A DNA stretch of 64,000 nucleotides. Origin: Olivibacter jilunii. GTDB lineage: Bacteria > Bacteroidota > Bacteroidia > Sphingobacteriales > Sphingobacteriaceae. The translations under genes and the position numbers were made by a program. Where the stretch lies: assembly GCF_900607235.1 (NCBI RefSeq), contig NZ_LR027856.1:62001-126000 (forward strand), written 5' to 3'. Shown here piece after piece: positions 1-64,000 of the stretch (its first letter is position 1; each line of letters begins with the position of its first letter). The notes beneath the pieces were generated by a model. The model ran no database searches and was not told where the DNA came from. It was given only the letters and a program-made list of their open reading frames with translations.

Positions 1-801
1 ACCTTGGATGTTAACAACCCCAATGAACCCAAAATTGTAGCAATGGGCAACAATCCCCAAAAGGTACAGACCTACGGGGCGGTTCTTTCCCTTTACGTTA
101 ACAGAATGATAAAGCTTGTTAACAGAAAGAAACAGTTGAAATGTTCCCTGATTTTCGATGAATTTCCCACGATTTATGTTGGCGGTTCAGCAGGCATGCC
201 CCAACTTTTGGCCACAGCCAGATCCAATTTAGTGTCCACCACCCTAGCAGTGCAAAATTACGAGCAGTTAAAGAAGGATTATGGAGCGGAACAGGCTGAT
301 GTGATTACAAGCATTGTTGGGAATATTATAAGCGGTCAGGTTACAGGAAATACGGCAAAGAAGTTGTCCGAAATTTTTGGGAAGATAGTACAGGATAGAC
401 AAAGCCTTAGCATAAACAGTAGTGATACCTCGATATCCAAATCTACTCAATTGGACTTTGCCATTCCCGCCAGTAAAATAGCAACTTTGTCTTCCGGTGA
501 ATTTGTTGGCGTAGTCTCTGATACTCCTGATTGTAAGATTCCACAGAAAATTTTTCACGTTGAAATCCAGAATGACCATGAAGCGATCAAAAATGAAGAA
601 ATGAGCTACAAACCTATACCACGGGTAGAGCAGGTCAGTCTAAAGGATATTCAGGAAAACTATATAAGGATTAAAGAGGATGTCTTAAATCTGATGAATA
701 CTGAACTGCAAAAACTCAATGCAGAATCCGAAAGCTCAAAAACTGAAAACAAAGAAAAAGGAGGCGAAGAAAGCAGTTCAGGCATGCCTATGTCCCTATA
801 G
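1..801 (+). CDS. mobC: Type IV coupling protein (VirD4/TraG family), C-terminal part
   Basis: The reading frame is open at the left window edge, so the N-terminus and Walker A motif lie outside. What remains (about 266 residues) holds the Walker B-like segment LIFDEFPTIY, a conserved NIISGQVTG region and a charged Glu/Lys/Ser-rich tail, as in Bacteroidota MobC/TraG coupling ATPases. In this family the membrane-bound hexamer hands the relaxase-DNA complex to the type IV secretion channel. It marks the mob end of a conjugative element, and the matching channel genes sit at 28-37 kb. A hairpin terminator directly follows the stop. The family call is secure; the name mobC follows CTnDOT usage. 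Confidence 0.85.
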   Translation, partial: TLDVNNPNEPKIVAMGNNPQKVQTYGAVLSLYVNRMIKLVNRKKQLKCSLIFDEFPTIYVGGSAGMPQLLATARSNLVSTTLAVQNYEQLKKDYGAEQADVITSIVGNIISGQVTGNTAKKLSEIFGKIVQDRQSLSINSSDTSISKSTQLDFAIPASKIATLSSGEFVGVVSDTPDCKIPQKIFHVEIQNDHEAIKNEEMSYKPIPRVEQVSLKDIQENYIRIKEDVLNLMNTELQKLNAESESSKTENKEKGGEESSSGMPMSL

Positions 802-821
802 ATTTATTGCCGTGATTTTTT

Positions 822-858
822 TGGGTGGCAAACATGAAAAATGTGCCACCCACTTTTA
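822..858 (+). terminator. Intrinsic terminator after the coupling protein gene
   Basis: A perfect 9-bp inverted repeat, TGGGTGGCA (822-830) and TGCCACCCA (844-852), is followed by CTTTTAT. It ends the mob transcript and occupies the ATG at 841, which argues that the next gene starts further downstream. Confidence 0.7.
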
Positions 859-879
859 TCAATAAATAATTTTTTCTTT

Positions 880-1452
880 ATGGAAATTTTATCAATGATG
901 GAAGAACTAAGAAAAAAACTATTGACCTTAAAGTCAGCAGATGAAAAAACGATCAATCAATTGGAGTTTTTTTTTAATCGTGTTCACTTTAAACGAAACG
1001 GTATAATATATACTTCCGGTTATTCCGCTTCAATGCTCTATTATATATCCAGAGGTCTGTTAAAGGGTGTGGTCAGCGATGATGAAGAGGAACATTGCCT
1101 TTGGTTCATTGATTGCGGTTTCATTATTCCCGGAAATGGTTTCCTAACCGGAACTAAAACCGTAGAAAGTATAGAAGTACTTGCCAATACAACTGGATAT
1201 TCCTTAAATCTTGTGCGGGCAGATACTGTTGCACGGAACAACCCACAGATGTACCGTATGCTTTTGGAAATTTATGAAGAATCATGGTTGGAAGGTAGGA
1301 AAAGAGAGATCATGTTGCGAAAACAAACAGCTTCCGATCGGTACAGTTATTTTGTAAAAAATTTCCCCAGTTTATGGAGGAGGCTCACGCTAGAACAGCA
1401 GGCCGAATATCTCCATATCGGTCGAAAATATTTCTATAACATCAAAAAATAG
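880..1452 (+). CDS. Crp/Fnr-family transcriptional regulator
   Basis: About 190 residues with a cyclic-nucleotide-binding-like beta barrel (roughly residues 20-115) and a short C-terminal helix-turn-helix, LTLEQQAEYLHIGRKYFYNI, that corresponds to the Crp_2 recognition region. The family usually senses a small molecule or redox state and controls nearby genes. ATG codons at 880, 895 and 898 are all possible starts; the upstream ATG at 841 lies inside a terminator stem. The protein ends within the HTH, with no C-terminal extension. It stands alone ahead of the kinase gene, so a role controlling that locus is possible but only inferred. Confidence 0.75.
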   Translation: MEILSMMEELRKKLLTLKSADEKTINQLEFFFNRVHFKRNGIIYTSGYSASMLYYISRGLLKGVVSDDEEEHCLWFIDCGFIIPGNGFLTGTKTVESIEVLANTTGYSLNLVRADTVARNNPQMYRMLLEIYEESWLEGRKREIMLRKQTASDRYSYFVKNFPSLWRRLTLEQQAEYLHIGRKYFYNIKK

Positions 1453-1644
1453 ATCCTATTCTAATCTCAATTGCTAGAGCCTAATACATTGCCTTCTCTT
1501 GGTTGCTATGCATGATTTTGTCTGAAATCAGACATAGTTCCTGTATGTTTTCAGACATAGAATTTGTCCGGTTTAGGGAAGAGATACTTCCGAAATGGAT
1601 AGCTAAAAAAGTTGTCCACTTCCCGAACTTTACTGTACAAAATC

Positions 1645-4098
1645 ATGAAGATGGAAGCAACCCAATTCATATCAAAAGTAGAAACGAAATTTAAGTCTTA
1701 CGGTTTCCTTTTGGATAAATGGGGAATCCCTTATCGTGAAGATGGTGTTTGGTTTGTTCACGGGAAACCGGATCATGATAATAAGTGGATGATATTTCTC
1801 TCTATTCCTTTAAAGAACGCTGAACAGATATTGGATGAAGTATTAGCCTACCTTGCCAAAAATGACTATGCCTTTGTTCTGATAAAAGACCAGCTTCAGC
1901 ATAACCGGATCAACAATAATGCTTTTCCGCTAACATTGTTTGGAAAAGCTTTGATGATTTTTATACTAAACCCTGAATTGTGTAATACCGTGGCAGGAGA
2001 TCTTGCCAAAATAAGCGAAAAATATGACGGGTTATTTATTCCGGGATGTATCCGTATGGGTAGCATTGTGTACGTTGCCTTTAGTAAACTTAATACCGAA
2101 TACAATGGCGAAGAACATTTACTTCCATTTATATATGAGTCTGTAGAAAATGCTTATCAGCTATTTCCCAATAGCTTATACTGGAAAGAAAAGAAAATAT
2201 CTAGGTTTATCAAAAAACGATATCTACCTATATCGTTAATAGCTAGTAGTTATAAGGGGAATATATTAAAAGGTCTGGATTTGTTTAAAATGAAATGGGT
2301 CTTTATCAAACAGGCCAGACCTTGGGCTACGGAAGACTTGCATGGCAGGCAAATGAGAGATCGGCTCTTGTGGCAACAGAAGGTTTCAGAATATCTGGAA
2401 GGGAGGCTGAATTTGCCAAACATTTTAGATTATGTAGAGCAGGACGGTTACTGTTACCTTATAAGCCAATACATTGAAGGGGTGTCGCTTGATGCCCTTT
2501 TAAAAGACAAATCCAACAGTTTTGAAAAACTTCTTCCTTATTACATAAAGGCTGTCATGGAAGTAAAGAAAGTACACCAAGCTGGTTATCTTCACAGGGA
2601 CATAACATCTAAAAATATTTTTATAAGGGAAGGCGACCATAGTGTCTTTTTAACAGATTTTGAACTTTCATACCCTCAGGCAGAGGCAGGAACAAAACCT
2701 TTTGGTAGCGGAACATACGGTTATATGTCGCCACAACAAACTAATAACCATATTCCAAAAGAATCTGATGATGTTTTTTCCTTAGGAGGATTGCTTTATT
2801 ATTTAGCCAGTAGAGAACATCCTAATAAAACGTTCTCTCTTAACGAAGAAGCCAAAATTTCAAATGTAGATTCATTGGAGATCACAACTGAAGTAAAGGA
2901 AATTATTAGAGGGTGTACTTTTCCCGATCCACAAGAAAGATGGGACATTAATCGGCTCATAACCCATCTTAATAATCTTGTTAATACATATACACAAAAT
3001 GAAAAAGCGATAAAGTATCGCGTCATAAAGACCAGGATAGCTATTTCAGTTACATTGATTGTTTTAGCCTTTTTAACTGTATTTGGACTTTGGAAATTCA
3101 GTAACGAACCAAACAAAGACAACAATGGTTTCAAGAGGACTTTTTTGGGTAGAATATCAGCTCCTGTTTACGAACACTCTCTTCCAAAGTACGTTACAGG
3201 TTTCGCTGGTTTGGATAGAGATACCGCTTATTTCTTTACTTCAGACCCCAAAAAAATCACACAATTGTATATCTCCAATGGGCCTGGAAAGACCAAAGAA
3301 TTGGTATTGGATATTCAGATAATAGGCAAACTAAAAAATGGTTGGTCTATTCAGGCGGACTCACTCGGTTTTGCCCTTTTTGATGGATTTGGAAAGAAAA
3401 TAACGCTTTTTTCAAAGCGTGGAGTTCCGGTTTCTTCCCATAAGACAAACGAACCTTTTACAAGGGCCGTAAGGTATTCATCAACTTCCATTGCTATGCG
3501 GAAATTTAAACCGGGGTTGGGAGATCAGCTCATGTACAGATACAATCTAACTCATGATACTGCTCTTAACGAAAATGAGGTTACGGAAATTAACGGAGAC
3601 GCAGGTTTGATAACAGGTGGTTATTTTGACTGTGACGGGAAGAACGGATGTTTATACGTCACACGTTATGCCAACCACATCTATCTATTAGATACTCTGT
3701 TGAATGTAGTGAAGAGGGGGCATACCGTTGATACTTTCAGCCACTATACTATTAAAACCAACATACAAAAAAATGGAAATAGTGGTGTGGTTACTAATGG
3801 TAGCCCACTTAGGTATGTAAATAAAGGAATCGCCGTTTCAGAAGGCAAAATATATATCTATTCTGATGTCAGGGCAGATAATGAAACAATGCGTGAATTT
3901 GCAGCAACAAACGTGATAGATGTCTATGCGCTACCTGAACTTGAATACATCGGGAGCTATGCATTCTCTACCGAGGATAAAGAACGAATATGGAGTTTCA
4001 AAGTTAGAGACGGAAAATTTTATATGTTCTTTCCCCAAAAGCTAAAAATATATAGCCTTAACGGAATGAATAAAGGTTTAAAATCTGCAAGTCTATGA
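1645..4098 (+). CDS. LanKC-like lyase-kinase with membrane anchor and propeller-like domain, no cyclase
   Basis: About 817 residues in three parts. Residues ~20-190 resemble the phosphoserine/threonine lyase domain of class III/IV lanthipeptide synthetases (YREDGVWFVH, then WMIFLSIPLKNAEQIL, a FGKALMIFILNPE stretch and SIVYVAF). Residues ~205-450 are a protein kinase with a candidate ATP-site Lys at ~222, HRD at ~317-319, and DFE at ~338 instead of DFG, a substitution known in LanKC enzymes. Then comes one transmembrane helix (~465-485) and ~330 residues that read like the TolB-like six-bladed propellers common beside Bacteroidota peptide/TlpA loci. The LanC cyclase expected at the C-terminus is absent. 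The stop overlaps the MauE-like gene (ATGA). ATG 1645 is preferred to the TTG at 1612. Kinase identity is firm; the lyase call is by motif resemblance. Confidence 0.7.
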   Translation: MKMEATQFISKVETKFKSYGFLLDKWGIPYREDGVWFVHGKPDHDNKWMIFLSIPLKNAEQILDEVLAYLAKNDYAFVLIKDQLQHNRINNNAFPLTLFGKALMIFILNPELCNTVAGDLAKISEKYDGLFIPGCIRMGSIVYVAFSKLNTEYNGEEHLLPFIYESVENAYQLFPNSLYWKEKKISRFIKKRYLPISLIASSYKGNILKGLDLFKMKWVFIKQARPWATEDLHGRQMRDRLLWQQKVSEYLEGRLNLPNILDYVEQDGYCYLISQYIEGVSLDALLKDKSNSFEKLLPYYIKAVMEVKKVHQAGYLHRDITSKNIFIREGDHSVFLTDFELSYPQAEAGTKPFGSGTYGYMSPQQTNNHIPKESDDVFSLGGLLYYLASREHPNKTFSLNEEAKISNVDSLEITTEVKEIIRGCTFPDPQERWDINRLITHLNNLVNTYTQNEKAIKYRVIKTRIAISVTLIVLAFLTVFGLWKFSNEPNKDNNGFKRTFLGRISAPVYEHSLPKYVTGFAGLDRDTAYFFTSDPKKITQLYISNGPGKTKELVLDIQIIGKLKNGWSIQADSLGFALFDGFGKKITLFSKRGVPVSSHKTNEPFTRAVRYSSTSIAMRKFKPGLGDQLMYRYNLTHDTALNENEVTEINGDAGLITGGYFDCDGKNGCLYVTRYANHIYLLDTLLNVVKRGHTVDTFSHYTIKTNIQKNGNSGVVTNGSPLRYVNKGIAVSEGKIYIYSDVRADNETMREFAATNVIDVYALPELEYIGSYAFSTEDKERIWSFKVRDGKFYMFFPQKLKIYSLNGMNKGLKSASL

Positions 4099-4538
4099 AA
4101 AAGAACGCTATTCAATGGCTAATTCTGATTTTGCTGATGAGTTTCTTTTTGTATTCCTCAATGGCAAAAGCCGCTGATTTTTCGGATTTTTCAAATGAAA
4201 TATCCAAAAGCCCATTTTTATACCATTTTGCTAGGATATTGGCATGGATCGTTCCGATTGTAGAAGCCGCAGTTGGGTTTTTGCTCCTCATAAAGAAAAC
4301 CAGACGATTTGCCCTATATACCTATTTGTATATCATGGCTAGTTTTACGTTTTATGTCTTTTTAATGGAAAGAGAAGCCTATTATCTTCCGTGTGCATGT
4401 ATGGGACTTTTTGAGAACCTTTTAAATTGGAAACAACATTTATACGTGAATATATTCCTCACTTTACTTGTAATAGCATCTATTTTTTTGGAAGGCAGCT
4501 ACATGAATAGGATAAAGATATTAGAAGGATATGAGTGA
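4095..4538 (+). CDS. MauE/DoxX-like redox membrane protein
   Basis: 147 residues with four hydrophobic segments (about 8-28, 45-68, 75-92, 115-135) and a PCACMG motif between the third and fourth, the cysteine pair typical of MauE-type proteins. MauE relatives pass reducing or oxidising equivalents across the inner membrane to periplasmic thioredoxin-like proteins. Its start overlaps the stop of the kinase gene by 4 bp, so the two are translationally coupled. A TlpA-type thioredoxin is encoded 0.75 kb downstream on the other strand, a plausible redox partner. The substrate is unknown. Confidence 0.7.
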   Translation: MKKNAIQWLILILLMSFFLYSSMAKAADFSDFSNEISKSPFLYHFARILAWIVPIVEAAVGFLLLIKKTRRFALYTYLYIMASFTFYVFLMEREAYYLPCACMGLFENLLNWKQHLYVNIFLTLLVIASIFLEGSYMNRIKILEGYE

Positions 4539-4616
4539 AATAATAACCACGTAGCTAGAGACATTTAATTATTTGGTAAAATATATAGAACAGATTTCGA
4601 ATCAAAATTTAGTGCC

Positions 4617-4844
4617 ATGCTAAAAAAAATCTTTGTCGTTACTTCAGCTATAGTGGCTATTAGCGGAGCATTTCTAAGGTCGTCAAATGCCAGGAATTTA
4701 TTGCAGGAAAATCGCTGGATATTTATTGGTTAGGAAGGTCTGCACTCAACCGATAGCGCCGAAATTCCTTGTGATTATGGTGATATAACTTGTGCTTATG
4801 TAGGCGGCCGTGAAAATCCAACAGAGAAAATGTTTATTGAGTAG
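4617..4844 (+). pseudogene. Broken copy of the small secreted peptide gene (in-frame TAG)
   Basis: Translation from ATG 4617 gives 38 codons, a TAG at 4731-4733, then 36 more codons in the same frame to TAG 4842-4844. Both halves align with the intact peptide at 4986: MLKKIFVV / MLRKFFTV at the start, SSNARNLLQ / SSNAKNLLQ at the cleavage region, GLHST in both, then TCAYVG...ENPTE in both. The TAG replaces the Gln codon of the intact copy. The upstream sequence AAAATTTAG-GCCATGCT is also shared, so this is a tandem duplication in which one copy has decayed. Confidence 0.75.
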
Positions 4845-4985
4845 TGATGGATGCTCAAAAACTCTGTTCTATATGAAAGTATACTAGTAGTAATATAGTA
4901 GTCAAAATAATTTCCAAACAGCTAAAGCCGTTCGGCTATTCGGAAAATTGAAAAGAACGGAATTATTAAACTAAAATTTAGAGCC

Positions 4986-5216
4986 ATGCTCAGAAAATTC
5001 TTTACCGTCGCAGCAGCCATAGTGGCTGTGGGCGGAGCGTTTGTAGGTTCCTCAAACGCAAAAAATTTATTGCAAGATGATCGGCGGACAATTGTTGGTC
5101 AATCAGGTCTTCATTCTACGGCAAGCGCATCTGCTGCATGTCCCGGGTCCTTACAGGATACTTGTGCCTATGTAGGCAACTCTGAGAATCCTACCGAAGC
5201 AAAATTCCGCCTTTAG
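4986..5216 (+). CDS. Small secreted peptide (DUF6520/NVEALA-like)
   Basis: 76 residues. The N-terminus (MLRKFFTVAAAIVAVGG...SSNA) is a signal peptide with likely cleavage after SSNA. The mature part is Ser/Thr-rich, has two cysteines seven residues apart (CPGSLQDTC) and ends ENPTEAKFRL. Small exported peptides of this kind (DUF6520, NVEALA families) lie next to propeller proteins, MauE and TlpA in Bacteroidota; their function is not established. It sits downstream of a kinase with a lanthipeptide-type lyase domain, so it is a candidate substrate, but nothing in the sequence proves modification. A strong terminator follows 18 bp after the stop. Confidence 0.65.
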   Translation: MLRKFFTVAAAIVAVGGAFVGSSNAKNLLQDDRRTIVGQSGLHSTASASAACPGSLQDTCAYVGNSENPTEAKFRL

Positions 5217-5234
5217 CTGAATTTTCTTCCATTT

Positions 5235-5274
5235 AATAAGTTATTGTCCATACCTTTATGGACAATAACTTATT
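5235..5274. terminator. Bidirectional terminator between convergent peptide and TlpA genes
   Basis: A perfect 18-bp inverted repeat (5235-5252 and 5257-5274) with a CCTT loop ends the peptide gene on one side and the susC-susD-tlpA transcript on the other. Confidence 0.85.
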
Positions 5275-5292
5275 TGTCGTGAATAACACCTG

Positions 5293-6660
5293 TTATTTAT
5301 CGGTAATTACAATCATCGAGACTTTACCGACTTTCTTTTTTAATTCTAGGCCGTTTTTTCTCAGCTCCTGATTTAGTTTTTCAAAATCTGTTATATTAAT
5401 GTTGCCGATATCGAGATCAATGTTACCCTTAATATTTGTGCGATTTTTAATAAGAAGTGTCCGTTGCTGCCTCAGTTTGAATTCGTCCCCCACATGGTAT
5501 CTTCGAACACCCGTTATGAGATCTTCAATAGGCCTATTTTTTAATGTAATATTGTATATCGTATAAATATAACTGCTGCTGTCTGATGATCTAGGGGAAA
5601 GACGGGCAGTGTCTCCAACAGTTTGTAATACCAGATATGGCACTTTGATCTTCTTTTTGTAAGTGTGTAACCCGAAAGTATATTCAAGATCCCTGCGCAT
5701 AATGTTTCTAATGGATGAACTGTCTCTCTTATTAGTAATGATCCTATAGGTGAAACAGTGTTCTTCATTCCACTTTTCTCTTTCTCGTGAGGAAATATTA
5801 TTTTGTGGTATATATAGCGACGTGTCTTTAAAATCTAGATAAAAACGCCAATTCTGTTTTGAACCCCTGTATCCCAGTGCATATTGCATCATGATCGAAG
5901 GAGGAAGGTTCTGTAAAGACAAGTACTTATGCTCATCTTCTCCAGATCCATTTAGCTCAACAAAGCTTAATCTTTTATCATATTTTAAAATCATTGACTG
6001 AAAGATAATCCCTTTATTGATACTGATTTTGTTGATTCCGTACTTGTCTCGCACAATTGAATCTAAAGGCGCACCTGTATAATCCGCGTACTTAACCGAA
6101 TCATTTTTAAGAGTCAGTGTCGAGGACTGGTCAGTTAAAAACCGAGTTACGTTGCTTTCCGTTAGCTCAGAACCATCTGTAATAGCATATATTTTATTGG
6201 CTTTGTTTATCCAGATGTAATGAGGGATTTCATAATGAGGAAAAAGCTGTTCAATAACTGTATCCTTTTGTCGGTCATAAAAAGCTGTTGGTAAAGTAAG
6301 ACGGCGGTTCTGATAAAAATCTATTGTTCCTTTCTCATCATGACGGGAGAGCAATAGTATCCTAAGTTCACGATTATACTTTTCCTGAAATTTCTGAAGT
6401 TTGGGAAATGACGTAATACATGGAACACACCAGATTGCCCAGAAGTCCAATATTATTGCCTTTCCTCTAAAATCGGATAGTTTAGCGGTTTCCGTTTCAT
6501 AATTTATCATCTTGTTAAATATGATTTCTGGAACTGAGTCGCCTACCTTTAAGGGTTTTATCCCCGATGCTTCCTGTGCATTGACAGCTAAAGTAAGAGA
6601 GCATATCAAAATCACCAAAAAACATATTCGTTTCACGGTATTCTGTTTAATAACCTTCAT
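5293..6660 (-). CDS. TlpA-family thiol-disulfide oxidoreductase
   Basis: 455 residues. A signal peptide (cleavage near VNAQ, residue ~29) is followed by a thioredoxin fold at about 36-180 with the active site WCVPC (Cys78/Cys81). About 270 further residues have no recognised domain. TlpA proteins reduce or isomerise disulfides in the periplasm. The start overlaps the end of the SusD-like gene by 14 bp, so it is the last gene of a susC-susD-tlpA operon, an arrangement common in Sphingobacteriaceae. The long C-terminal extension is typical of these SusCD-linked TlpA proteins and may bind the imported ligand. Confidence 0.85.
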   Translation of the reverse strand: MKVIKQNTVKRICFLVILICSLTLAVNAQEASGIKPLKVGDSVPEIIFNKMINYETETAKLSDFRGKAIILDFWAIWCVPCITSFPKLQKFQEKYNRELRILLLSRHDEKGTIDFYQNRRLTLPTAFYDRQKDTVIEQLFPHYEIPHYIWINKANKIYAITDGSELTESNVTRFLTDQSSTLTLKNDSVKYADYTGAPLDSIVRDKYGINKISINKGIIFQSMILKYDKRLSFVELNGSGEDEHKYLSLQNLPPSIMMQYALGYRGSKQNWRFYLDFKDTSLYIPQNNISSREREKWNEEHCFTYRIITNKRDSSSIRNIMRRDLEYTFGLHTYKKKIKVPYLVLQTVGDTARLSPRSSDSSSYIYTIYNITLKNRPIEDLITGVRRYHVGDEFKLRQQRTLLIKNRTNIKGNIDLDIGNINITDFEKLNQELRKNGLELKKKVGKVSMIVITDK

Positions 6661-8035
6661 TCTGAATTAAATTAGGATTTGCTAAAAGTTGACTAAGAGG
6701 GATCGGCCATAACATATCTCCGGTTTGCCAATTGTCACCTTTAACCGGTTTAAGGACTGCTTCAGATTTGCCTGTTCGTTTTAGATCAAACCATCTATGG
6801 CCCCATTCGCAGAATAACTCGTGACGTCGCTCTTTCTCGATAGCTTCGAAGATCTCAGATTCAGACAGCGTAACAGGCAGTTCGTTAAGACCAGCTCTAG
6901 TCCGGATGACATTTAAATCTTGAACTGCTCCTTGATAGTCTCCAAGATGTGTTCTAGATTCGGCCCGAATTAAATATTGTTCGGACAGGCGCAATACGAT
7001 TGTATATTCTGAAACTTCTTGTGTTGCAATTTTCGTTCTTGCTTTATATTTATATGGAAAATGGTAACTACCAGCAGAAGGTTTTGACCCGATCCATTGA
7101 ACTTTCCGCTCATCTTCGTTTTCAAAAGATTCATATAATTCATCGGGAATCAGATAAAACGGAATAACATTGTCTGTTAACGATGTTGGGATGAAATAGA
7201 GACCTTCATAAGTTTCCTGGCTTGCTGAATTTGCCGGATATAATTGCCAGATGGTTTCCCTGCTTTCTTTTTTAAATGTACCTGCCAAAGTAGGTAAGGG
7301 TAAGTATAATTCAGATGAAATAAGTCGATCCGAAAGACTCTCGGCTTCCTGCCAGTTTTCAAGATATAACTGCACTCTTGACAATAAAGCGGCAGCAGCT
7401 AATTTGTTAGGACGAACCTTTTCAGTGCTAGGATAAGAGTCCGGAAGTGTATCTATGGCATCACTAAGATCTCTGATAATCTGGCCATAGATTTCTTCCG
7501 AAGGTATGCGGGGCATTATCTCATTTACTCTGTAATCTGTTGTTAGGGTCAAGGGTACATCCCCCCAGTAGTTGACTGTGTAAAAAAAGAAAAATGCCCT
7601 TAAAAACTTTGCTTCGCCTATAAATCTATGTTTTGCGGAATCATTTATAGACGAGGAATTTTCGATTCCTTCAATCATTTGATTCAACTGATAAATTTTT
7701 CTATATAAATCCATCCATATCCGATTGATAGTTCTGTCATCGGGAAGGAGATTATTTGTAAGAAAGGACAGGGCATAGGCACTTGAATTGTTCGCCGTTA
7801 GCTCGTCCGATGAAAGGAAAGTGAATTGAATCATGGAGGCAAGGAATCCGGTGTTAGTTCCCATTAGGTCACTATATGTACCGCTTATTGCCAGTGCAAC
7901 AGAGGTGCTATCTGAAAAAACTGTAGATGTTTCTAACCTGTCATTAGGAGGATCAACTTCTAGGAACCTTTCACACGATAATAACATTGGTAACAACAAG
8001 AAAGGCAGAATAATATGGGCTGATATCTTTTTCAT
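6647..8035 (-). CDS. RagB/SusD-family outer membrane lipoprotein
   Basis: 462 residues with a lipoprotein signal ending in LLSC (Cys ~21), then SusD features: an N-terminal TPR-like part (FLRAFFFFYTVNYWGDVPLT) and a C-terminal part with ERRHELFCEWGHRWFDLKR, ending LIQNEGY. SusD proteins lid the SusC barrel and bind the substrate at the cell surface. The gene follows susC after 6 bp and overlaps tlpA. No polysaccharide lyase or glycosidase is linked, so the ligand is more likely a peptide or other oligomer than a glycan (inference). Confidence 0.9.
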   Translation of the reverse strand: MKKISAHIILPFLLLPMLLSCERFLEVDPPNDRLETSTVFSDSTSVALAISGTYSDLMGTNTGFLASMIQFTFLSSDELTANNSSAYALSFLTNNLLPDDRTINRIWMDLYRKIYQLNQMIEGIENSSSINDSAKHRFIGEAKFLRAFFFFYTVNYWGDVPLTLTTDYRVNEIMPRIPSEEIYGQIIRDLSDAIDTLPDSYPSTEKVRPNKLAAAALLSRVQLYLENWQEAESLSDRLISSELYLPLPTLAGTFKKESRETIWQLYPANSASQETYEGLYFIPTSLTDNVIPFYLIPDELYESFENEDERKVQWIGSKPSAGSYHFPYKYKARTKIATQEVSEYTIVLRLSEQYLIRAESRTHLGDYQGAVQDLNVIRTRAGLNELPVTLSESEIFEAIEKERRHELFCEWGHRWFDLKRTGKSEAVLKPVKGDNWQTGDMLWPIPLSQLLANPNLIQNEGY

Positions 8036-8041
8036 TTTATT

Positions 8042-10996
8042 TTATATTGAAAACTGGATGCCAAATGAAGATGTAGATAATGGAGGTAACTGGAACGGAT
8101 AAGTACTGGTTTCTGGGTCAAGTCCCTTATATCCGGTAATTGTCCAAAGATTTTGTCCTTGGTAGAAAAATTTCAGGCCATATAATTTCAATTTTGAAGC
8201 TATATAATTGGGTAGGCTGTATGAAATATTCAAGGTTTTTAGCCGTAAGAAAGATGCATCGCTGATTCGTGCATCAGAATACCCTGCATAGTTGTTAAAG
8301 GAGATAATACCTGAGCCAGTTGTCGTAAATTTCTGAATGGTAGCGTCATCTCCAATATTGCGCCATCTTTCCAATACCTCGATCGGCTGATTGTATGAAA
8401 GTCCGGGGGTGTTGTTAATAAAGTTGGTCAGATAATTAACCCCGTTCTGCTTTGTGAATTGAATAAGGAAATTAAAGTCCCAGTTTTTATAAGTGACGTT
8501 ATTGCTAACACCCCCAAAATATTTGGGTGTGAAATCCGCAATTATAGTCTGATCAACAGGTCTTGATGTACCATCAAATGTGTAATTACCCGTCTCTGGA
8601 TCAACGCCCGTCCAGTGTAGTAACTTAACAATATTTAAAGGTTTACCTATATCAAGAGTATTGGCATAGCTAGAAGATTCCAGTTCCGGGAATTCCAGTA
8701 ACTTATTTCGTGATACTGTTAAGTTTGCAGAAATAGTCCAATTAAAATTCGTTTTTCTTATAGGATTGGCAGAAATCATCCACTCCCAACCAATGTTCTG
8801 TACCAGTGCATTAAAGTTCCTTAGTATTGAAGAGAAACCAGTTTGGGCTGGAAGGCTATAATCAATTAATTGGTTATTGCTTCTATTGCGAAACCAATTC
8901 GTTGTAATCTGTATTCTGTTGTCCAAAAAGCCAAGCTCAAGGGCAGCTTCTAGTTTTCTGTTTCTCTCCCAAGTATAGTCAGGGTTGTATAACCGTGATG
9001 GGATATATCCAATTGCTCCTTGATAGGGATATCTTACAGCACTATAATCATCAAGGTACTGATAATCTCCGATCTGATCATTTCCTGTTATTCCATAACT
9101 ACCTCTTATCTTTCCGAAACTTAACCAGTCAAATTTGATATTTGATTTCAATTCTTCACTAAATATCCATGCTGCTCCAATTGCTGAAAAATTTGAGATT
9201 CGTTTATCAGGCCCAAATCTGCTGCTTCCATCACGTCTGCCTGTTATATTTATTAGATATCGTCCATTGTAGTTATAATTTATCCTACCGAAAAGAGCTT
9301 GATATCGGTATTCAACTTTAGAGGTTTGTGCAGTGACATTTGTAGCAAATGCTGTTGCTTCGATTAAAGCATCACTTGGAAATCCCTCAGCGTCAATGGA
9401 ACTTAGGTTCTTGTTATCATGCTGTAAGGTAGTACCTAGTAAAATATCTAATTTTCCTTTGCCCAAATCTCTAAAGTATTCTATTTGTGGTTCTAGGATA
9501 AAGCTTTTAAATACAGTATTGGAGAACGTTGCCGTTGGAACCAAACTAGATCTATTTGGATCTTGTGAAGAAACAGGGTTTGTTGTAGTCCTGTTTAACT
9601 GGATCTGGTTATAACCGCCAGATAATCTAATGTTTAGCCCTCTGCTTAATTCGTATTGAATATTAAGGTTGCCCAGAAAATTATCAGTGACAGCTACATT
9701 TTTGCGTTTAAGGTATGTAACAGGATTACTAAAGGTTCCACCATTTTCGCTCCAATTGAGGTTGCCTTCACTATCAAATAAAGAAGGATTATTGGGCGGT
9801 AACAATATACTCAAGGTAAGATCATTTACTGGTAGCTCATTTTTATCGGTACTATAACTACTCGTTATTGATGCTTTAAACCGTTTATTTAAAGATGTAT
9901 GACTTATATTGAAACGGGCACTTCCACGATTTTCTGAATAACTGCCGGGAAAGACCGACCCTTGGCGATTGTAATTAGCATTTGCAATAAACTGTGTGCC
10001 TTCATTCCCACCTGATAAGGAAAGATTAGCATTCGTATTATGTGCTGTTCCACCAATAAGGTAATCTTGCCAATCGATATACCTTGTTGTGTCCCACAAC
10101 ACTAGATCAGGCGCATTAGTAGCCGTTGGCTCAATGCCGTCATTGGCAAACGCTTCCCTTCTCATCGCTAGATATTGTTGTGTATTCAGTAAATCTAGCT
10201 TCTTTGGAACCTTAGCGATGGATTGATTAAATAACGCATCTACTTTTGTTGTTCCGGTCTTTCCCTTTTTTGTGGTAATCAGAACGACGCCATTTGCACC
10301 ACGGCTACCGTAGATCGCTGTAGCATCGGCATCTTTTAACACATCAATACTTTCAATGTCCTGTGGGTTGATGTTGGCGAAAGGGCTTTGTCCCGAATTA
10401 GCTAAACTTCCAATAGGCCCGATTGAATTATTTGGAAACGGTACTCCGTCTATAATGAATAAAGGCTCACTTCCTTGACTGATACTGTTCTGTCCTCTGA
10501 TCTGTATGTTGAATTTGGAACCCGGATTACCGTTTTCCTGAACTACGGTCATGCCCGGTACACGACCTGCCAGAGCGGCTAAAGGATTACTGATCGGCTG
10601 CCGTTCAATTTCTTGTGCAGATACCGAAACAACACTTCCCGTATTGAACCTTTTTGAGACGGAACCATATCCAATGACCTGTACTTCATCGAGCGAACTT
10701 TGTTCCGGTTCTAAGGTGATAACATAAGTATCTTCCTTTGCATGATCGTAGGGGACTTCCTTATGGTCAAAACCTATGTACGACACCGTTAATATTCCCG
10801 ATATTTGGTTGGTGAGGATAGAAAAATTACCTACGTTATCCGTTTGTGTGGAGAGAGCCGAACCTTTAATCTTTACAGTTGCTCCACTTAATGGTGCATC
10901 GTCCGAAGCAGACTGTACTTTACCTTTTAACGTGTATTGTTGTGCGAAGGCACTAAAAACAGTCAAAGTTAATATGAGGGTAAGGAAAGATCTCAT
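8042..10996 (-). CDS. SusC/RagA-family TonB-linked outer membrane transporter
   Basis: 984 residues. A signal peptide (cleaved near FAQQ) precedes a carboxypeptidase-regulatory-like beta sandwich (~20-100), a TonB plug with NPLAALAGRVPGM, FIIDGVPFPN and ADATAIYGSRGANGVVLITTKKG (~130-245), then a 22-strand barrel ending in Phe-Ser-Ile. It imports large ligands across the outer membrane using TonB energy together with the SusD lid. There is no N-terminal STN (anti-sigma signalling) domain, and no sigma/anti-sigma pair is next to it, so its control probably lies in the leader described upstream. Its start overlaps a 64-codon frame by ATGA. Confidence 0.92.
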   Translation of the reverse strand: MRSFLTLILTLTVFSAFAQQYTLKGKVQSASDDAPLSGATVKIKGSALSTQTDNVGNFSILTNQISGILTVSYIGFDHKEVPYDHAKEDTYVITLEPEQSSLDEVQVIGYGSVSKRFNTGSVVSVSAQEIERQPISNPLAALAGRVPGMTVVQENGNPGSKFNIQIRGQNSISQGSEPLFIIDGVPFPNNSIGPIGSLANSGQSPFANINPQDIESIDVLKDADATAIYGSRGANGVVLITTKKGKTGTTKVDALFNQSIAKVPKKLDLLNTQQYLAMRREAFANDGIEPTATNAPDLVLWDTTRYIDWQDYLIGGTAHNTNANLSLSGGNEGTQFIANANYNRQGSVFPGSYSENRGSARFNISHTSLNKRFKASITSSYSTDKNELPVNDLTLSILLPPNNPSLFDSEGNLNWSENGGTFSNPVTYLKRKNVAVTDNFLGNLNIQYELSRGLNIRLSGGYNQIQLNRTTTNPVSSQDPNRSSLVPTATFSNTVFKSFILEPQIEYFRDLGKGKLDILLGTTLQHDNKNLSSIDAEGFPSDALIEATAFATNVTAQTSKVEYRYQALFGRINYNYNGRYLINITGRRDGSSRFGPDKRISNFSAIGAAWIFSEELKSNIKFDWLSFGKIRGSYGITGNDQIGDYQYLDDYSAVRYPYQGAIGYIPSRLYNPDYTWERNRKLEAALELGFLDNRIQITTNWFRNRSNNQLIDYSLPAQTGFSSILRNFNALVQNIGWEWMISANPIRKTNFNWTISANLTVSRNKLLEFPELESSSYANTLDIGKPLNIVKLLHWTGVDPETGNYTFDGTSRPVDQTIIADFTPKYFGGVSNNVTYKNWDFNFLIQFTKQNGVNYLTNFINNTPGLSYNQPIEVLERWRNIGDDATIQKFTTTGSGIISFNNYAGYSDARISDASFLRLKTLNISYSLPNYIASKLKLYGLKFFYQGQNLWTITGYKGLDPETSTYPFQLPPLSTSSFGIQFSI

Positions 10997-11187
10997 GGTT
11001 TACGATCTCCTTTCCCTTTTGCATGTAAGTTGTTGCGATAAATGATAAATACCGCGTTGGCGGCAGGCTCGTTTTTATGTCGCAATTGAGCCTGCTTTGC
11101 CTTGGCGGTAACATGAAACAAATCGTTAAGTTGATGGATATTTTTATGATATGGGCATAGCAATGCCATTATGAAGGTTAAGTTCAT
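10993..11187 (-). CDS. Possible 64-residue leader peptide of the susC operon
   Basis: An open frame from ATG 11187 whose TGA overlaps the susC ATG (ATGA at 10993-10996). The product starts hydrophobic (MNLTFIMALLC) and ends basic (HAKGKGDRKP). I recognise no family. The exact stop/start overlap suggests translational coupling, and a short translated leader before susC would fit regulation at the mRNA level. It could also be a chance frame; the N-terminus is not a clean signal peptide. Confidence 0.4.
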   Translation of the reverse strand: MNLTFIMALLCPYHKNIHQLNDLFHVTAKAKQAQLRHKNEPAANAVFIIYRNNLHAKGKGDRKP

Positions 11188-11344
11188 TTTTTCCTATACA
11201 GTTATAGTTGATTGGAATGTTAAATGTTATAAATTGGTATAAACTTCCAAGAAAAAATTATTCAGGGGCAGAAATTACGAGAGAGGTTAAATTGAAAAAA
11301 TTGCTTTTAAAAAGTGGAATTAAGATGGTTGATCGGAAAGAACC

Positions 11345-11424
11345 AAAAAAAGGCGCAGGCTTATTTCTCTCATTGCTGAGCACTAAAGGACCGACCCGTG
11401 CAAAGGAATTAAAACCCGCGCCTA
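11345..11424 (-). promoter_or_regulatory. Structured leader / terminator-like element upstream of the susC operon
   Basis: Read on the minus strand, AGGCGCGGG (11423-11415) can pair over a ~55-nt interior with CCTGCGCCT (11359-11351), which is followed directly by seven Ts. The single non-Watson-Crick position is G-U on the minus-strand RNA but A-C on the plus strand, so the minus strand is the likely transcript. The interior can form a GCAC/GTGC helix. This could be an attenuator for susC, 160 nt before the leader ORF, or the 3' end of a small RNA. The rest of 11188-11594 shows no gene. Confidence 0.4.
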
Positions 11425-11594
11425 ATCTGGTTCGTATAAGATTTTTGTATAACATATTCCTTTTTATCTGATTCAATCGTCCCTTAATGCTTCAGAAAAT
11501 GAGAATATGTCACTTTTTGATGTAAAGTTAGTAATAAAATAATTGTATGCAAATAGTCCTACAAATAATTTTTAGGTAAATCCTCTTTTTGTGT

Positions 11595-11840
11595 ATGACG
11601 AAAGAAGAGGAAAAATTCTTGAAGGCATTTGGAAAACACTTGCAAGCGATACGTGAAGGAAAAAAGATAAGAAAAGGAGAACGGATTAGTTTGCGAATAT
11701 TGGAACAATTGTCCGATGTAGATTATAGCCAAATCCATCGCATCGAAAAAGGTCAAACAGCACCTTCATTACTTACTTTAAAAGCCTTGGCAGATGCGTT
11801 GGGAATATCGTTGTCTGAACTCGTTACCTTTGAAGAGTAA
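11595..11840 (+). CDS. XRE-family HTH regulator
   Basis: 81 residues that are almost entirely one Cro/C1-type HTH: FGKHLQAIREGKKI, ISLRILEQLSDVDYSQIHRIEKGQTAPSLLTLKALADALGI. It is likely a small DNA-binding repressor. ATG 11595 is used because the codons before it (TTG TGT) are a weak alternative. It converges with the nucleotidyltransferase gene, leaving 4 bp between them. The target is unknown; self-regulation or control of the neighbouring cargo is usual for such genes. Confidence 0.85.
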   Translation: MTKEEEKFLKAFGKHLQAIREGKKIRKGERISLRILEQLSDVDYSQIHRIEKGQTAPSLLTLKALADALGISLSELVTFEE

Positions 11841-11844
11841 GGTT

Positions 11845-12702
11845 TTACTTTAGATCCTCAATACGTTTGAGACATATCTCTTTTGTAATTTTAATCATCT
11901 TATCGATTCTACTATTTAGTTCCTGAAGATCTTCCAAAGCAATGTCAAAATCCATTTTATATTTACCACCAATATAAGCTCTATTAAGCAAATCAAATAG
12001 TTTCCTTTCATAGCTATCTTTGACCTCAGGGAAAATGTTATCCAATACTTCAGAAATTCCTGAAACCGAACGCCTATATTTATTCAGATTATGTAGTTTT
12101 GGCTTGTCTCCCATAAACACCAATAACAGAGCACTATATAGCGACTCTATCGCCTGAAAAAGAAACCAAGCAACCAAACTAGGTCTAGTACCACCTTTTA
12201 ATTTATGTTGAGCCGAATCATAAAATTCAACGCTGTTGTTTATCCAAAAATCGTAATTTGTCTTAGCATTTTGGTAAATCTGCTGTTTCGAAAGTGACCC
12301 GGGTTTAACAAGTTCAGTTTTCCCTGCATCATAAAGCAAAATACCATATTCATAAACAGGAACGAAGAAATAGTTTCCAGTTTGCAGTCCATTATTAAAA
12401 TGGTTAATGTCATACATGAAGAAATTGATGTCTGGTCTGGCCTTCAGGCGTTTTTCTAATTCGTTAGCCAATTCATATTCCTTTATATTTGTATTATCTG
12501 TTATAACTACCAAATCATAATCACTGATATAAAAGTACCTGATTCCTTTCTTTACATATACTTGCTCGACATATTTTCCTTTTGCATAGCTACCATATAG
12601 GATAATCTTATCGGGATTGGCAAATTCTTTAATCACCTCAACTATTTGATCAATCTCCTTTTTTTTTGCTTCTGAAAGGCTGTCAGGTAATTTTTTCTTC
12701 AT
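11845..12702 (-). CDS. Nucleotidyltransferase-HEPN fusion protein
   Basis: 285 residues. The N-terminal half is a minimal nucleotidyltransferase with GSYAKG (Gly37-Ser38) and the metal-binding DYD pair (Asp61, Asp63) followed by LVV. The C-terminal half (from ~130) is helical and HEPN-like. Separate MNT and HEPN genes form toxin-antitoxin pairs in which the MNT protein AMPylates and silences the HEPN RNase; fused forms also occur, some of them antibiotic-modifying. The spacing between GS and DxD is longer than usual (~20 residues, filled by a basic Val/Tyr/Lys-rich insert). I see no clear RxxxxH HEPN motif, so RNase activity is uncertain. Confidence 0.7.
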   Translation of the reverse strand: MKKKLPDSLSEAKKKEIDQIVEVIKEFANPDKIILYGSYAKGKYVEQVYVKKGIRYFYISDYDLVVITDNTNIKEYELANELEKRLKARPDINFFMYDINHFNNGLQTGNYFFVPVYEYGILLYDAGKTELVKPGSLSKQQIYQNAKTNYDFWINNSVEFYDSAQHKLKGGTRPSLVAWFLFQAIESLYSALLLVFMGDKPKLHNLNKYRRSVSGISEVLDNIFPEVKDSYERKLFDLLNRAYIGGKYKMDFDIALEDLQELNSRIDKMIKITKEICLKRIEDLK

Positions 12703-12816
12703 ATTACAAATTTAATGATTTAATATTAGCAGAAGAAAGTGGTATAGGATATTGTCAATATACAAGGAAAAGCAAAAAAATGCTTTTATTGGATAAGAAT
12801 TGATTCGAGCATGAAT

Positions 12817-13554
12817 TTAGTTGGGATTTAGAGCTCGGTCTATGAATTCATATTTCTCCCACAATTTTACACATTCTAGCTCATCATTATATTTTTTTAG
12901 CTCATAGAGGTATTCTCCGCCAAAATCAATGAATTTTCTTTTGTTAGCAACCTTCCAGTGTTTTCTTTCGTGATTCCAATGAAACAGAAACAAATTCGAG
13001 TTGTCGCCATTCAAATATTTTTCTACAGCGTGAATGAGATGTTTTTTATATCTGCCGTTTATGAGTACATCACACACAACAAATTGCCCATAGTTTCCAT
13101 ATTCCTTTCTGCAATTTTTAACTTTTTGGGATTTTGGACTTGGTAACTTTGCGATCAAATCGAAATGATGTTTAAATTCTGCCCCATTGATAACCCATAG
13201 CATGTTTTTATAAAATTTTTCTCTATTTCTTATCTCAATAGGAGTAATAGGTGAATTCTGGAATTCCAAGACGATTCCATTTTTTGTCTTGACATCTGCT
13301 ATATGTTTCTCTCCTGTTACATCATCTACATGAATGACCTCTTGGTTCACTAGTGGAAAATGGTTCTTCCATTCATAATGCCATTCGGTTTCGGGTTCCC
13401 ACCAGCTATCACAATTTTTTAAACTAATATGCGCCCAATGCCAGGTATTTATTTCTCCACATTTAGCTTGCATCTGGCTTCCGCAGCAAATACAATATCC
13501 GATCTCGCCGGGGCTTGGCAGGCTTTAGGTTCCGTTTACTATAGCAGTTCTCAT
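12817..13554 (-). pseudogene. CoiA-like nuclease-domain gene with premature stop at codon 10
   Basis: From ATG 13554 the frame reads MRTAIVNGT, then TAA (13527-13525), then continues in frame without break to 12817. The part just after the stop holds a CoiA-type zinc finger, YCICC...C, leading to WHWAH, so the true protein spans the stop. Further on come WHYEWK, HIADVKT and GIVLEFQNS, the core of the CoiA/PD-(D/E)xK-like domain. A restart at ATG 13473 would give 218 residues lacking the zinc-finger cysteines. CoiA relatives act in competence or as accessory nucleases on mobile elements. Either a recent nonsense mutation, a sequencing error, or expression of the short form. Confidence 0.65.
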
Positions 13555-13988
13555 TAGTATTAAGTCGACAAAGTTAATTGTTCGAATTTAGGTATATGTA
13601 TTCAAAGTCAAATTTAGGAGCAATAAAGATTCTTTGTTTCCTAAACTTAATTTTTTTCAAATAACAGATTTTGGTCAAACGATATCGTATTGGTTCAGGT
13701 TTCTATTCCATGTTTTATTTGTTGAATTAGGACAAAAAATCAAATTACGTTATGAATAGCTATACATTTCAATAGAAAGATAGGGCAATTAGCTGTCTGA
13801 TCTACAGCTATCTTATTATTTTTTATTTCTCAGGTAATATTAAATGCCCAAGGCTTTTTTCGGACATACCACAAAGATAGTATCTATAATAAAAATAACC
13901 TACCTTTGTGCTAGGTTTAGGTTGATCGCCCTGATAACGCTTCCCAAGTGTTGTTGGGGCATCCTTTTATATCTAACTTATAGTAACA
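13555..13988. other. Gene-free stretch
   Basis: An AT-rich interval between the broken CoiA gene and the acetyltransferase. I see no convincing gene. TACCTTTG at about 13909 resembles the Bacteroidota -7 box (TAnnTTTG) and could serve the acetyltransferase gene, but no clear -33 TTTG partner is placed correctly. Confidence 0.35.
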
Positions 13989-14471
13989 ATGGCATCTTTG
14001 GAAGGAATAATGATCAGGAAAGGGTGCGTTAGTGAAACGACTGAAATGCAACGGCTGTTTGTAGATACAATAAAACGAACTTGCAGAACAGATTATAATG
14101 AAGAACAGATTAATGCTTGGGTTTCCGGTATAGAAAACAGACTACGCTGGCAAAAAATACTCGAAGATCAAGTGGTTTTAGTCGCCGACTATTACGGGCA
14201 GATTATAGGTTTTTGTACACTTGATAAAACGGGTTATATTGATCTTCTTTATGTTCAAAAGGATTTTCAGCGCATAGGCGTTGCTTCTAAACTTTATATA
14301 GAAATCGAAAAAGAGGCAATATCTAAGGGGCACACAGAATTGATATCTAACGTTAGTTTAACAGCTAGGTGCTTTTTTGAAAGAAATGGTTTCAGATTGA
14401 TAAAGAAACAAATCGCCAACATAAACGAAATACAACTCTTATACTATAGGATGAGTAAGTCAATAAAATGA
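13989..14471 (+). CDS. GNAT-family N-acetyltransferase
   Basis: 160 residues (153 if started at ATG 14010). It shows the GNAT fold order: an N-terminal helical part, VVLVADYYGQIIGFCTLD (beta2-3), YIDLLYVQKDFQRIGVASKLY with the acetyl-CoA-binding QRIGVA loop (motif A), and ARCFFERNGF near the C-terminus (motif B). It transfers an acetyl group from acetyl-CoA to an amine. The FFERNGF signature matches the YafP/PhnO-like subgroup. It is a single gene among ICE cargo; the substrate is unknown. Confidence 0.85.
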   Translation: MASLEGIMIRKGCVSETTEMQRLFVDTIKRTCRTDYNEEQINAWVSGIENRLRWQKILEDQVVLVADYYGQIIGFCTLDKTGYIDLLYVQKDFQRIGVASKLYIEIEKEAISKGHTELISNVSLTARCFFERNGFRLIKKQIANINEIQLLYYRMSKSIK

Positions 14472-14602
14472 TTTCTAAATATCATATTTTATGTGTAGGT
14501 GAGCATATTTTTAAGACCAGTTGGAACCTGTTTTGATAAAATTCGGATTTTTTGTATTGTTGTAACCGAAAATCTGATGAATTAAATCCTAAATCTGAGA
14601 TA

Positions 14603-15085
14603 ATGCCTGAAAGTATAATTGTTTTTCTCTTTTTTTTGCCCTGTATGGTTTTTGGTGTCCTTGTATCATGGTTTGGAATACACTGGTATCGTGGAGGCAC
14701 AAAAGGATTGGAGACAATTTTTGGAGAAGAATTGCTCCGTGGAAGGAATGGGAAAAATTCTTGGGAAAAATTCTTCTGTTCGGTTATTGCCGCACTTCCT
14801 TTTATTTTTCTGATAACCGACCTTTCCATTTTTAAGGTACTGGAAATCTCCCATGCAACTACAGAGCTATTGATCGAGATTTTATTTGTACCAATTTTTC
14901 TGTTTACAATTTTCTTTGGGGCCAACATTACCGATGGAGCATTTGAAAAGAAACTGGAACCAGAAGATCGTAAACGTCTTTCACGCATCTTTTTTTTGCA
15001 GGCTTATAGTTTCGGAGTTCATCTCCTTATGTTTTATGTTTTTGTTGATCCTGAATTAAAAGCCCTCGAGCATTTCGCCTTTTGA
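14603..15085 (+). CDS. Hypothetical integral membrane protein
   Basis: 160 residues with four hydrophobic stretches (about 3-24, 58-78, 90-112, 135-152) and a charged loop around 30-55 (WYRGGTKGLETIFGEELLRGR). No family recognised. ATG 14603 is preferred over the TTG at 14552. It converges with the DNA polymerase gene, only 4 bp apart. Nothing in the context assigns a role. Confidence 0.6.
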   Translation: MPESIIVFLFFLPCMVFGVLVSWFGIHWYRGGTKGLETIFGEELLRGRNGKNSWEKFFCSVIAALPFIFLITDLSIFKVLEISHATTELLIEILFVPIFLFTIFFGANITDGAFEKKLEPEDRKRLSRIFFLQAYSFGVHLLMFYVFVDPELKALEHFAF

Positions 15086-15089
15086 TGTT

Positions 15090-18032
15090 TTATGCCGTCA
15101 CGGGATTATCCCTTATAGGCAGCTTGGCAAACCTTGTCACCTCGACGCTCGGAAATCCGAAATCAGCCACTATCTTTCCCTCGATCAGATAGCAGCCTTT
15201 CCCCCGGAATGGATATACAGGCGTATTGTTGGGAAAATGGGTGGTGTCAAAAAAATTGCCTTCCTCGTCCAGAAACGTGCCGAACCACATCTTTTTGTTG
15301 TTTTTGGTATGCACCGTTTTCTCGCATACATAATTCCCTACCATTTTAACGATCCTGCCTTCATGCCTGCCCAGGTCAGCGGCCATAATGTCGCCCCTGT
15401 ATGTTGTTTTTAGCAGGTCGAACATGGAAAGGCTTAAAGGGTATCCTAAAAGTTCCAGTTCCTGATAAGCGTTTTCCAACGGATCATCTGCGAGTTCGGG
15501 CATCTGATAAGTTTTAACAGGCAAGGAAAAGAGTTCCGAACCATTGCATGGTTTTGTCGAATGTCCAAGATAATCGTGTACGTCCCATAACAATGCCTTT
15601 TTTGTTTTTCCCGTAAAACGTAGGGCCCCCAAGCGGATCAGCAGAATACACTGTTCCAAAGTGATGCCGGTTCTGCGGATAAAATCTTCCAGACTCCTAT
15701 ACGGGCCGTTCTGTTTCCGTTCGTTGGGAATAAGCTGGATATAGATGTCCTGCAACCCCTGAACACCGATCAGGCCAAGATAAACATCCCTGCCTTTGAT
15801 GCCGACTTTTTCTTCACTGTGGTTTACGCAGGGAAGATGGACTATTGCCTCTGTCTTTTTCAGTTCATGTACATATAGCCACCTCTGGTAGAACCCACCG
15901 TAATTGTTCAGCACGGCAACCATGAACTCCATTGGATAAAAAGATTTCAGGAAAAGGCTCTGGTAGCTTTCCACTGCATAACTCGCAGAATGCGCCTTAC
16001 TAAAGCTGTAACCCGCAAAACTGCTCACCTGCCGCCAAACCTCTTTGGTAATATCTTCATCCCTTCCTATTTTCCCTGCTTCAAGAAAGAATTTTTCCAC
16101 CAACTTGTCAAACTCTACTTTCGAGCGGTATTTACCGCTCATGGCACGCCTTAACACATCCGCATCGGCCATGTCCAGCCCCGCATAATGATGGCAGACC
16201 TTGATCACGTCTTCCTGATAGACCATTACACCATAAGTTTCCCTTAACTGCTCCTGCATGACCGGATGCAGGTATTCCACTTTCTCCGGATGATGGAAAT
16301 AATAGATGTAGTTTTTCATCATGCCCGAAGAGGCGACCCCCGGACGGATAATGGAACTTGCTGCCACCAAAGTCAGGTAATCGGAACAGCAGAGTTTTTT
16401 GAGCAGTTGCCGCATGGCAGGGCTTTCGATATAAAAACAGCCGATGGTATCCCCCGATTTTAACTGTTGGTTCACCTTTCCGTTGACCAGGAATGAACGC
16501 ACATCATGGATGTCCACCTTTTCCTTTTTGTTTTGCAGGATCAGGTTTACCGCTTCTTTGATATGGCCGATCCCCCGTTGGGAAAGGATGTCCAGTTTGT
16601 CCAGTCCGATGGCTTCGGCCTCGTACATATCCCATTGTACGGTCGGCATACCTTTGGGCGGAAGATCCAATGCGGTGTAATAGGTTATGGGTTCTTCCGA
16701 TATGAGTACGCCCCCTGCATGGATACTCCGCTGGTTAGGCATATCCTTCATATACGTATAGATTGCCATAAGCTTATTAAAAACAGCATTATCCCTGTTC
16801 TGCGTATCCTGCGTGTTGTCGGTAAAGCTGTCTATCTCCGACTTGGCAAGTCCAAGCACTTTTCCTATTTCACGGATGATGGAACGGTCCCCGAAAGTAC
16901 TCATGGTTCCGAGAAGTGCCGTATGGTTCTTTCCGTAACGCTTAAAAATATAATCCTGTACGTCTTCCCGTTCGTCCCATGAATAATCGATGTCAAAATC
17001 CGGAGGGCTGCTTCTTTTGGGATTGAGAAAACGCTCAAAGTACAGGTCGAGCCGGATGGGATCAACGTCTGTAATACGGAGGCAATAGGCCACAGTACTG
17101 TTTGCCCCACTGCCACGGCCAACATGGTAATAGCCCCTGCTGGTGGAATAACGGATCATATCGTAGACGATCAGGAACGTAGCGGCGAAATCCAGATCAT
17201 CGATGACCTTGAGTTCATCCATAATCTTTTTTATCACCTTCTTATCACTGGCCCTGTAGCGATGCGCCATACCGTTCCATGTCAGTTTATGAAGCAGGGC
17301 CATATCGTCATGTTTGCTTCCCGTAAAGGTTTTTTTGTTCAGTTTTCCGAACACATAACCATCGGTACTGCAATCCGACAGCAAGGCTTTGGTATTGGCA
17401 ATGATATACGGGTGGTGATGGAACATTTTCCCGATGGCCGACGGAGATACAAAATGTTCATCAGGCAGGCATTTGTCACTGTTTTCTACCTTGCTCAGTA
17501 AGGTGTTCAGGTCAATGGCCCTTAGATATTCGTGCAGGCGGTACTGTACCTTGTCCGCTACGGTCGCAGGATGCAGGATCACCAGACTTTCTTTGATGCC
17601 TGACAGGTCTTTCCGTACAAGTTTTTGCAGTTCCGAATGACGGATGCCTATCCGTTCATAGTCGGCAAGCTGCTTTGGCGCGTTGGAAAAGGTATATACA
17701 ATATAAACATTCTTAAATACAGGCGCTCTTTCCGGTAATGCGGTTCCGTTCAGGTTATGTTCGGTAAGAAACTCGTTCAGTTCCCGCATGCCCTCTTTGT
17801 TTTTTGCAATGCCGATGTACAATAACCTATTGTCCTTTCGGTATTCCATGCCGATGATGGGACGTATCCCGCTCTTTCTACAGAGCCTGATAAAAGCCAT
17901 GCAGCCCGATGAATTATTAATATCGGTCAGCACCATTTCTGTAATGCCCAGTTTAACGGATGTTTCCACGATGTCTTCCAATGACATCGTGCCATAACGC
18001 AGGCTGTAATATGAATGGACATTGAGAAACAT
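15090..18032 (-). CDS. dnaE: DNA polymerase III alpha subunit, DnaE type (probable translesion polymerase)
   Basis: 980 residues. A PHP domain opens the protein (HSYYSLRYG, TDINN), with several canonical metal ligands changed, so proofreading or phosphatase function is doubtful. The C-family catalytic core is intact: GRGSGANS, PDFDIDYSW with Asp345/347/349, and the third Asp in GLDKLDIL. An HhH region and a C-terminal OB fold (GRIVKMVGNYVCEKT) follow. Start ATG 18032 is 4 bp after the dinB stop; longer frames into dinB lack homology. It is shorter than a replicative DnaE (~1160) and paired with a Y-family polymerase, as in DnaE2/ImuC mutasomes. Being on an ICE, it likely supports damage tolerance or synthesis during transfer (inference). 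Confidence 0.88.
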   Translation of the reverse strand: MFLNVHSYYSLRYGTMSLEDIVETSVKLGITEMVLTDINNSSGCMAFIRLCRKSGIRPIIGMEYRKDNRLLYIGIAKNKEGMRELNEFLTEHNLNGTALPERAPVFKNVYIVYTFSNAPKQLADYERIGIRHSELQKLVRKDLSGIKESLVILHPATVADKVQYRLHEYLRAIDLNTLLSKVENSDKCLPDEHFVSPSAIGKMFHHHPYIIANTKALLSDCSTDGYVFGKLNKKTFTGSKHDDMALLHKLTWNGMAHRYRASDKKVIKKIMDELKVIDDLDFAATFLIVYDMIRYSTSRGYYHVGRGSGANSTVAYCLRITDVDPIRLDLYFERFLNPKRSSPPDFDIDYSWDEREDVQDYIFKRYGKNHTALLGTMSTFGDRSIIREIGKVLGLAKSEIDSFTDNTQDTQNRDNAVFNKLMAIYTYMKDMPNQRSIHAGGVLISEEPITYYTALDLPPKGMPTVQWDMYEAEAIGLDKLDILSQRGIGHIKEAVNLILQNKKEKVDIHDVRSFLVNGKVNQQLKSGDTIGCFYIESPAMRQLLKKLCCSDYLTLVAASSIIRPGVASSGMMKNYIYYFHHPEKVEYLHPVMQEQLRETYGVMVYQEDVIKVCHHYAGLDMADADVLRRAMSGKYRSKVEFDKLVEKFFLEAGKIGRDEDITKEVWRQVSSFAGYSFSKAHSASYAVESYQSLFLKSFYPMEFMVAVLNNYGGFYQRWLYVHELKKTEAIVHLPCVNHSEEKVGIKGRDVYLGLIGVQGLQDIYIQLIPNERKQNGPYRSLEDFIRRTGITLEQCILLIRLGALRFTGKTKKALLWDVHDYLGHSTKPCNGSELFSLPVKTYQMPELADDPLENAYQELELLGYPLSLSMFDLLKTTYRGDIMAADLGRHEGRIVKMVGNYVCEKTVHTKNNKKMWFGTFLDEEGNFFDTTHFPNNTPVYPFRGKGCYLIEGKIVADFGFPSVEVTRFAKLPIRDNPVTA

Positions 18033-18036
18033 AACC

Positions 18037-19197
18037 TTAGTAATCTGTATCCAGGATCTGGGCAACCTTAATGGCATCCACGCCATAACGGTTGCGTATC
18101 TTGTCCATCTGCTGGTAAAGGTTATAAAGCTTTTCCCTGTTGCTGTAAAGTTCGATCTGCTCAAAACCACCGACAAGATGGGATAATTTTACGCCCACCA
18201 GGCGCAGGAGCATCCGGCGATCGTACAGTGCATCGAACAGTTCCCTTGCTTTTTGGATCAGCACACTGTCCAAAGAGGTATAAGGGATTCTTGCCTGTTT
18301 GCTTACCGTCTGAAAATCGGTATAACGAACGGTTACGGTTATACAGGCCGTTAACTTTTTCTTCTGCCGGAGTTCAAAGGCAAGATGATTGACCATTGCC
18401 AGCAGCAGGTTTTTAATGGAAGGGACATCCATTGTGTCGGCATCAAAGGTAGATTGTGTGCCAATGGATTTCTGTTCCCTATAGGGGACTATAGGAGTAT
18501 TGTCAATTCCGTGCGCCTTTTGCCAAAGGGAGATACCGTTTTTACCTAAAATCTTCACCATCCTTTCCTGTGGCACTTCTGTTAATTTTCCGATCTGCCG
18601 GATGCCCATTTCCGAAAGTTTGACGAAAGTGGATTCGCCAAGTCCGGGAATCTTTTTGATGGACAATGGATTTAAAAAAGGCCGTACAACCTTTTTTCCT
18701 ACCTGTTTTTCACCGTTGGGCTTACATTCATTGGTAGCCATTTTACTTACTGTCTTATTAACGGAAAGACCAAAAGAAATCGGCAGGTGCGTTTCCCTTA
18801 TGATCCTTTCCCTTAACTCATGGGCAAACTTCATGCAGCCAAAAAAACGTTCCATCCCGCTCATGTCGATGTAGTGCTCGTCAATGCTTGCCTTTTCAAG
18901 CAACGGTACCCTTTCTATGAGGATGTCAGTGATTTCATGGCTTGCCTTGCTATATTCATCCATACTTCCCCTAATGAATACGTCATGGGGACAAAGCTGT
19001 CTGGCCATGCGGGAGGGCATGGCCGAATGCACCCCGAACTTCCTTGCCTCATAACTGCAACTCGAAACCACACCACGGTCGGACGTACCCCCGATGATGA
19101 CAGGAAGGCCCTTTAATTTGGGGTTTTTCCTTACTTCAACGGCCACAAAGAAAGCATCCTGATCCATGTGGATGATGCTGCGCTCTCCTTCTACCAT
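18037..19197 (-). CDS. dinB: Y-family DNA polymerase IV
   Basis: 386 residues. The palm carries MDQDAFF (Asp12) and the catalytic SIDEHYID (Asp106, Glu107); finger residues CSYEARKFGV, an HhH pair (KIPGLGE...) at ~185-215 and the little-finger domain (~245-360) are all present. It performs error-prone lesion bypass. No beta-clamp-binding tail is obvious; the C-terminus ends IAQILDTDY. It is co-transcribed with dnaE downstream. No imuA, lexA or umuD gene lies next to it, so this is a two-gene version of the ImuABC arrangement, and no LexA box could be identified upstream. Confidence 0.92.
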   Translation of the reverse strand: MVEGERSIIHMDQDAFFVAVEVRKNPKLKGLPVIIGGTSDRGVVSSCSYEARKFGVHSAMPSRMARQLCPHDVFIRGSMDEYSKASHEITDILIERVPLLEKASIDEHYIDMSGMERFFGCMKFAHELRERIIRETHLPISFGLSVNKTVSKMATNECKPNGEKQVGKKVVRPFLNPLSIKKIPGLGESTFVKLSEMGIRQIGKLTEVPQERMVKILGKNGISLWQKAHGIDNTPIVPYREQKSIGTQSTFDADTMDVPSIKNLLLAMVNHLAFELRQKKKLTACITVTVRYTDFQTVSKQARIPYTSLDSVLIQKARELFDALYDRRMLLRLVGVKLSHLVGGFEQIELYSNREKLYNLYQQMDKIRNRYGVDAIKVAQILDTDY

Positions 19198-19313
19198 ACC
19201 TTAAACACATTAGATTAGAATACAAATTTAAGCTAAGAATTTTAGTAAAAACAAGAAATTACTAAAATATTTAACAAAATCCCTTTTAAAAGCACTGCTA
19301 AGCCCTAAAAAAC

Positions 19314-19376
19314 ATTCACGTTTCCAAACGCTACTTTCACGTGGCGAAAACCGCCTTTCAAGTCAGTTTAGTTTTT
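19314..19376 (+). promoter_or_regulatory. Three direct repeats with 21-bp period, putative LytTR-binding array
   Basis: The heptamers TTCACGT (19315), TTCACGT (19336) and TTCAAGT (19357) start exactly 21 bp apart. LytTR-domain regulators such as AgrA and ComE bind direct repeats about two helical turns apart, and a LytTR regulator is encoded 2.6 kb downstream in the same operon. The array lies 118-180 bp before the peptide start. The rest of 19198-19493 has no gene; a T8 run follows the third repeat. Confidence 0.5.
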
Positions 19377-19493
19377 TTTAGGCAGGTATCCACCGAAATT
19401 GGAAACAACGTTTAAAATCCTAGTGGCCACAGGTAGGGGGAAACCGAAAACCCTGATCAGAGTAGGTTATCGTTCATTTTAACAATAAAGATC

Positions 19494-19625
19494 ATGAAAC
19501 CGATTTTTAAAGCGAAATCAAGAATACGCAAGATACTGGGTAAGCCTATTGGCCTGATGGCAATGGAAGCACTTTTATTGGCTGCCACAATGGATGACAA
19601 GTGTATACCTTACGAAGGATTTTAG
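19494..19625 (+). CDS. 43-residue putative signal or modified peptide
   Basis: ATG 19494 opens a 43-codon frame. The product has a strongly basic N-terminus (MKPIFKAKSRIRKILGKPIG), a Leu/Ala-rich middle (MEALLLAAT) and an acidic then aromatic tail with a single cysteine (MDDKCIPYEGF). Its last 32 bp overlap the start of the acyltransferase gene, so the two are translationally coupled. The layout peptide, modifying enzyme, histidine kinase, LytTR regulator is that of peptide quorum-sensing or regulated bacteriocin loci. No family recognised, and no transporter or protease gene is beside it. Confidence 0.55.
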   Translation: MKPIFKAKSRIRKILGKPIGLMAMEALLLAATMDDKCIPYEGF

Positions 19626-20808
19626 CAAAGGAGAAAATTCCGATTTCTTTTATCTGCCCGGTAGTGAGCTACCGGGCCTAATTCCAAAATATATGAACAC
19701 AGCTGATCTTACAGAAGGTCTGGAGAAAGGGTTTTTCTTTCTGAACACCCCGTTATGGTTCAAGTACCAGATGGTAAGCGCAAGTTTCAGGAACTTTTTG
19801 CCTGAACTGGATTATAGGCAGCATCGCCGCCTGTTTGATCTTTTAATGCGGAACCAGCAGCTTGCCCACCAGGAACAGAAGCCAAGCGCCCTAAAAGGTG
19901 AGGTAATGTTAAACTTTTCCGGAAAATATACACTGGAAGATCTAAGGGAACGACCAGGAATAATAGCCACGTTCCATAGCGGCTCTTTCCGCCTGATAGG
20001 CCATTTGTTTGTGAAAGAGAAAGTCCCATTTTCCCTGTTGGTCGCGGGCGACGGGCTTGAGAAGGAAGATCAAATGGTCAGTGAGCAATACGGAAAGGAG
20101 AATCTTAAAAGCTTCGGCTTCGACCTGATCAATGCAAATAGGGAGAATGCGCTGCTGAAAATGTGCCGTGAACTAAGGGCCGGAAAAAACATACTGGTTT
20201 ACCTTGACGGAAATACAGGCGCAAATGGACATTCCGAAAACCGGAACCTGATCCTTTTAAGGTTCCTCTATCAACGGATCAGGGTACGGGCAGGTGCCGC
20301 CTATGCAGCTTATTTAACTGAAGCCCCGATCTATCCGGTAATTTCAACAAGACGCTGGAAATACCGGCCCCGCCTTGATTTTTTTCCACCTGTCATACCC
20401 GATAGATCAACCGATCGGGCAACTTTCGTAGAGATGGCACTGAAACGGCTGTACGGATATCTTGAAGATACCGTAAAAGAAAAACCGTGGCAATGGAACG
20501 GATGGCTGCATTTGCACAGACATGCCGAAATAATCAATCCGGTACCGGAACAGATAAGAATAAAATCCATGCCCAAAGGGACAAAGGGAAGATATGTTAT
20601 GTTCAATGAAAGGGATTATGCCATTTTTAGTACAGATGACCTTTATTTTCTGCTCCGTAAAAAGGATTATGCCTGTTTTGAAATAAAAAATTGGAGATAC
20701 CATCATATTTATAACGTGTATATGGGAAATTCACGCTTAACAGTTCCGATGGCCCGGCGCAACAATATGGAAGATCTTCTGGATAACGGTGTTTTAATTG
20801 AGAAATAA
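19594..20808 (+). CDS. LpxL-like (lysophospholipid) acyltransferase family protein
   Basis: 404 residues. The central part matches the LpxL/HtrB acyltransferase fold: RPGIIATFHSGSFRLIGHLF (~120-139), a LVYLDGNTGANG loop (~207-218) and RAGAAYAAYLTEAPIYPVIS (~231-250). In LpxL the active site is HxxxxD/E; here His128 is kept but the acidic position is Arg133, so chemistry may differ. About 90 C-terminal residues are extra and look like a small beta-rich domain. There is no N-terminal membrane helix. Its start lies inside the 43-residue peptide gene and its stop is 11 bp before the kinase gene. Acylation of the peptide, or of a lipid, is the leading idea but unproven. Confidence 0.7.
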   Translation: MTSVYLTKDFSKGENSDFFYLPGSELPGLIPKYMNTADLTEGLEKGFFFLNTPLWFKYQMVSASFRNFLPELDYRQHRRLFDLLMRNQQLAHQEQKPSALKGEVMLNFSGKYTLEDLRERPGIIATFHSGSFRLIGHLFVKEKVPFSLLVAGDGLEKEDQMVSEQYGKENLKSFGFDLINANRENALLKMCRELRAGKNILVYLDGNTGANGHSENRNLILLRFLYQRIRVRAGAAYAAYLTEAPIYPVISTRRWKYRPRLDFFPPVIPDRSTDRATFVEMALKRLYGYLEDTVKEKPWQWNGWLHLHRHAEIINPVPEQIRIKSMPKGTKGRYVMFNERDYAIFSTDDLYFLLRKKDYACFEIKNWRYHHIYNVYMGNSRLTVPMARRNNMEDLLDNGVLIEK

Positions 20809-20818
20809 AGGTAATACT

Positions 20819-21976
20819 ATGGGAAGTTTAGTATATTTGTGTGAAAAAAGTCTTTTTCGTTGTGAGAAATGGCTTAGCTCGTTAATAATAGAGGAAGAAC
20901 CATCAAGTCCCCGGTGTATGGTCACTTTTTTGCGAAAACATCCAGCTATTCTTCATCTGTTAATATGGGTAGTATATATCCATATCACCTACGTGTATAA
21001 CGGCCCCAAGATATCAAATGTTGTGTATATCCATATTATCGGGCTTTGCGTACTTTATGCAGGTACGTTTTACTCAAATTTCTTTCTCTTCCGGTTTCTG
21101 AGAGAAAAAAAGTGTAACTGGTGGCAGACCATAGGCTCAGTGATCCTGTTGTTCATGCTGGTTGCCTATACGGTTTATTATATTGTATATTTTGTTTTTC
21201 CATTCTTTGGTATCAAACTGTATTATGAAGGTGTACCTTTTAATATCTGGCTGTATCTGCGTAATGTCTCATCCATGTATATCAAATATACCAGCTATGC
21301 ACTGGTTTACTATTTTGTCATGAGGGTGTTTCAGGAAGTGCAGTTCAGGAGGAGAATGGAACTTACGCACTTTGAGACAGAAAGAGAAAAATTCCTGTAT
21401 GAACAGGCTTTTTTAAGGGCCCAGATAAATCCCCATTTTTTGCATAATACACTGAATTTTATCTATACACAGGCGCTTAGCTTTTCTGAATCTCTTGCCA
21501 AAATTATCTACCAGCTCTCGCTGATGATGCGTTATTCAGTAGACAGCGCTTCGGAGGGCAGCCAATTGGTGCCACTGCATAAGGAACTGGAATACTTGGA
21601 GATATACCTGAAAATCAATAATGCCCGTTTTGGAAAGGGAAAACATATAAGTTATAAGTTCGAAGGAGATCCTTACCTGCACCACATCCCGCCCCTTTTA
21701 TTTATCACACTGGTCGAGAACGGTTATAAACACGGGGATCTTTCCGATCCCACTAGGCCCATGCAGATCAGGATCGTGTCAGACCGTGATAAAATCTATT
21801 TCTACAGTTCAAACAAAAGAAGGACTGAAGCGGCAGTGAACAGTTCCGGCAGCCAGATAGGTTTAAAGAACCTGAAAAGAAGGCTCATAGGAGCCTTCGG
21901 AGAGGAAAAGGTCAAGCTTACACATACCATAAAGGATGAATTTTACACCGTAGAGCTATTGGTCGATCTTTCTTAG
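20819..21976 (+). CDS. LytS/YehU-type sensor histidine kinase
   Basis: 385 residues with four transmembrane helices (about 43-60, 70-93, 103-128, 152-170), then a His_kinase domain with AQINPHFLHNTLN (phospho-acceptor His ~206) and an ATP-binding part (VPLHKELEYLEIYL, LVENGYKHG). There is no separate extracellular sensor domain, so a ligand would be sensed in the membrane, as with AgrC-type receptors. ATG 20819 is chosen over TTG 20798. It is in line with the LytTR gene, 21 bp downstream. Confidence 0.88.
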   Translation: MGSLVYLCEKSLFRCEKWLSSLIIEEEPSSPRCMVTFLRKHPAILHLLIWVVYIHITYVYNGPKISNVVYIHIIGLCVLYAGTFYSNFFLFRFLREKKCNWWQTIGSVILLFMLVAYTVYYIVYFVFPFFGIKLYYEGVPFNIWLYLRNVSSMYIKYTSYALVYYFVMRVFQEVQFRRRMELTHFETEREKFLYEQAFLRAQINPHFLHNTLNFIYTQALSFSESLAKIIYQLSLMMRYSVDSASEGSQLVPLHKELEYLEIYLKINNARFGKGKHISYKFEGDPYLHHIPPLLFITLVENGYKHGDLSDPTRPMQIRIVSDRDKIYFYSSNKRRTEAAVNSSGSQIGLKNLKRRLIGAFGEEKVKLTHTIKDEFYTVELLVDLS

Positions 21977-21997
21977 CTCGAAATATTCAGAGACAAT

Positions 21998-22705
21998 ATG
22001 ATCAACTGCATCGCCATAGATGATGAACCTGCCGCTTTGGGACAGATAGCCCGTTACCTTCAAAAAATACCGGATGTACGGTTGATAGGATCGACTACCA
22101 GACCAAAAGATGGACTGAAGATGGCGCAGGAAATGTCGGTCGATGCCCTTTTTCTTGATATGGAAATGGACGAAATGACCGGCACCGAGGTGATGCGCAG
22201 GCTTGACCCTACGATAAAGGTAGTGGTGTGTACCGCTTATTCAGAATATTCCATCCAGAGCTTCGAACTGGACGCAGTGGATTATCTGCTGAAGCCTGTA
22301 GAATTTGACCGTTTTGCAAAGGCGGTGGAACGCTTAAAAGAGCGGATCTTAAAGAAAACTTTAGCACTTCCGGTCGTTAAAAATGATTACATCTTCGTCA
22401 AGTTTATGCAGAGGGGAAGCCTGAAGAAAATCGATTTCTCCGACATCATCTATGTGGAGGCAAGGGACCACGATGTGGTCTTTCACAAGCACAATGAATT
22501 TGTGATTGCCTACATGGGCATGAACGAAGTGGAATCGAAACTTAGGCCATCAGATGGTTTTCTCCGGATCAACCGTTCCTATATCGTTTCCGTAAAAATG
22601 ATCGACATGATAAGCGAAGGTATGGTCAAACTTAAAAGCAAAAAAGAACTTCCTTTAGGTGGAAAATATAAAGAGTATGTCCTGAATATTTTAGACCCAC
22701 GTTAA
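21998..22705 (+). CDS. LytTR-family response regulator
   Basis: 235 residues: a receiver domain (~1-120) with the acidic pair DDE at 8-10, phospho-acceptor Asp54 (FLDMEMDEMTG), and Lys in LLKPVEF; then a LytTR DNA-binding domain (~130-232) with DIIYVEARDHDVVFH and FLRINRSYIVS. It is the cognate partner of the preceding kinase. The 21-bp-spaced repeats ahead of the peptide gene are its most likely target, which would make the operon auto-inducing. Confidence 0.9.
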   Translation: MINCIAIDDEPAALGQIARYLQKIPDVRLIGSTTRPKDGLKMAQEMSVDALFLDMEMDEMTGTEVMRRLDPTIKVVVCTAYSEYSIQSFELDAVDYLLKPVEFDRFAKAVERLKERILKKTLALPVVKNDYIFVKFMQRGSLKKIDFSDIIYVEARDHDVVFHKHNEFVIAYMGMNEVESKLRPSDGFLRINRSYIVSVKMIDMISEGMVKLKSKKELPLGGKYKEYVLNILDPR

Positions 22706-22723
22706 ATTAAATCCCTGCCTGAA

Positions 22724-23917
22724 ATGTATGCCAGATCAAACGAAATTGTTTGGCCCGACGATCTATTGGGCCTGATTGACTCCTTTTTGTCTTTAGGGAG
22801 AGAAGATTTCGTCTCGCTGAAACAAAAGGTTAAAAGGAATTTTTTGGATCTGGAAGACGTTATTTATGAAATGGCGCTCCGGGATCCTTTGAGCAAATGC
22901 ACGCTGGTAAGTAAATACCAGGTCAATGTTACCGAACTGTTAGAGACAGTATGGTCGGGTCTTCAAAAAGAAAAAAAGTCAAGGGATCTGAAAGATACGG
23001 GCAATTACAGGGTAGCAGTTTATTACTATACACTCAACAGGGGCATCATCTTTTTGGAAAGGCTGTACCAATTTTATCCCGATCAATTTCAGGATGCACG
23101 GCCTCTTTGCTCCTTCATCCCTTTCCTTAGGCAGAAGACTTACTTAAACCGGTTTTTCCTGTTGATGGAAACCTTAAAGGAAAACCGTGTTGACAGGCTC
23201 CTGATCATTACTTTGGAAAATTATTTCTTAGGCTTTCTGGACAGTACGGTCATAAGCTATTTCAAATGGCAGCATTGGTTCTATGCTTTCCGTCTGGTAA
23301 GTGAGCTTCCGGCACGGCTCATCCATCTAAAGCATTCACAACGTTACGAACAGGAATTGATTGAACAGCTTGTTACCCATAATTTCAATTTCAGTCCTTT
23401 CTATCATTTCCTTACGGGCAAAATGCAAAAATCTATCGATGGCCTTGAAGAAGATGCAGGAAAAGAGGACCAGTGGATCAGTTATCTTAATATGTTCAGC
23501 GCCATCCCTATGATGAGGAAACTTGCAGCGGACAGCGACATACCATCCATCAAACATGAAATCATAAAATACATCAAAATAAAAAAAAGAGAATATTCCA
23601 AAATACGCAAATTATGGTTCAGGTTTCCTTTGGGGGTAATTGATCCGAAAACGGGACGGTATCATTTCAAAGTTGCCTTTACTGTCCCTCAGCTCCTTTT
23701 CTTTTTCCGTGTCCTGATGGAAACAGAAATGCTTTTTGTGCAGACAAAGAAAAAACTTTTCCACTTTATCAATGATTTTATCGGAACGGATAAAGCGGGT
23801 ATTATCTCGCTCCGGAGCCTGCACAGCAAAAACACCCTTCCTTCCCAAAAAACCATCAATAAGGTAAGGGAATGCCTCTTGGAAATAATAGACTATATTA
23901 ATTCCAAATACCAATAA
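22724..23917 (+). CDS. Hypothetical ICE protein in the control operon
   Basis: 397 residues, mostly helical, no signal peptide or membrane segment, no confident family. The last ~80 residues (FTVPQLLFFFRVLMET... through KVRECLLEIIDYINSKY) resemble C-terminal helical modules found in RteC and other Bacteroidota accessory proteins. It follows the LytTR gene by 18 bp, so it belongs to the same transcript, and it ends exactly where the opposing small gene ends (23917/23918). A role relaying the two-component signal to element transfer is a guess from position. Confidence 0.6.
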   Translation: MYARSNEIVWPDDLLGLIDSFLSLGREDFVSLKQKVKRNFLDLEDVIYEMALRDPLSKCTLVSKYQVNVTELLETVWSGLQKEKKSRDLKDTGNYRVAVYYYTLNRGIIFLERLYQFYPDQFQDARPLCSFIPFLRQKTYLNRFFLLMETLKENRVDRLLIITLENYFLGFLDSTVISYFKWQHWFYAFRLVSELPARLIHLKHSQRYEQELIEQLVTHNFNFSPFYHFLTGKMQKSIDGLEEDAGKEDQWISYLNMFSAIPMMRKLAADSDIPSIKHEIIKYIKIKKREYSKIRKLWFRFPLGVIDPKTGRYHFKVAFTVPQLLFFFRVLMETEMLFVQTKKKLFHFINDFIGTDKAGIISLRSLHSKNTLPSQKTINKVRECLLEIIDYINSKYQ

Positions 23918-24163
23918 TCACGGTTTAAGCCGGTACAACAGCCCCTCTTTTTTTAAGCAACAGAGCAACTCCTCAAACCACAGGTCTGTTATTTTAGGAT
24001 GGGCGGCAATTATTTCCGATCCGGCATTGAATAAATCGGCCATAGTATGCCATCCGGCTTTGCCACATACCTGTATAAATCCCTTACTTAACGGCAGCGA
24101 TTTAAGCGGCATCTGTTCCCATTCCAGCTTTTCGGATATTTCAACCTGAAACATTTTATCCAT
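23918..24163 (-). CDS. Small protein resembling an RNA polymerase alpha-CTD / HhH module
   Basis: 81 residues from ATG 24163. The segment MPLKSLPLSKGFIQVCGKAG, then WHTMADLFN and FEELLCCLKKEGLL, follows the pattern of the alpha-subunit C-terminal helix-hairpin-helix (L..LxLS...L..AG..T..DL). Such modules bind DNA minor groove or partner proteins. It is divergent from the XRE gene at 24280 and both share the 28-bp-spaced repeats between them. The resemblance is by pattern only. Confidence 0.5.
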   Translation of the reverse strand: MDKMFQVEISEKLEWEQMPLKSLPLSKGFIQVCGKAGWHTMADLFNAGSEIIAAHPKITDLWFEELLCCLKKEGLLYRLKP

Positions 24164-24197
24164 AACCACAAAATTAAAGAATAAATTGTCACTTATT

Positions 24198-24245
24198 AGT
24201 GGTATCCTTTTAGATGTATTAAATAAGTGGTATCTTTTTAGAGGT
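24198..24245. repeat. Two 20-bp direct repeats between divergent regulators (operator-like)
   Basis: AGTGGTATCCTTTTAGATGT (24198-24217) and AGTGGTATCTTTTTAGAGGT (24226-24245) differ at two positions and are 28 bp apart. They lie between the divergent 24163 (minus) and 24280 (plus) genes, a position suited to an operator for the XRE protein. Confidence 0.55.
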
Positions 24246-24279
24246 AATATCGTTCTCAATTTATGTTTTATTTTGTTGC

Positions 24280-24531
24280 ATGTCGCAAAAAAAACAAGAA
24301 ACAGAACCTGTTAATGATCCGTTTTTTAAGGAGGTGGGAGAACGCCTAAAAGCACTCAGGATAAAGGCAGGATATTCCAATTATGAAAAATTTGCAATCG
24401 AACATGATATAGCCCGTTCCCAGTACTTGCGTTACGAAAAAGGAGAAAACTTTAATATGAAGACCTTTGTAAAGATTCTACGCGCCCTAAAAGTACAGCC
24501 TAGGGACTTTTTTGCCGATATCGACATTTAA
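24280..24531 (+). CDS. XRE-family HTH regulator
   Basis: 83 residues with one Cro/C1 HTH: VGERLKALRIKAGYSNYEKFAIEHDIARSQYLRYEKGENFNMKTFVKILRALKVQPRDFF. ATG 24280 starts with MSQKKQETEP. Small XRE proteins next to rteC are standard in Bacteroidota ICEs and control excision or transfer. It faces a repeated operator-like sequence. A short palindrome, ATTGCTTTTAAAGCAAT (24561-24577), sits between it and rteC and could be another binding site. Confidence 0.85.
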   Translation: MSQKKQETEPVNDPFFKEVGERLKALRIKAGYSNYEKFAIEHDIARSQYLRYEKGENFNMKTFVKILRALKVQPRDFFADIDI

Positions 24532-24678
24532 CACCCGTTTATTAATTTTTTGCATATCTGATTGCTTTTAAAGCAATAAAATCCCTGGATTAACCTACTA
24601 AATCCCAATTTGCCACCTTTGCCACTTTATTTCATCCGAAAATTTTAAGGTCTTTGTGAAGAACCAAAAGTTTTGCGT

Positions 24679-25539
24679 ATGAAAACGATACTAGATTATT
24701 CCGACATGCTTTTTCGGGAACTTTCGGATGAAATGGCAATCACCGAACAGGAAGAATTGACTGCAAGGCAGGAAACCGCAAAGAAATTGCTGATTGCCCG
24801 TTCTTATCTCCAAAAATTAAAGGAGCATATAGTAGGGAATGCATTTGAAAACCAGCAGGAGGAAATCACCTTTTTTAAGTACAAAAAGCCACTCTTTGTC
24901 AGTCAGGTACTTTACTTTGCCGAAAGGCAAAGAATAAACCTTATCAGGCCGGAAGGGACTGCCGAACAGCTTAACAGGTATTACCGTTATCTGCTCGAAG
25001 GGATTGAAAAATTTTACACAGACAACCGTGAACTTTACAGTTATTACCGATCCGGTTACGGCCATCTTGACCATCTGTTGTTCCTGCGTTCTGTTCCAGA
25101 ACCACCTTCATGGCTCTGTGCGGTTGACAGGGCGGATTATGACGAACGTTTTTCCGTACCTGCCGATAACCTGATTGGAAAAATCATCTGCAATGAATAT
25201 CTGGTTAGATATCTCGGCCAGCTTTTGGAAGGAAAAACGGAAGAGGTAGGCGTATCTGCTTCCCCTGAAATGACATGGACAGGAGAAAGCATCAACCTGC
25301 TTGAAACAGCTTATGGATGGTACTGTACAGGCCAGATAAACAATGGTCAGGCCGGAATAGGCGAAATTGTCCGCAAGCTGGAAACCGTATTCAATGTGAA
25401 GATCGGGCGCCCTTACAGAAGGTTCGCCGAGATCAAACAGCGCAAACGCTTAAGCCGAACTAAGTTTATAGATGATATGGGAAAAGCCATCGTCCAAAAA
25501 TTGGATGATGAGGACGCCTACAGACCTGAACGGCGATAA
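24679..25539 (+). CDS. rteC: RteC-family ICE regulatory protein
   Basis: 286 residues from ATG 24679. The C-terminal third carries the RteC pattern: LLETAYGWYCTGQINNG, IVRKLETVFNVKIGRPYRRFAEIKQRKRLSRTKFIDDMGKAIVQKLD. In CTnDOT, RteC activates the xis/exc genes and thus excision. The genes that normally control rteC (rteA/rteB, a two-component pair with an NtrC-type regulator) are absent here; a LytS/LytTR pair lies just upstream instead. An 11-bp hairpin terminator follows 33 bp after the stop. Confidence 0.8.
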   Translation: MKTILDYSDMLFRELSDEMAITEQEELTARQETAKKLLIARSYLQKLKEHIVGNAFENQQEEITFFKYKKPLFVSQVLYFAERQRINLIRPEGTAEQLNRYYRYLLEGIEKFYTDNRELYSYYRSGYGHLDHLLFLRSVPEPPSWLCAVDRADYDERFSVPADNLIGKIICNEYLVRYLGQLLEGKTEEVGVSASPEMTWTGESINLLETAYGWYCTGQINNGQAGIGEIVRKLETVFNVKIGRPYRRFAEIKQRKRLSRTKFIDDMGKAIVQKLDDEDAYRPERR

Positions 25540-25572
25540 ACATGGAGGTAAAACATCGTTCTCGTATTATAT

Positions 25573-25606
25573 AACAAGTCCGTCAATGATCCTCACGGAC
25601 TTGTTT
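25573..25606 (+). terminator. Intrinsic terminator after rteC
   Basis: The 11-bp perfect repeat AACAAGTCCGT (25573-25583) and ACGGACTTGTT (25595-25605), loop 11 nt, with a T-rich right arm. Confidence 0.7.
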
Positions 25607-25976
25607 AAAACCCAAAACAGATTTTTAATCCGTAGTATTTAAGGTAGATACCCCTAAGATTAATCGCTCTCCCAATCCAAAGGAATTTCTTGCCCTCACC
25701 TTTATGGAGCCTGAAGTTGGCGTACCGGATTCTGTGATGTTGGTAATAAAATTAGTCGCGCTGCCTCTACAAATTTCGAGCTTATTCGTGACCAAAATGT
25801 GCGATCAATTTATGGGTAGATGTAATTATTTATTGAGCCGTTAAAGGCGAAATCATGAATTTTCTTACATAACTTAGTGATCTTGAGCTATACACATAAA
25901 TAATTTGAGCTTTACAAGCAAATAAATACCATGTATATGAGATAAATTTGCTTTCATAGTTAAACAACAATAAAAT
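25607..25976. other. Gene-free stretch before the SDR/AraC cargo pair
   Basis: 370 bp without a convincing gene. An open frame of about 70 codons (25631 to ~25844, no early ATG) has no recognisable product and may be a decayed fragment. The last 100 bp are AT-rich and should hold the SDR promoter. Confidence 0.35.
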
Positions 25977-26882
25977 ATGAAAGTAATCGTAATGACAGGG
26001 GCCACTTCCGGTATTGGAGCTGAAGCATTGAAGCATCTAGTAGACCAGGCGGACACATTAATCCTTATCGGAGTGCGTGTTAAAAATCGCACGCTGCCTA
26101 AAGGAACCGAAATATTGCCGCTTGACCTAGCTTCTTTAAAGAGCGTCCGCCAGTTTGCAGACGACGTAAAAAAAAGAATTGGTGTTATACCGATTGATGT
26201 TTTAATCCTGAATGCAGGTGCCAATTTTGGCAACAACACAACGCCGAACATTGACGGCTTCGAACCTACATTTGGCACTAACCATCTTTCACATTATTTG
26301 TTGGCAAGGTTGCTGTGGGAAAACATGTCTAAACATAGTGAACTGATTTTTACAACGAGTGATACACACGACCCGGCACTGTTTCCATTCGGACCGAAAA
26401 CCCTTGACGTGAATGCCCTTGCTTATCCTAAAAACCCGAAAGACTCCAAGGGAATGAAGGCGTATGCAGCTTCCAAACTTTGTAATTTATTGACGGCAAA
26501 ATATTTTGCAGAATCTGATTTAATTGCAAAAAAAGGCATCCGGACAATTGCCTATAACCCGGGTGCGACTTCTGGAACTGCATTGGGGGGGAATCAGCCT
26601 GCGGTTGCAAAGTTTATGATGAAGGTTGTTTTTCCGCCCATCATGCGTTTTATCGGCCTATTTAAATCACAATTTTATGTGGGCAGTGTGAAACGGGCAG
26701 GCGAAGCACTTGCGGAATTGGCTTTAGGTAAAGTAGTGGTTCCGAAGGGAAAATTTTATGCTTCGCTTGTCAAAGGGAAAATTATGTTTCCTAATCCGTC
26801 CAAATTAGCACAAACAACAGACGCAAAAGAAACACTTTGGAATGAAAGCGCCGGAATGGTGGGATTGCCGGTTGACATATAA
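25977..26882 (+). CDS. Short-chain dehydrogenase/reductase
   Basis: 301 residues with the classical SDR set: NAD(P)-binding TGATSGIG (7-14), NAG (79-81), catalytic Ser ~128, and YAASK (Tyr163, Lys167), followed by YNPGATSG. It carries out NAD(P)-dependent reduction or oxidation of a carbonyl/alcohol. The protochlorophyllide-reductase-like layout is common in stress or detoxification cassettes. It is followed 16 bp later by an AraC regulator, and the two look like one cargo unit between rteC and the transfer operon. Substrate unknown. Confidence 0.88.
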   Translation: MKVIVMTGATSGIGAEALKHLVDQADTLILIGVRVKNRTLPKGTEILPLDLASLKSVRQFADDVKKRIGVIPIDVLILNAGANFGNNTTPNIDGFEPTFGTNHLSHYLLARLLWENMSKHSELIFTTSDTHDPALFPFGPKTLDVNALAYPKNPKDSKGMKAYAASKLCNLLTAKYFAESDLIAKKGIRTIAYNPGATSGTALGGNQPAVAKFMMKVVFPPIMRFIGLFKSQFYVGSVKRAGEALAELALGKVVVPKGKFYASLVKGKIMFPNPSKLAQTTDAKETLWNESAGMVGLPVDI

Positions 26883-26898
26883 TGAGTATTTTTAAAGA

Positions 26899-27741
26899 AT
26901 GAAAACTGTGGAATATATCGAAACGGGAAATCTGGTATTCTCTGTACATACAGAAAAAAAGCGGGAGAAGGACGGCTTCCTTGCTGATACCATTCTGACA
27001 TTTCAATTATCGGGACAGTTGTTTTTGGAAACCGCTTCCGAAAAAATTGTCACCTGTGCTGACGACATAGTATTGATAAGAAAAAATCAAATGGTAAAGG
27101 TTGTAAAATCCCCGTTCGAAGGCGATAACTATAAAACCGTCACCATCGTTTTCAAGGAAGAAGTGCTAAGAAATTTTGCCTTAAAACATTCCATCGAAAT
27201 CAATCAGAAATACCGAGGGAAACTCAATGTGTTTATTCCGCAAAACGATTTATTAAAAGGCTTTCTTACATCTATTTTACCTTATGGCGATAAGCCACAA
27301 ACACTTATTACCATAACTCTGGCGCAATTAAAAGTAGAAGAAGCAATTGAATTATTGTTGCAGGCAATGCCAGGACTTGAATATATCCTTTTCGATTTTT
27401 CCGAACCGTATAAGATGGATTTGGAAAAATTTATGTTGCTGAACTACCGGTTCAATGTTCCGGTTGAGAGATTTGCGCAGCTAACCGGCAGAAGTCTTGC
27501 CGGATTCAAACGGGATTTTCAAACAACGTTCGGGATACCGCCACGAAAATGGCTACAACACAAACGTTTATCCGAAGCGCATTATCTGTTGGAAAGCCAT
27601 CACAAAAAACCATCTGATATTTATCTGGAATTGGGCTTTGAAAGTTTATCACATTTTACCAACGCTTTCAAAGTGAGATATGGAATGACACCGACACAGA
27701 TTAAAATGACAACCAAAACAGCAGCCGTTAATCGGAGTTGA
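26899..27741 (+). CDS. AraC-family transcriptional regulator
   Basis: 280 residues. The N-terminal ~160 form an AraC_N/cupin-like sensor (VTIVFKEEVLRNFALKH). The C-terminal ~100 hold two HTHs: VERFAQLTGRSLAGFKRDFQ and SDIYLELGFESLSHFTNAF, ending in KVRYGMTPTQIK. Such ExsA-type regulators activate nearby detoxification genes. It lies directly after the SDR gene and probably controls it, although it is downstream and not divergent. Confidence 0.88.
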   Translation: MKTVEYIETGNLVFSVHTEKKREKDGFLADTILTFQLSGQLFLETASEKIVTCADDIVLIRKNQMVKVVKSPFEGDNYKTVTIVFKEEVLRNFALKHSIEINQKYRGKLNVFIPQNDLLKGFLTSILPYGDKPQTLITITLAQLKVEEAIELLLQAMPGLEYILFDFSEPYKMDLEKFMLLNYRFNVPVERFAQLTGRSLAGFKRDFQTTFGIPPRKWLQHKRLSEAHYLLESHHKKPSDIYLELGFESLSHFTNAFKVRYGMTPTQIKMTTKTAAVNRS

Positions 27742-27943
27742 CATCAACATCAGTACCCAGATTATGTAACGGCTCTTAAAATTGCTACATCCAATACCGG
27801 ATGTTGAGTAAAGGCCGATGTGAGGTTAATTATTAAGATTTTCAATAACAAATAACAATAAGATTGATCGACACCGTTGACTTATTGGTACTTATTTTTG
27901 GGTACTCCCCAATAGGTTGTCAAACATCCGCCTTAAGTCTTTG

Positions 27944-27997
27944 AAACTTTGCTTCCATAAAGGCCGTACAATGGGGTGCGGCCCTAAAGCAAAGTTT
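27944..27997 (+). promoter_or_regulatory. Nested inverted repeat abutting the first tra start codon
   Basis: AAACTTTGC (27944-27952) pairs with GCAAAGTTT (27989-27997), and inside it GGCCG (27962-27966) pairs with CGGCC (27979-27983). The ATG of the first transfer gene is at 27999, one base after the outer arm. As RNA this would fold over the ribosome-binding region; as DNA it could be an operator. It suggests that entry into the transfer operon is controlled here. Confidence 0.5.
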
Positions 27998-27998
27998 T

Positions 27999-28520
27999 AT
28001 GTTACAGCACATCTCATGGCAACAATTCCTTCTTGCTGCCACATTGCTCACCTTTTTATGGTATATTGGTGTGATCCTGCTCCTCTACAGGAAAGAGCTT
28101 AAAAACTTCCTAACCGGAAAAAAATCAAAGACCGAAGAACGAAAACCGGAAGAGAGCAGAAAAGAAACCGAAAGTTTACCTGTCCAAAGCGAAGAAGACA
28201 CGCTGATGGGAACCCCCCGTTTACCGGAGGGATTAAACCTGATGGAAATGGACAAACTCTCCTTTGCCCCAAAGAAAGCCCAGCAAAAAGAGAAAATGCT
28301 TGGCGCGCTTCCCGATCTGCTGGAAGAGATGAAACAGCTTTTCCAGATCGTAAAGGACGAAGAAGGGACTAAAGCGGATTTCCTTGTCCTGCTCGATGGA
28401 TTTAAGCCCCGGCTATCAGAGATCCGTACAGAGGGAAATGAGCAGGCGATCCGTGAATTTCTCTTGGAACATATCCCTTTTGAACTTTCAAAAAAAGAAC
28501 TGGACAGTCTTTGGGTTTAA
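27999..28520 (+). CDS. Transfer-operon membrane protein, first gene
   Basis: 173 residues. One transmembrane helix (about 9-29: FLLAATLLTFLWYIGVILLLY), then a cytoplasmic, highly charged Lys/Glu-rich linker (38-70) and a helical C-terminal part (LLEEMKQLFQIVKDEEG...). It corresponds in position to the uncharacterised TraD-like gene before traE in Bacteroidota conjugative transposons. Upstream lies a nested inverted repeat at the start codon. Function unknown, but the conserved position implies a role in channel assembly. Confidence 0.6.
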   Translation: MLQHISWQQFLLAATLLTFLWYIGVILLLYRKELKNFLTGKKSKTEERKPEESRKETESLPVQSEEDTLMGTPRLPEGLNLMEMDKLSFAPKKAQQKEKMLGALPDLLEEMKQLFQIVKDEEGTKADFLVLLDGFKPRLSEIRTEGNEQAIREFLLEHIPFELSKKELDSLWV

Positions 28521-28549
28521 CCGTTTTGCACCATCTAAAATCTTTTGTT

Positions 28550-28885
28550 ATGAACATCAACAGAAAAAAACACGCATTGGCCAAATTGTTCTTGGCATTA
28601 TACACCTTCTTTACCTATCAGTTTCTTACCACCTTATCCCTTTTCGCACAGGACGGAGAAGCAGGCATACAGTCGGCTACAGATAAAGTAAAAGGCTATT
28701 TTGATTCCGGCACCGATCTGATGTATGCTATTGGGGCCATCATGGGGGTGGTCGGGGCGATCAAAGTTTTTAATAAATGGAACAATGGGGAACCCGATAC
28801 CGGAAAAGTTGCTGCAAGCTGGTTTGGAAGCTGTGTTTTTCTGGTTGTGGTGGCAACGGTACTGAAATCATTTTTTGGTGTCTGA
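28550..28885 (+). CDS. traE: Conjugative transfer protein TraE (DUF4134)
   Basis: 111 residues from ATG 28550. A signal peptide-like N-terminus (ending SLFAQDG) is followed by two helices, LMYAIGAIMGVVGAIKVFNKWNNGEPD and ASWFGSCVFLVVVATVLKSFF. DUF4134 is VirB2-like in size and topology and is thought to be the pilin-type component. It stops immediately before the traF ATG. Confidence 0.88.
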   Translation: MNINRKKHALAKLFLALYTFFTYQFLTTLSLFAQDGEAGIQSATDKVKGYFDSGTDLMYAIGAIMGVVGAIKVFNKWNNGEPDTGKVAASWFGSCVFLVVVATVLKSFFGV

Positions 28886-29224
28886 ATGGAGGTGGTTATG
28901 GGCAGTGTATATCCTATCAATAAAGGGGTTTCCCAACCTATTGTATTCAAAGGACTAAGGGCGCAATATATTATTTACCTCGCCATTGGTCTGGTTGCCC
29001 TCTTGATATTATTTGCCATACTGTATGTCCTCGGCATCAGTTTAATAATCATTCTCCCGTTGATCATCCTGCTCGTTGGGGCACATTTTTCCCTTATCTC
29101 TTATTTGAGCCACCGTTTCGGAACGCACGGGCTGATGAAGTACATGGCAAAAAGAAGGCTTCCCCGTTCTATCCGCTTCCGGTCACGCAGGATGTTCACT
29201 TCCCTTAAATATCCCGGACATTAA
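28886..29224 (+). CDS. traF: Conjugative transfer protein TraF (DUF4133)
   Basis: 112 residues: YPINKGVSQPIVFKGLRAQYI, then two tight transmembrane helices (about 28-49 and 51-74) and a basic tail (MAKRRLPRSIRFRSRRMF). This is the VirB3-like partner of the TraG ATPase in the inner membrane. ATG 28886 directly follows the traE stop; ATG 28898 is an alternative. Confidence 0.9.
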   Translation: MEVVMGSVYPINKGVSQPIVFKGLRAQYIIYLAIGLVALLILFAILYVLGISLIIILPLIILLVGAHFSLISYLSHRFGTHGLMKYMAKRRLPRSIRFRSRRMFTSLKYPGH

Positions 29225-29241
29225 CCTTAAAAAACAAAAAT

Positions 29242-31698
29242 ATGATAGCCGAAGCGACCAATATATTTCCCATTTATAAGGTGGAGCGTGACTGTATCCT
29301 AAGTAAACAGGGAGATATCACAGTGGCCTATGAACTTGTACTTCCCGAAATATTTACACTTTCGGACAGAGACTACACCGCCTATCACCAGACTTTTGTG
29401 AAAGCGGTCAGGGTCTTGCAGAACCACACTGTTCTGCATAAGCAAGATTGGTTTTTACAGGACAGTTATAAGGCGGATTACGAAGGAAAAGAAGGCTTTC
29501 TTGCACGTTCCAGTGAACATTTCTTCAACGAACGGCCCTTTATGTCCCACTCCTGTTATCTCTTCCTCACCAAAAAACCAGATGGCCGCAGACCGGCAAC
29601 ATCTGCCTATACAAACCTGCTTCGCAGTACCATTGTACCAATACAGACCATAAATGAAACCATTTTTAAGAATTTTATGGACAGTGCCGGACAGTTTGAA
29701 CGGATCCTGCAAGACAGTGGCTTTATAAGTATTAAAAGACTTGGTACGGAGGAACTGGCAGGGACTGCTACAAAGGCAGGGATCATTGAACGTTACTGTT
29801 TTCTGCTATCCGGAAATGAAGCCCCGCTTATCAGGGACATCAATCTTGAAAACGGACTGGAGATTGGCGGTAAATACGCAAGTCTTTACACGCTTAGTGA
29901 TACTGAAAACCTTCCAGCTTTATGCGGTAGCCGTATAAATTATGATAAATATTCAACAGACCGAACCAAGTTCAGTATAGGTTTTGCAAGTCCGTTGGGC
30001 CAGCTTCTCGACTGTGACCATATCTATAACCAATACATCCTGATTGGTGATGCCCAACAGACCATTAAAGAACTGGAGGCAAAAAAACTCCGGTTGCAGT
30101 CCCTTTCCAATTACAGCCGGGAAAACGCTGTAGCGATGGGTGCGGTAAATGATTTTCTTAACGAAGCTGTTTCCGAGCAGCGGCTTCCGCTAAAAGCGCA
30201 TTTCAATGTCCTTGCATGGTCGGACAGGAAAGAAGACCGTGAACTGAAAAACAAGGTTATTTCTTCCTTTGCCCAGATGGACTGCACGGCCAAGCAGGAA
30301 ACGGATGGAATGGCGCAGATATGGTACGCCGGAATGCCCGGTGCGGGTGCGGATTTTCCCGTTAATGATACCTTTGATACGTTCTGCGAGCAGGCTGTAT
30401 GTTTTTTCAATCTGGAAACAAACTACCGCGACAGCATTAGCCCATTCGGCATCCGGCTAGGTGACCGCCTTACAGGCCGTCCCGTATTTTCGGACATAAG
30501 TGATGAGCCACAACGCAGGGGATGGATTGCCAACCGCTCGAAATTCATCTGCGGGCCCAGTGGCAGCGGAAAATCTTTTTTCACCAACCATCTGGTAAGG
30601 AGCTACTACGAACAGGGCGCCCACATCATGATCGTAGATATCGGCCACAGTTATAAAGGATTATGTGATCTGGTCGGTGGCTATTATTTTACCTATAAAG
30701 AAGAAGATCCGATCCGGTTCAATCCTTTCTATCTCCCTGAAGGTGGCCGTCCGGATACCGAAAAGAAGGAGAGCATTAAAACCCTGCTCCTTACTTTATG
30801 GAAAAAGGAAAGTGAACCTTACAGGCGTTCAGAGTATGTTGCCATATCCAATGCATTGACACTGTATTACGATTATCTGGCCAATAATACCGACATCTTT
30901 CCCTGTTTCGACTCTTTTTATGAGTTTCTGCTTTCCGAATATACAGAGGTACTGAAACAGACGCAGGTAAAGGAGAAAGATTTTGATCTGGGAAGTTTCC
31001 TTTATGTACTGAATCCTTACTATAAAGGGGGTGAATTTGACTATCTCCTGAACGCGCATGAGAACCTCGATATATTAAACCAACGGTTCATAGTGCTAGA
31101 ACTGGACAATTTGAAGGAGCATCCCGTCCTCTTTGGTGTGGTCACGCTTACGATTATGGAAATGATCGTTTCCAAAATGCGGAAGATCCCGCATATCCGT
31201 AAAGTGGTACTGGTGGAGGAAGCATGGAAAGCGATCGCTAAGGAAAACATGGCCGAGCATATCCGGTATCTCTGGAAGACCATGCGAAAGTTCTATGGCG
31301 AGCCAATTGTGGTTACACAGGAAGTCGAGGATGTGATTTCTTCACCGATTGTCAAGAACGCGATTATCAACAATAGTGATACCAAGATCCTGCTTGACCA
31401 ATCCAAATACCAGAACAGATTTGACGACATACAGGACCTGCTTGGCCTCAACGACAAAGAAAAGGCTTTGGTTCTAAGCCTGAACAGGGCCAATGATCCA
31501 AAAAGGAAATACAAGGAAGTCTTTATCAGTCTGGGAGGGCACAGCAAGGTTTACCGTACAGAAGTGTCACTTAGGGAATACCTAACCTACACTACGGAAG
31601 CCAGTGAAAAAGCCAAAGTCCAGGAATACGCCATGCGCTACGGCAGCATGCAGAAAGGAATTGACATGCTTGCAAAGGAAATGGAAGGCACAGGATAA
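29242..31698 (+). CDS. traG: Conjugative transfer ATPase TraG (VirB4 family)
   Basis: 818 residues. It carries Walker A GPSGSGKS (438-445), Walker B KVVLVEEAWKAI (~655) and the downstream FYGEPIVVTQEVEDVI segment, all typical of VirB4/TraC-type secretion ATPases; the N-terminal half is the CagE/TrbE-like domain. It powers assembly and substrate passage through the type IV secretion channel at the inner membrane. Length and motifs are complete. Confidence 0.93.
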   Translation: MIAEATNIFPIYKVERDCILSKQGDITVAYELVLPEIFTLSDRDYTAYHQTFVKAVRVLQNHTVLHKQDWFLQDSYKADYEGKEGFLARSSEHFFNERPFMSHSCYLFLTKKPDGRRPATSAYTNLLRSTIVPIQTINETIFKNFMDSAGQFERILQDSGFISIKRLGTEELAGTATKAGIIERYCFLLSGNEAPLIRDINLENGLEIGGKYASLYTLSDTENLPALCGSRINYDKYSTDRTKFSIGFASPLGQLLDCDHIYNQYILIGDAQQTIKELEAKKLRLQSLSNYSRENAVAMGAVNDFLNEAVSEQRLPLKAHFNVLAWSDRKEDRELKNKVISSFAQMDCTAKQETDGMAQIWYAGMPGAGADFPVNDTFDTFCEQAVCFFNLETNYRDSISPFGIRLGDRLTGRPVFSDISDEPQRRGWIANRSKFICGPSGSGKSFFTNHLVRSYYEQGAHIMIVDIGHSYKGLCDLVGGYYFTYKEEDPIRFNPFYLPEGGRPDTEKKESIKTLLLTLWKKESEPYRRSEYVAISNALTLYYDYLANNTDIFPCFDSFYEFLLSEYTEVLKQTQVKEKDFDLGSFLYVLNPYYKGGEFDYLLNAHENLDILNQRFIVLELDNLKEHPVLFGVVTLTIMEMIVSKMRKIPHIRKVVLVEEAWKAIAKENMAEHIRYLWKTMRKFYGEPIVVTQEVEDVISSPIVKNAIINNSDTKILLDQSKYQNRFDDIQDLLGLNDKEKALVLSLNRANDPKRKYKEVFISLGGHSKVYRTEVSLREYLTYTTEASEKAKVQEYAMRYGSMQKGIDMLAKEMEGTG

Positions 31699-31726
31699 TC
31701 CGGCACAAACCTTAAAACACAGTGAC

Positions 31727-32434
31727 ATGATAAACAAAATTAAAAGTCTTATGAAAAAGTACATGATCATGCTGCCCATCAGTGCGGCTACCCTCTTTGT
31801 TGGGGTGCCAAAGGGAGCCAGCGCACAGATCGCCATTGCGGAAGTGATCCGCACGGGTGTCAAAAGGGTAATCAAGGCAGTAGACCTCAAGATACAGCGT
31901 TTGCAGAACGAGACGATCTGGTTACAGAATGCCCAAAAGACCATCGAAAACCAGCTTTCGAAACTGAAACTTGCTGAAATAGCAGGCTGGACGGAAAAGC
32001 AAAAGGAACTTTACAGCAAATATTATCAGGAGCTTTGGGAGATCAAATCTGCCATTACCTACTATAAACGCCTTAAAGACCTTACTGCAAAACAGGTGGA
32101 ACTGATAACCGAATATAAATGGGCGTGGAACCTTTTCGGTCGGGACAAACATTTCACTCCCGAAGAACTCGACACCATGCAGAAAGTTTATGCGGGGATC
32201 TTGGACGCAAGTGTCAAGAATACGGATGAACTGCTTCTGGTCGTAAACAGTTTTAAGACACAGATGTCAGATGCCGCGCGGTTGGAGATTATTGCAACTA
32301 CGGCAGACAAGATCGACCAGAACCTTGCAGACCTGAAAAAGTTCAACAGTGAAAATATCAAACTAAGTGTCCAACGGGCAACCTCATTGGACGAAACAGT
32401 TTCCCTCAAAGAAATTTATGGAATTGATGAATAA
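31727..32434 (+). CDS. traI: Conjugative transfer protein TraI
   Basis: 235 residues from ATG 31727, 28 bp after traG. A signal peptide (cleaved near ASAQ) precedes a long helical region (KRVIKAVDLKIQRLQNETIWLQNAQK, coiled-coil-like) and a conserved FTPEELDTMQKVYAGIL...TDELLLVVNSFKTQMSDAARLEII block. TraI proteins of Bacteroidota ICEs are periplasmic and VirB5/minor-component-like; their exact role is unproven. The next gene starts inside its last 17 bp. Confidence 0.8.
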   Translation: MINKIKSLMKKYMIMLPISAATLFVGVPKGASAQIAIAEVIRTGVKRVIKAVDLKIQRLQNETIWLQNAQKTIENQLSKLKLAEIAGWTEKQKELYSKYYQELWEIKSAITYYKRLKDLTAKQVELITEYKWAWNLFGRDKHFTPEELDTMQKVYAGILDASVKNTDELLLVVNSFKTQMSDAARLEIIATTADKIDQNLADLKKFNSENIKLSVQRATSLDETVSLKEIYGIDE

Positions 32435-33113
32435 CGTAAACCGCAAGGCAGACAGGATCAGGAGGCGGGCGGGACGTCTTCTTGGCTTTGCTGTATTAAC
32501 GGCAGTTGCTTCGGCTACCGTTACACAAACCCATGCGCAGACCTTCGGGGAGTTCTTTAGCCAGAAAAAAACGCAGAAAAAATACCTGCTCAATCAGATC
32601 GCAGCGCTACAGGTATATCTTGGTTACGTCAAAAGCGGTATTAACATAGCAAGCGCCGGCCTTGAAACCATTAAGGGATTTACAAAAGGTGAATTTAACC
32701 TGCACAGTGCTTTTATCGGCTCCCTCAAGATAGCCAGCCCGTTTATCCGGAACAATGCTAAAGTAGCGGAAACCATTGCCATGCAACTCTTGATCCATAA
32801 AATGCTCAACGGGATCAACGGAAACGGTATTCTTTCATCCGATCAGCAGAGCTATATCGGCAAAGTAAGGGATAATGTTCTTGATGGCTGTAACAGGGAT
32901 CTGGAAGAGTTGCTGCTTGTAATCACATCGGGAAAAGTCGAAATGACAGAAGACGAAAGGCTCAACCGACTGAACAGGGTATATGATTCTATGCGTGACA
33001 GGTCTGCCTTTGTCAAATATTTTACGGGCGAGGTGTCCGCTTTGCGGGATCAGAAAAATGCTGAACTAAAATCCACTAACCAAATCAGGAATATTTATGA
33101 AACAGATCATTAA
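32418..33113 (+). CDS. TraI-like periplasmic transfer protein, second paralogue
   Basis: About 231 residues; ATG 32418 and 32427 both overlap the traI stop. A basic N-terminus, signal peptide (ending THAQ) and the motif SAGLETIKGFTKGEFNLHSAFIGSLKIASP, then LDGCNRDLEELLLVITSGKVEMTEDERLNRL. The same order of motifs recurs in the next gene (GNFSLHSVFIGGLMIVSP, LDDLLMVITDAQLRMSDEERLAQI), so the two are tandem paralogues and relatives of traI. Confidence 0.75.
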   Translation: MELMNNVNRKADRIRRRAGRLLGFAVLTAVASATVTQTHAQTFGEFFSQKKTQKKYLLNQIAALQVYLGYVKSGINIASAGLETIKGFTKGEFNLHSAFIGSLKIASPFIRNNAKVAETIAMQLLIHKMLNGINGNGILSSDQQSYIGKVRDNVLDGCNRDLEELLLVITSGKVEMTEDERLNRLNRVYDSMRDRSAFVKYFTGEVSALRDQKNAELKSTNQIRNIYETDH

Positions 33114-33750
33114 AAAGCTCATCCTACTGATGGCCTGCATCCCGTTGCTGATATCGCCCTTTCGTGGTGCGGCCCAATCCACGGAAATCCAGCAACTGAT
33201 CCTGAACGCTGAAAAACTTAGCCAGTTCAAAAGTATCCTCAATCAGATGAAGGCCGGTTATGACATTATCAGTTACGGCTATAATGCGATAAAGGACATT
33301 TCCGAAGGAAACTTCTCGCTTCATTCCGTCTTCATTGGCGGGCTGATGATCGTCAGTCCCGAAGTAAAGAAATATGGCCGTATTGCCGATATCGTTTCAG
33401 CACAGGTCAAGATCAATGCTGAATACCGTTCGGCACTGTCCCGCTTCCAAAGTTCGGGGATATTCAATCCCGGTGAGCTAAAATATATGGGCAGGGTGTA
33501 TGGAAAATTGCTGGATCAGGCGAAAGATAATCTGGACGACCTGCTTATGGTCATAACCGATGCCCAGTTAAGGATGAGTGATGAAGAACGCCTTGCCCAG
33601 ATCGATCGTATATATGCCGATATGCAGGACAAAATTGTTTTTCTAAGGAAATTCAATGAATCGGGAAGTGTTCTTGCAGCGCAGCGGAACAGGGAATTAA
33701 AGGATATAATAGGTGTCGGACAATTTTTTAAGAAAGGGAATGACTTATGA
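33097..33750 (+). CDS. TraI-like periplasmic transfer protein, third paralogue
   Basis: 217 residues with a signal peptide (cleaved near RGAAQ), the ISEGNFSLHSVFIGGL motif and LDDLLMVITDAQLRMSDEERL. It overlaps the preceding gene by 17 bp and traJ by 4 bp, so the whole block is tightly coupled. Probable periplasmic, helical channel-associated protein. Three TraI-like genes in a row suggest a hetero-oligomer. Confidence 0.75.
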   Translation: MKQIIKKLILLMACIPLLISPFRGAAQSTEIQQLILNAEKLSQFKSILNQMKAGYDIISYGYNAIKDISEGNFSLHSVFIGGLMIVSPEVKKYGRIADIVSAQVKINAEYRSALSRFQSSGIFNPGELKYMGRVYGKLLDQAKDNLDDLLMVITDAQLRMSDEERLAQIDRIYADMQDKIVFLRKFNESGSVLAAQRNRELKDIIGVGQFFKKGNDL

Positions 33751-34973
33751 AAACTATAATCGCTGCCTGCCTGTTGTCCGTTTTCGCCATGCTGGTGCCA
33801 CAGGCCAGCCATGCGGACATTACCCAGACCCTAGGCGGTATGCAGCCTGTACTGGACAGCGTGCGCAACGAGATGCAGCCGCTAAGCGGAAAACTCATCG
33901 ACGTTGGCCGTGCCATAGCGGGCTTTGGCGCCCTCATCTATATAGCCAGCCGTGTTTGGCGCCAACTTGCCGCCGCCGAGCCTATAGATTTTTATCCGTT
34001 GCTCCGGCCTTTCGGTCTTGGCCTAGCCATTATGTTCTTCCCTGCCGTGATCGATCTGATGAACGGGGTTTTGCAGCCGACCGTCTCTGCCACGGCTGGA
34101 ATGGTTGAGGGAAGTAACAATGCCATTGAAGCACTTCTCAAGCAGAAAGAAGAAGCCGTAAAGAATTCAGACCTCTACAACATCTACGTTGGAGAAGATG
34201 GAAATGGAAATCGTTCCGAATGGTATAAGTATACACATCCCGAAGAATCCGGCAAAAGTAGTGAAGGTGGCTTATGGGAAGGTATCGGCAATGATATCAG
34301 GTTCTGGATGGACAAGCAGAGTTACAATTTCCGCAATTCCATCAAACAATGGATGAGCGAAGTGCTACAGGTCATTTTTGCCGCTGCTTCGCTCTGCATC
34401 AATACTATCCGTACATTCTACCTGATCGTACTGTCCATAATCGGCCCGATCGTGCTTGGCCTTTCGGTCATTGACGGTTTCCAGCAATCCCTTATCCAAT
34501 GGATGGCAAGGTATATCAATGTCTTCCTTTGGCTGCCCGTTTCAAATATCTTCGGGAGTATCTTGGGCAAGATACAGGAGAACATGCTCAAGATAGACAT
34601 CAGTCAGATCGGGCAGTCCGGTGATACATTTTTCAGTACCTATGATACCGCTTATCTCATCTTTATGCTAATTGGGATTTGCGGCTATTTTACCGTCCCG
34701 AATGTAGCGAATTATATTGTACAGGCAGGTGGGGCCAATGCCCTGTTGCAAAAGGTAACAAGTATCGTATCTACTTCGACTATGGCAGCCGGAGGCGTAA
34801 TGAGTGCCGGTGCCGGAAGAGCCGCTCAGGGAGCTTCCAACATTCTACAGGCGGGAAAACATTTCAACGAAGGTTATTCGGGAGAAAAGGAAGGTGCAGG
34901 CGGACATGGTGCCGTGGGCAGGGCTATGGGACATGCGGGCGGCTATCTTCATGACAGGCTTTCGGGCAACTAA
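33747..34973 (+). CDS. traJ: Conjugative transfer protein TraJ
   Basis: 408 residues. A signal peptide (ending SHAD) is followed by several hydrophobic segments (around 50-65, 90-110, 205-245, 305-325) and a Gly/Ala-rich, His-containing C-terminal tail (~345-408). This is the VirB6-like polytopic protein of the channel (CtnDOT_TraJ family). Features such as VWRQLAAAEPIDFYPLLRPF and FLWLPVSNIFGSIL are typical. It starts in the ATGA overlap with the gene before. Confidence 0.9.
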   Translation: MKTIIAACLLSVFAMLVPQASHADITQTLGGMQPVLDSVRNEMQPLSGKLIDVGRAIAGFGALIYIASRVWRQLAAAEPIDFYPLLRPFGLGLAIMFFPAVIDLMNGVLQPTVSATAGMVEGSNNAIEALLKQKEEAVKNSDLYNIYVGEDGNGNRSEWYKYTHPEESGKSSEGGLWEGIGNDIRFWMDKQSYNFRNSIKQWMSEVLQVIFAAASLCINTIRTFYLIVLSIIGPIVLGLSVIDGFQQSLIQWMARYINVFLWLPVSNIFGSILGKIQENMLKIDISQIGQSGDTFFSTYDTAYLIFMLIGICGYFTVPNVANYIVQAGGANALLQKVTSIVSTSTMAAGGVMSAGAGRAAQGASNILQAGKHFNEGYSGEKEGAGGHGAVGRAMGHAGGYLHDRLSGN

Positions 34974-34993
34974 TTCAGATAAAACTTTAAATT

Positions 34994-35605
34994 ATGTTCA
35001 CACAGTTCAAAAATATCGACACAGCGTTCAGGCACATACGTCTGTTCAGTATCATGCTGATCATAGCCAACGTGCTGATAGGTTATTATTACGTTTACAA
35101 AAGTTATCAGTTCGTAAATGCGGCACAGGGGCGCATATATGTACTCTACAATGGGAAGGTTCTACAGGCTATGGCAACAGACAGGAAAAGCAATTTGCCT
35201 GTAGAACTTCGGGATCATATCAGTACTTTCCACCAATACTTCTTTAACCTGATACCGGATGATAAGGCTATTCAGGCCAGTATTTCCAAGGCCCTCTATC
35301 TGGCCGATCAGTCCGCCAAAAGACAGTATGACAACCTGAAAGAATCGGGGTATTACAATAACCTAATCAGCGCTAACATATCGGAGGAAATAGAAATTGA
35401 CAGTACGGTCCTTGATATCGACAGTTATCCTTTTTCATTTGTCTGCTACGCAAGCCAAAAACTCACTCGTTCAACCAGTACGGCAACAAAACGGCTTGTT
35501 ACCAAAGGTCAGATAAGAGACTTAAAAAAGCAGACAGATGACAATCCGCATGGATTTTTAATACAGAACTGGGAAATAATCGAGAACCAAAATCTTGTGC
35601 AATGA
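34994..35605 (+). CDS. traK: Conjugative transfer protein TraK
   Basis: 203 residues: a short cytoplasmic N-terminus, one transmembrane helix (about 18-40, LFSIMLIIANVLIGYYYVYK) and a periplasmic domain with FHQYFFNLIPDD and FVCYASQKLTRST. It is the VirB8-like component of Bacteroidota conjugation systems. It overlaps the next small gene by 4 bp. Confidence 0.88.
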   Translation: MFTQFKNIDTAFRHIRLFSIMLIIANVLIGYYYVYKSYQFVNAAQGRIYVLYNGKVLQAMATDRKSNLPVELRDHISTFHQYFFNLIPDDKAIQASISKALYLADQSAKRQYDNLKESGYYNNLISANISEEIEIDSTVLDIDSYPFSFVCYASQKLTRSTSTATKRLVTKGQIRDLKKQTDDNPHGFLIQNWEIIENQNLVQ

Positions 35606-35826
35606 AGCTTTTCAGAAAACACAGGCAGGACAGGTTATCCGATTTAAACGATGAACAGGCATCCCGGATCGCATCAAAGATCGTTAACGGACAGAAACGT
35701 CTTGCCTCATTTCTTGAAAACAGGGTGAATCGGTTGCCCAAGTGGGTTTTGATGCTGGGCCTCGCCCTGTTCTGCGTGCTGATCGCTACTTACTGCATAT
35801 CCCTGCTTTTGCGGGGGCTTAAATGA
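35602..35826 (+). CDS. traL: Small transfer protein in TraL position
   Basis: 74 residues: a basic amphipathic N-terminal half and one transmembrane helix at about 48-70 (WVLMLGLALFCVLIATYCISLLL). Position between traK and traM and size match TraL-type proteins. It may steady the TraK/TraM envelope complex. The name rests on position more than on sequence. Confidence 0.65.
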   Translation: MKLFRKHRQDRLSDLNDEQASRIASKIVNGQKRLASFLENRVNRLPKWVLMLGLALFCVLIATYCISLLLRGLK

Positions 35827-35852
35827 TTTGTGAAACCAAATAAATTATCACT

Positions 35853-36923
35853 ATGGAAAAATTGAAAGACACGAGAAAAGTTTTCCTTGTTATGCCACTT
35901 TTAGTGCTGCCCTTTTTGACGTTTGCTTTTTACGCAATGGGTGGCGGGAGAGGCGTTAAGGCCGAAGACGAACCCAAAGTGAAGGGTATAAACATGGAGT
36001 TGCCCAATGCCTCTTTTCAGAAAAAGAAAGAGCCAAAGGATAAAATGGGATTTTATCAGGCCGCTCCGGATACGGGAAACCAAAAAAACAGTATGGCCGA
36101 TATGGTTGCCAAGATGGGCTTTTCCGTTCAGGAAGATCCCAAAGCTGCCGAAATTGATCAGAAATTAAAAGCTATCCAAGAAGAAATAAACAGGCCCGAA
36201 AAGGTACCGGAAAAAGAAACCGGTACAACAGCCACCAGACCAAACCCAGTAGAGCCGCAACATGAGGATATGGGCAGGGACATAGACCGTTTGGAAGCGT
36301 TGATGGAAACGATGAAAAAAGACAGTACGGACGATGAGGAAATGAAAGAACTGAACACCCTTTTGCAGACCATCATAGACATTCAGCACCCCCAACGGAT
36401 AAAAGATAGGCTTCCGGAGAGTGAAAGAGAAGGAAACAGTGAACCAGACAGTACTTTTAAGGCTGTACCTGCCATCATTACCGACAAACAGAAAGTATCA
36501 CAGGGGGCAACGGTCAGGCTTCAGTTACAGGACAGCACCGTGATCAATGGCCAACACCTGCCGAAAGGGTTCTACCTGTATGCCACCTGCCGGATTGCTA
36601 ATCAGCGTGTATTGCTGAACATCCGCAACATCCGTTTTGGGACATCCATTGTGCCAGTTAATCTTAGTGTTTATGGCCTTGACGGGATGGAAGGGATCGA
36701 CGCTCCACAGGCCGTTCTCACAGAAGCGGCCAATCTTGGTACGGGCAACTTCGTTTCGGGAATCGGTATGTATGGCCTTGATCAATCCATAGCTTCACAG
36801 GTAGCAGGTGCCGGAATGGAAGCTGCACGGAATGTGATCAGTAAAAAAGTCCGGAAAATCAAGGTTAAGCTAAAAGCCGGTGAACCGGTATTGTTAAAAA
36901 ACAATGATCTAAAAAGCCGCTAA
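35853..36923 (+). CDS. traM: Conjugative transfer protein TraM (DUF3714)
   Basis: 356 residues. One N-terminal transmembrane helix (about 10-32), a long Lys/Glu/Pro-rich periplasmic linker (40-200) and a compact C-terminal domain (FKAVPAIITDKQKVSQGATVRLQLQDS..., VPVNLSVYGLDGMEGI) that corresponds to the VirB10-like part. It would span the periplasm and link inner and outer membrane complexes. The VirB9-like TraN (DUF4138) that normally follows is not found after it in this window. Confidence 0.88.
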   Translation: MEKLKDTRKVFLVMPLLVLPFLTFAFYAMGGGRGVKAEDEPKVKGINMELPNASFQKKKEPKDKMGFYQAAPDTGNQKNSMADMVAKMGFSVQEDPKAAEIDQKLKAIQEEINRPEKVPEKETGTTATRPNPVEPQHEDMGRDIDRLEALMETMKKDSTDDEEMKELNTLLQTIIDIQHPQRIKDRLPESEREGNSEPDSTFKAVPAIITDKQKVSQGATVRLQLQDSTVINGQHLPKGFYLYATCRIANQRVLLNIRNIRFGTSIVPVNLSVYGLDGMEGIDAPQAVLTEAANLGTGNFVSGIGMYGLDQSIASQVAGAGMEAARNVISKKVRKIKVKLKAGEPVLLKNNDLKSR

Positions 36924-36934
36924 CGGAAAGTACT

Positions 36935-37981
36935 ATGAACAGGGCAGAACAGATATGGCGCAATTGGGAGGAAAAGCAGACTCGTCTGAACTTTAGCGGT
37001 TTGGGTGATGGCGCTGCCCGTGCCGTGTTAAAGAGTAAGTACGATCATTTAAGATATGGGTTATACAGACTTTCGTTAAACCCAAGCCCAGAAGAAAGGG
37101 CGTTTATTGGTATTGGAAATTCCATAACAAGGCGCATGCGCAGGCAACTGTATCCGGACAGGTTCATACGGTTATTGATCTCGTTGACAGAGCGTCTGTA
37201 TGACAAACCGAAACATATCAGGGATTTTCAGAGAGAGAAAGAAAAAAGCCTGGAATATTTGAAATGGCAGTTTAGGGAAAAAGGATTATCCGCTTTATCG
37301 GGCAAACTTGGTCATCTCTTGGACACGGAAGAAGAAAAGTTCACATTACCGCTCACGGCCCAATTGAACGGAAAAGAAAGGATAGATCTGAACGTGGCCC
37401 TTATTGCCGAAAAGCCGGGAAAGATAGCAATTTCCCATTTGGAAATCTCTCTTATTGATGAACATGCTCAGGGACGCTTGAAATACACCATCGACAATGA
37501 AAGTAAGATATCCCTACATGATGCAGTAAAGCTTTTACACGGGCAGGCCATAAAAAAAACATTTGAAAATGAAGACGGCCAATATGTCCAAAGGTGGTTG
37601 CAGGCTGATCTTAATGGTAAAACTGAAAATCAGGACATAAAAATCATGGTATTCGATCCTGCTTTCGCATACGATTTAAAAGCAATATTGACCGACTTCT
37701 CAAGAAAATCAGGGATCGAAGGTTTATCGAGGGATATGGTAATCAATGAACTCGAAAAAGGCGGTACGGTAAAGTTTACCGCCAAAGATGGACAGGATTA
37801 CCAGATGCAGGCTGATCCGAGGGAAGGCTCATTTCTGCTAAGGGACAGCAAAAATGTTCCATACAGTATAGAAAACTTCTTGGAGAACAATAAGGCCCAA
37901 AACGAATACGTGAACGAGCGTCAGTACGTGATCCACTTTCCGCAGACCGAACAGTACAGGAAACAATCAATGCACATTTAA
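36935..37981 (+). CDS. Hypothetical ICE protein
   Basis: 348 residues, no signal peptide. The N-terminal ~100 are basic and helical (IGNSITRRMRRQLYPDRFIRLLI), followed by a mixed alpha/beta part with IDLNVALIAEKPGKIAISHLEISL and a C-terminal FLLRDSKNVPYSIENFLEN segment, reminiscent of the DUF3945/DUF4099-type repeats of Bacteroidota mobile elements. It stands where traN is expected but is not TraN-like: no signal peptide and no beta-sandwich pattern. 12 bp separate it from traM, so it is in the operon. Confidence 0.55.
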   Translation: MNRAEQIWRNWEEKQTRLNFSGLGDGAARAVLKSKYDHLRYGLYRLSLNPSPEERAFIGIGNSITRRMRRQLYPDRFIRLLISLTERLYDKPKHIRDFQREKEKSLEYLKWQFREKGLSALSGKLGHLLDTEEEKFTLPLTAQLNGKERIDLNVALIAEKPGKIAISHLEISLIDEHAQGRLKYTIDNESKISLHDAVKLLHGQAIKKTFENEDGQYVQRWLQADLNGKTENQDIKIMVFDPAFAYDLKAILTDFSRKSGIEGLSRDMVINELEKGGTVKFTAKDGQDYQMQADPREGSFLLRDSKNVPYSIENFLENNKAQNEYVNERQYVIHFPQTEQYRKQSMHI

Positions 37982-38011
37982 CCCAATCGTTAACATTAAA
38001 ACTTAAAAATT

Positions 38012-39010
38012 ATGAATCTGAACAATTTAGAAGATAGAAAAGAAGATGCAAAAAGCCTTGGCTTTAGTGAAAAGACCATCGCACAGATAGAAGAAAACAT
38101 GCGTCTTGGCGTACCACAGTTTAAAGCGTATGATAGCATGCCCGCTACAGGAAAAGGACAGATTGATTATACCCTTAATTTCAAAAAGTCTGCCCAATCG
38201 GATTATTATTATTGGAACAGTTTTCAGGCAGTCCATAACAAAGTTGACCCATTGGAACCGGGACAAAAGTATATGGTCATTACCAAAGGAGAAGATGGCA
38301 AAAATATGGTCAAAAAACTGGACAATGTGAATGAAGCTATTGATCTGTTCAAAAAACAGAATGGGAACGCTGAACTTTCCATTGGAAAAGATCCTGCCCA
38401 TAAAAATATGGTTGCCAATATGGAGAACGGAAAAGTAAATTTCGTTGCCAAAACTTTTCAGGCCGCCTATTACGCAAACCCGACCCCCCAAACGTTTTAC
38501 ATTGAAGAAGGCAGGGGTTTTAACAAAGAACAGGCCGGAAATATGGTGCAGAAACGGGCGGTTTTTCGTGACGACCTGTTAAACTCCAATGGAATTATCT
38601 ACCAGGCATGGCTTATGCTAAATACCGATAAACCAAGAGATAGGAACGGGAATTATGAACTTAAAACATACCATGTTCCCAATTATGGATTTGATCTTAA
38701 AGAATCTTTGGATAAATATAACATCAAAGGACTTGAAGATCCGGAAAAAGCTGAAAAAGTCTATGCCAGCATAAAAAACGGAAACCGTGTATTGGTCACT
38801 GCCGAGAGAAAAGACGGTGAAACACTTTCTGTTTTTGTAGAAGCTGCTGTAAGGTGGGGGAAAATTAATTTCACATTGGAAAACGGAAAGCCGGAAAAAC
38901 GGGAAGAATTTCTGAAACCAGAAATCCAAAAAAATGTCAGTCAATCCGGTCAAACGGTTCGGCAAACCGTGGAAAATAACCAGAATGAAGGCGTAGCTCT
39001 TGGCAGATAG
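38012..39010 (+). CDS. Hypothetical ICE protein (DUF3945-like)
   Basis: 332 residues, soluble, charged. It opens with a short helical segment (DAKSLGFSEKTIAQIEENM) and contains DYTLNFKKSAQSDYYYWNSFQ and QAGNMVQKRAVFRDDL, features seen in DUF3945/DUF4099-type proteins carried by Bacteroidota conjugative elements next to topoisomerase or Hc1-like genes. A C-terminal basic, Gln/Asn-rich tail follows. Function unknown; a role in DNA handling after transfer is a guess. Confidence 0.55.
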   Translation: MNLNNLEDRKEDAKSLGFSEKTIAQIEENMRLGVPQFKAYDSMPATGKGQIDYTLNFKKSAQSDYYYWNSFQAVHNKVDPLEPGQKYMVITKGEDGKNMVKKLDNVNEAIDLFKKQNGNAELSIGKDPAHKNMVANMENGKVNFVAKTFQAAYYANPTPQTFYIEEGRGFNKEQAGNMVQKRAVFRDDLLNSNGIIYQAWLMLNTDKPRDRNGNYELKTYHVPNYGFDLKESLDKYNIKGLEDPEKAEKVYASIKNGNRVLVTAERKDGETLSVFVEAAVRWGKINFTLENGKPEKREEFLKPEIQKNVSQSGQTVRQTVENNQNEGVALGR

Positions 39011-39083
39011 GGGCTAATTCGTTTACTTTGACTCTGTTATAATAAACGGAATATCACTTATTGTTCAAATAAAATAAATAACT

Positions 39084-39260
39084 ATGGAAAAATTCACAGA
39101 ATTAAAGAACATCATTGCTTCGGCAGAAGCAGATGCCGACAAGTTTTATAACAAAAGCAACGGCGCTGCCGGAACACGCTTACGCAAAGCTTTGCAGGAA
39201 CTTAAAAGTCTTGCACAGGAAATCCGAAATGAAGTTACCACCATCAAAAACGGTAAATAA
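39084..39260 (+). CDS. Histone H1-like protein (Hc1 family)
   Basis: 58 residues: MEKFTELKNIIASAEADADK, then FYNKSNGAAGTRLRKALQELKSLAQEIRNEV and a basic end (TTIKNGK). This is the standard Bacteroidota Hc1-like pattern, with the GTRLRK motif. It is a small nucleoid-type protein that would coat DNA. It stands alone, is followed after 20 bp by a strong terminator, and is frequent on ICEs of this phylum, where it may protect or silence element DNA. Confidence 0.85.
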   Translation: MEKFTELKNIIASAEADADKFYNKSNGAAGTRLRKALQELKSLAQEIRNEVTTIKNGK

Positions 39261-39280
39261 GCTTCCTTCAGTTGTTATTA

Positions 39281-39312
39281 AAGTCCGGCACATAAATGCC
39301 GGACTTTTTTGT
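39281..39312 (+). terminator. Intrinsic terminator after the Hc1-like gene
   Basis: AAGTCCGGCA (39281-39290) and TGCCGGACTT (39297-39306) form a perfect 10-bp stem with a CATAAA loop, followed by a T run. Confidence 0.9.
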
Positions 39313-39365
39313 TGCGGAAAGTTTTGTTTTTTTAAGAAACCGTTGATCTGTTTTTTATAGATGCT

Positions 39366-39373
39366 TATATTTG
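39366..39373 (+). promoter_or_regulatory. Bacteroidota-type -7 box (TATATTTG) before the lipoprotein gene
   Basis: TATATTTG fits the TAnnTTTG consensus of the Bacteroidota primary sigma factor. It is 24 bp before ATG 39398, which favours that start over the in-frame TTG at 39371, which would lie inside the promoter. Confidence 0.5.
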
Positions 39374-39397
39374 AGTGTCTTACCAATAAAATCAGAT

Positions 39398-39850
39398 ATG
39401 AAAGCACCAAAGAACTTCCAATTCATTTCCTTATTGGTCATTACTTCGATTACCTTTTCGTGTTCATCTTCCGGTAGGGGATCAGAAGTTAAAGACCGCA
39501 TTGCCGGAAAATACGCTTCTGAAAGCGAATCCACCTTTGATTACTACAGGGATACGGTAGAAATCAAGCCAACGGACGACGGAAAATTCGACGTGCAGAC
39601 CATAGCCCATTGGAGCAACGCGAAGAAAGACGACCCGAACCGTCCTGCCAATAAGGTTGCAGGGGTTTGGAACAAGGGAAAAACAGGCTCTGTTTTAGTT
39701 GCTGATTTTCAGGCCAGCGATACCACACTACGCATTGTCGGCCAGTTAAGGGGCGGTGTGAATATTCTTTCTTTTGATGTCGATAAAGGAGTTATGCAAT
39801 GGCCTTCTGATGACGGTGAAACAGTTACCTACACTAAAATAAGCGAATAA
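39398..39850 (+). CDS. Small lipoprotein
   Basis: 150 residues with a lipoprotein signal (FQFISLLVITSITFSCSSS, Cys ~22). The mature part is a single beta-rich domain (IAGKYASESESTFDYYRDTVEI, KVAGVWNKGKTGSVLVADFQ), the pattern of small Bacteroidota lipocalin-like lipoproteins. It has its own promoter and a terminator at 39891, so it is a separate unit. On an ICE a surface lipoprotein could serve exclusion or attachment, but no evidence points to either. Confidence 0.7.
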   Translation: MKAPKNFQFISLLVITSITFSCSSSGRGSEVKDRIAGKYASESESTFDYYRDTVEIKPTDDGKFDVQTIAHWSNAKKDDPNRPANKVAGVWNKGKTGSVLVADFQASDTTLRIVGQLRGGVNILSFDVDKGVMQWPSDDGETVTYTKISE

Positions 39851-39890
39851 TCCTACGCTTACTCCTTTTTTATATAAAATCTTTTTGGAC

Positions 39891-39932
39891 GGGTAGCAGC
39901 TCTTTGGAACTAAAGAACTGCTACCCTTTTTT
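39891..39932 (+). terminator. Intrinsic terminator after the lipoprotein gene
   Basis: GGGTAGCAG (39891-39899) pairs with CTGCTACCC (39918-39926), with TCTTT/AAAGA inside, followed by six Ts. Confidence 0.85.
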
Positions 39933-40382
39933 ACAACAGGCGGCCCTGTTCCTCACCATTCGGTTGCCTGTCCGATATGTGTTATCTCCCTTTATTTCCT
40001 TTTAGTCCCTTCAACGCTTGGAGTTTTGCGTACCCCCCGTCGATTCGTTAGCAAATAAATTAAACAATCCCCAACCGAGCAAGGCATACCCTTCGGGTTT
40101 GCTCGAAAAAAATCTTCCTTTTCCCCACCTCGCAGCCCACGTAGGAAAAGAGTATTTTTTTCGGCAAAGCCTTGCACGGATGGGGATTCTATTAAGGTGC
40201 GGCTGCTTAACAATTGCCGGAGGGCCCCTGCGCCCGATGGACTTAAAATGTTAGGTAGTATGAAAATTAAAGGAAGAAGCCCCCCCATTGAGCTAGCAGC
40301 AAACCGGAGCAGTTTTGCCTTCGCCCTGCCCCAAAAGGAAATTACACAAACGAAATTATTGAAATCATAAAAAACAGAAATC
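39933..40382 (+). other. Long GC-rich leader with a possible 40-residue ORF
   Basis: About 450 bp without a regular gene, visibly richer in G/C runs (CCCCCC, GGAGGGCCCC, GCCCCCCCATT) than the flanking AT-rich sequence. Near its end ATG 40248 opens a 40-codon frame (MLGSMKIKGRSPPIELAANR then SSFAFALPQKEITQTKLLKS) that stops at 40370, 12 bp before the next gene. Such stretches before this ICE gene set could be a structured 5' UTR, a small-protein gene or a DNA-processing site. Confidence 0.35.
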
Positions 40383-40970
40383 ATGAAAACTACAGTAATC
40401 GGAAACAATAAAGAAAACGGAAAAGTAAGCACTACAGCAGTAACTAAAGAAAACAAGAGCGAACAGCCTAAAGCAAATGGACTGCCATTAAGCAAGGGAT
40501 TTGACGACAAACCTAAAGGCGAAGCAACAAAGGAATCGGTAAGCACTGTACCTGCACAGGCTGAACAACCGAAAGAGGAAGTAGCACCAAAAACAGAAAC
40601 CATTACGTCCGAACCGACCAAGAAGGAGTTAAAAGCTTCCATTGCTGCAAAGATTGCGGAGCAAAAGGCAATTTTAGAACGTCATATTGAATTGGGCGAT
40701 AAGCTGAACCGCAAAATCAGGCACAGGGATAACCTGACTGCCATTATTACCACCCTTAAAGAATTTGAGGTGTCGCTAAAGGACAACGAGGAAGAAACAG
40801 AAAATAATCATTTTCAAGGTTGTTTGCTGACCATTCAGGATGATAAAGGCAAAACCTTTACCACCAAGAACCCTACATTAATCAAAGAGGTAGCTGAGGA
40901 CGTTAAAACCTTTTGCACTGATAAGCTTAGGGATGTGGATTTGGACATTATTAATCTTATTCCTGCTTAA
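40383..40970 (+). CDS. Hypothetical ICE protein with disordered N-terminus
   Basis: 195 residues. The first ~80 are low-complexity (Lys/Glu/Thr/Pro-rich, EVAPKTETITSEPTKKELKA); the rest is helical (AEQKAILERHIELGDKLNRKIRHRDNL, then a compact tail with NHFQGCLLTIQDDKGKTFTT). No family recognised by name, but this type heads the J-domain/DUF3560 gene group on Bacteroidota plasmids and ICEs. A short GC hairpin follows the stop. Confidence 0.6.
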   Translation: MKTTVIGNNKENGKVSTTAVTKENKSEQPKANGLPLSKGFDDKPKGEATKESVSTVPAQAEQPKEEVAPKTETITSEPTKKELKASIAAKIAEQKAILERHIELGDKLNRKIRHRDNLTAIITTLKEFEVSLKDNEEETENNHFQGCLLTIQDDKGKTFTTKNPTLIKEVAEDVKTFCTDKLRDVDLDIINLIPA

Positions 40971-40980
40971 TCTCCGTTTT

Positions 40981-41010
40981 GCGTCCCTGTTATTGCGGGG
41001 ACGCTTATTT
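40981..41010 (+). terminator. Weak intrinsic terminator
   Basis: GCGTCCC (40981-40987) and GGGACGC (40998-41004) form a 7-bp stem with a 10-nt loop, followed by TTATTT. Confidence 0.6.
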
Positions 41011-41029
41011 ATCCACTAAAATACACGTT

Positions 41030-41527
41030 ATGAAATGGTTTAACCACTGCCAAACTTTAGAGGAAATAAAAGCCCTGTACAAGAAGCTTGCTAAACAATT
41101 CCATCCCGATTTAGGGGGAGATACAGTGACCATGCAGGAGATCAACAAAGAATATGCTTTTGCATCTGCCAAAACCATTAAAGGGGCTGATCTTTCCGAT
41201 GAAGAAACAGAGAATGAAATGCAGGTTTCCAAGGAATACAGACAGGCCATTGAAAAGATCATCTATTTGGACGGAATCATTATCGAACTGGTTGGGTATT
41301 GGATTTGGGTAACAGGGATAACCTATCCCGTAAGGAAAACGCTGAAAGAAGCGGGTTACTTTTTCGCACCGAAAAAACAGGCTTGGTATTTCAGAACGGA
41401 AGAGTATAAAGTTTCCAAAGGTGGAAAGAAGTCATTGGACGAAATACGTGCAAAATACGGGAGTGAAACTGTCAACAGGGATAAGGATAACAGGAATGAT
41501 AAAAAATTATTTGCAATCAGGTTATGA
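41030..41527 (+). CDS. J-domain (DnaJ-like) protein
   Basis: 165 residues from ATG 41030. The N-terminal ~50 form a short J-domain with LYKKLAKQFHPDLGGDTVTMQEIN, including the His-Pro-Asp triad; the C-terminal half (YWIWVTGITYPVRKTLKEAGYFFAPKKQAWYF) is a wing shared with the DUF3560 protein that follows (KKCGFRWSSSEGAWQRY). J-domains stimulate DnaK; here it may aid an element protein. The stop overlaps the next ATG by 4 bp (ATGA). Confidence 0.8.
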   Translation: MKWFNHCQTLEEIKALYKKLAKQFHPDLGGDTVTMQEINKEYAFASAKTIKGADLSDEETENEMQVSKEYRQAIEKIIYLDGIIIELVGYWIWVTGITYPVRKTLKEAGYFFAPKKQAWYFRTEEYKVSKGGKKSLDEIRAKYGSETVNRDKDNRNDKKLFAIRL

Positions 41528-42303
41528 AACATGATTTTGAACAGCGCAGACAAAGGCGCATAGAAAATGCCCAAAAACAGGCGATAAAAAACGAAAAGGA
41601 AGCCGAAAGTTTATATAATCAGGCTTCGGAAATATCCAAAGCAATACCGTTCGGACAACCTATTTTAATCGGTCATCACAGTGAAAAGAGTGATCGGAAT
41701 TACCGTCAAAAAATCCACAATAAATTTGGTAAATCCTTTGAAAAAATGGATAAGGCCAGATATTATGAAGAAAAGGCGCAGATTATCGAAAACAACACCG
41801 CTATTTATTCCGATGACCCCGAAGCAATAAACAAACTTCAAGAGAAATTAAAAAGCTTGGAACATAGCCAGGCTTTTATGAAAGCTGCCAATAAGTTTAT
41901 TAAACAGAAGAGCAAAGAAGGTTTCTTGGCCTTGCCCCATGCAACGGAAGAGATTTGGCAAAAGATAAACACGCCTGATGTGATGGGGAAAATCGGCTTT
42001 GCTTCTTATTCACTCCGTAATAACAATGCAAATATAAAGCGGATAAAAGACCGCATACGTCAATTGCAAAAGCAACGGGAAGGGAAGCCTTTTAATGAAG
42101 TTATTAACGGCGTTCGCATTTTTGAAAACAGGGAAGCTAATCGCTTGCAACTGTTTTTTGAAACTACGCCAAGTTTTGAAGTTCGCAAGAAACTTAAAAA
42201 ATGCGGTTTCCGTTGGTCGTCCAGTGAAGGAGCTTGGCAAAGATATATAAGCGCAAGCGCTATTTATTTTGCAAAAACATTCGCTAAGGATTTAGATAAT
42301 TGA
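41524..42303 (+). CDS. DUF3560-domain protein
   Basis: 259 residues. It has the DUF3560 core: FGQPILIGHHSEKSDRNYRQKI at about 43-63, a coiled helix (KARYYEEKAQIIENNTA), KRIKDRIRQLQKQ, and a C-terminal wing (NRLQLFFETTPSFEVRKKLKKCGFRWSSSEGAWQRY). Common on Bacteroidota conjugative elements beside a small J-domain gene; biochemical function unknown. Co-translated with the J-domain gene and ended by a hairpin. Confidence 0.85.
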   Translation: MKHDFEQRRQRRIENAQKQAIKNEKEAESLYNQASEISKAIPFGQPILIGHHSEKSDRNYRQKIHNKFGKSFEKMDKARYYEEKAQIIENNTAIYSDDPEAINKLQEKLKSLEHSQAFMKAANKFIKQKSKEGFLALPHATEEIWQKINTPDVMGKIGFASYSLRNNNANIKRIKDRIRQLQKQREGKPFNEVINGVRIFENREANRLQLFFETTPSFEVRKKLKKCGFRWSSSEGAWQRYISASAIYFAKTFAKDLDN

Positions 42304-42313
42304 TTTTTAAGTC

Positions 42314-42345
42314 GGCATACAGCTTTCAAGCTGTATGCCTTAATT
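42314..42345 (+). terminator. Intrinsic terminator after the DUF3560 gene
   Basis: GGCATACAGCT (42314-42324) and AGCTGTATGCC (42329-42339), 11-bp perfect stem, 4-nt loop, then TTAATTT. Confidence 0.8.
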
Positions 42346-42356
42346 TGCTTTAGATT

Positions 42357-42731
42357 ATGAAACCATTAGTTGAATTTACGAACGAGGACAAAGCAAAAAT
42401 GCTACATGCACTTTTCCCCGAAGAAATACCGCTTTCACTGGATGAAATATTGGCTTTTTGTGAGGATTTTAAACGGCATAAAGAAGAATATGCTAAAGAT
42501 TGGGCTACAAATAGTTTTTTTCCGTTTGATTATTGGTTTAGCCTTTTGGAACAAACAGCAACGCTAATAAAAGAATACCATATCGATATGATCAGAAGCC
42601 GCATTGTTTTTTCAAGTCAGTTGTGCTATACCCCTACTGCGCTATTCCTAAATGACCGTATTGTTAAACATGCTCAAAATAAGTCTACGAACGAGAAATT
42701 TAAAAAGGCGGTAGAGTTGCTTTATCATTAA
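42357..42731 (+). CDS. Hypothetical protein next to the IS21 remnant
   Basis: 124 residues, soluble and helical (EEIPLSLDEILAFCEDFKRHKEEYAKDW, FFPFDYWFSLLEQTATLIKEYHI). No family recognised. Its stop codon touches the first base of the istB-like remnant, so its C-terminus may have been cut by that insertion. The in-frame ATG 42357 is well placed after the terminator. Confidence 0.5.
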   Translation: MKPLVEFTNEDKAKMLHALFPEEIPLSLDEILAFCEDFKRHKEEYAKDWATNSFFPFDYWFSLLEQTATLIKEYHIDMIRSRIVFSSQLCYTPTALFLNDRIVKHAQNKSTNEKFKKAVELLYH

Positions 42732-42911
42732 CAATAACATACCAGCTGCCAGTCAGTGCATGGTGTGAATTGATCGGGGACAAAACCATTGCAGACACTA
42801 TCATGGGACAGTATCGTACACGATGCCCACCGGATAGAACTAAACGGGGAATCCATGAGAAAGAAGCGTGCCATAATAACCGAAAATAAAAACAGAATCG
42901 ATACTTTTTAA
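42731..42911 (+). pseudogene. istB: IstB C-terminal fragment (IS21 family), frameshifted
   Basis: Frame 1 (42731-42808) reads QLPVSAWCELIGDKTIADTIMG, and the frame starting at 42810 reads SIVHDAHRIELNGESMRKKR to TAA 42909-42911. Together these match the conserved IstB end (SQLPV..W...IGD.T.ADAI.DR.VH.AHRIEL.GES.RKK). One extra base at about 42809 breaks the frame, and everything before 42731 is missing. A dead transposase-helper ATPase fragment. Confidence 0.75.
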
Positions 42912-42929
42912 TTAGTACTTTTGATTACA

Positions 42930-43010
42930 AAACTGCTACAGCTCCCAGCTAGCTTCGCCACCAAATTAGGTGGTCAGTTTGCCACGCAATCGCGTGGTCA
43001 ACTTCTCCGA
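42930..43010 (+). mobile_element. Terminal repeats of an IS21-family element (remnant)
   Basis: After the istB stop come TGGTCAGTTT (42971) and TGGTCAACTT (42995), 24 bp apart, plus small inverted repeats (CCACC..GGTGG, CCACG..CGTGG). IS21 elements carry several such TGGTCA-type repeats at their ends. With the istB fragment this is the right end of an element whose left part is gone. 43011-43179 shows nothing further. Confidence 0.6.
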
Positions 43011-43179
43011 AATCTAAAAACTATCATAATTTCAAACGTATTATTTGATATCGAGTAAATGGACATGTAGTGAAGATTTCAATAATGCTTTTTCTTATTA
43101 AGAGCGACAATTAAGAATAATGAAAAAAATAACGTAAAGGGTAGTGATATCAATTTTTGCTAAAGGTCTGGAGATGGCG

Positions 43180-44235
43180 CTAGTTACGCATACACTCCAA
43201 TCTGCGGATATCTGAAATCAGAATTTTTTTGTCCTGAATAGTGATCAGTTTTTCATGTTTAAAATCACTTAGGGTACGTATCAATGACTCTTTCGCTATT
43301 CCGATAATACACGCCAAGTTTGCTCTTGAAATCTCTACGTAAGGAGTTTTTTCCGTGTTGTGATATTCGTGTTTTAGATTTAATAAAGCTTCTGCAACTT
43401 TCTTTCGTAGTGAATTATAGGCAATAGCCACTAACTGTTGTTTCTGAAGATCTGCTTCTTTAGCTAAAATTCGAATGAACATTTTCATTACAGGTAAATT
43501 ATTGCAGACCAATTTTTCAAATTCACTTTTTGCTATAATAGCAATCATTGTGTCCTCAAGCGCTTCAGCAGATTCATTATAAGCATTGTCTTGGATCATA
43601 GCTCCATGACCTAGAAAATCTCCATTTCCGAATATTCCTAAAATGAGTTCTTTACCATCCCCATTTCGTTTAAAGGTTTTAACCTTCCCCTTTATAATAA
43701 AAAAAACATATATAGGCCGATTTCCTTCAGAGTAAATAGACTCTCCTTTAGTATACTTATTAGTGTTACTATACTTTATTAGGTTGATGATACAATCTTT
43801 GTCAGTTAAATCGTTAGTAATGGGTGGATCTCCGTTAAGAAACTGATCATATCTTTGCCTAATATCATTCTCTCCGATTTTAGTTTCTATAAAATTTAGA
43901 CGTTCAACCGGTTCAATGGATTTCGATAAACAATCATTTGTTCCTGGAAACATGTCTTTCTGGATGTCATACCACTCAATATAACTTTTTAAAAAAAACA
44001 ATTGGACATTTTTCAACCGCTCATCTTCTTGCAGTATATGTAAAGGATCTTTACCATCTAACCTAGTTATCACACTGTTAAATACGATTATATCTGGCGG
44101 ATCTTGTAAGGCTAAATCAACACCATCTTTTACACTTTCGGTATAATACACGCCAGATTCCGATAAATTTTGTGCTTTAATTATGTTTCTCAAATTTTTC
44201 GATTTATTATCTCCGATAACCAATATTTTTTTCAT
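43180..44235 (-). CDS. Pseudo-receiver plus Crp/Fnr-type regulator
   Basis: 351 residues: a receiver-like domain (~1-120), a cyclic-nucleotide-binding domain (~150-260; YTKGESIYSEGNRPIYVFFIIKGKVKTF, GIFGNGDFLGHGAMI) and a Crp HTH (~285-340; SRANLACIIGIAKESLIRTLSDFKHEKLI). The usual phospho-Asp position reads FNSV, so Asn replaces Asp and phosphorylation is unlikely. Such three-part regulators in Sphingobacteriaceae often sit near stress or low-oxygen genes. It lies at the end of the glycogen block and may regulate it. Confidence 0.8.
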   Translation of the reverse strand: MKKILVIGDNKSKNLRNIIKAQNLSESGVYYTESVKDGVDLALQDPPDIIVFNSVITRLDGKDPLHILQEDERLKNVQLFFLKSYIEWYDIQKDMFPGTNDCLSKSIEPVERLNFIETKIGENDIRQRYDQFLNGDPPITNDLTDKDCIINLIKYSNTNKYTKGESIYSEGNRPIYVFFIIKGKVKTFKRNGDGKELILGIFGNGDFLGHGAMIQDNAYNESAEALEDTMIAIIAKSEFEKLVCNNLPVMKMFIRILAKEADLQKQQLVAIAYNSLRKKVAEALLNLKHEYHNTEKTPYVEISRANLACIIGIAKESLIRTLSDFKHEKLITIQDKKILISDIRRLECMRN

Positions 44236-44779
44236 TCATAACGATTAAATACCATATAACAATTGCTGTCATTCTATGCATTTTAATGATTTTGGCGGGA
44301 GAACCACGCTCAAGGTCCCGGTGTGCATATAAACTTTCGTTAAAGAAATTTATGAAATGTTTGCTTGATCTTGATGCAATAAGTTTGCGATGCGGGCAAA
44401 TTCTATACTGGAGCGGACATTTTTGCCTTTATACTTCCACAACTACTTACTTTGTAACTTATTTATTTATGGTTAAATCATCGTAATGATTTATTTTCCT
44501 GGCCCAGCTTCAAGAAAAGAGCCAGGTCTACAGCAGACTAGATCCAAATTTATTTGTTGCATCAAAGTTTTTCTTGTTTGTGGGATCTCCACAAGAATTT
44601 CGAAGATAGTTATCCACAAAATAGTATTGGTGTTTTTATACTTTAATTTAGAAAATAGAAACGCCTCTTTTTTTGTGGAAAGAGAAATTTTTGAACTTTT
44701 TATCAATTAACGAGCAAACAATGACACACTATTTTGTGGTCTTAATTTATTATTGATAAAAAATTCAAACAAACCGAAT
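44236..44779. other. Gene-free stretch
   Basis: About 540 bp, AT-rich, between the pseudo-receiver/Crp gene and the atpG-like gene, both on the minus strand. Short frames occur on both strands, none with recognisable content. It should hold the promoter of the regulator gene. Confidence 0.35.
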
Positions 44780-45667
44780 CTAACGTCTTGTCAGTGCTTC
44801 GGCTCCAGAAACAATTTCCAGAATTTCATTAGTGATAGAATTCTGACGCGCCTGATTATATTTAATTCGAAGCTCCTTAATCAATACGTCTGCATTTTCA
44901 CTTGCATTATCCATAGCTGTCATACGCGCCCCGTGTTCGGAAGCATTTGACTCCAGAAATGCCTTATAAATCTGAAGGGTAATAGCTTTTGGGATTAAAT
45001 TTTCTACTATTTCTGTTTCGGATGGTTCGATAATGTATTCTGAATCATTGGGTTTTATATCTTTTTCAATTTCTGGCAAATACAAAAAAGGTAAAAGCCG
45101 CTCCACAGTCAAGATTTGTACAGATGGATTCAGAAATTGGTTATACACCATATCTACTCGATTAAAATTACCGATTTTATATTCAGTAAGTATATTGTTG
45201 GTCATGTCTAATACCTTATCATAACACAAGTCATCAAATAAATTGACATAGTTATCAATAATACGGTAATGGTTCGTATTGTAGTAATTGTACCCCTTCC
45301 TGCCGATAGTTAAAACCCTTACCTCACCATTTTCAAATTGCTCTGCATACTTGTTCCGGATTAGGTTATTAGTTGCCTTTATAATAGCAGAATTGAAACC
45401 TCCAACAAGACCTTTGGTAGTAGTCACGGTTACCACTAATACCTTTGTAGGAATTCGTTCCGCTGAGAAAGTGGATGAGTTGTCATGAAGAGAGGTTGCA
45501 ACTCTAGACATAATTTCTTTAAATTTATCAGCATACGGACGTAATCGCACTATACTACTATTCGCCTTCAACAATTTGGAGGTGGATACCATTTTCATAG
45601 CGGTAGTAATTTGCTTTATGGAGCTGACTGATTGAATTCGATGTCTTACTTCTTTTAGGTTAGTCAT
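44780..45667 (-). CDS. atpG: Stand-alone F1 ATP synthase gamma-like subunit
   Basis: 295 residues with both family signatures: the N-terminal helix TNLKEVRHRIQSVSSIKQITTAMKMVSTSKL and the C-terminal helix GARMTAMDNASENADVLIKELRIKYNQARQNSITNEILEIVSGAEAL. The central Rossmann-like part is also there. Gamma is the rotating shaft of F1. No alpha, beta, delta or epsilon gene adjoins it, so this is an extra copy away from the atp operon, next to glycogen genes. It may replace gamma under special conditions or have another role. Confidence 0.85.
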   Translation of the reverse strand: MTNLKEVRHRIQSVSSIKQITTAMKMVSTSKLLKANSSIVRLRPYADKFKEIMSRVATSLHDNSSTFSAERIPTKVLVVTVTTTKGLVGGFNSAIIKATNNLIRNKYAEQFENGEVRVLTIGRKGYNYYNTNHYRIIDNYVNLFDDLCYDKVLDMTNNILTEYKIGNFNRVDMVYNQFLNPSVQILTVERLLPFLYLPEIEKDIKPNDSEYIIEPSETEIVENLIPKAITLQIYKAFLESNASEHGARMTAMDNASENADVLIKELRIKYNQARQNSITNEILEIVSGAEALTRR

Positions 45668-45842
45668 TTCTTATGCATTTATTAACCCTTAATTTTATAA
45701 ACAGGTGTCACTTATGTATAGAGAATTTTTTTGGCATCAAAGGTTATTCTAATCGTAGTATTTACAATTACGGATTGAATTCCTATAACTATTGAAGTCT
45801 AATATTTGCAAATCAATTAATGGCTAGTTCAATTGCTTATTC

Positions 45843-48392
45843 CTAATTGCTCCATTTGATAAAATGTGTTTCAAGGATATTAGTATCTAGTTGCTCAAAA
45901 TTAGGGATAATTCTTGCCGTGTAATCCGTAGTAGGCCGGTTATTATTAACCTCTATATAAAAAATGGCATATTTAGATTCGTTATCAATATCTTCTAACC
46001 CCATCGGTAACTTTTCCGAGTGTAAATTACCCTTCTGGTCAGCATATAGTTCAACAGAGATCAAACACGGATCAATTTCGCCTAATCGGACGGATGCACG
46101 AAATGTGTGACGTTCTCCACTCGATTCTATTGTCACGCCATCAAAAGCAATCTCATTCCATTCTTCCATTAAGCTCTTTTTTTGTAAAATATCTACTTGT
46201 ATATCCTCTTTATTTTTGGACGTTCTAGAAAGATACCGTTGTGAAAGGGGCACATAATATTTTTCCGTATATTCTTTTACCGTACGGGTGGCGGAGAACT
46301 GCAAAGTAAGATCACTCATGCTTCTTCTGATTTTTTTTATCCATTCTGTAGGTATACCGTTTTCGTCCCTTACGTAGAACATAGGTAATATTTCTTTTTC
46401 CAAAAGGTCATAGAGTTGATTTGCTTCCAAATAGTCGGATTGGCCATTATCATAATATTCCTTGCCATCGCCTATTGACCATCCATAAGCGGGATCGAAA
46501 GCTTCAGCCCACCAACCATCTAAGACCGAAATATTTAGCCCGCCGTTAGCCAAAATTTTCATTCCACTAGTTCCACATGCCTCCCAGGGCCGACGTGGCG
46601 TATTCAACCAAACATCAACACCTTTGATCATTTGCTGCGCTAATGCAATGTCATAATCGCTCAAGAATATAACCTTTGTCTCCAATTTATTTAGCCTAAT
46701 AAATTCAACCCAGTGTCTTATCATATCGTTGCCACCCCCATCAAACGGTGGGGCCTTGCCCGCCAATACGATTTGAACAGGTGCTTTATGATTTCTTATA
46801 ATATTTAGTAATCGCTGTTCATCATATAATAGTAGGCTATTGCGTTTGTAAGGAACAAATCGTCTAGCAAATCCGATTGTAAAGACATCTGGATCAAAAA
46901 AAGATTCCCCTAGTGTGCTTCGCTGGGTGAATGTATCTTTCAAGTACATTTCCTTAGCTGCATTTTCTCTTATATATTTCACTAAATCAGCACGCTGTAA
47001 ATTTCTAAATTCCCAAAAAGTTGTGTCTGAAACATTTGATATTTTTGAGATATCTTCCTCTGAACTATGCCAATGGTTTGAATTTGAGGTGTTTTTTTTC
47101 CAAAAGTCATCTGCTGCCCTTGATGCCCATGTTGGAACATGTATGCCATTTGTGACAAAACCAATGGGAACTTCATCTAACGGCAGCCTATTAAATAAAG
47201 GAGAAAAAAGGTGTTTACTAACTTGCATATGTAGTTGGCTCACCCCATTAATAGCGCCACAGCCCCGGATTGCTAAATAGGCCATTCCGAAGTTTTCATT
47301 TGGATCGTTTGGATGAACTTTTCCTAAATTTTCGATGGTCTGAACGTCTGTACATAATTCATCAGTTATGTAACTGCCTAGGTATAAATTCAGTAAATCC
47401 GTAGTGTAGTAGTCAAACCCTGCTGCTATCGCTGTATGTGTTGTAAATAAATTGCCAACCCGGGTTGAATAAAGAGCTTCTTCAAAGGAACAACCTTTTT
47501 CGCTCATAAATACACGAGCCCTTTCCAAAATCAAAAATGCCGCGTGTCCTTCATTCAAATGACAGACCTGCGGATAAATGTCAAGTTCTCTCAATACTTT
47601 ATAGCCCCCTATTCCTAACACAATTTCTTGTTGTATGCGCAACTCCATGCCGCCGCCGTATATTTCACTCGTAATGCCTCGGAGAACAGGAGGGTTTGCC
47701 GCATCGTTAGTGTCTAGTAAAAATAACCTAAGATCTCCAATCTGAACTTGCCAAACTTTTATCCAAAGTTCATCTTTTGAAAAATTCAATTTAATTCTTA
47801 ACCATTCTCCGTTCTTTTTTCGAACCGGGACTATAGGTAATTGACTGGAATCATTGGAGGGTTTGAAGACTAATTGGCGGCCATCAACTCCTAATTCTTG
47901 ACGGAAATATCCTTGTTGATAGAGCAATCCAACTGCTACTACCGGTACCCCTAAATCATTTGCTGCTTTCAATTGATCTCCCGCTACGTTCCCGAGTCCA
48001 CCAACATAAATCGGAAGTGATTCTGTGAGCATGTATTCCATACTGAAATAGGCAACGCAATCTAAAGAAGACTTTTTGTAGACGGTATCAAACCAAGACG
48101 TGGAAAGGCTTTTGTTAATAGCTTCATCTGCGACCTTTTGAACATGTCCTAGAAATTCGCGATCTTTTATTTTTGCTTTTAACGGATCGATTGAAAATGA
48201 TTGTAACATCAACCATGGATTATGGGTCTTATTCCAGAGTTCGTGATTCAAACTTTGCCAAATTTCGTCTGCATGATGATTCCAAGACCATTTAAGATCT
48301 AGTGCCAATTTTGCGAGCTGTTTTATTGCAGGCCTTCGAGACGCTGACAAAGCCAATGGAACATCAATTGGAGGTAACTTGATTTTAGTCAT
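45843..48392 (-). CDS. glgP: Glycogen/alpha-glucan phosphorylase
   Basis: 849 residues. The N-terminal DUF3417 region (LALDLKWSWNHHADEIWQSL) and the catalytic body follow the bacterial alpha-glucan phosphorylase subtype; the PLP-lysine motif GTSGMKILANGGLNISVLDGWW is intact, as are RFVPYKRNSLLL and the DVWLNTPRRPWEACG segment. It releases glucose-1-phosphate from alpha-1,4-glucans in the cytoplasm. Gene order on the minus strand is glgC, SDR, GH13, glgP; 12 bp separate it from the GH13 gene. Confidence 0.92.
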   Translation of the reverse strand: MTKIKLPPIDVPLALSASRRPAIKQLAKLALDLKWSWNHHADEIWQSLNHELWNKTHNPWLMLQSFSIDPLKAKIKDREFLGHVQKVADEAINKSLSTSWFDTVYKKSSLDCVAYFSMEYMLTESLPIYVGGLGNVAGDQLKAANDLGVPVVAVGLLYQQGYFRQELGVDGRQLVFKPSNDSSQLPIVPVRKKNGEWLRIKLNFSKDELWIKVWQVQIGDLRLFLLDTNDAANPPVLRGITSEIYGGGMELRIQQEIVLGIGGYKVLRELDIYPQVCHLNEGHAAFLILERARVFMSEKGCSFEEALYSTRVGNLFTTHTAIAAGFDYYTTDLLNLYLGSYITDELCTDVQTIENLGKVHPNDPNENFGMAYLAIRGCGAINGVSQLHMQVSKHLFSPLFNRLPLDEVPIGFVTNGIHVPTWASRAADDFWKKNTSNSNHWHSSEEDISKISNVSDTTFWEFRNLQRADLVKYIRENAAKEMYLKDTFTQRSTLGESFFDPDVFTIGFARRFVPYKRNSLLLYDEQRLLNIIRNHKAPVQIVLAGKAPPFDGGGNDMIRHWVEFIRLNKLETKVIFLSDYDIALAQQMIKGVDVWLNTPRRPWEACGTSGMKILANGGLNISVLDGWWAEAFDPAYGWSIGDGKEYYDNGQSDYLEANQLYDLLEKEILPMFYVRDENGIPTEWIKKIRRSMSDLTLQFSATRTVKEYTEKYYVPLSQRYLSRTSKNKEDIQVDILQKKSLMEEWNEIAFDGVTIESSGERHTFRASVRLGEIDPCLISVELYADQKGNLHSEKLPMGLEDIDNESKYAIFYIEVNNNRPTTDYTARIIPNFEQLDTNILETHFIKWSN

Positions 48393-48404
48393 GATATTTT
48401 TATT

Positions 48405-50126
48405 TTAGAATTTTAAAATAAGTGCATCTGTCGAAACAAAGTTTAAATATATTCCATCACCCATTTTTGATGTATATATAAGCTTGTCTGAAAGTAAATC
48501 CTTAAGTAATAGTTCATTTTCTTTTCTGAGACCAAAAAGTTCTAAGATCTCATCTGGGAAAAAAACACGTACGTTTTTTTCTCCATGCTCAAAGTTGGCT
48601 ATAATAAGTACTCGTTCTTCTGCCGTGTATCTCAAAAAAGCATACGTCTTTCCATTAAAGCCTTCAGACCAGCTATTACCATTTAAAAGTTCGAAAAATT
48701 GTCCTTCCTTAACTGCAGGATTTTGGCAAGCTTTTACGAATAAATTTTTATAGAATAATCTTAATGATTTTTCACTGTTTGAAAGCCGTCCCCCGTCAAA
48801 TTTTCCATAATTCATCCAACGTTGATGATGCGGCACATTGGTGTAATCGTAAATACTTGTACGACCGTCATCTCCACTGAATCCTACTGCTCCAATTGCC
48901 GTTTCTCCTACTTCTTGTCCGAAATACATCATGATTGGTCCTGATGAGAGTGTTGATAATAACACCATTGCCGCCTTAGCAAACCAAGGGTTACCCGCAA
49001 AAAAAGTAGAAGCAATTCGTTGTTCATCATGATTCTCCAAGAAACGTAACATGTGATTCGATATGCCTGGTGTATGGTATTTCCATATTGACGTGATCTT
49101 CCTCACATCTCCCATATCTGGTGACTCAATTAGATTTCTTAGTTCATTATACAGTCCGACCTTGTCATATAAGAAGTTAAAACCTCCTACTTTAATGTAA
49201 TCACTATACAACGCTGGATTGTAAATCTCTCCAATAAAAATTAAATTTGGAAATTGATATTTCAGTTGACGTATAGACCATGACCAAAAGGCTAATGGTA
49301 CCATCTCAACCATATCACAACGGAATCCGTCTACACCCTTCTTTGCCCAATAGACCAATATATTAATCATTTTTTTCCATAATGGCGGGATCGGGTCAAA
49401 GTATGGTGTTTTATTATTAAGATAGTCTACGCCATAGTTAAGTTTGACAGTGTCATACCAGTCATTAAGCCCCGGAGTAGCGGAAAAAACGTCATTGCCA
49501 GATGCTTTGGCAGGCGATTCCCCCGCATAAGCAGATTTATAGCAAGATGAAATAGGTGAACGATATACTGTATCCAAAATATAGTAAAAATCATTCTCTG
49601 GGCTAAAGGATTTTGATTTATCATCCTGTTCGCCAAGATCTGAACACTGGGCCGGTTTAGATTTTGAAGAATAATTTCTTGCAACGTGATTGGGCACAAA
49701 GTCTATTATAACATTTAATCCCTGATTATGGGTTCTTTTAATTAACTCTTCAAATTCGACCATCCTATTTGTAACATCCGTAGCTAGGTCGGGTGATACA
49801 TTATAATAATCCCTGATCGCATATGGTGATCCGGCCCGCCCTTTGACGTTACTTTGATCATCTGATGATAAATCAAAAGAGCTATAATCCGACGATGTGG
49901 CATGGTCCAAAACGCCTGTGTACCATACATGTGAGATGCCAAGTTCTTTTATTTTTATTAATGCTAACTCCGTGATATCAGCAAATTTGCCGCACCCATT
50001 TTCGAGTAATGAGCCATTATACAGACAATTCTCTATTTTATTTCCAAACAAGCGTACCAGTAATTGATAAATTATCAGTTTATTGTCCGCGAGCATTTCA
50101 TTAGTGGTATTTTCGATATCTAGCAT
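48405..50126 (-). CDS. GH13 alpha-amylase-family enzyme
   Basis: 573 residues, no signal peptide, so cytoplasmic. The four GH13 regions are present: DFVPNH (I), GVDGFRCDMVEMV (II, nucleophile Asp), FIGEIYNP (III, acid Glu) and FLENHDEQR (IV, Asp). It cleaves or transfers alpha-glucosidic bonds, here probably on glycogen or maltodextrins feeding GlgP. The precise activity (alpha-amylase, branching or trehalose-type) cannot be read from the motifs. 12 bp before glgP in the same transcript. Confidence 0.88.
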   Translation of the reverse strand: MLDIENTTNEMLADNKLIIYQLLVRLFGNKIENCLYNGSLLENGCGKFADITELALIKIKELGISHVWYTGVLDHATSSDYSSFDLSSDDQSNVKGRAGSPYAIRDYYNVSPDLATDVTNRMVEFEELIKRTHNQGLNVIIDFVPNHVARNYSSKSKPAQCSDLGEQDDKSKSFSPENDFYYILDTVYRSPISSCYKSAYAGESPAKASGNDVFSATPGLNDWYDTVKLNYGVDYLNNKTPYFDPIPPLWKKMINILVYWAKKGVDGFRCDMVEMVPLAFWSWSIRQLKYQFPNLIFIGEIYNPALYSDYIKVGGFNFLYDKVGLYNELRNLIESPDMGDVRKITSIWKYHTPGISNHMLRFLENHDEQRIASTFFAGNPWFAKAAMVLLSTLSSGPIMMYFGQEVGETAIGAVGFSGDDGRTSIYDYTNVPHHQRWMNYGKFDGGRLSNSEKSLRLFYKNLFVKACQNPAVKEGQFFELLNGNSWSEGFNGKTYAFLRYTAEERVLIIANFEHGEKNVRVFFPDEILELFGLRKENELLLKDLLSDKLIYTSKMGDGIYLNFVSTDALILKF

Positions 50127-50249
50127 ACTAGAGTCTGCCTACTGGAACGAAAAGATAGTATTAAAATGGCTCCGAATTTGGTCGTTTGATGAAGCATGTA
50201 GTATGCACTATGTAATGATATCAAAGTTAGTATTCGCATGTTAGATAAA

Positions 50250-50993
50250 TTAGAATCCTGCAAGACTTCCACCGTCAACAACGAATTCGCTGGCAGTACA
50301 GAAAGCTCCCTCGTCAGATGCAAGTAAAAGAACCACATTCGTTAAGTCATTAGGTTGACCAATTTTTCCTAAAGGAATTGTTTTTGCCAATCGGTCGACA
50401 ATTTCTTTGTTATCATCCTGTGCGATCATAGGGGTAGACACAACACCAGGATGAACTGAATTGACACGTATACCAAATGGCGCAAATTCTATGGCTGCAC
50501 ATTGTGTAAGTCCTCGAATGCCATATTTACTGCTACTGTAAGCCGCGTTACCTGTTGATCCGGCCATACCTGCAATAGATGAAATATTTACTATGGAAGC
50601 GTTAGCCGACTTTTTCAAAAGCATTAAGCTATGTTTCATACCTAAGAATACAGAAGTCTGATTTATATTAACAATTTTCATGTATTCGTCCAGAGATGTT
50701 TTTTCGATCGTATTAGCTATGGCAATTCCAGCATTGTTGATTAGGATATCCAATTTTTCTTCGTTTTTCTCAATGATGTTTATAACTTTTGTCCATTCTG
50801 TTTCTTTCGATACATCTTGTGAAATGAAAATTGCATTAACGCCTATTTCCGCAGCTAATTCTTCACCGTCCTCTGAAAGGACGTCTGTAAAATATACTTT
50901 ACATCCTTCTTCGACGAAACGTCTTACATGTTGGGAGCCCATACCACGGGCACCGCCTGTGATCAAAGCAATTTTTTTTTCTAATCTTTTCAT
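50250..50993 (-). CDS. Short-chain dehydrogenase (glucose dehydrogenase-like)
   Basis: 247 residues: GGARGMGSQH cofactor loop (~14-21), acidic residue after the second strand (FTDV, favouring NAD), NNAG (87-90), catalytic Ser/Tyr/Lys (NISSIAG, YSSSKYG), VHPGVVSTPM, and FVVDGG near the end. This is a classical SDR of the glucose 1-dehydrogenase / 3-oxoacyl-ACP reductase-like class. It lies between the GH13 gene and glgC, suggesting oxidation of a sugar, but substrates in this family cannot be predicted reliably. Confidence 0.88.
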   Translation of the reverse strand: MKRLEKKIALITGGARGMGSQHVRRFVEEGCKVYFTDVLSEDGEELAAEIGVNAIFISQDVSKETEWTKVINIIEKNEEKLDILINNAGIAIANTIEKTSLDEYMKIVNINQTSVFLGMKHSLMLLKKSANASIVNISSIAGMAGSTGNAAYSSSKYGIRGLTQCAAIEFAPFGIRVNSVHPGVVSTPMIAQDDNKEIVDRLAKTIPLGKIGQPNDLTNVVLLLASDEGAFCTASEFVVDGGSLAGF

Positions 50994-51072
50994 TTACTTT
51001 AAGGTGTTTTTATTTTAAATATTAATCATTGCAATACCTGTATATTGTTCTATATAAAATATTCAGTGGCTT

Positions 51073-52365
51073 CTACATTTCCATTGGTTGACTATGCAAG
51101 CCTATCTTAACGCCATTTTTTATTATACCGTCTCTTTTCACAATCACGATTCCATCTCGAATGCTATAAGATTCAAAATCTGCATCGGATAGATGATTTC
51201 CGCCTTGAATAAACACATCGTTACCTATACGGCAATTTTTATCTAGGATAGCATTTTCTATGTAACATCGCTCTCCTACGCCCAACGGTGGCGGTTGTTG
51301 TGTATCCGTTATTTTAGTAACATCTTTCTGTCTCTCATAACTATCTATGCCCATTAAATAGGCACGTTTAATAACAGTTCCCTTACCTATTTTTGATCTT
51401 AAACCTATTATTGAGCGTTCCATCTTCTCAGCATTGATGATGCATCCTTCAGCCAAAATGATATTGCTCAATATGGTTCCTGATATTTTACTTGGTGGAA
51501 ATAAATGAGCACGGGTGAATATTTTTTCCTTTGAAAGATCAAAGCTTGGAACGTCATCGGTCAGACCGATGTTGGCTTCAAAAAAAGAGCGGATAGTCCC
51601 AATATCTGTCCAATAACCAGTGCATTCGAAGCTCAATACCCTTAGTTTATTGATTGCATAAGGAATGATTTCTTGACCAAAATCCATACCTTGGTTTTCT
51701 TTCAATAGGGATATCAATGAGCTTTTCGAAAATACATATATCCCCATCGAAGCTAAAAATGTTCTCCCTTGCTGGTGCATTTCCCGGGAAACCTCTGAAA
51801 CCCAACTACCCAAATCTTCCTTTTGAGGTTTTTCGATGAAAGAGGTTATTCGATGGTTCTCGTTAGTCTTCAATATTCCAAAGCCTGAGGCTTCCCTTCC
51901 GGTAACAGGAATTGTGGCAATTGTTATGTCTGCCCTTTTGTTAATATGAAAATCTATCAACGGAGTATAATCCATTTGGTACAATTGATCGCCGGACAGA
52001 ATAAGTACATAGTCATAGTCAATTCCCTGTAAATATTTATCTATCCGTCGGACAGCATCTGCTGTCCCTTCAAACCATCGGTCACCTTCTAAAGTCTGTT
52101 CGGCAGCTAAAATATCAACGAAGCCGTTACTGAAAAAGCTAAAGTTATATGTGTTTTTTATATGCTGATTAAGCGACGCAGAGTTGAATTGTGTTAAGAC
52201 AAATATCCTGTTATATCCAGAATTCAAACAATTGGATATCGCGATATCTACCAAACGGTATTTACCTCCAATGGGAACAGCGGGCTTGGATCGTTTTTCG
52301 GTTAAAGGATATAGCCTTTTTCCACGGCCACCGCCAAGTACAATCGAAATAACTTTATGCGTCAT
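51073..52365 (-). CDS. glgC: Glucose-1-phosphate adenylyltransferase
   Basis: 430 residues. GGGRGKRLYPLTEKRSKPAVPIGGKYRL (nucleotide-binding/allosteric N-terminus), LSGDQLYQMDY, SFIEKPQ and GYWTDIGTIRSFFEAN are typical of GlgC; the C-terminal left-handed beta-helix (~300-420) is complete. It makes ADP-glucose, the first committed step of glycogen synthesis. First gene of the minus-strand glycogen block, so synthesis and breakdown functions share a transcript or a neighbourhood; glgA and glgB are not in the window. Confidence 0.93.
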   Translation of the reverse strand: MTHKVISIVLGGGRGKRLYPLTEKRSKPAVPIGGKYRLVDIAISNCLNSGYNRIFVLTQFNSASLNQHIKNTYNFSFFSNGFVDILAAEQTLEGDRWFEGTADAVRRIDKYLQGIDYDYVLILSGDQLYQMDYTPLIDFHINKRADITIATIPVTGREASGFGILKTNENHRITSFIEKPQKEDLGSWVSEVSREMHQQGRTFLASMGIYVFSKSSLISLLKENQGMDFGQEIIPYAINKLRVLSFECTGYWTDIGTIRSFFEANIGLTDDVPSFDLSKEKIFTRAHLFPPSKISGTILSNIILAEGCIINAEKMERSIIGLRSKIGKGTVIKRAYLMGIDSYERQKDVTKITDTQQPPPLGVGERCYIENAILDKNCRIGNDVFIQGGNHLSDADFESYSIRDGIVIVKRDGIIKNGVKIGLHSQPMEM

Positions 52366-53141
52366 GGTTTAAGCTAAGATTCTATATATATTCAATATAT
52401 TGTGCGGTAATTTTTTTTGCTCTTTTTTATAGGTGAACCAATAACAATGTACAATTAATGTTGGCTCTCATTATCCCGAGAGCAAATGAAGAGAGCTAGA
52501 TTAAACTTATATGATGATTGATAAAACTTTTCAATCAAACAATAATTTCCAAAGCTTTTCTCTTACTTTACTCATCATGATTGGTATCGCTCACTGCCTA
52601 TTTCACAAAGATAAGGCTTGATCCGGAGAGGTACGATGATCTGCGTCAACGAGATTCATGATTTTCGTCATGTATTATATCACCCTCTAACAAGATACCG
52701 AAACCAAGTGTAGATTTTGTAGTTTAATTGAACTTTGACCATGCATACAAGATAATGCCGGTTAAGAATTTCTTATACTGATCATGTCGAAACCAATGGT
52801 GAAATCGTTTTTAACCAATACAGCACAAGATGAAAGGACCTAGAAGGCCCAAAGGTTTTTTTAATGCGATTGCCCATTTTTAATTTCCCCAAAAAATAAG
52901 ATTTCCCTTAAACATAAGGAACGGAAATACTTGCGCTGAACTGATGATGCCAAAATTCACGTAAGAAAATGAATAACCTATTAATATTCGTATCGGCGAA
53001 TAATAGTCATTATGAATAGCTGCATACAGCAGAATTATATTCTTAAATTTTTACCACTAGTTCTTATAAATGCAGGATTTGGATTCCCATTATGAAATAT
53101 TCCGGTTTCAAATAGAGTTAAAAGTATCCAATATTTGGAAG
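52366..53141. other. Gene-free divergent intergenic region
   Basis: About 780 bp between glgC (minus) and the envelope gene set (plus). I see no coding frame with recognisable content, no RNA gene and no strong hairpin. Promoters for both directions must lie here. It marks the boundary between the glycogen and envelope regions. Confidence 0.4.
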
Positions 53142-53171
53142 GGCTGCTTCAACTTAAATTTTGCCCGTTTC
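53142..53171 (+). promoter_or_regulatory. Putative LytTR site pair, 21-bp spacing
   Basis: GGCTGCTTC (53142-53150) and GCCCGTTTC (53163-53171) are direct half-sites exactly 21 bp apart, 69 bp before the ATG at 53240. A TTTG (53181) and GATATTTG (53208) downstream resemble the -33 and -7 boxes. Confidence 0.55.
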
Positions 53172-53239
53172 GTGTGAAAATTTGTATGACATTCGTTTTA
53201 TCCGGGAGATATTTGAGCAATGAACAAATAATCAGTATT

Positions 53240-53719
53240 ATGAAAAATAATAAATTTAGGTTTATCGGGAAATTTCTTCTTGGATCTATACTCCTCTTAG
53301 GATCATTTAAGAATATGCAAGGTCAGGTTCTGGTCAGGCATAGTCATTCAGTTATCGTTCCTAGGCCGATAGTTTATGCCCCGCGCCCATATTGGTATTA
53401 TGGGCCTTACTACTACGGACTTAATAGACCAACTGTAGTTTATACATCCAGTTTTTATCAGGAGTCCCCACATTACACTTACAAAGATGGCGTCTATTAC
53501 AAAGACGATAAAGTGAAGGCGGATACTGCCTGTTCCCGAACAAATAACCATGATGTGAATGCAGAGACATTCGTTACGGAGCTTCCTTCAGAAGCTGTCC
53601 GCGTCGAAATAGAGGGTAAAGTCTATTATCGAAGTAATGACTTATGGTATAAAGAAGATTATGTCGATAATAAGATGGTCTTCAAATTAGTGGGAAAAGA
53701 AGTTGCAACACCACAATAA
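53240..53719 (+). CDS. Envelope protein, DUF6515-like
   Basis: 159 residues from ATG 53240. A signal peptide (ending MQGQ) is followed by a His/Pro/Tyr-rich segment (HSHSVIVPRPIVYAPRPYWY) and the C-terminal repeat pattern DGVYYKDD / ELPSEAVRVEIEGKVYYRSNDLWYKED, which fits the DUF6515 family of small Bacteroidota envelope proteins. Function unknown. First gene of a three-gene run with a LytTR-type site pair in front of it. Confidence 0.65.
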   Translation: MKNNKFRFIGKFLLGSILLLGSFKNMQGQVLVRHSHSVIVPRPIVYAPRPYWYYGPYYYGLNRPTVVYTSSFYQESPHYTYKDGVYYKDDKVKADTACSRTNNHDVNAETFVTELPSEAVRVEIEGKVYYRSNDLWYKEDYVDNKMVFKLVGKEVATPQ

Positions 53720-53753
53720 ACCTATTTAGATTATAATCAAAATTCAACAATAT

Positions 53754-54482
53754 ATGAAGATTAAAATTTTGCTTATTGGGTCGTTGTTTATGTCATCTTT
53801 GATGTTAAATGCTTGCGATGATGAAGTCAACACGGTTGTCATAGACCCAGATGACGCCTACTTAGATGCACAGAACGCCATTGCAGTTTCACTGGCGTAT
53901 CATACCTATGGGATGGTGGCAAACATGACTTTAGCCGGTAATTTAATGGTCGATCGTTTAACATGTGATAAAATATATAGCCATTCGGACACCGTTCAAG
54001 GAGATAGTCGTTTTCACTACGGAGATTACACCTATTATTATTCTGAAAAGTATCAGGTGCCTTGTAGCAATACTGGGCTGGTTGAATACTTTTTGGAAGC
54101 TAATGAGGAATTTGCGGGTCAAAGACTATATGAGCACGATATTGCGCTAAAATTCAGTATATCTGGAACAAATAGTGAGGCTGATGACCAGGTATACAAC
54201 GGTGATTATAGGAGGAGCGGATCTCTCTATGCTGTAAATAGCTACAAAAGTTACCATTTTACTTTTGAATGTGACCTTCATGACGTACATCTTTCAAAGG
54301 ATACGGACAAGATTTATAAAGGGACCACGGATTTTACTTTAACGAAAAATTACGAGGGTTCAAAGTTGATGTATACCTACCATGGTAAGGTAGAATTTAT
54401 GAATGAACAAGAGGCAAAAGTGATCTTTGACGACGGAGGCATTTTTACCATAAACCTCAACAATTTATCCATTAATGAATAA
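53754..54482 (+). CDS. Hypothetical lipoprotein
   Basis: 242 residues with a lipoprotein signal (LFMSSLMLNACDD, Cys ~21). The mature part is beta-rich with aromatic repeats and has no recognised domain. It is 34 bp after the DUF6515-like gene and 15 bp before the barrel gene, so the three are one operon. Probably an outer-membrane-anchored periplasmic or surface protein. Confidence 0.65.
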   Translation: MKIKILLIGSLFMSSLMLNACDDEVNTVVIDPDDAYLDAQNAIAVSLAYHTYGMVANMTLAGNLMVDRLTCDKIYSHSDTVQGDSRFHYGDYTYYYSEKYQVPCSNTGLVEYFLEANEEFAGQRLYEHDIALKFSISGTNSEADDQVYNGDYRRSGSLYAVNSYKSYHFTFECDLHDVHLSKDTDKIYKGTTDFTLTKNYEGSKLMYTYHGKVEFMNEQEAKVIFDDGGIFTINLNNLSINE

Positions 54483-54497
54483 TAAACTATAATCACC

Positions 54498-55154
54498 ATG
54501 AAAAAAATAACATTGCTCATCCTTTTGATGGTCGCTTCTGTTGCAGTGAAGTGCCAAGTAAGAGAAAAAAACGGCTATTCAATCCCGGTTTATAGTATAC
54601 ACGAACCTCATCTTGGTTTTACTTTTGGTATACAAGGGACAAGTTTATATAATACTCAATCGGTAGATGCTGATTTCCGGCTTGGGTACCATTTAGGGAT
54701 CAGTTACAGCCTTCCGCTTAGCAAAAAGGTCTCGTTCGAACCTCAATTGCTGTATTCAAAAAAGGGTGCTGAGATAGATGAGCTTATTGACCGCTATACC
54801 TATAGGTCTGTCAACTACAAACTGCATTATCTAGAATTGCCATTGAAGTTGAACATTCACACTAAAAGTATTGTTGATTTTGTGGCTGGGGGATATTTTA
54901 GTTTTCTGATGGATGCAAATTATAATGTGGGGACGAATTATTATTACGGTGTAGGAGAGCTGGATTACGATAAATTCAACAAAATGGACTTGGGATTGAC
55001 AGGAGGGATAGCTTTCAACCTTCCGTTTAGTAAATTATCCATTAACTACTCGCACGGATTTGGGAAAGTGATAGATAATGCAGGCTATTATAGTTATCTA
55101 AATGGTGCACGCAACCAGGCTATAGCACTGTCCCTTACCTATTATTTAAGATAA
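54498..55154 (+). CDS. PorT-family outer membrane beta-barrel protein
   Basis: 218 residues. Signal peptide (cleaved near VKCQ), then alternating beta strands with the PorT/OmpW-like features LGFTFGIQGTSLY, FRLGYHLGISYSLPLSKKVSFEPQLLYSKKG and YLELPLKLNI, and a C-terminal strand ending TYYLR. A small eight-stranded-type barrel. Last gene of the 53.2-55.2 kb operon. Confidence 0.8.
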   Translation: MKKITLLILLMVASVAVKCQVREKNGYSIPVYSIHEPHLGFTFGIQGTSLYNTQSVDADFRLGYHLGISYSLPLSKKVSFEPQLLYSKKGAEIDELIDRYTYRSVNYKLHYLELPLKLNIHTKSIVDFVAGGYFSFLMDANYNVGTNYYYGVGELDYDKFNKMDLGLTGGIAFNLPFSKLSINYSHGFGKVIDNAGYYSYLNGARNQAIALSLTYYLR

Positions 55155-55316
55155 TTTCCATCGGGGTCCATTCTCAACGAAGTACAAGCGTTCATGAGAA
55201 TAACCTTTAAATGCGGCTAAATGCCTGCTTATAGGGCAGGCTTTAGCAAATTTTCAACTTCTCATGTGCTGCTTTTGCCATCTTCATATAACGGTATAGT
55301 TGATAACAAAAAGATT

Positions 55317-56486
55317 ATGCAGAACTTTTCAATAAAAACGATCCTTCATGTTTTATTATTTGCCTTATTTACCCTTCCATGTTATGCCCAACGCGAGTTT
55401 ATCAGAAACATAAATGGGCACAGCAGAAATTACCTGCTTAATGCGAGTCGTACAACAGAATTCCCAGTTAATTTACCATTAATCATTGTTTTGCATGAAA
55501 ATGGGTCAAGTACGGAAATCATTTACAGGTCAATTAAAACACATCTAAGTGATATCAATGCCGCAATTGTATTCCCTCAGGCGTTTAAAAAAAATTGGGG
55601 TTCGGATTCGGCTTCATTAAAGAATGACCAAGACTTTATCCATGCAATTATTAATGATATGTACCTTAATTTTAGAATAAACCGTAACAAAGTATACCTT
55701 CTAACCAGTACAGAGGATAAACATACAGGCGACAGGATAAAAACAGCTTTAAATACACAAATTGCCAGTGTACGGAATTCCTCGCTGAGCGATACATTAT
55801 TGCTGATCAAGGATTTGAAGGGGCTGGCAAACAACTACATAACTACTTCTTCGGTTTTTACCATTGCACGTGATCCGGAAATGGAAAGGCTGGCAGATTC
55901 AGCAAATAACATCCTATTGAAAAAAAGATTAGTGATCAGTTTTCAACCAGGGCTATTTTTTATGTTTGGGTCTGCAAAATCTGGTAGTGAAGATAAGAGT
56001 TATATGGATATGAGCGGGACAAATAGTTATTTAGGTATTAATGTTACTTCCTGGGTGAGCGATAAAGTCGGTTGTTTTATTGACCTCTCTTTCCTGAAAG
56101 GTCCTCAAAAAATTGATCTTGCGGGGGAATCTTTAAGGGTTGAGGGCGGGGGCATTGTTCCGGCCACCTTAGGTGTGAAATATAATTTTCTTAAAAAAAA
56201 CAAAATTACAACGTATGCATTGCTGGGAGTGGGGGCGGTTTATATTTCTGCGAAATGGGGGAGAATCAAAGATCCAAGTAACATTAATCTTAACACAAAA
56301 GGTAGGACAGCTCCATTGTTACAGTCAGGAGTAGGATTCAATATAAGGCCTAGCAAACGTTTACTTTTTGGAACACAGCTTGCTTATTTTCATTCTACTA
56401 ACTTTGAATCGGTTGGAAATATTACATCCGTTCGTGGGCTTAATGCCATTGCGTCCATTGGTTATGTAATAGGAGCAAATAAATAG
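55317..56486 (+). CDS. Degenerate esterase domain fused to an outer membrane barrel
   Basis: 389 residues from ATG 55317. After a signal peptide (cleaved near CYAQ) the N-terminal ~190 follow the LpqC/PHB-depolymerase esterase fold (RNYLLNAS, LPLIIVLHENGSS, AAIVFPQAFKKNWG, DQDFIHAIINDMYLNFRINRNKVYLLTS), but the nucleophile elbow GxSxGG is replaced by TSTEDKHTGD, so it should be catalytically dead. Residues ~210-389 form a beta-barrel ending YVIGANK. Fusion of an inactive hydrolase with a barrel is unusual. Confidence 0.6.
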   Translation: MQNFSIKTILHVLLFALFTLPCYAQREFIRNINGHSRNYLLNASRTTEFPVNLPLIIVLHENGSSTEIIYRSIKTHLSDINAAIVFPQAFKKNWGSDSASLKNDQDFIHAIINDMYLNFRINRNKVYLLTSTEDKHTGDRIKTALNTQIASVRNSSLSDTLLLIKDLKGLANNYITTSSVFTIARDPEMERLADSANNILLKKRLVISFQPGLFFMFGSAKSGSEDKSYMDMSGTNSYLGINVTSWVSDKVGCFIDLSFLKGPQKIDLAGESLRVEGGGIVPATLGVKYNFLKKNKITTYALLGVGAVYISAKWGRIKDPSNINLNTKGRTAPLLQSGVGFNIRPSKRLLFGTQLAYFHSTNFESVGNITSVRGLNAIASIGYVIGANK

Positions 56487-56666
56487 CTAATAGTTCATGT
56501 AATTGAAATGGACTGTTGAGATCCAAATTTGCCCGCTTCATGCATATTTTCTAAAACAGATGGTAAACTCCAATTTATCTTTGGAGAAAGAAAAAGATCC
56601 AATCACTTTGGGTATAAGAAGTAGTGCAAGTTACAATGAATGATTTATGGTTTGAAGTTGAATTAT

Positions 56667-56696
56667 GGACGTTTTAGTCGCTTATTTGTCCGTTTA
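56667..56696 (+). promoter_or_regulatory. Putative LytTR site pair, 21-bp spacing
   Basis: GGACGTTTT (56667-56675) and GTCCGTTTA (56688-56696), direct half-sites 21 bp apart, 82 bp before ATG 56778. TTTG at 56714 may be the -33 box. A lone similar half-site, GCCCGCTTC, is at 56531. The rest of 56487-56777 holds no gene. Confidence 0.5.
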
Positions 56697-56777
56697 ATGG
56701 CTAGAAACAAGAATTTGAAATATTTCACAAGTCTTAATAATAAATAAACAATTCAGTAATCTTAAAATTTAAACATC

Positions 56778-57155
56778 ATGAAAAGAAAATTAAAAGCCTT
56801 CCTTTTCTCATTATCTTTGGCTTCGCTACTAGCGTTTGCCAATCATTCCCAAGCGCAGCAAGAAAAAACAGCTATTGCCAAAACTTTGACTGACACCTTG
56901 AACAGTCAGTTAAAACTAACGGCCGATCAATATCCGAAAGTATTATCGGTTAATGAAAGCTTTATATCTAAAAGCCAACAGATTAAACGTGAGGGCGGCA
57001 ATAAGCTTTCGCAGTTAAAAAAAATGAAAACGGTAGGTGAAGAGCGGAACAAGTCTTTAAAGATGCTGTTGACAGACGAGCAATATCAAAAATACCTTGC
57101 TCACCAAAAGGAAAATAAGGAGATGATGAAGGAACATTTTAAGGAACTTCATTAA
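56778..57155 (+). CDS. Small periplasmic helical protein
   Basis: 125 residues: signal peptide (cleaved near SQAQQ), then charged helices with LTADQYPKVLSVNESFISKSQQIKREGG and MLLTDEQYQKYLAHQKENKEMM. The LT.(D/E)QY pattern repeated twice is typical of Spy/CpxP-like or DUF4890-type periplasmic proteins that bind unfolded proteins or metals. A LytTR-type site pair sits 82 bp upstream. It is followed after 59 bp by the low-complexity gene. Confidence 0.65.
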   Translation: MKRKLKAFLFSLSLASLLAFANHSQAQQEKTAIAKTLTDTLNSQLKLTADQYPKVLSVNESFISKSQQIKREGGNKLSQLKKMKTVGEERNKSLKMLLTDEQYQKYLAHQKENKEMMKEHFKELH

Positions 57156-57214
57156 ACGTATAGAAGATTTCTTTTAAGAGAAGAATAATAACTGAAATTT
57201 AATCCAGTAAAATC

Positions 57215-57529
57215 ATGAAAAAATTCGTTTTTATAGCATTAGGTCTGGTGGTCTTGGGTTCTAACAAATTAAAAGCTCAGACAACCGTTGTTCACCGTAC
57301 TAGCCGAACAACAACAGTGCATCGATCCTCTGCAGTGGTCGTCAAACCAAGGCCAGTTGTGGTTGCTCCACGGCCAGTAGTGGTTGCACCTGCTCCGGTA
57401 GTGGTTGCGCCTGCTCCGGTAGCAATCGCAGCAGTTGCTATTGGAGCTGTGGTAGCGGCAACCCATCCAGCTCCTGTGGTTGTTGCTTCGCCTGGGATAA
57501 GGTGTTCTACAACAGTAATAGTCAGATAA
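57215..57529 (+). CDS. Small secreted Pro/Val-rich repeat protein
   Basis: 104 residues: signal peptide (ending KAQ), a Thr/Arg/His-rich stretch, then near-perfect repeats of VVVAP(R/A)P (about 46-70) and a hydrophobic Ala/Val tail. The matching DNA has short tandem repeats (GTGGTTGC-type), and long open frames on the other strand are a by-product of them. Similar small repeat proteins occur in Sphingobacteriaceae envelopes; function unknown. Followed by a strong terminator shared with the regulator gene. Confidence 0.5.
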   Translation: MKKFVFIALGLVVLGSNKLKAQTTVVHRTSRTTTVHRSSAVVVKPRPVVVAPRPVVVAPAPVVVAPAPVAIAAVAIGAVVAATHPAPVVVASPGIRCSTTVIVR

Positions 57530-57564
57530 ATAATAGTCAGATAAATTTTTAATAGAATAATCAT

Positions 57565-57600
57565 TTAAATAAGGGAGGTGTCAATACCTCCCTTATTTAA
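57565..57600. terminator. Bidirectional terminator
   Basis: TTAAATAAGGGAGGT (57565-57579) and ACCTCCCTTATTTAA (57586-57600) form a perfect 15-bp stem with a 6-nt loop. It ends the gene at 57529 on one strand and the LytTR gene on the other, whose stop codon lies within the right arm. Confidence 0.9.
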
Positions 57601-58367
57601 TTTCCTTCCAACCAACGTAAAAAACCTGAAGCTTTTGCTTTGCTGATCAAAACATTTTCAGGTCCCTTATAACACAGATGAACGATCAACTTTCTCGAAA
57701 AAAAACGTTCCACATCAACAATAGCGTTTCTATTGACAATAAACTGTCTGTTCGCCCTGTAAAATATTTGGGGATCCAATGTGCGTTCCAATTCGTCTAA
57801 ACTGCTGGAGATATAAAAATGCTGCTGATTTAAGGTGTAAATATTTGTAACTGTCTTATCCAGATAGAGAAAAGCTATGTCTTTAACCTGCAATGGGATG
57901 ATCTTTCCACGCTGCTCTACCAGTAGGGCTGTTTTATAAGGAACCCTTAACTGCTGCGATAACTCACCAATAGCGGCTTTCGTTTTTTGAGGTTCAAAGA
58001 CCTGTTTTAACTTCTCAAATTTTTGTAGTGCGTTGGCGACTTTTTCCTCGGTTATAGGTTTCAATAAGTAGCTAACTGCATTGGTATCAAATGCTTCCAA
58101 TAAGTATTGATCATAGGCTGTGCAGAATATGATAGGGCTTTTTACCTCCACCCGTTCATAAATATCAAAACATGTACCATCTGCCAGCTGTATGTCAGAA
58201 AATATCAGATCCGGTTGGTCTTCCGAGGATAAAAAGGCTACACCATCTTCTATATTATCAATAATAGCTTGAACGAAAATCTCCTGATCAATTTTAAGAA
58301 GGATTCGTTGCAATTCTTTGGAGGCATGGATTTCATCTTCTATTATTAAAACTTTTATATGTTGCAT
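57597..58367 (-). CDS. LytTR-family response regulator
   Basis: 256 residues: receiver (~1-125) with EDE at 11-13, phospho-acceptor Asp in LIFSDIQLADGT (~58) and the Lys of LLKPITEE; LytTR domain (~150-250) with DIAFLYLDKTVTNIYT and FYRANRQFIVNRNAIVDV. It is translated from within the end of the kinase gene (13-bp overlap). Candidate binding sites of the GNCYGYTT type at 21-bp spacing lie before three nearby transcription units and before its own operon. Confidence 0.9.
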   Translation of the reverse strand: MQHIKVLIIEDEIHASKELQRILLKIDQEIFVQAIIDNIEDGVAFLSSEDQPDLIFSDIQLADGTCFDIYERVEVKSPIIFCTAYDQYLLEAFDTNAVSYLLKPITEEKVANALQKFEKLKQVFEPQKTKAAIGELSQQLRVPYKTALLVEQRGKIIPLQVKDIAFLYLDKTVTNIYTLNQQHFYISSSLDELERTLDPQIFYRANRQFIVNRNAIVDVERFFSRKLIVHLCYKGPENVLISKAKASGFLRWLEGN

Positions 58368-59365
58368 AAGGGTAATTTTACAATAAATATTTCCGATGTT
58401 TTTTCGATAAGAATATCTTTTCCAAACAGTAATTGGTAACGTTGCATTAGATTACTCAACCCTATTCCACTTGAATATTGTGTCGAATTCCTGGGTCTGA
58501 AATTATTGCTTACGATAAGTTGATCAGGACTTTTTGTCCATACTTTGATCTGTAAGGGACTATTAAGGGAAGCAATGTTGTGCTTAACGGCATTTTCAAT
58601 AAGCAGTTGTAAAGTCATTGGTGGAATTCGATGTTTTATCAGATCGGAATCAACCTTTACTTCGATATTTATAGCATCGCCCAAGCGTGTCTTCAGGATA
58701 TATAGATAAGATTCCATAAAGGATAGCTCCTGTTCTAAAGTTGCCTTATTCTGTTTATTGTAGGCTAACATATATCGGTATACATTCGCAAGTTCAGAGA
58801 CAAAATCCTTTACACTTTTTTCCTGAGTAAGGGAACTAAGGGTGTTTAATGTGTTAAATAGAAAGTGCGGACTTAACTGCTCCTTTAATGAAGAGATGTC
58901 GGCCACTAATTGTATCTGTTTTAACTTTTCAATCTCTAGGCTGTGTTGCTGTTTTTCATATAGTAATAATAGGTAGTAAAGTATAAAAAATGTGAAACCA
59001 CTTACCAAAACACCCCTGACGAAAAGATTAATCGTTTTATTATCCCCAAAAATTTCAGGAAGTTTCATTCCTTCGCCAAAAAAAACAATAAAAAGATAAT
59101 CGTAAAGAAAAACGGTGGCTCCTATCCCGATTATACTGATCGTTGAAAAAAGATAGGACAAATACTGCGATCGGATTTTTTGTTGTTGACGCAATAAAGT
59201 CTGATGGAGATACCAACAGCCTAAGCCAAAAGAAAAATTATATAACAAGTTTTGTATGACAAAACTAAAGGCCAGTTCTTCATTTCGCAACATTCTAAAT
59301 GACTGCCCTAATAATGATAAGCCCAGGCAAATGACAATACCGAAGGCCCAATTCTGTTTCTTCAT
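58355..59365 (-). CDS. LytS/YehU-type sensor histidine kinase
   Basis: 336 residues with about four transmembrane helices (7-24, 33-55, 72-95, 112-135), a coiled linker, the His motif KEQLSPHFLFNTLNTL (His ~177) and the N-box LLIENAVKHN. A membrane-embedded sensor without an extracellular domain. It overlaps its regulator by 13 bp and is divergent from the efflux operon, a layout that usually means the pair senses envelope stress or an exported toxicant and induces the pump. Confidence 0.9.
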   Translation of the reverse strand: MKKQNWAFGIVICLGLSLLGQSFRMLRNEELAFSFVIQNLLYNFSFGLGCWYLHQTLLRQQQKIRSQYLSYLFSTISIIGIGATVFLYDYLFIVFFGEGMKLPEIFGDNKTINLFVRGVLVSGFTFFILYYLLLLYEKQQHSLEIEKLKQIQLVADISSLKEQLSPHFLFNTLNTLSSLTQEKSVKDFVSELANVYRYMLAYNKQNKATLEQELSFMESYLYILKTRLGDAINIEVKVDSDLIKHRIPPMTLQLLIENAVKHNIASLNSPLQIKVWTKSPDQLIVSNNFRPRNSTQYSSGIGLSNLMQRYQLLFGKDILIEKTSEIFIVKLPLCNI

Positions 59366-59412
59366 AGTGTAAATCTACGCATTTTAGAAAGGTATTTAAT
59401 TCAATTTTCGCT

Positions 59413-59442
59413 TAAACGGGCATAAATGAATGTGAAGCGGAC
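59413..59442 (-). promoter_or_regulatory. Putative LytTR site pair for the kinase/regulator operon
   Basis: On the minus strand, GTCCGCTTC (59442-59434) and GCCCGTTTA (59421-59413) are 21 bp apart and 47 bp before the kinase start, pointing to autoregulation. Confidence 0.55.
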
Positions 59443-59463
59443 AGACAGTTAATCTTATTACTT

Positions 59464-59493
59464 GCCTGTTTCACGAACCATTTTGCCCGTCTC
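59464..59493 (+). promoter_or_regulatory. Putative LytTR site pair for the efflux operon
   Basis: GCCTGTTTC (59464-59472) and GCCCGTCTC (59485-59493), 21 bp apart, 72 bp before the TolC gene start. Same motif and distance as the pairs at 53142 and 56667. Confidence 0.6.
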
Positions 59494-59564
59494 TAAAAAT
59501 AAATGCTTTTAAACAAGGAGAAGCTTTACGTCATTTGCACCAATAATTTATATGATACAATACA

Positions 59565-60890
59565 ATGAAGTATTTTATTTCTATGTTTTTATTGGTTATC
59601 GTGCTCAGTGGAAAGGCCCAGACAAAGATGACTTTAACCCAGTGCGTGGAGTTTGCGCTTACCAATCATCCTTCTGTACAGATAAACGCAACCAATGTCG
59701 CTATTGCAAGGGAAAAATCAAAACAGGCTATAGCAGACTATCTGCCGCAAATTTCGGGTTCATTTACGACTATGGACAATATGCGCTTACAAACGACTGT
59801 ATTGCCAGCAGGAATATTTGGTCCAGATCCTACGGAAGCACAGTTCGGGACAAAATACAATACCAATGCTTCAATTGATATCAGTCAGACGCTTTTCGAT
59901 GCATCAAAAATTGCCGGCATCAAAGCTAATAAACCATACGTGGAAATGACTGACTTACAAAAACATCAAAATGAAGAGCTGTTGATGTACAATACGGCTA
60001 AGGCTTATTTCCAGGTAATGATTTTTAAGGAACAACTTCAAGTGTTACTTGAGAACAAAAATAAATATGAGAAAATGGTGGATGTATTGCATCACCAATA
60101 TAAAAATGGAACAGTGCTCGAAAAAGATGTGGATAGGGTAAAGGTTAATTTGAATACCACTTTGTACCAGATTGAAGACGCAATTACTAAACAACAGCTT
60201 GCCATGAATGCACTTAAAAACTCAATGGGGATGGATATGAACAATGATATAACCTTGCAAGCAGATATGGATTATGAACTGCTTGTAAGTAATAGTATGC
60301 AAGATGTTTTAGATCTATCCTTACTTACCGAATATCAGTTAAATGAAAAATCTATAGATCTTCAGCGAATTAACCTGCAGGCAAGCAAAGCGGCATACCT
60401 CCCTACTTTAAGTGCAGTAAGCAGGTTCGGTACTCAGTCGTTGAACAATGATTTCTCGCAGGCTTTTGATCACTGGAATAGTTTTTCTTACGTAGGCCTT
60501 TCGTTAAAGGTGCCTGTCTTTACTGGCTTGAAAAGAAGAAGCAAAGTGAAAGAAGAAAAGTTTAAACTTAACAACGAGCTAGCCAATTTCGATTTCAATA
60601 CACAAAATTTACAATTGGCTTTTGAAAATGCCAAAACATCGGTAGGAACTGCTTACACAAGTTATAGAAGTAATTATGACAATATGGTGTTAGCGCAAAA
60701 ACTGTTAGATGTGACCGACTATCAGTATCAGCATGGTGTAGTTAGCTTAACCGATTACCTGAACGATGACTCGGCCTACAAGAATGCCCAGAGCAATTAT
60801 GTAAGTAGCCTCTATCAATTGATGATTACAAAGCTCGATTATCAGCGGTCCATAGGAAAATTGCCAGAATTTATCAGTCAAATCAATTAG
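59565..60890 (+). CDS. TolC-family outer membrane efflux protein
   Basis: 441 residues: signal peptide (ending SGKAQ) and two repeats of long coiled helices separated by barrel strands (KMTLTQCVEFALTNHPSVQ, then STLSAVSRFGTQS near the middle and YQHGVVSLTDYLNDDSAY in the second repeat). It forms the outer membrane exit duct for the tripartite pump encoded downstream; 34 bp separate it from the adaptor gene. Confidence 0.92.
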   Translation: MKYFISMFLLVIVLSGKAQTKMTLTQCVEFALTNHPSVQINATNVAIAREKSKQAIADYLPQISGSFTTMDNMRLQTTVLPAGIFGPDPTEAQFGTKYNTNASIDISQTLFDASKIAGIKANKPYVEMTDLQKHQNEELLMYNTAKAYFQVMIFKEQLQVLLENKNKYEKMVDVLHHQYKNGTVLEKDVDRVKVNLNTTLYQIEDAITKQQLAMNALKNSMGMDMNNDITLQADMDYELLVSNSMQDVLDLSLLTEYQLNEKSIDLQRINLQASKAAYLPTLSAVSRFGTQSLNNDFSQAFDHWNSFSYVGLSLKVPVFTGLKRRSKVKEEKFKLNNELANFDFNTQNLQLAFENAKTSVGTAYTSYRSNYDNMVLAQKLLDVTDYQYQHGVVSLTDYLNDDSAYKNAQSNYVSSLYQLMITKLDYQRSIGKLPEFISQIN

Positions 60891-60924
60891 TCTATAAACA
60901 TTAAATTAATCATATAGTTTTAAA

Positions 60925-62028
60925 ATGAAAAACATCATTATACCCCTGGGTATTGTATCAGGCATTGTTTTGCTTATTATTTTAGTACTTGCTAACAACA
61001 AAGAAGCGCTTAATAAGGCCAATACACCTGTAGATAGATCTAACGTGCCAGTTGCCGTAAAAGTAAGCAACGTAGAAATTCAACCTTTGGAAATAAACGT
61101 CAATTATCCTGCGACCCTTCAGCCGTCCGATGAAGTAAAATTATATGCTCAGGCCAGTGGAATAATCTCTTCCTTAAATCTTGGATTAGGCCAAAAAGTT
61201 GGTAAAGGCCAAGTGCTAGGTAAGCTGGATACCAGGATACTGGAAATTAATTTGCAAGAAGCATCGACGAGCTTTAAAGCGGCTTCTTTGAATGCAGCGA
61301 AGTTACTCGATGATTATACAAGGGCTAGGGATTTATATGAGCATAAAGCTGGTTTGGAGGTAAACATGCTGGCTGCAAAAAACAGTTATGAAAACGCGCT
61401 GAGTTCTCAAGAAAATGCTCAACAAAACATTGCGCTAATCCAACAACAAATTGCCAACTCAAACATTGTAGCACCAGTGAGCGGGATTGTTTCTGCTCAT
61501 AATGTGAAACAAGGTGAGTTTATCAATCCGGGCACCCCTCTTGCAACGATAACGAACATCAACACCTTAAAAGCAACAGTGTTTGTTGATCAAAATACAG
61601 CGTATCAGTTAAGCCTTGGTCAGCTAGCACAGATCAGTTCTACTCTTTTTAAAGAGCGTAAGTTTCAGGGAAAGGTGATTTATATCAGTCCTGTAGCCGA
61701 TATTAATCATAATTACCAGATCGATTTGATGATAACGGATAAAGGAGGGATTGAGCTAAAAGGTGGCACCGATGTCCATGTAGCTTTTCAGACTATTGCC
61801 AGAAAAAAAGTACTTCAAATACCTAAATCTTCTTTGATGACAGACGCTTCTGAACCTTACGTTTATGTCGTCGAGAACGGAAGGGCCATGACAAAGCAAG
61901 TTAAAGTCGGAGTTTCGATGGAAGACCGTGTGGAAGTACTTTCAGGATTGATTAAAGGAGAGCAGGTTGTTACAGCCGGCCAAATTAATTTAAAGGAAGG
62001 CAATATCGTTAACATCATTAATAAATAA
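60925..62028 (+). CDS. RND efflux periplasmic adaptor (MFP family)
   Basis: 367 residues: N-terminal membrane anchor (about 5-24), lipoyl/barrel-sandwich halves (EVKLYAQASGIISSLNLGLGQKVGKGQVLGKL and SNIVAPVSGIVSAHNVKQGEFINPGTPL), helical hairpin between them (ARDLYEHKAGLEVNML), a beta-barrel domain and the membrane-proximal end (VVTAGQINLKEGNIV). It links the RND pump to the TolC protein. No lipobox cysteine, so it is anchored by the helix. Confidence 0.92.
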   Translation: MKNIIIPLGIVSGIVLLIILVLANNKEALNKANTPVDRSNVPVAVKVSNVEIQPLEINVNYPATLQPSDEVKLYAQASGIISSLNLGLGQKVGKGQVLGKLDTRILEINLQEASTSFKAASLNAAKLLDDYTRARDLYEHKAGLEVNMLAAKNSYENALSSQENAQQNIALIQQQIANSNIVAPVSGIVSAHNVKQGEFINPGTPLATITNINTLKATVFVDQNTAYQLSLGQLAQISSTLFKERKFQGKVIYISPVADINHNYQIDLMITDKGGIELKGGTDVHVAFQTIARKKVLQIPKSSLMTDASEPYVYVVENGRAMTKQVKVGVSMEDRVEVLSGLIKGEQVVTAGQINLKEGNIVNIINK

Positions 62029-62033
62029 CAACC

Positions 62034-64000
62034 ATGTCTTTAACAGAAATATCAATTAAACGACCTTTGCTCATTTCAACAGTATTTGTTGCTTTGATCC
62101 TTTTCGGAATAATTGGCTATACAAGTTTAAACTATAACCTTTTGCCAAGTTTCTCTACCGGCAATATTGTTGTTAAGACGATATTGCCAGGGGCCTCACC
62201 GTCCGAAATTGAGCAAAAGATCACCAAACCGATAGAAGAAGCTATTAGTACAGTGGAGGGTATTGACATTGTTACATCCAGCTCTCTTCAAAACGTTTCG
62301 TCAATTGCTGTCACTTTAAAGGCTGATGTGGATGATATTTTAGCCCAACAGGATATTGAGCGAAAAATCAATCAAATCAAATCTACATTGCCTGACAACA
62401 TTGAAGACCCGGTAGTGAACCGGATTAGTACAGATAATTTTGCTATATTAAATCTATCTGCTAAGGCAAATCTGGATGACAAAGATTTATATGAATTGAT
62501 AGATAAGGATATAAAACCTAAACTTAGCAATGTCAAGGGTGTTGGAGACATTATCATTACCGGCGGTCAGAGCAAAGAGATAAAAATTTTGTTAAGTAAT
62601 GAGAAACTTCAATTATACCAGCTCTCTGCTAAACAGGTTTATCAGCTTATTTCAGCCAATACCTCTTCCGTTCCTGGAGGAAATATTAGTAGCGATAAGC
62701 AGAATCTTTCAATTTCTATTCATGCTGATTTTGAAGATTTAAAAACACTGAATGAATTGGTTATCAGAGACAGCGGATCAGGTAGCCGTATCTTGCTTTC
62801 AGATGTGGCGGAAATTATCGATGGGCAGGAGCAGGTGGAAACACTCAATCGGATCAACGGACATCCTGGTATTGGAATTCAGATTTTTAAAACTAACGAT
62901 GCAAATGCTGTGCAGGTGAGTGAAGAGATTAAAGAGGTATTGTATGGATTGAAGACGATATATGCTAATCAGGGCTTTGATTACCAAATTGCATCAGACC
63001 AGTCTGTATATACGTTGGAATCGGCAGATGCTGTAATGCATGATCTTTTTTTGGCAATACTGATTGTCGGCTTTGTCATGTTATTGTTCCTGCATAGCTT
63101 ACGCAGCTCCTTCTTTGTTTTGGTTGCTATTCCTTCTGCCATGATTCCTACGTTTATCGTTATGTACGCTATGGGGTTCTCTCTTAACCTGATGACATTA
63201 CTTGCATTGTCTTTGGTAGTAGGTATTCTGGTAGACGACAGTATCGTGGTGCTTGAAAATATTTTCCGCCATTTGGAAATGGGAAAAGACAAGCGAACAG
63301 CAACTTTGGAGGGGCGTAACGAAATTGGCTTTACAGCTGTCGCCATTACGCTGGTAGACGTAGTGGTGTTTTTGCCGATGGCTTTTGCTGGGGGTCTAAT
63401 TGGCAATATATTAAGGGAGTTTTCTGTTGTGGTTGTCGTGTCGACTTTAATGAGCTTACTGGTTGCCTTTACGGTTACACCCATGCTCGCATCTCGATTT
63501 GCCCGACTTGAACATGTTAACAAGGAAAACTTATGGGGACGTATTATAACGGGTTTTGAAGCATTTTTGAATCGCTTGAAAGAAAGGTATGGTGCATTGT
63601 TACACTGGGTTTTATCGCATAAACGGTACCTTTTTGGCGTCATTTTCCTTTTGATGATCGGAAGTATCGCGCTTGTTCCTACCGGATTTATTGGTGCATC
63701 TTTCACTGGAAGCAGTGATAGGGGGGAGTTGGCTATTCAATTGGAAACGGCTGCGGATATGCCAATTAAACAAACAAATTTACTAGTCAAGGAAGCAGAA
63801 CGAATAGTGCTCCAATACCCTGAAGTAAAGACCGTATATACTGTTGTAGGTACCCAAACCGGTGCCAAGGGAAATGCCGAAAATGTGGGCGAGCTTTCGG
63901 TAACACTAGTTGATAAAACAGAAAGGGATTTCAACACCGATGAATTTGGTACGATGGCCAGAGAAGCCATTGAAAAAATTCCTGGTTTGCAGGTAACCAT
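62034..64000 (+). CDS. RND (AcrB/HAE1-family) efflux permease, 5' part
   Basis: About 655 codons from ATG 62034 run open off the right edge; a full protein would be ~1030. TM1 (ISIKRPLLISTVFVALILFGIIG), the porter domain (LPGASPSEIEQKITKPIEEAIS) and TM2-TM6 are present, including the proton-relay Asp pair in VVGILVDDSIVVLENI. It pumps drugs or toxic compounds using the proton gradient. It begins 5 bp after the adaptor stop. Frames on the opposite strand at 62981-64000 are antisense to it. Confidence 0.92.
   Translation, partial: MSLTEISIKRPLLISTVFVALILFGIIGYTSLNYNLLPSFSTGNIVVKTILPGASPSEIEQKITKPIEEAISTVEGIDIVTSSSLQNVSSIAVTLKADVDDILAQQDIERKINQIKSTLPDNIEDPVVNRISTDNFAILNLSAKANLDDKDLYELIDKDIKPKLSNVKGVGDIIITGGQSKEIKILLSNEKLQLYQLSAKQVYQLISANTSSVPGGNISSDKQNLSISIHADFEDLKTLNELVIRDSGSGSRILLSDVAEIIDGQEQVETLNRINGHPGIGIQIFKTNDANAVQVSEEIKEVLYGLKTIYANQGFDYQIASDQSVYTLESADAVMHDLFLAILIVGFVMLLFLHSLRSSFFVLVAIPSAMIPTFIVMYAMGFSLNLMTLLALSLVVGILVDDSIVVLENIFRHLEMGKDKRTATLEGRNEIGFTAVAITLVDVVVFLPMAFAGGLIGNILREFSVVVVVSTLMSLLVAFTVTPMLASRFARLEHVNKENLWGRIITGFEAFLNRLKERYGALLHWVLSHKRYLFGVIFLLMIGSIALVPTGFIGASFTGSSDRGELAIQLETAADMPIKQTNLLVKEAERIVLQYPEVKTVYTVVGTQTGAKGNAENVGELSVTLVDKTERDFNTDEFGTMAREAIEKIPGLQVT

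Follow-up and report, generated by a model that had tools for sequence, protein, structure and literature searches.

An agr-like operon with a Cys-tailed peptide, an LpxL/PatA-like putative peptide acyltransferase and a LytS-LytTR system on a conjugative element of Olivibacter jilunii

Within a stretch of 64,000 nucleotides of Olivibacter jilunii contig NZ_LR027856.1 (the window), the plus strand carries a five-gene operon made up of a 43-aa peptide, an acyltransferase, a LytS-type kinase, a LytTR regulator and a fifth gene (Table 1). RteC, TraG and TraJ genes lie on the same element, as expected of a CTnDOT-like integrative conjugative element and in line with the mobile setting proposed in an initial annotation of the locus. 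No plasmid copy of the operon was matched in PLSDB, and the operon itself contains no gene recognisable as that of an exporter or a leader peptidase. The same type of operon is common to many relatives. More specifically, the 126 enzyme matches comprise a first set of 80 loci, a later set of 45 further loci, and the window. A scan of named genomes recovered seven loci in Olivibacter sp. XZL3, bacterium A37T11 and four Parapedobacter species (one of them twice), while a separate named-genome scan with the four closest sequences gave no matches.

Table 1. Features of the operon and its surroundings (window coordinates).
Feature	Position	Strand	Remarks
Three 10-bp direct repeats	19312..19363	+	21 bp apart; similar triplets in other copies; lag-21 enrichment
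43-aa precursor peptide (putative), tail K-C-IPYEGF	19494..19625	+	Cys37 at 19602-19604
Perfect 9-bp GC-rich hairpin, attenuator-like	19656..19677	+	Between peptide stop and acyltransferase start
LpxL/PatA-like acyltransferase	19693..20808	+	Listed ORF starts 19594
Membrane histidine kinase, LytS type	20819..21976	+	PF06580; listed ORF from TTG 20798, in-frame ATG 20819
Response regulator with LytTR DNA-binding domain	21998..22705	+	Pfam Response_reg and LytTR
Fifth gene, unnamed family	22724..23917	+	Same family in 28/80 relatives
RteC, mobile-element regulator (context)	24673..25539	+	Family match
TraG conjugation ATPase (context)	29242..31698	+	Family match
TraJ (context)	33747-34973		
DinB/Pol IV-type polymerase, divergent neighbour (context)	18037..19197	-	Family match

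The fifth gene matched nothing in Pfam or NCBIfam at E values up to 1. By eye it resembles RteC, a relationship that was ruled out by an hhalign probability of 0.2. True RteC genes are found inside the locus in L149, L181, L187, L189 and L194, and further downstream in two element-type copies, L118 and L129.

The peptide ORF ends in MDDKCIPYEGF, and a Cys-tailed counterpart lies upstream of the enzyme in 65 of the 79 testable loci of the first set (L156, near a contig end, was left out), compared with 10/79 on the antisense strand, 9.6 in shuffles and 58/768 at other positions. In the later set, for which the search used a lower bound of 330 bp instead of 230 and several accepted peptides lie beyond 230 bp, it precedes the enzyme in 37 of 45 loci, against 5 antisense. 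Purifying selection on the peptide was found in all ten close groups tested (pN/pS 0.09-0.43). The 43-codon gene that the initial annotation had placed ahead of the acyltransferase is conserved, and not broken, in most homologous loci of this bacterial family. The 65 accepted cases include one wrong frame (L178, whose own Cys peptide has a non-ATG start), and seven of the 79 loci have no recognisable peptide even by eye: L129 and L190 (gene incomplete), L136 (no kinase), L143, L158, L159 and L196. Eight of the 45 later loci lack a peptide by the filter, and one accepted ORF there (L254) looks spurious.

Neither the window peptide nor those relatives' peptides that were scanned matched a Pfam or NCBIfam family. 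Of 70 peptides, 38 have the Cys exactly five residues from the C-terminus and 15-16 have it at six (16 with one row corrected), and in many relatives a Lys immediately precedes it. The N-terminal parts differ widely across the loci with a two-component system, where a common leader is not evident; the basic N-terminus earlier proposed as a feature of the peptide is not general, many relatives' peptides being acidic or hydrophobic. As in a RiPP gene cluster, a short precursor under selection stands beside a dedicated enzyme, which would modify it.

The 32-bp overlap between peptide and acyltransferase frames, also described initially, depends on a start at ATG 19594 and is probably a start-codon artefact. 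Judged from the sequence, ATG 19693 is the likelier start, because in the window the enzyme family profile match begins 67 nt past the peptide stop, 67 of 70 loci have an in-frame ATG no earlier than that stop (4 nt slack; median gap 62 nt), and the hairpin would fall inside the extended frame. The in-frame ATGs and the recurrent hairpin rule out the frame overlap as a conserved feature. Such a hairpin follows the peptide stop in 59 of the 70 loci, with 0/70 and 5/70 in controls; it has a z of -2.4 in the window (78 nt after the peptide stop), and in the later set the z -2 threshold is passed by just 25 of 37 peptide-bearing loci. The 70-row set, used for start codon, hairpin and co-variation, leaves out L167, loci without a kinase row and short enzyme rows. 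Seven peptides were added to it by hand (in six the Cys lies further from the end, and one has a non-ATG start) before L167 was dropped, and the wrong-frame row of L178 is included in the hairpin and co-variation counts.

Upstream of the peptide, the three repeats of the initial annotation lie at 19312 (ACATTCACGT), 19333 (ACTTTCACGT) and 19354 (CCTTTCAAGT). Four other copies of the mobile-element type have a comparable triplet, its third repeat weak, at 163-187 bp upstream of the peptide start. Among 30 de-duplicated clusters, upstream lag scores are 7.57 at lag 21 and 7.33 at lag 20, versus 6.28 ± 0.19 at other lags, and a control inside the gene scores 6.07 at lag 21; the later set, not de-duplicated, gives 7.70 at lag 21 versus 6.28 ± 0.23. 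Probably, the LytTR regulator binds the operon's own promoter at these repeats. The 64-kb window holds no further repeat pair with that half-site besides the operon's own, so a direct effect on the transfer genes is unsupported.

The window kinase matches His_kinase PF06580 with 75.6 bits (cut-off 25.2), and the regulator matches Response_reg with 65.6 bits and LytTR with 60.3 (cut-off 22.6), in line after the enzyme as first annotated. This order recurs. Same-strand downstream matches in the first set amount to 67/80 for the kinase and 73/80 for the regulator (both in 64, either in 76), and in the later set to 39/45 for each. Six of the 45 later loci have neither match, and L245-L249 encode peptide and enzyme without kinase or regulator matches. 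The phospho-acceptor column holds His in every complete kinase row (76 of 78; the remaining two are incomplete).

The acyltransferase, initially called LpxL-like, scores 22.1 bits against PF03279 (Lip_A_acyltrans), just below the cut-off of 22.3; of three relatives, one reaches 23.9 bits, one 14.3 and one gives no match. H128 and D205 (numbered from the 19594 ORF) are invariant in 95 of 95 family rows. In 93 of these rows the acid of HX4D/E, the catalytic motif of LpxL/LpxM acyltransferases, is absent: position +5 is Arg in 59, as in the window, Glu in 2 and Asp in 0. With this acid missing, the enzyme may depart from the usual mode of acyl transfer. The closest solved sequences to the family profile are those of PatA, a phosphatidylinositol mannoside acyltransferase (5oce, 5f2t, 7ojt; E 7e-4), whose HSGNWD aligns with the family's HTGSYR in a segment that scores below zero bits. 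The enzyme is not a canonical LpxL; by sequence comparison it belongs to a distinct, LpxL/PatA-like family.

Genes adjoining relatives of the enzyme encode ATP-grasp and SPASM maturases, daptide/epipeptide-type proteases, ketoacyl synthases and lantibiotic dehydratases. Furthermore, a second bacterial family carries an MKx(0-3)FxI peptide at 32 of 42 distinct enzyme loci (40/51 rows minus nine repeating a place, covering 41 of 73 matches and one other locus). All of these peptides contain Cys, well inside the peptide, and they combine a conserved leader, MKK.F.IK, with a varied core under a pN/pS of 0.24. These enzyme-peptide pairs occur without an adjoining kinase match.

To assess the relationship between peptide and receptor, tail similarity was compared with that of the other parts in the 70-row set. 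For distant pairs it correlates with the membrane part of the kinase when enzyme and kinase domain are controlled for (partial r 0.159, 0/500 permutations), and with the enzyme (0.297, 0/500 permutations), and shows no correlation with the kinase domain (0.006, 218/500 permutations), in permutations that ignore shared ancestry. Correcting or dropping L178 gives the same outcome. Over all pairs the tail-membrane correlation is weaker (0.084-0.088, 4-7/500 permutations), and a smaller subset of seven rows with an NPHF motif gives no signal.

We consider it probable that the locus works as an agr-like peptide-signalling operon under its own control, in which a peptide acyltransferase of a new kind acylates the Cys-tailed peptide. 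The short ORF would encode the precursor of a RiPP (a modified peptide of ribosomal origin), with the Cys-containing tail as its working part, and the LpxL/PatA-like enzyme would modify it, most likely by fatty acyl transfer onto the invariant Cys. The product would travel to the cell surface along a route encoded outside the operon and be recognised by the multi-helix membrane part of the kinase. By binding the 21-bp-spaced repeats upstream of the peptide gene, the phosphorylated regulator would then close a positive feedback loop and drive the fifth gene as well, and the hairpin after the peptide stop may keep the peptide in excess over the enzyme. On a mobile element, donor cells could in this way sense each other before or during transfer.

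The same peptide signal could instead carry other chemistry, either a ring closed between the Cys thiol and the C-terminal carboxyl (the agr thiolactone type) or another acyl linkage, with no fatty chain. Thiolactone signals have their Cys at a spacing from the C-terminus similar to the five or six residues that prevail here, and the loss of the HX4D/E acid also speaks for such chemistry. We nevertheless regard it as unlikely: joining a free carboxyl needs ATP, of whose use the fold family gives no sign, the second-family precursors have their Cys far from the end, and the ketoacyl-synthase genes adjoining some relatives point to acyl-ACP donors.

Alternatively, the peptide may be a RiPP with antimicrobial or inhibitory action, for which the two-component system serves as regulator or self-protection switch and not as the receptor of a signal. 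The lantibiotic-dehydratase and grasp-with-spasm genes beside enzyme relatives are consistent with this, as are L245-L249 with peptide and enzyme only, but no immunity or export family is frequent among the neighbouring proteins scanned (70 of the 78 upstream, 96 of the 114 downstream; Colicin_V in 5/96 of the latter), and the tail co-varies with the kinase membrane part. Peptide, kinase, regulator and repeats moreover stay together over very diverged loci, and an antimicrobial role appears improbable to us. That the enzyme changes lipid A or another lipid, with the kinase sensing the envelope and the small ORF serving as a regulatory upstream frame, is suggested by the weak matches to Lip_A_acyltrans and PatA; amino-acid-level selection on the small ORF, its conserved tail, the peptide-maturation genes adjoining relatives and the lost HX4D/E acid make this very unlikely.

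The favoured reading, peptide signalling by an acylated Cys-tailed peptide, finds its nearest parallel in the agr operon (AgrB-AgrD-AgrC-AgrA), which likewise combines a short precursor with Cys near its end, a modifying enzyme, a membrane kinase, a LytTR regulator and spaced promoter repeats. A membrane kinase and a LytTR regulator are present here. In contrast to agr, the enzyme belongs to an acyltransferase family, the kinase matches PF06580, the host is a member of the Bacteroidota, and most peptides end five or six residues after the Cys without a follower. No match to an AgrB-type protease/cyclase was found among the 10 window proteins scanned, the five operon genes included, and neither the window peptide nor four relatives matched the AgrD precursor family. 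LytTR-type two-component peptide signalling has been described mainly in Gram-positive bacteria; none was found for Bacteroidota in the literature searched.

Ribosomal peptides acylated by a dedicated enzyme, as predicted here, are represented by the selidamides, which are fatty-acylated RiPPs, and the nostolysamides, reportedly acylated on Lys. Their acyltransferases are of the GNAT type, whereas the present locus has an LpxL/PatA-like enzyme and a two-component system. Unlike PatA, the family described here is without the acid of HX4D, and its substrate is most likely a peptide. According to PMC12636315, RiPP-lipoprotein hybrids of Bacteroidota carry a lipid on the Cys of a ribosomal peptide and are lipidated by the general lipoprotein pathway, whereas here a dedicated enzyme is encoded beside the precursor. 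One Bacteroidales cluster with a kinase-regulator pair is noted in PMC10352776, in which the word acyltransferase is absent. No description of this operon was found in the literature searched, which included PMC8895600, PMC10352776 and PMC12636315 and had many subscription papers outside its scope.

On a wider scale, we tentatively propose a new RiPP class of Gram-negative Bacteroidota, in which LpxL/PatA-like enzymes may have turned into peptide (Cys thiol) acyltransferases. These would be used both in a large, diversified lipopeptide-signalling family with LytS-LytTR receptors, where each cell would have several private channels and conjugative elements would carry one, and in lipidated clusters of lanthipeptide- and graspetide-like type. 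For this candidate system, precursors, enzyme, receptors and promoters are predicted in about a hundred loci, which makes direct tests of cognate pairs possible. If the enzyme acylates peptides, it would represent a new catalytic family for lipopeptides, and its lanthipeptide-linked relatives would be worth mining. The copy on the conjugative element would link gene transfer in Bacteroidota to cell-cell signalling.

The candidate operon lies on the forward strand downstream of three short repeats. All four genes proposed in the initial annotation (peptide, acyltransferase, kinase and LytTR regulator) were found in place, as were its three upstream repeats, whose 21-bp spacing is the usual layout of LytTR sites. 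Because RteC, TraG and TraJ genes lie in the vicinity of the operon, its placement on a putative CTnDOT-type conjugative element is well supported. A scan of named genomes located the same module locus in an Olivibacter sp. XZL3 genome. The adjoining polymerase genes on the mobile element form a predicted translesion-synthesis cassette.

Features of the operon and of the adjoining polymerase genes (window positions)
Feature	Position	Strand	Remarks
DnaE-type and DinB-type polymerase genes	15090-19197		adjoining, on the mobile element
Three 10-bp repeats, 21 bp apart	19312-19363	+	
43-aa peptide gene	19494-19625	+	
Perfect 9-bp hairpin	19656-19677	+	between peptide and acyltransferase
Acyltransferase gene	start 19594 (ORF) or 19693 (likelier)	+	PF03279, only at threshold
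LytS-type kinase gene		+	after acyltransferase; PF06580, 75.6 bits
LytTR regulator gene		+	after kinase; LytTR, 60.3 bits
Fifth gene	22724-23917	+	after LytTR regulator; 397-aa protein without family name

To be accepted, a peptide of 30-75 aa had to start with ATG, have its last Cys 3-9 residues before the C-terminus, and stop no more than 230 bp upstream or 5 bp downstream of the point where the enzyme match begins. Among the first 80 loci of the window's own family, such a peptide preceded the enzyme in 65/79, one of the 65 (L178) being in the wrong frame; the same filter returned 10 on the antisense strand, 9.6 in shuffles and 58/768 at other positions. For the remaining 45 matches of this family, which are mostly more diverged, the distance bound was widened to 330 bp, and 37 carried a peptide versus 5 antisense. 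Example tails from both sets include KCIPYEGL, KCDFVIL, KCPFEIF, KCNIVFPF, RCPIFTI, PCDEFIL, CDVILPGLDLL, KCWPSSF and KCNLYYI. Across ten groups of close relatives pN/pS ranged from 0.09 to 0.43, indicating that the amino acids, and not merely the DNA, are conserved. In the 70 curated rows, the Cys lies 5 residues from the C-terminal end in 38 and 6 residues in 15 (16 after one row was corrected), and Lys directly precedes it in 43 (44 after one row was corrected). Five loci (L245-L249) hold the enzyme and closely similar peptides with no kinase or regulator match, two of them (L248 and L249) being copies about 12 kb apart in a single genome; these peptides are possibly orphan signals or inhibitors.

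Directly 3' of the peptide stop, a stable fold was detected in 59/70 loci (z < -2, dinucleotide shuffles), compared with 0/70 at the peptide start and 5/70 within the enzyme gene; the later set showed it in 25/37. We read this hairpin as an attenuator favouring the peptide. The hairpin also favours 19693 over 19594 as the enzyme start, so the 32-bp overlap of peptide and enzyme described in the initial annotation is probably unreal; the Cys-tailed frame itself recurs in homologues. Repeats with 21-bp spacing were enriched before the peptide genes of 30 de-duplicated clusters, scoring 7.57 at lag 21 and 7.33 at lag 20 versus 6.28 ± 0.19 at other lags, with 6.07 for lag 21 within the enzyme gene as a control; the later set, not de-duplicated, gave 7.70 at lag 21 versus 6.28 ± 0.23. 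In four other element-type copies a similar triplet, its third repeat weak, lies 163-187 bp upstream of the peptide gene. Across the 64-kb window, no second repeat pair with this half-site was found besides the operon's own.

Searches with the window's single sequences found, on the same strand downstream of the enzyme, a kinase in 67/80 loci of the first set and a regulator in 73/80; 64 loci have both and 76 at least one of them. Each was found downstream in 39/45 loci of the later set, where the kinase search used a profile made from first-set sequences. Of 78 kinase rows, 76 have His at the phospho-acceptor position, and the remaining two are incomplete. Relatives of the fifth gene occur in 28/80 loci, as a rule downstream of the regulator, and their alignment shows a conserved C-terminal stretch, LSYESLRKKYS. 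Upstream, the commonest neighbours among 70 proteins scanned were AraC-type regulators (HTH_18, 20) and cyclic-nucleotide-binding regulators (13); downstream, HTH_17 was the commonest Pfam match (19/96). Genes for RteC, a protein associated elsewhere with conjugative elements, lie within or adjoin other module copies (L149, L181, L187, L189 and L194), and genome G002 holds one enzyme copy split into two pieces (L129 and L130) about 75 kb apart, each adjoining a transposase-like ORF.

The closest solved relative of the enzyme is PatA (E 7e-4, profile search). All 95 enzyme rows share H128 and D205 (numbering of the ORF that begins at 19594) as well as W301; the acid of the HX4D/E motif is kept in just 2/95, mostly replaced by Arg. 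As a thiol requires less activation than a hydroxyl, this loss would suit a Cys acceptor. On the 95-row tree, the kinase-linked label needs three changes versus 17.6 in shuffles.

In 70 loci, peptide-tail similarity correlates with the membrane part of the kinase once enzyme and kinase domain are allowed for (partial r 0.159 for distant pairs, 0/500 permutations; 0.088 for all pairs, 4/500) and with the enzyme (0.297, 0/500). No correlation was seen with the kinase domain (0.006, 218/500). These permutations ignore shared ancestry; correcting or dropping one wrong row left the tail correlations the same. Such a pattern is what would be expected of a ligand with its receptor and its maker.

At E <= 1e-15, enzyme relatives occur in 64/301 sampled genomes of the window's family, 65/200 of a second family and 7/395 of a phylum-wide sample; in a class-wide sample, 6/395 genomes reach E <= 1e-50, and the best E-value after these is 2e-17. 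In 20 loci of the second family (one from a third), a single-sequence search found no kinase or regulator on the same strand downstream, and one locus has the pair on the opposite strand. A peptide of the form MKx(0-3)FxI, always with Cys, lies directly upstream of the enzyme in 32 of 42 distinct second-family loci, with a conserved leader, a variable core and pN/pS of 0.24.

Among the scanned members of the ten other loci, ketoacyl synthases stand beside the enzyme in L208 (two) and L213. In L209, Pfam-verified ketoacyl synthase, FabA-like dehydratase, enzyme-family and lantibiotic dehydratase genes (PF04738, 94.7 bits, cut-off 28) form one run, which L210, L212 and L214 resemble by eye in ORF pattern; L211 has a lantibiotic dehydratase (63.9 bits) and, by eye only, ketoacyl-synthase-like ORFs. 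These loci may encode a lipidated lanthipeptide pathway, for L210, L212 and L214 by ORF pattern. L215 groups small Cys-rich peptides and the enzyme with a daptide-type protease and grasp-with-spasm ATP-grasp and SPASM maturases (85/300, 221/230 and 150.5/175 bits against curated cut-offs), and arginase-family genes accompany L026 (same place as L216) and L065 (same place as L197). In the window's family, a protease of the daptide/epipeptide type scores 91 bits against a cut-off of 300 at L136, and the Olivibacter locus L128 combines Cys peptide, enzyme, ATP-grasp maturase (170 against 230, scored as L018 at the same place), kinase and regulator. Since protease and maturase scores fall under the curated cut-offs, they support kinship, not exact function. 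Together with the second-family peptides, these RiPP-type neighbours point to a peptide-modifying enzyme.

Comparative sequence evidence strongly supports a precursor peptide with a dedicated enzyme and a putatively autoregulated two-component system, for which we infer a secreted acylated signal as the best explanation. The candidate operon resembles agr in its working by peptide signalling but is not a member, with no AgrB match among the ten window proteins scanned and no AgrD match, and the literature searches yielded no description of this system. A possible new RiPP class would be the bolder reading; we regard the operon as a variant form of peptide signalling. The window's genome has five enzyme-family members: three belong to the window's type, one with the tail CIPYEGF and two with CIPYEGL, and two are others (CEYWDL and CPFEIF), which suggests parallel signalling channels.
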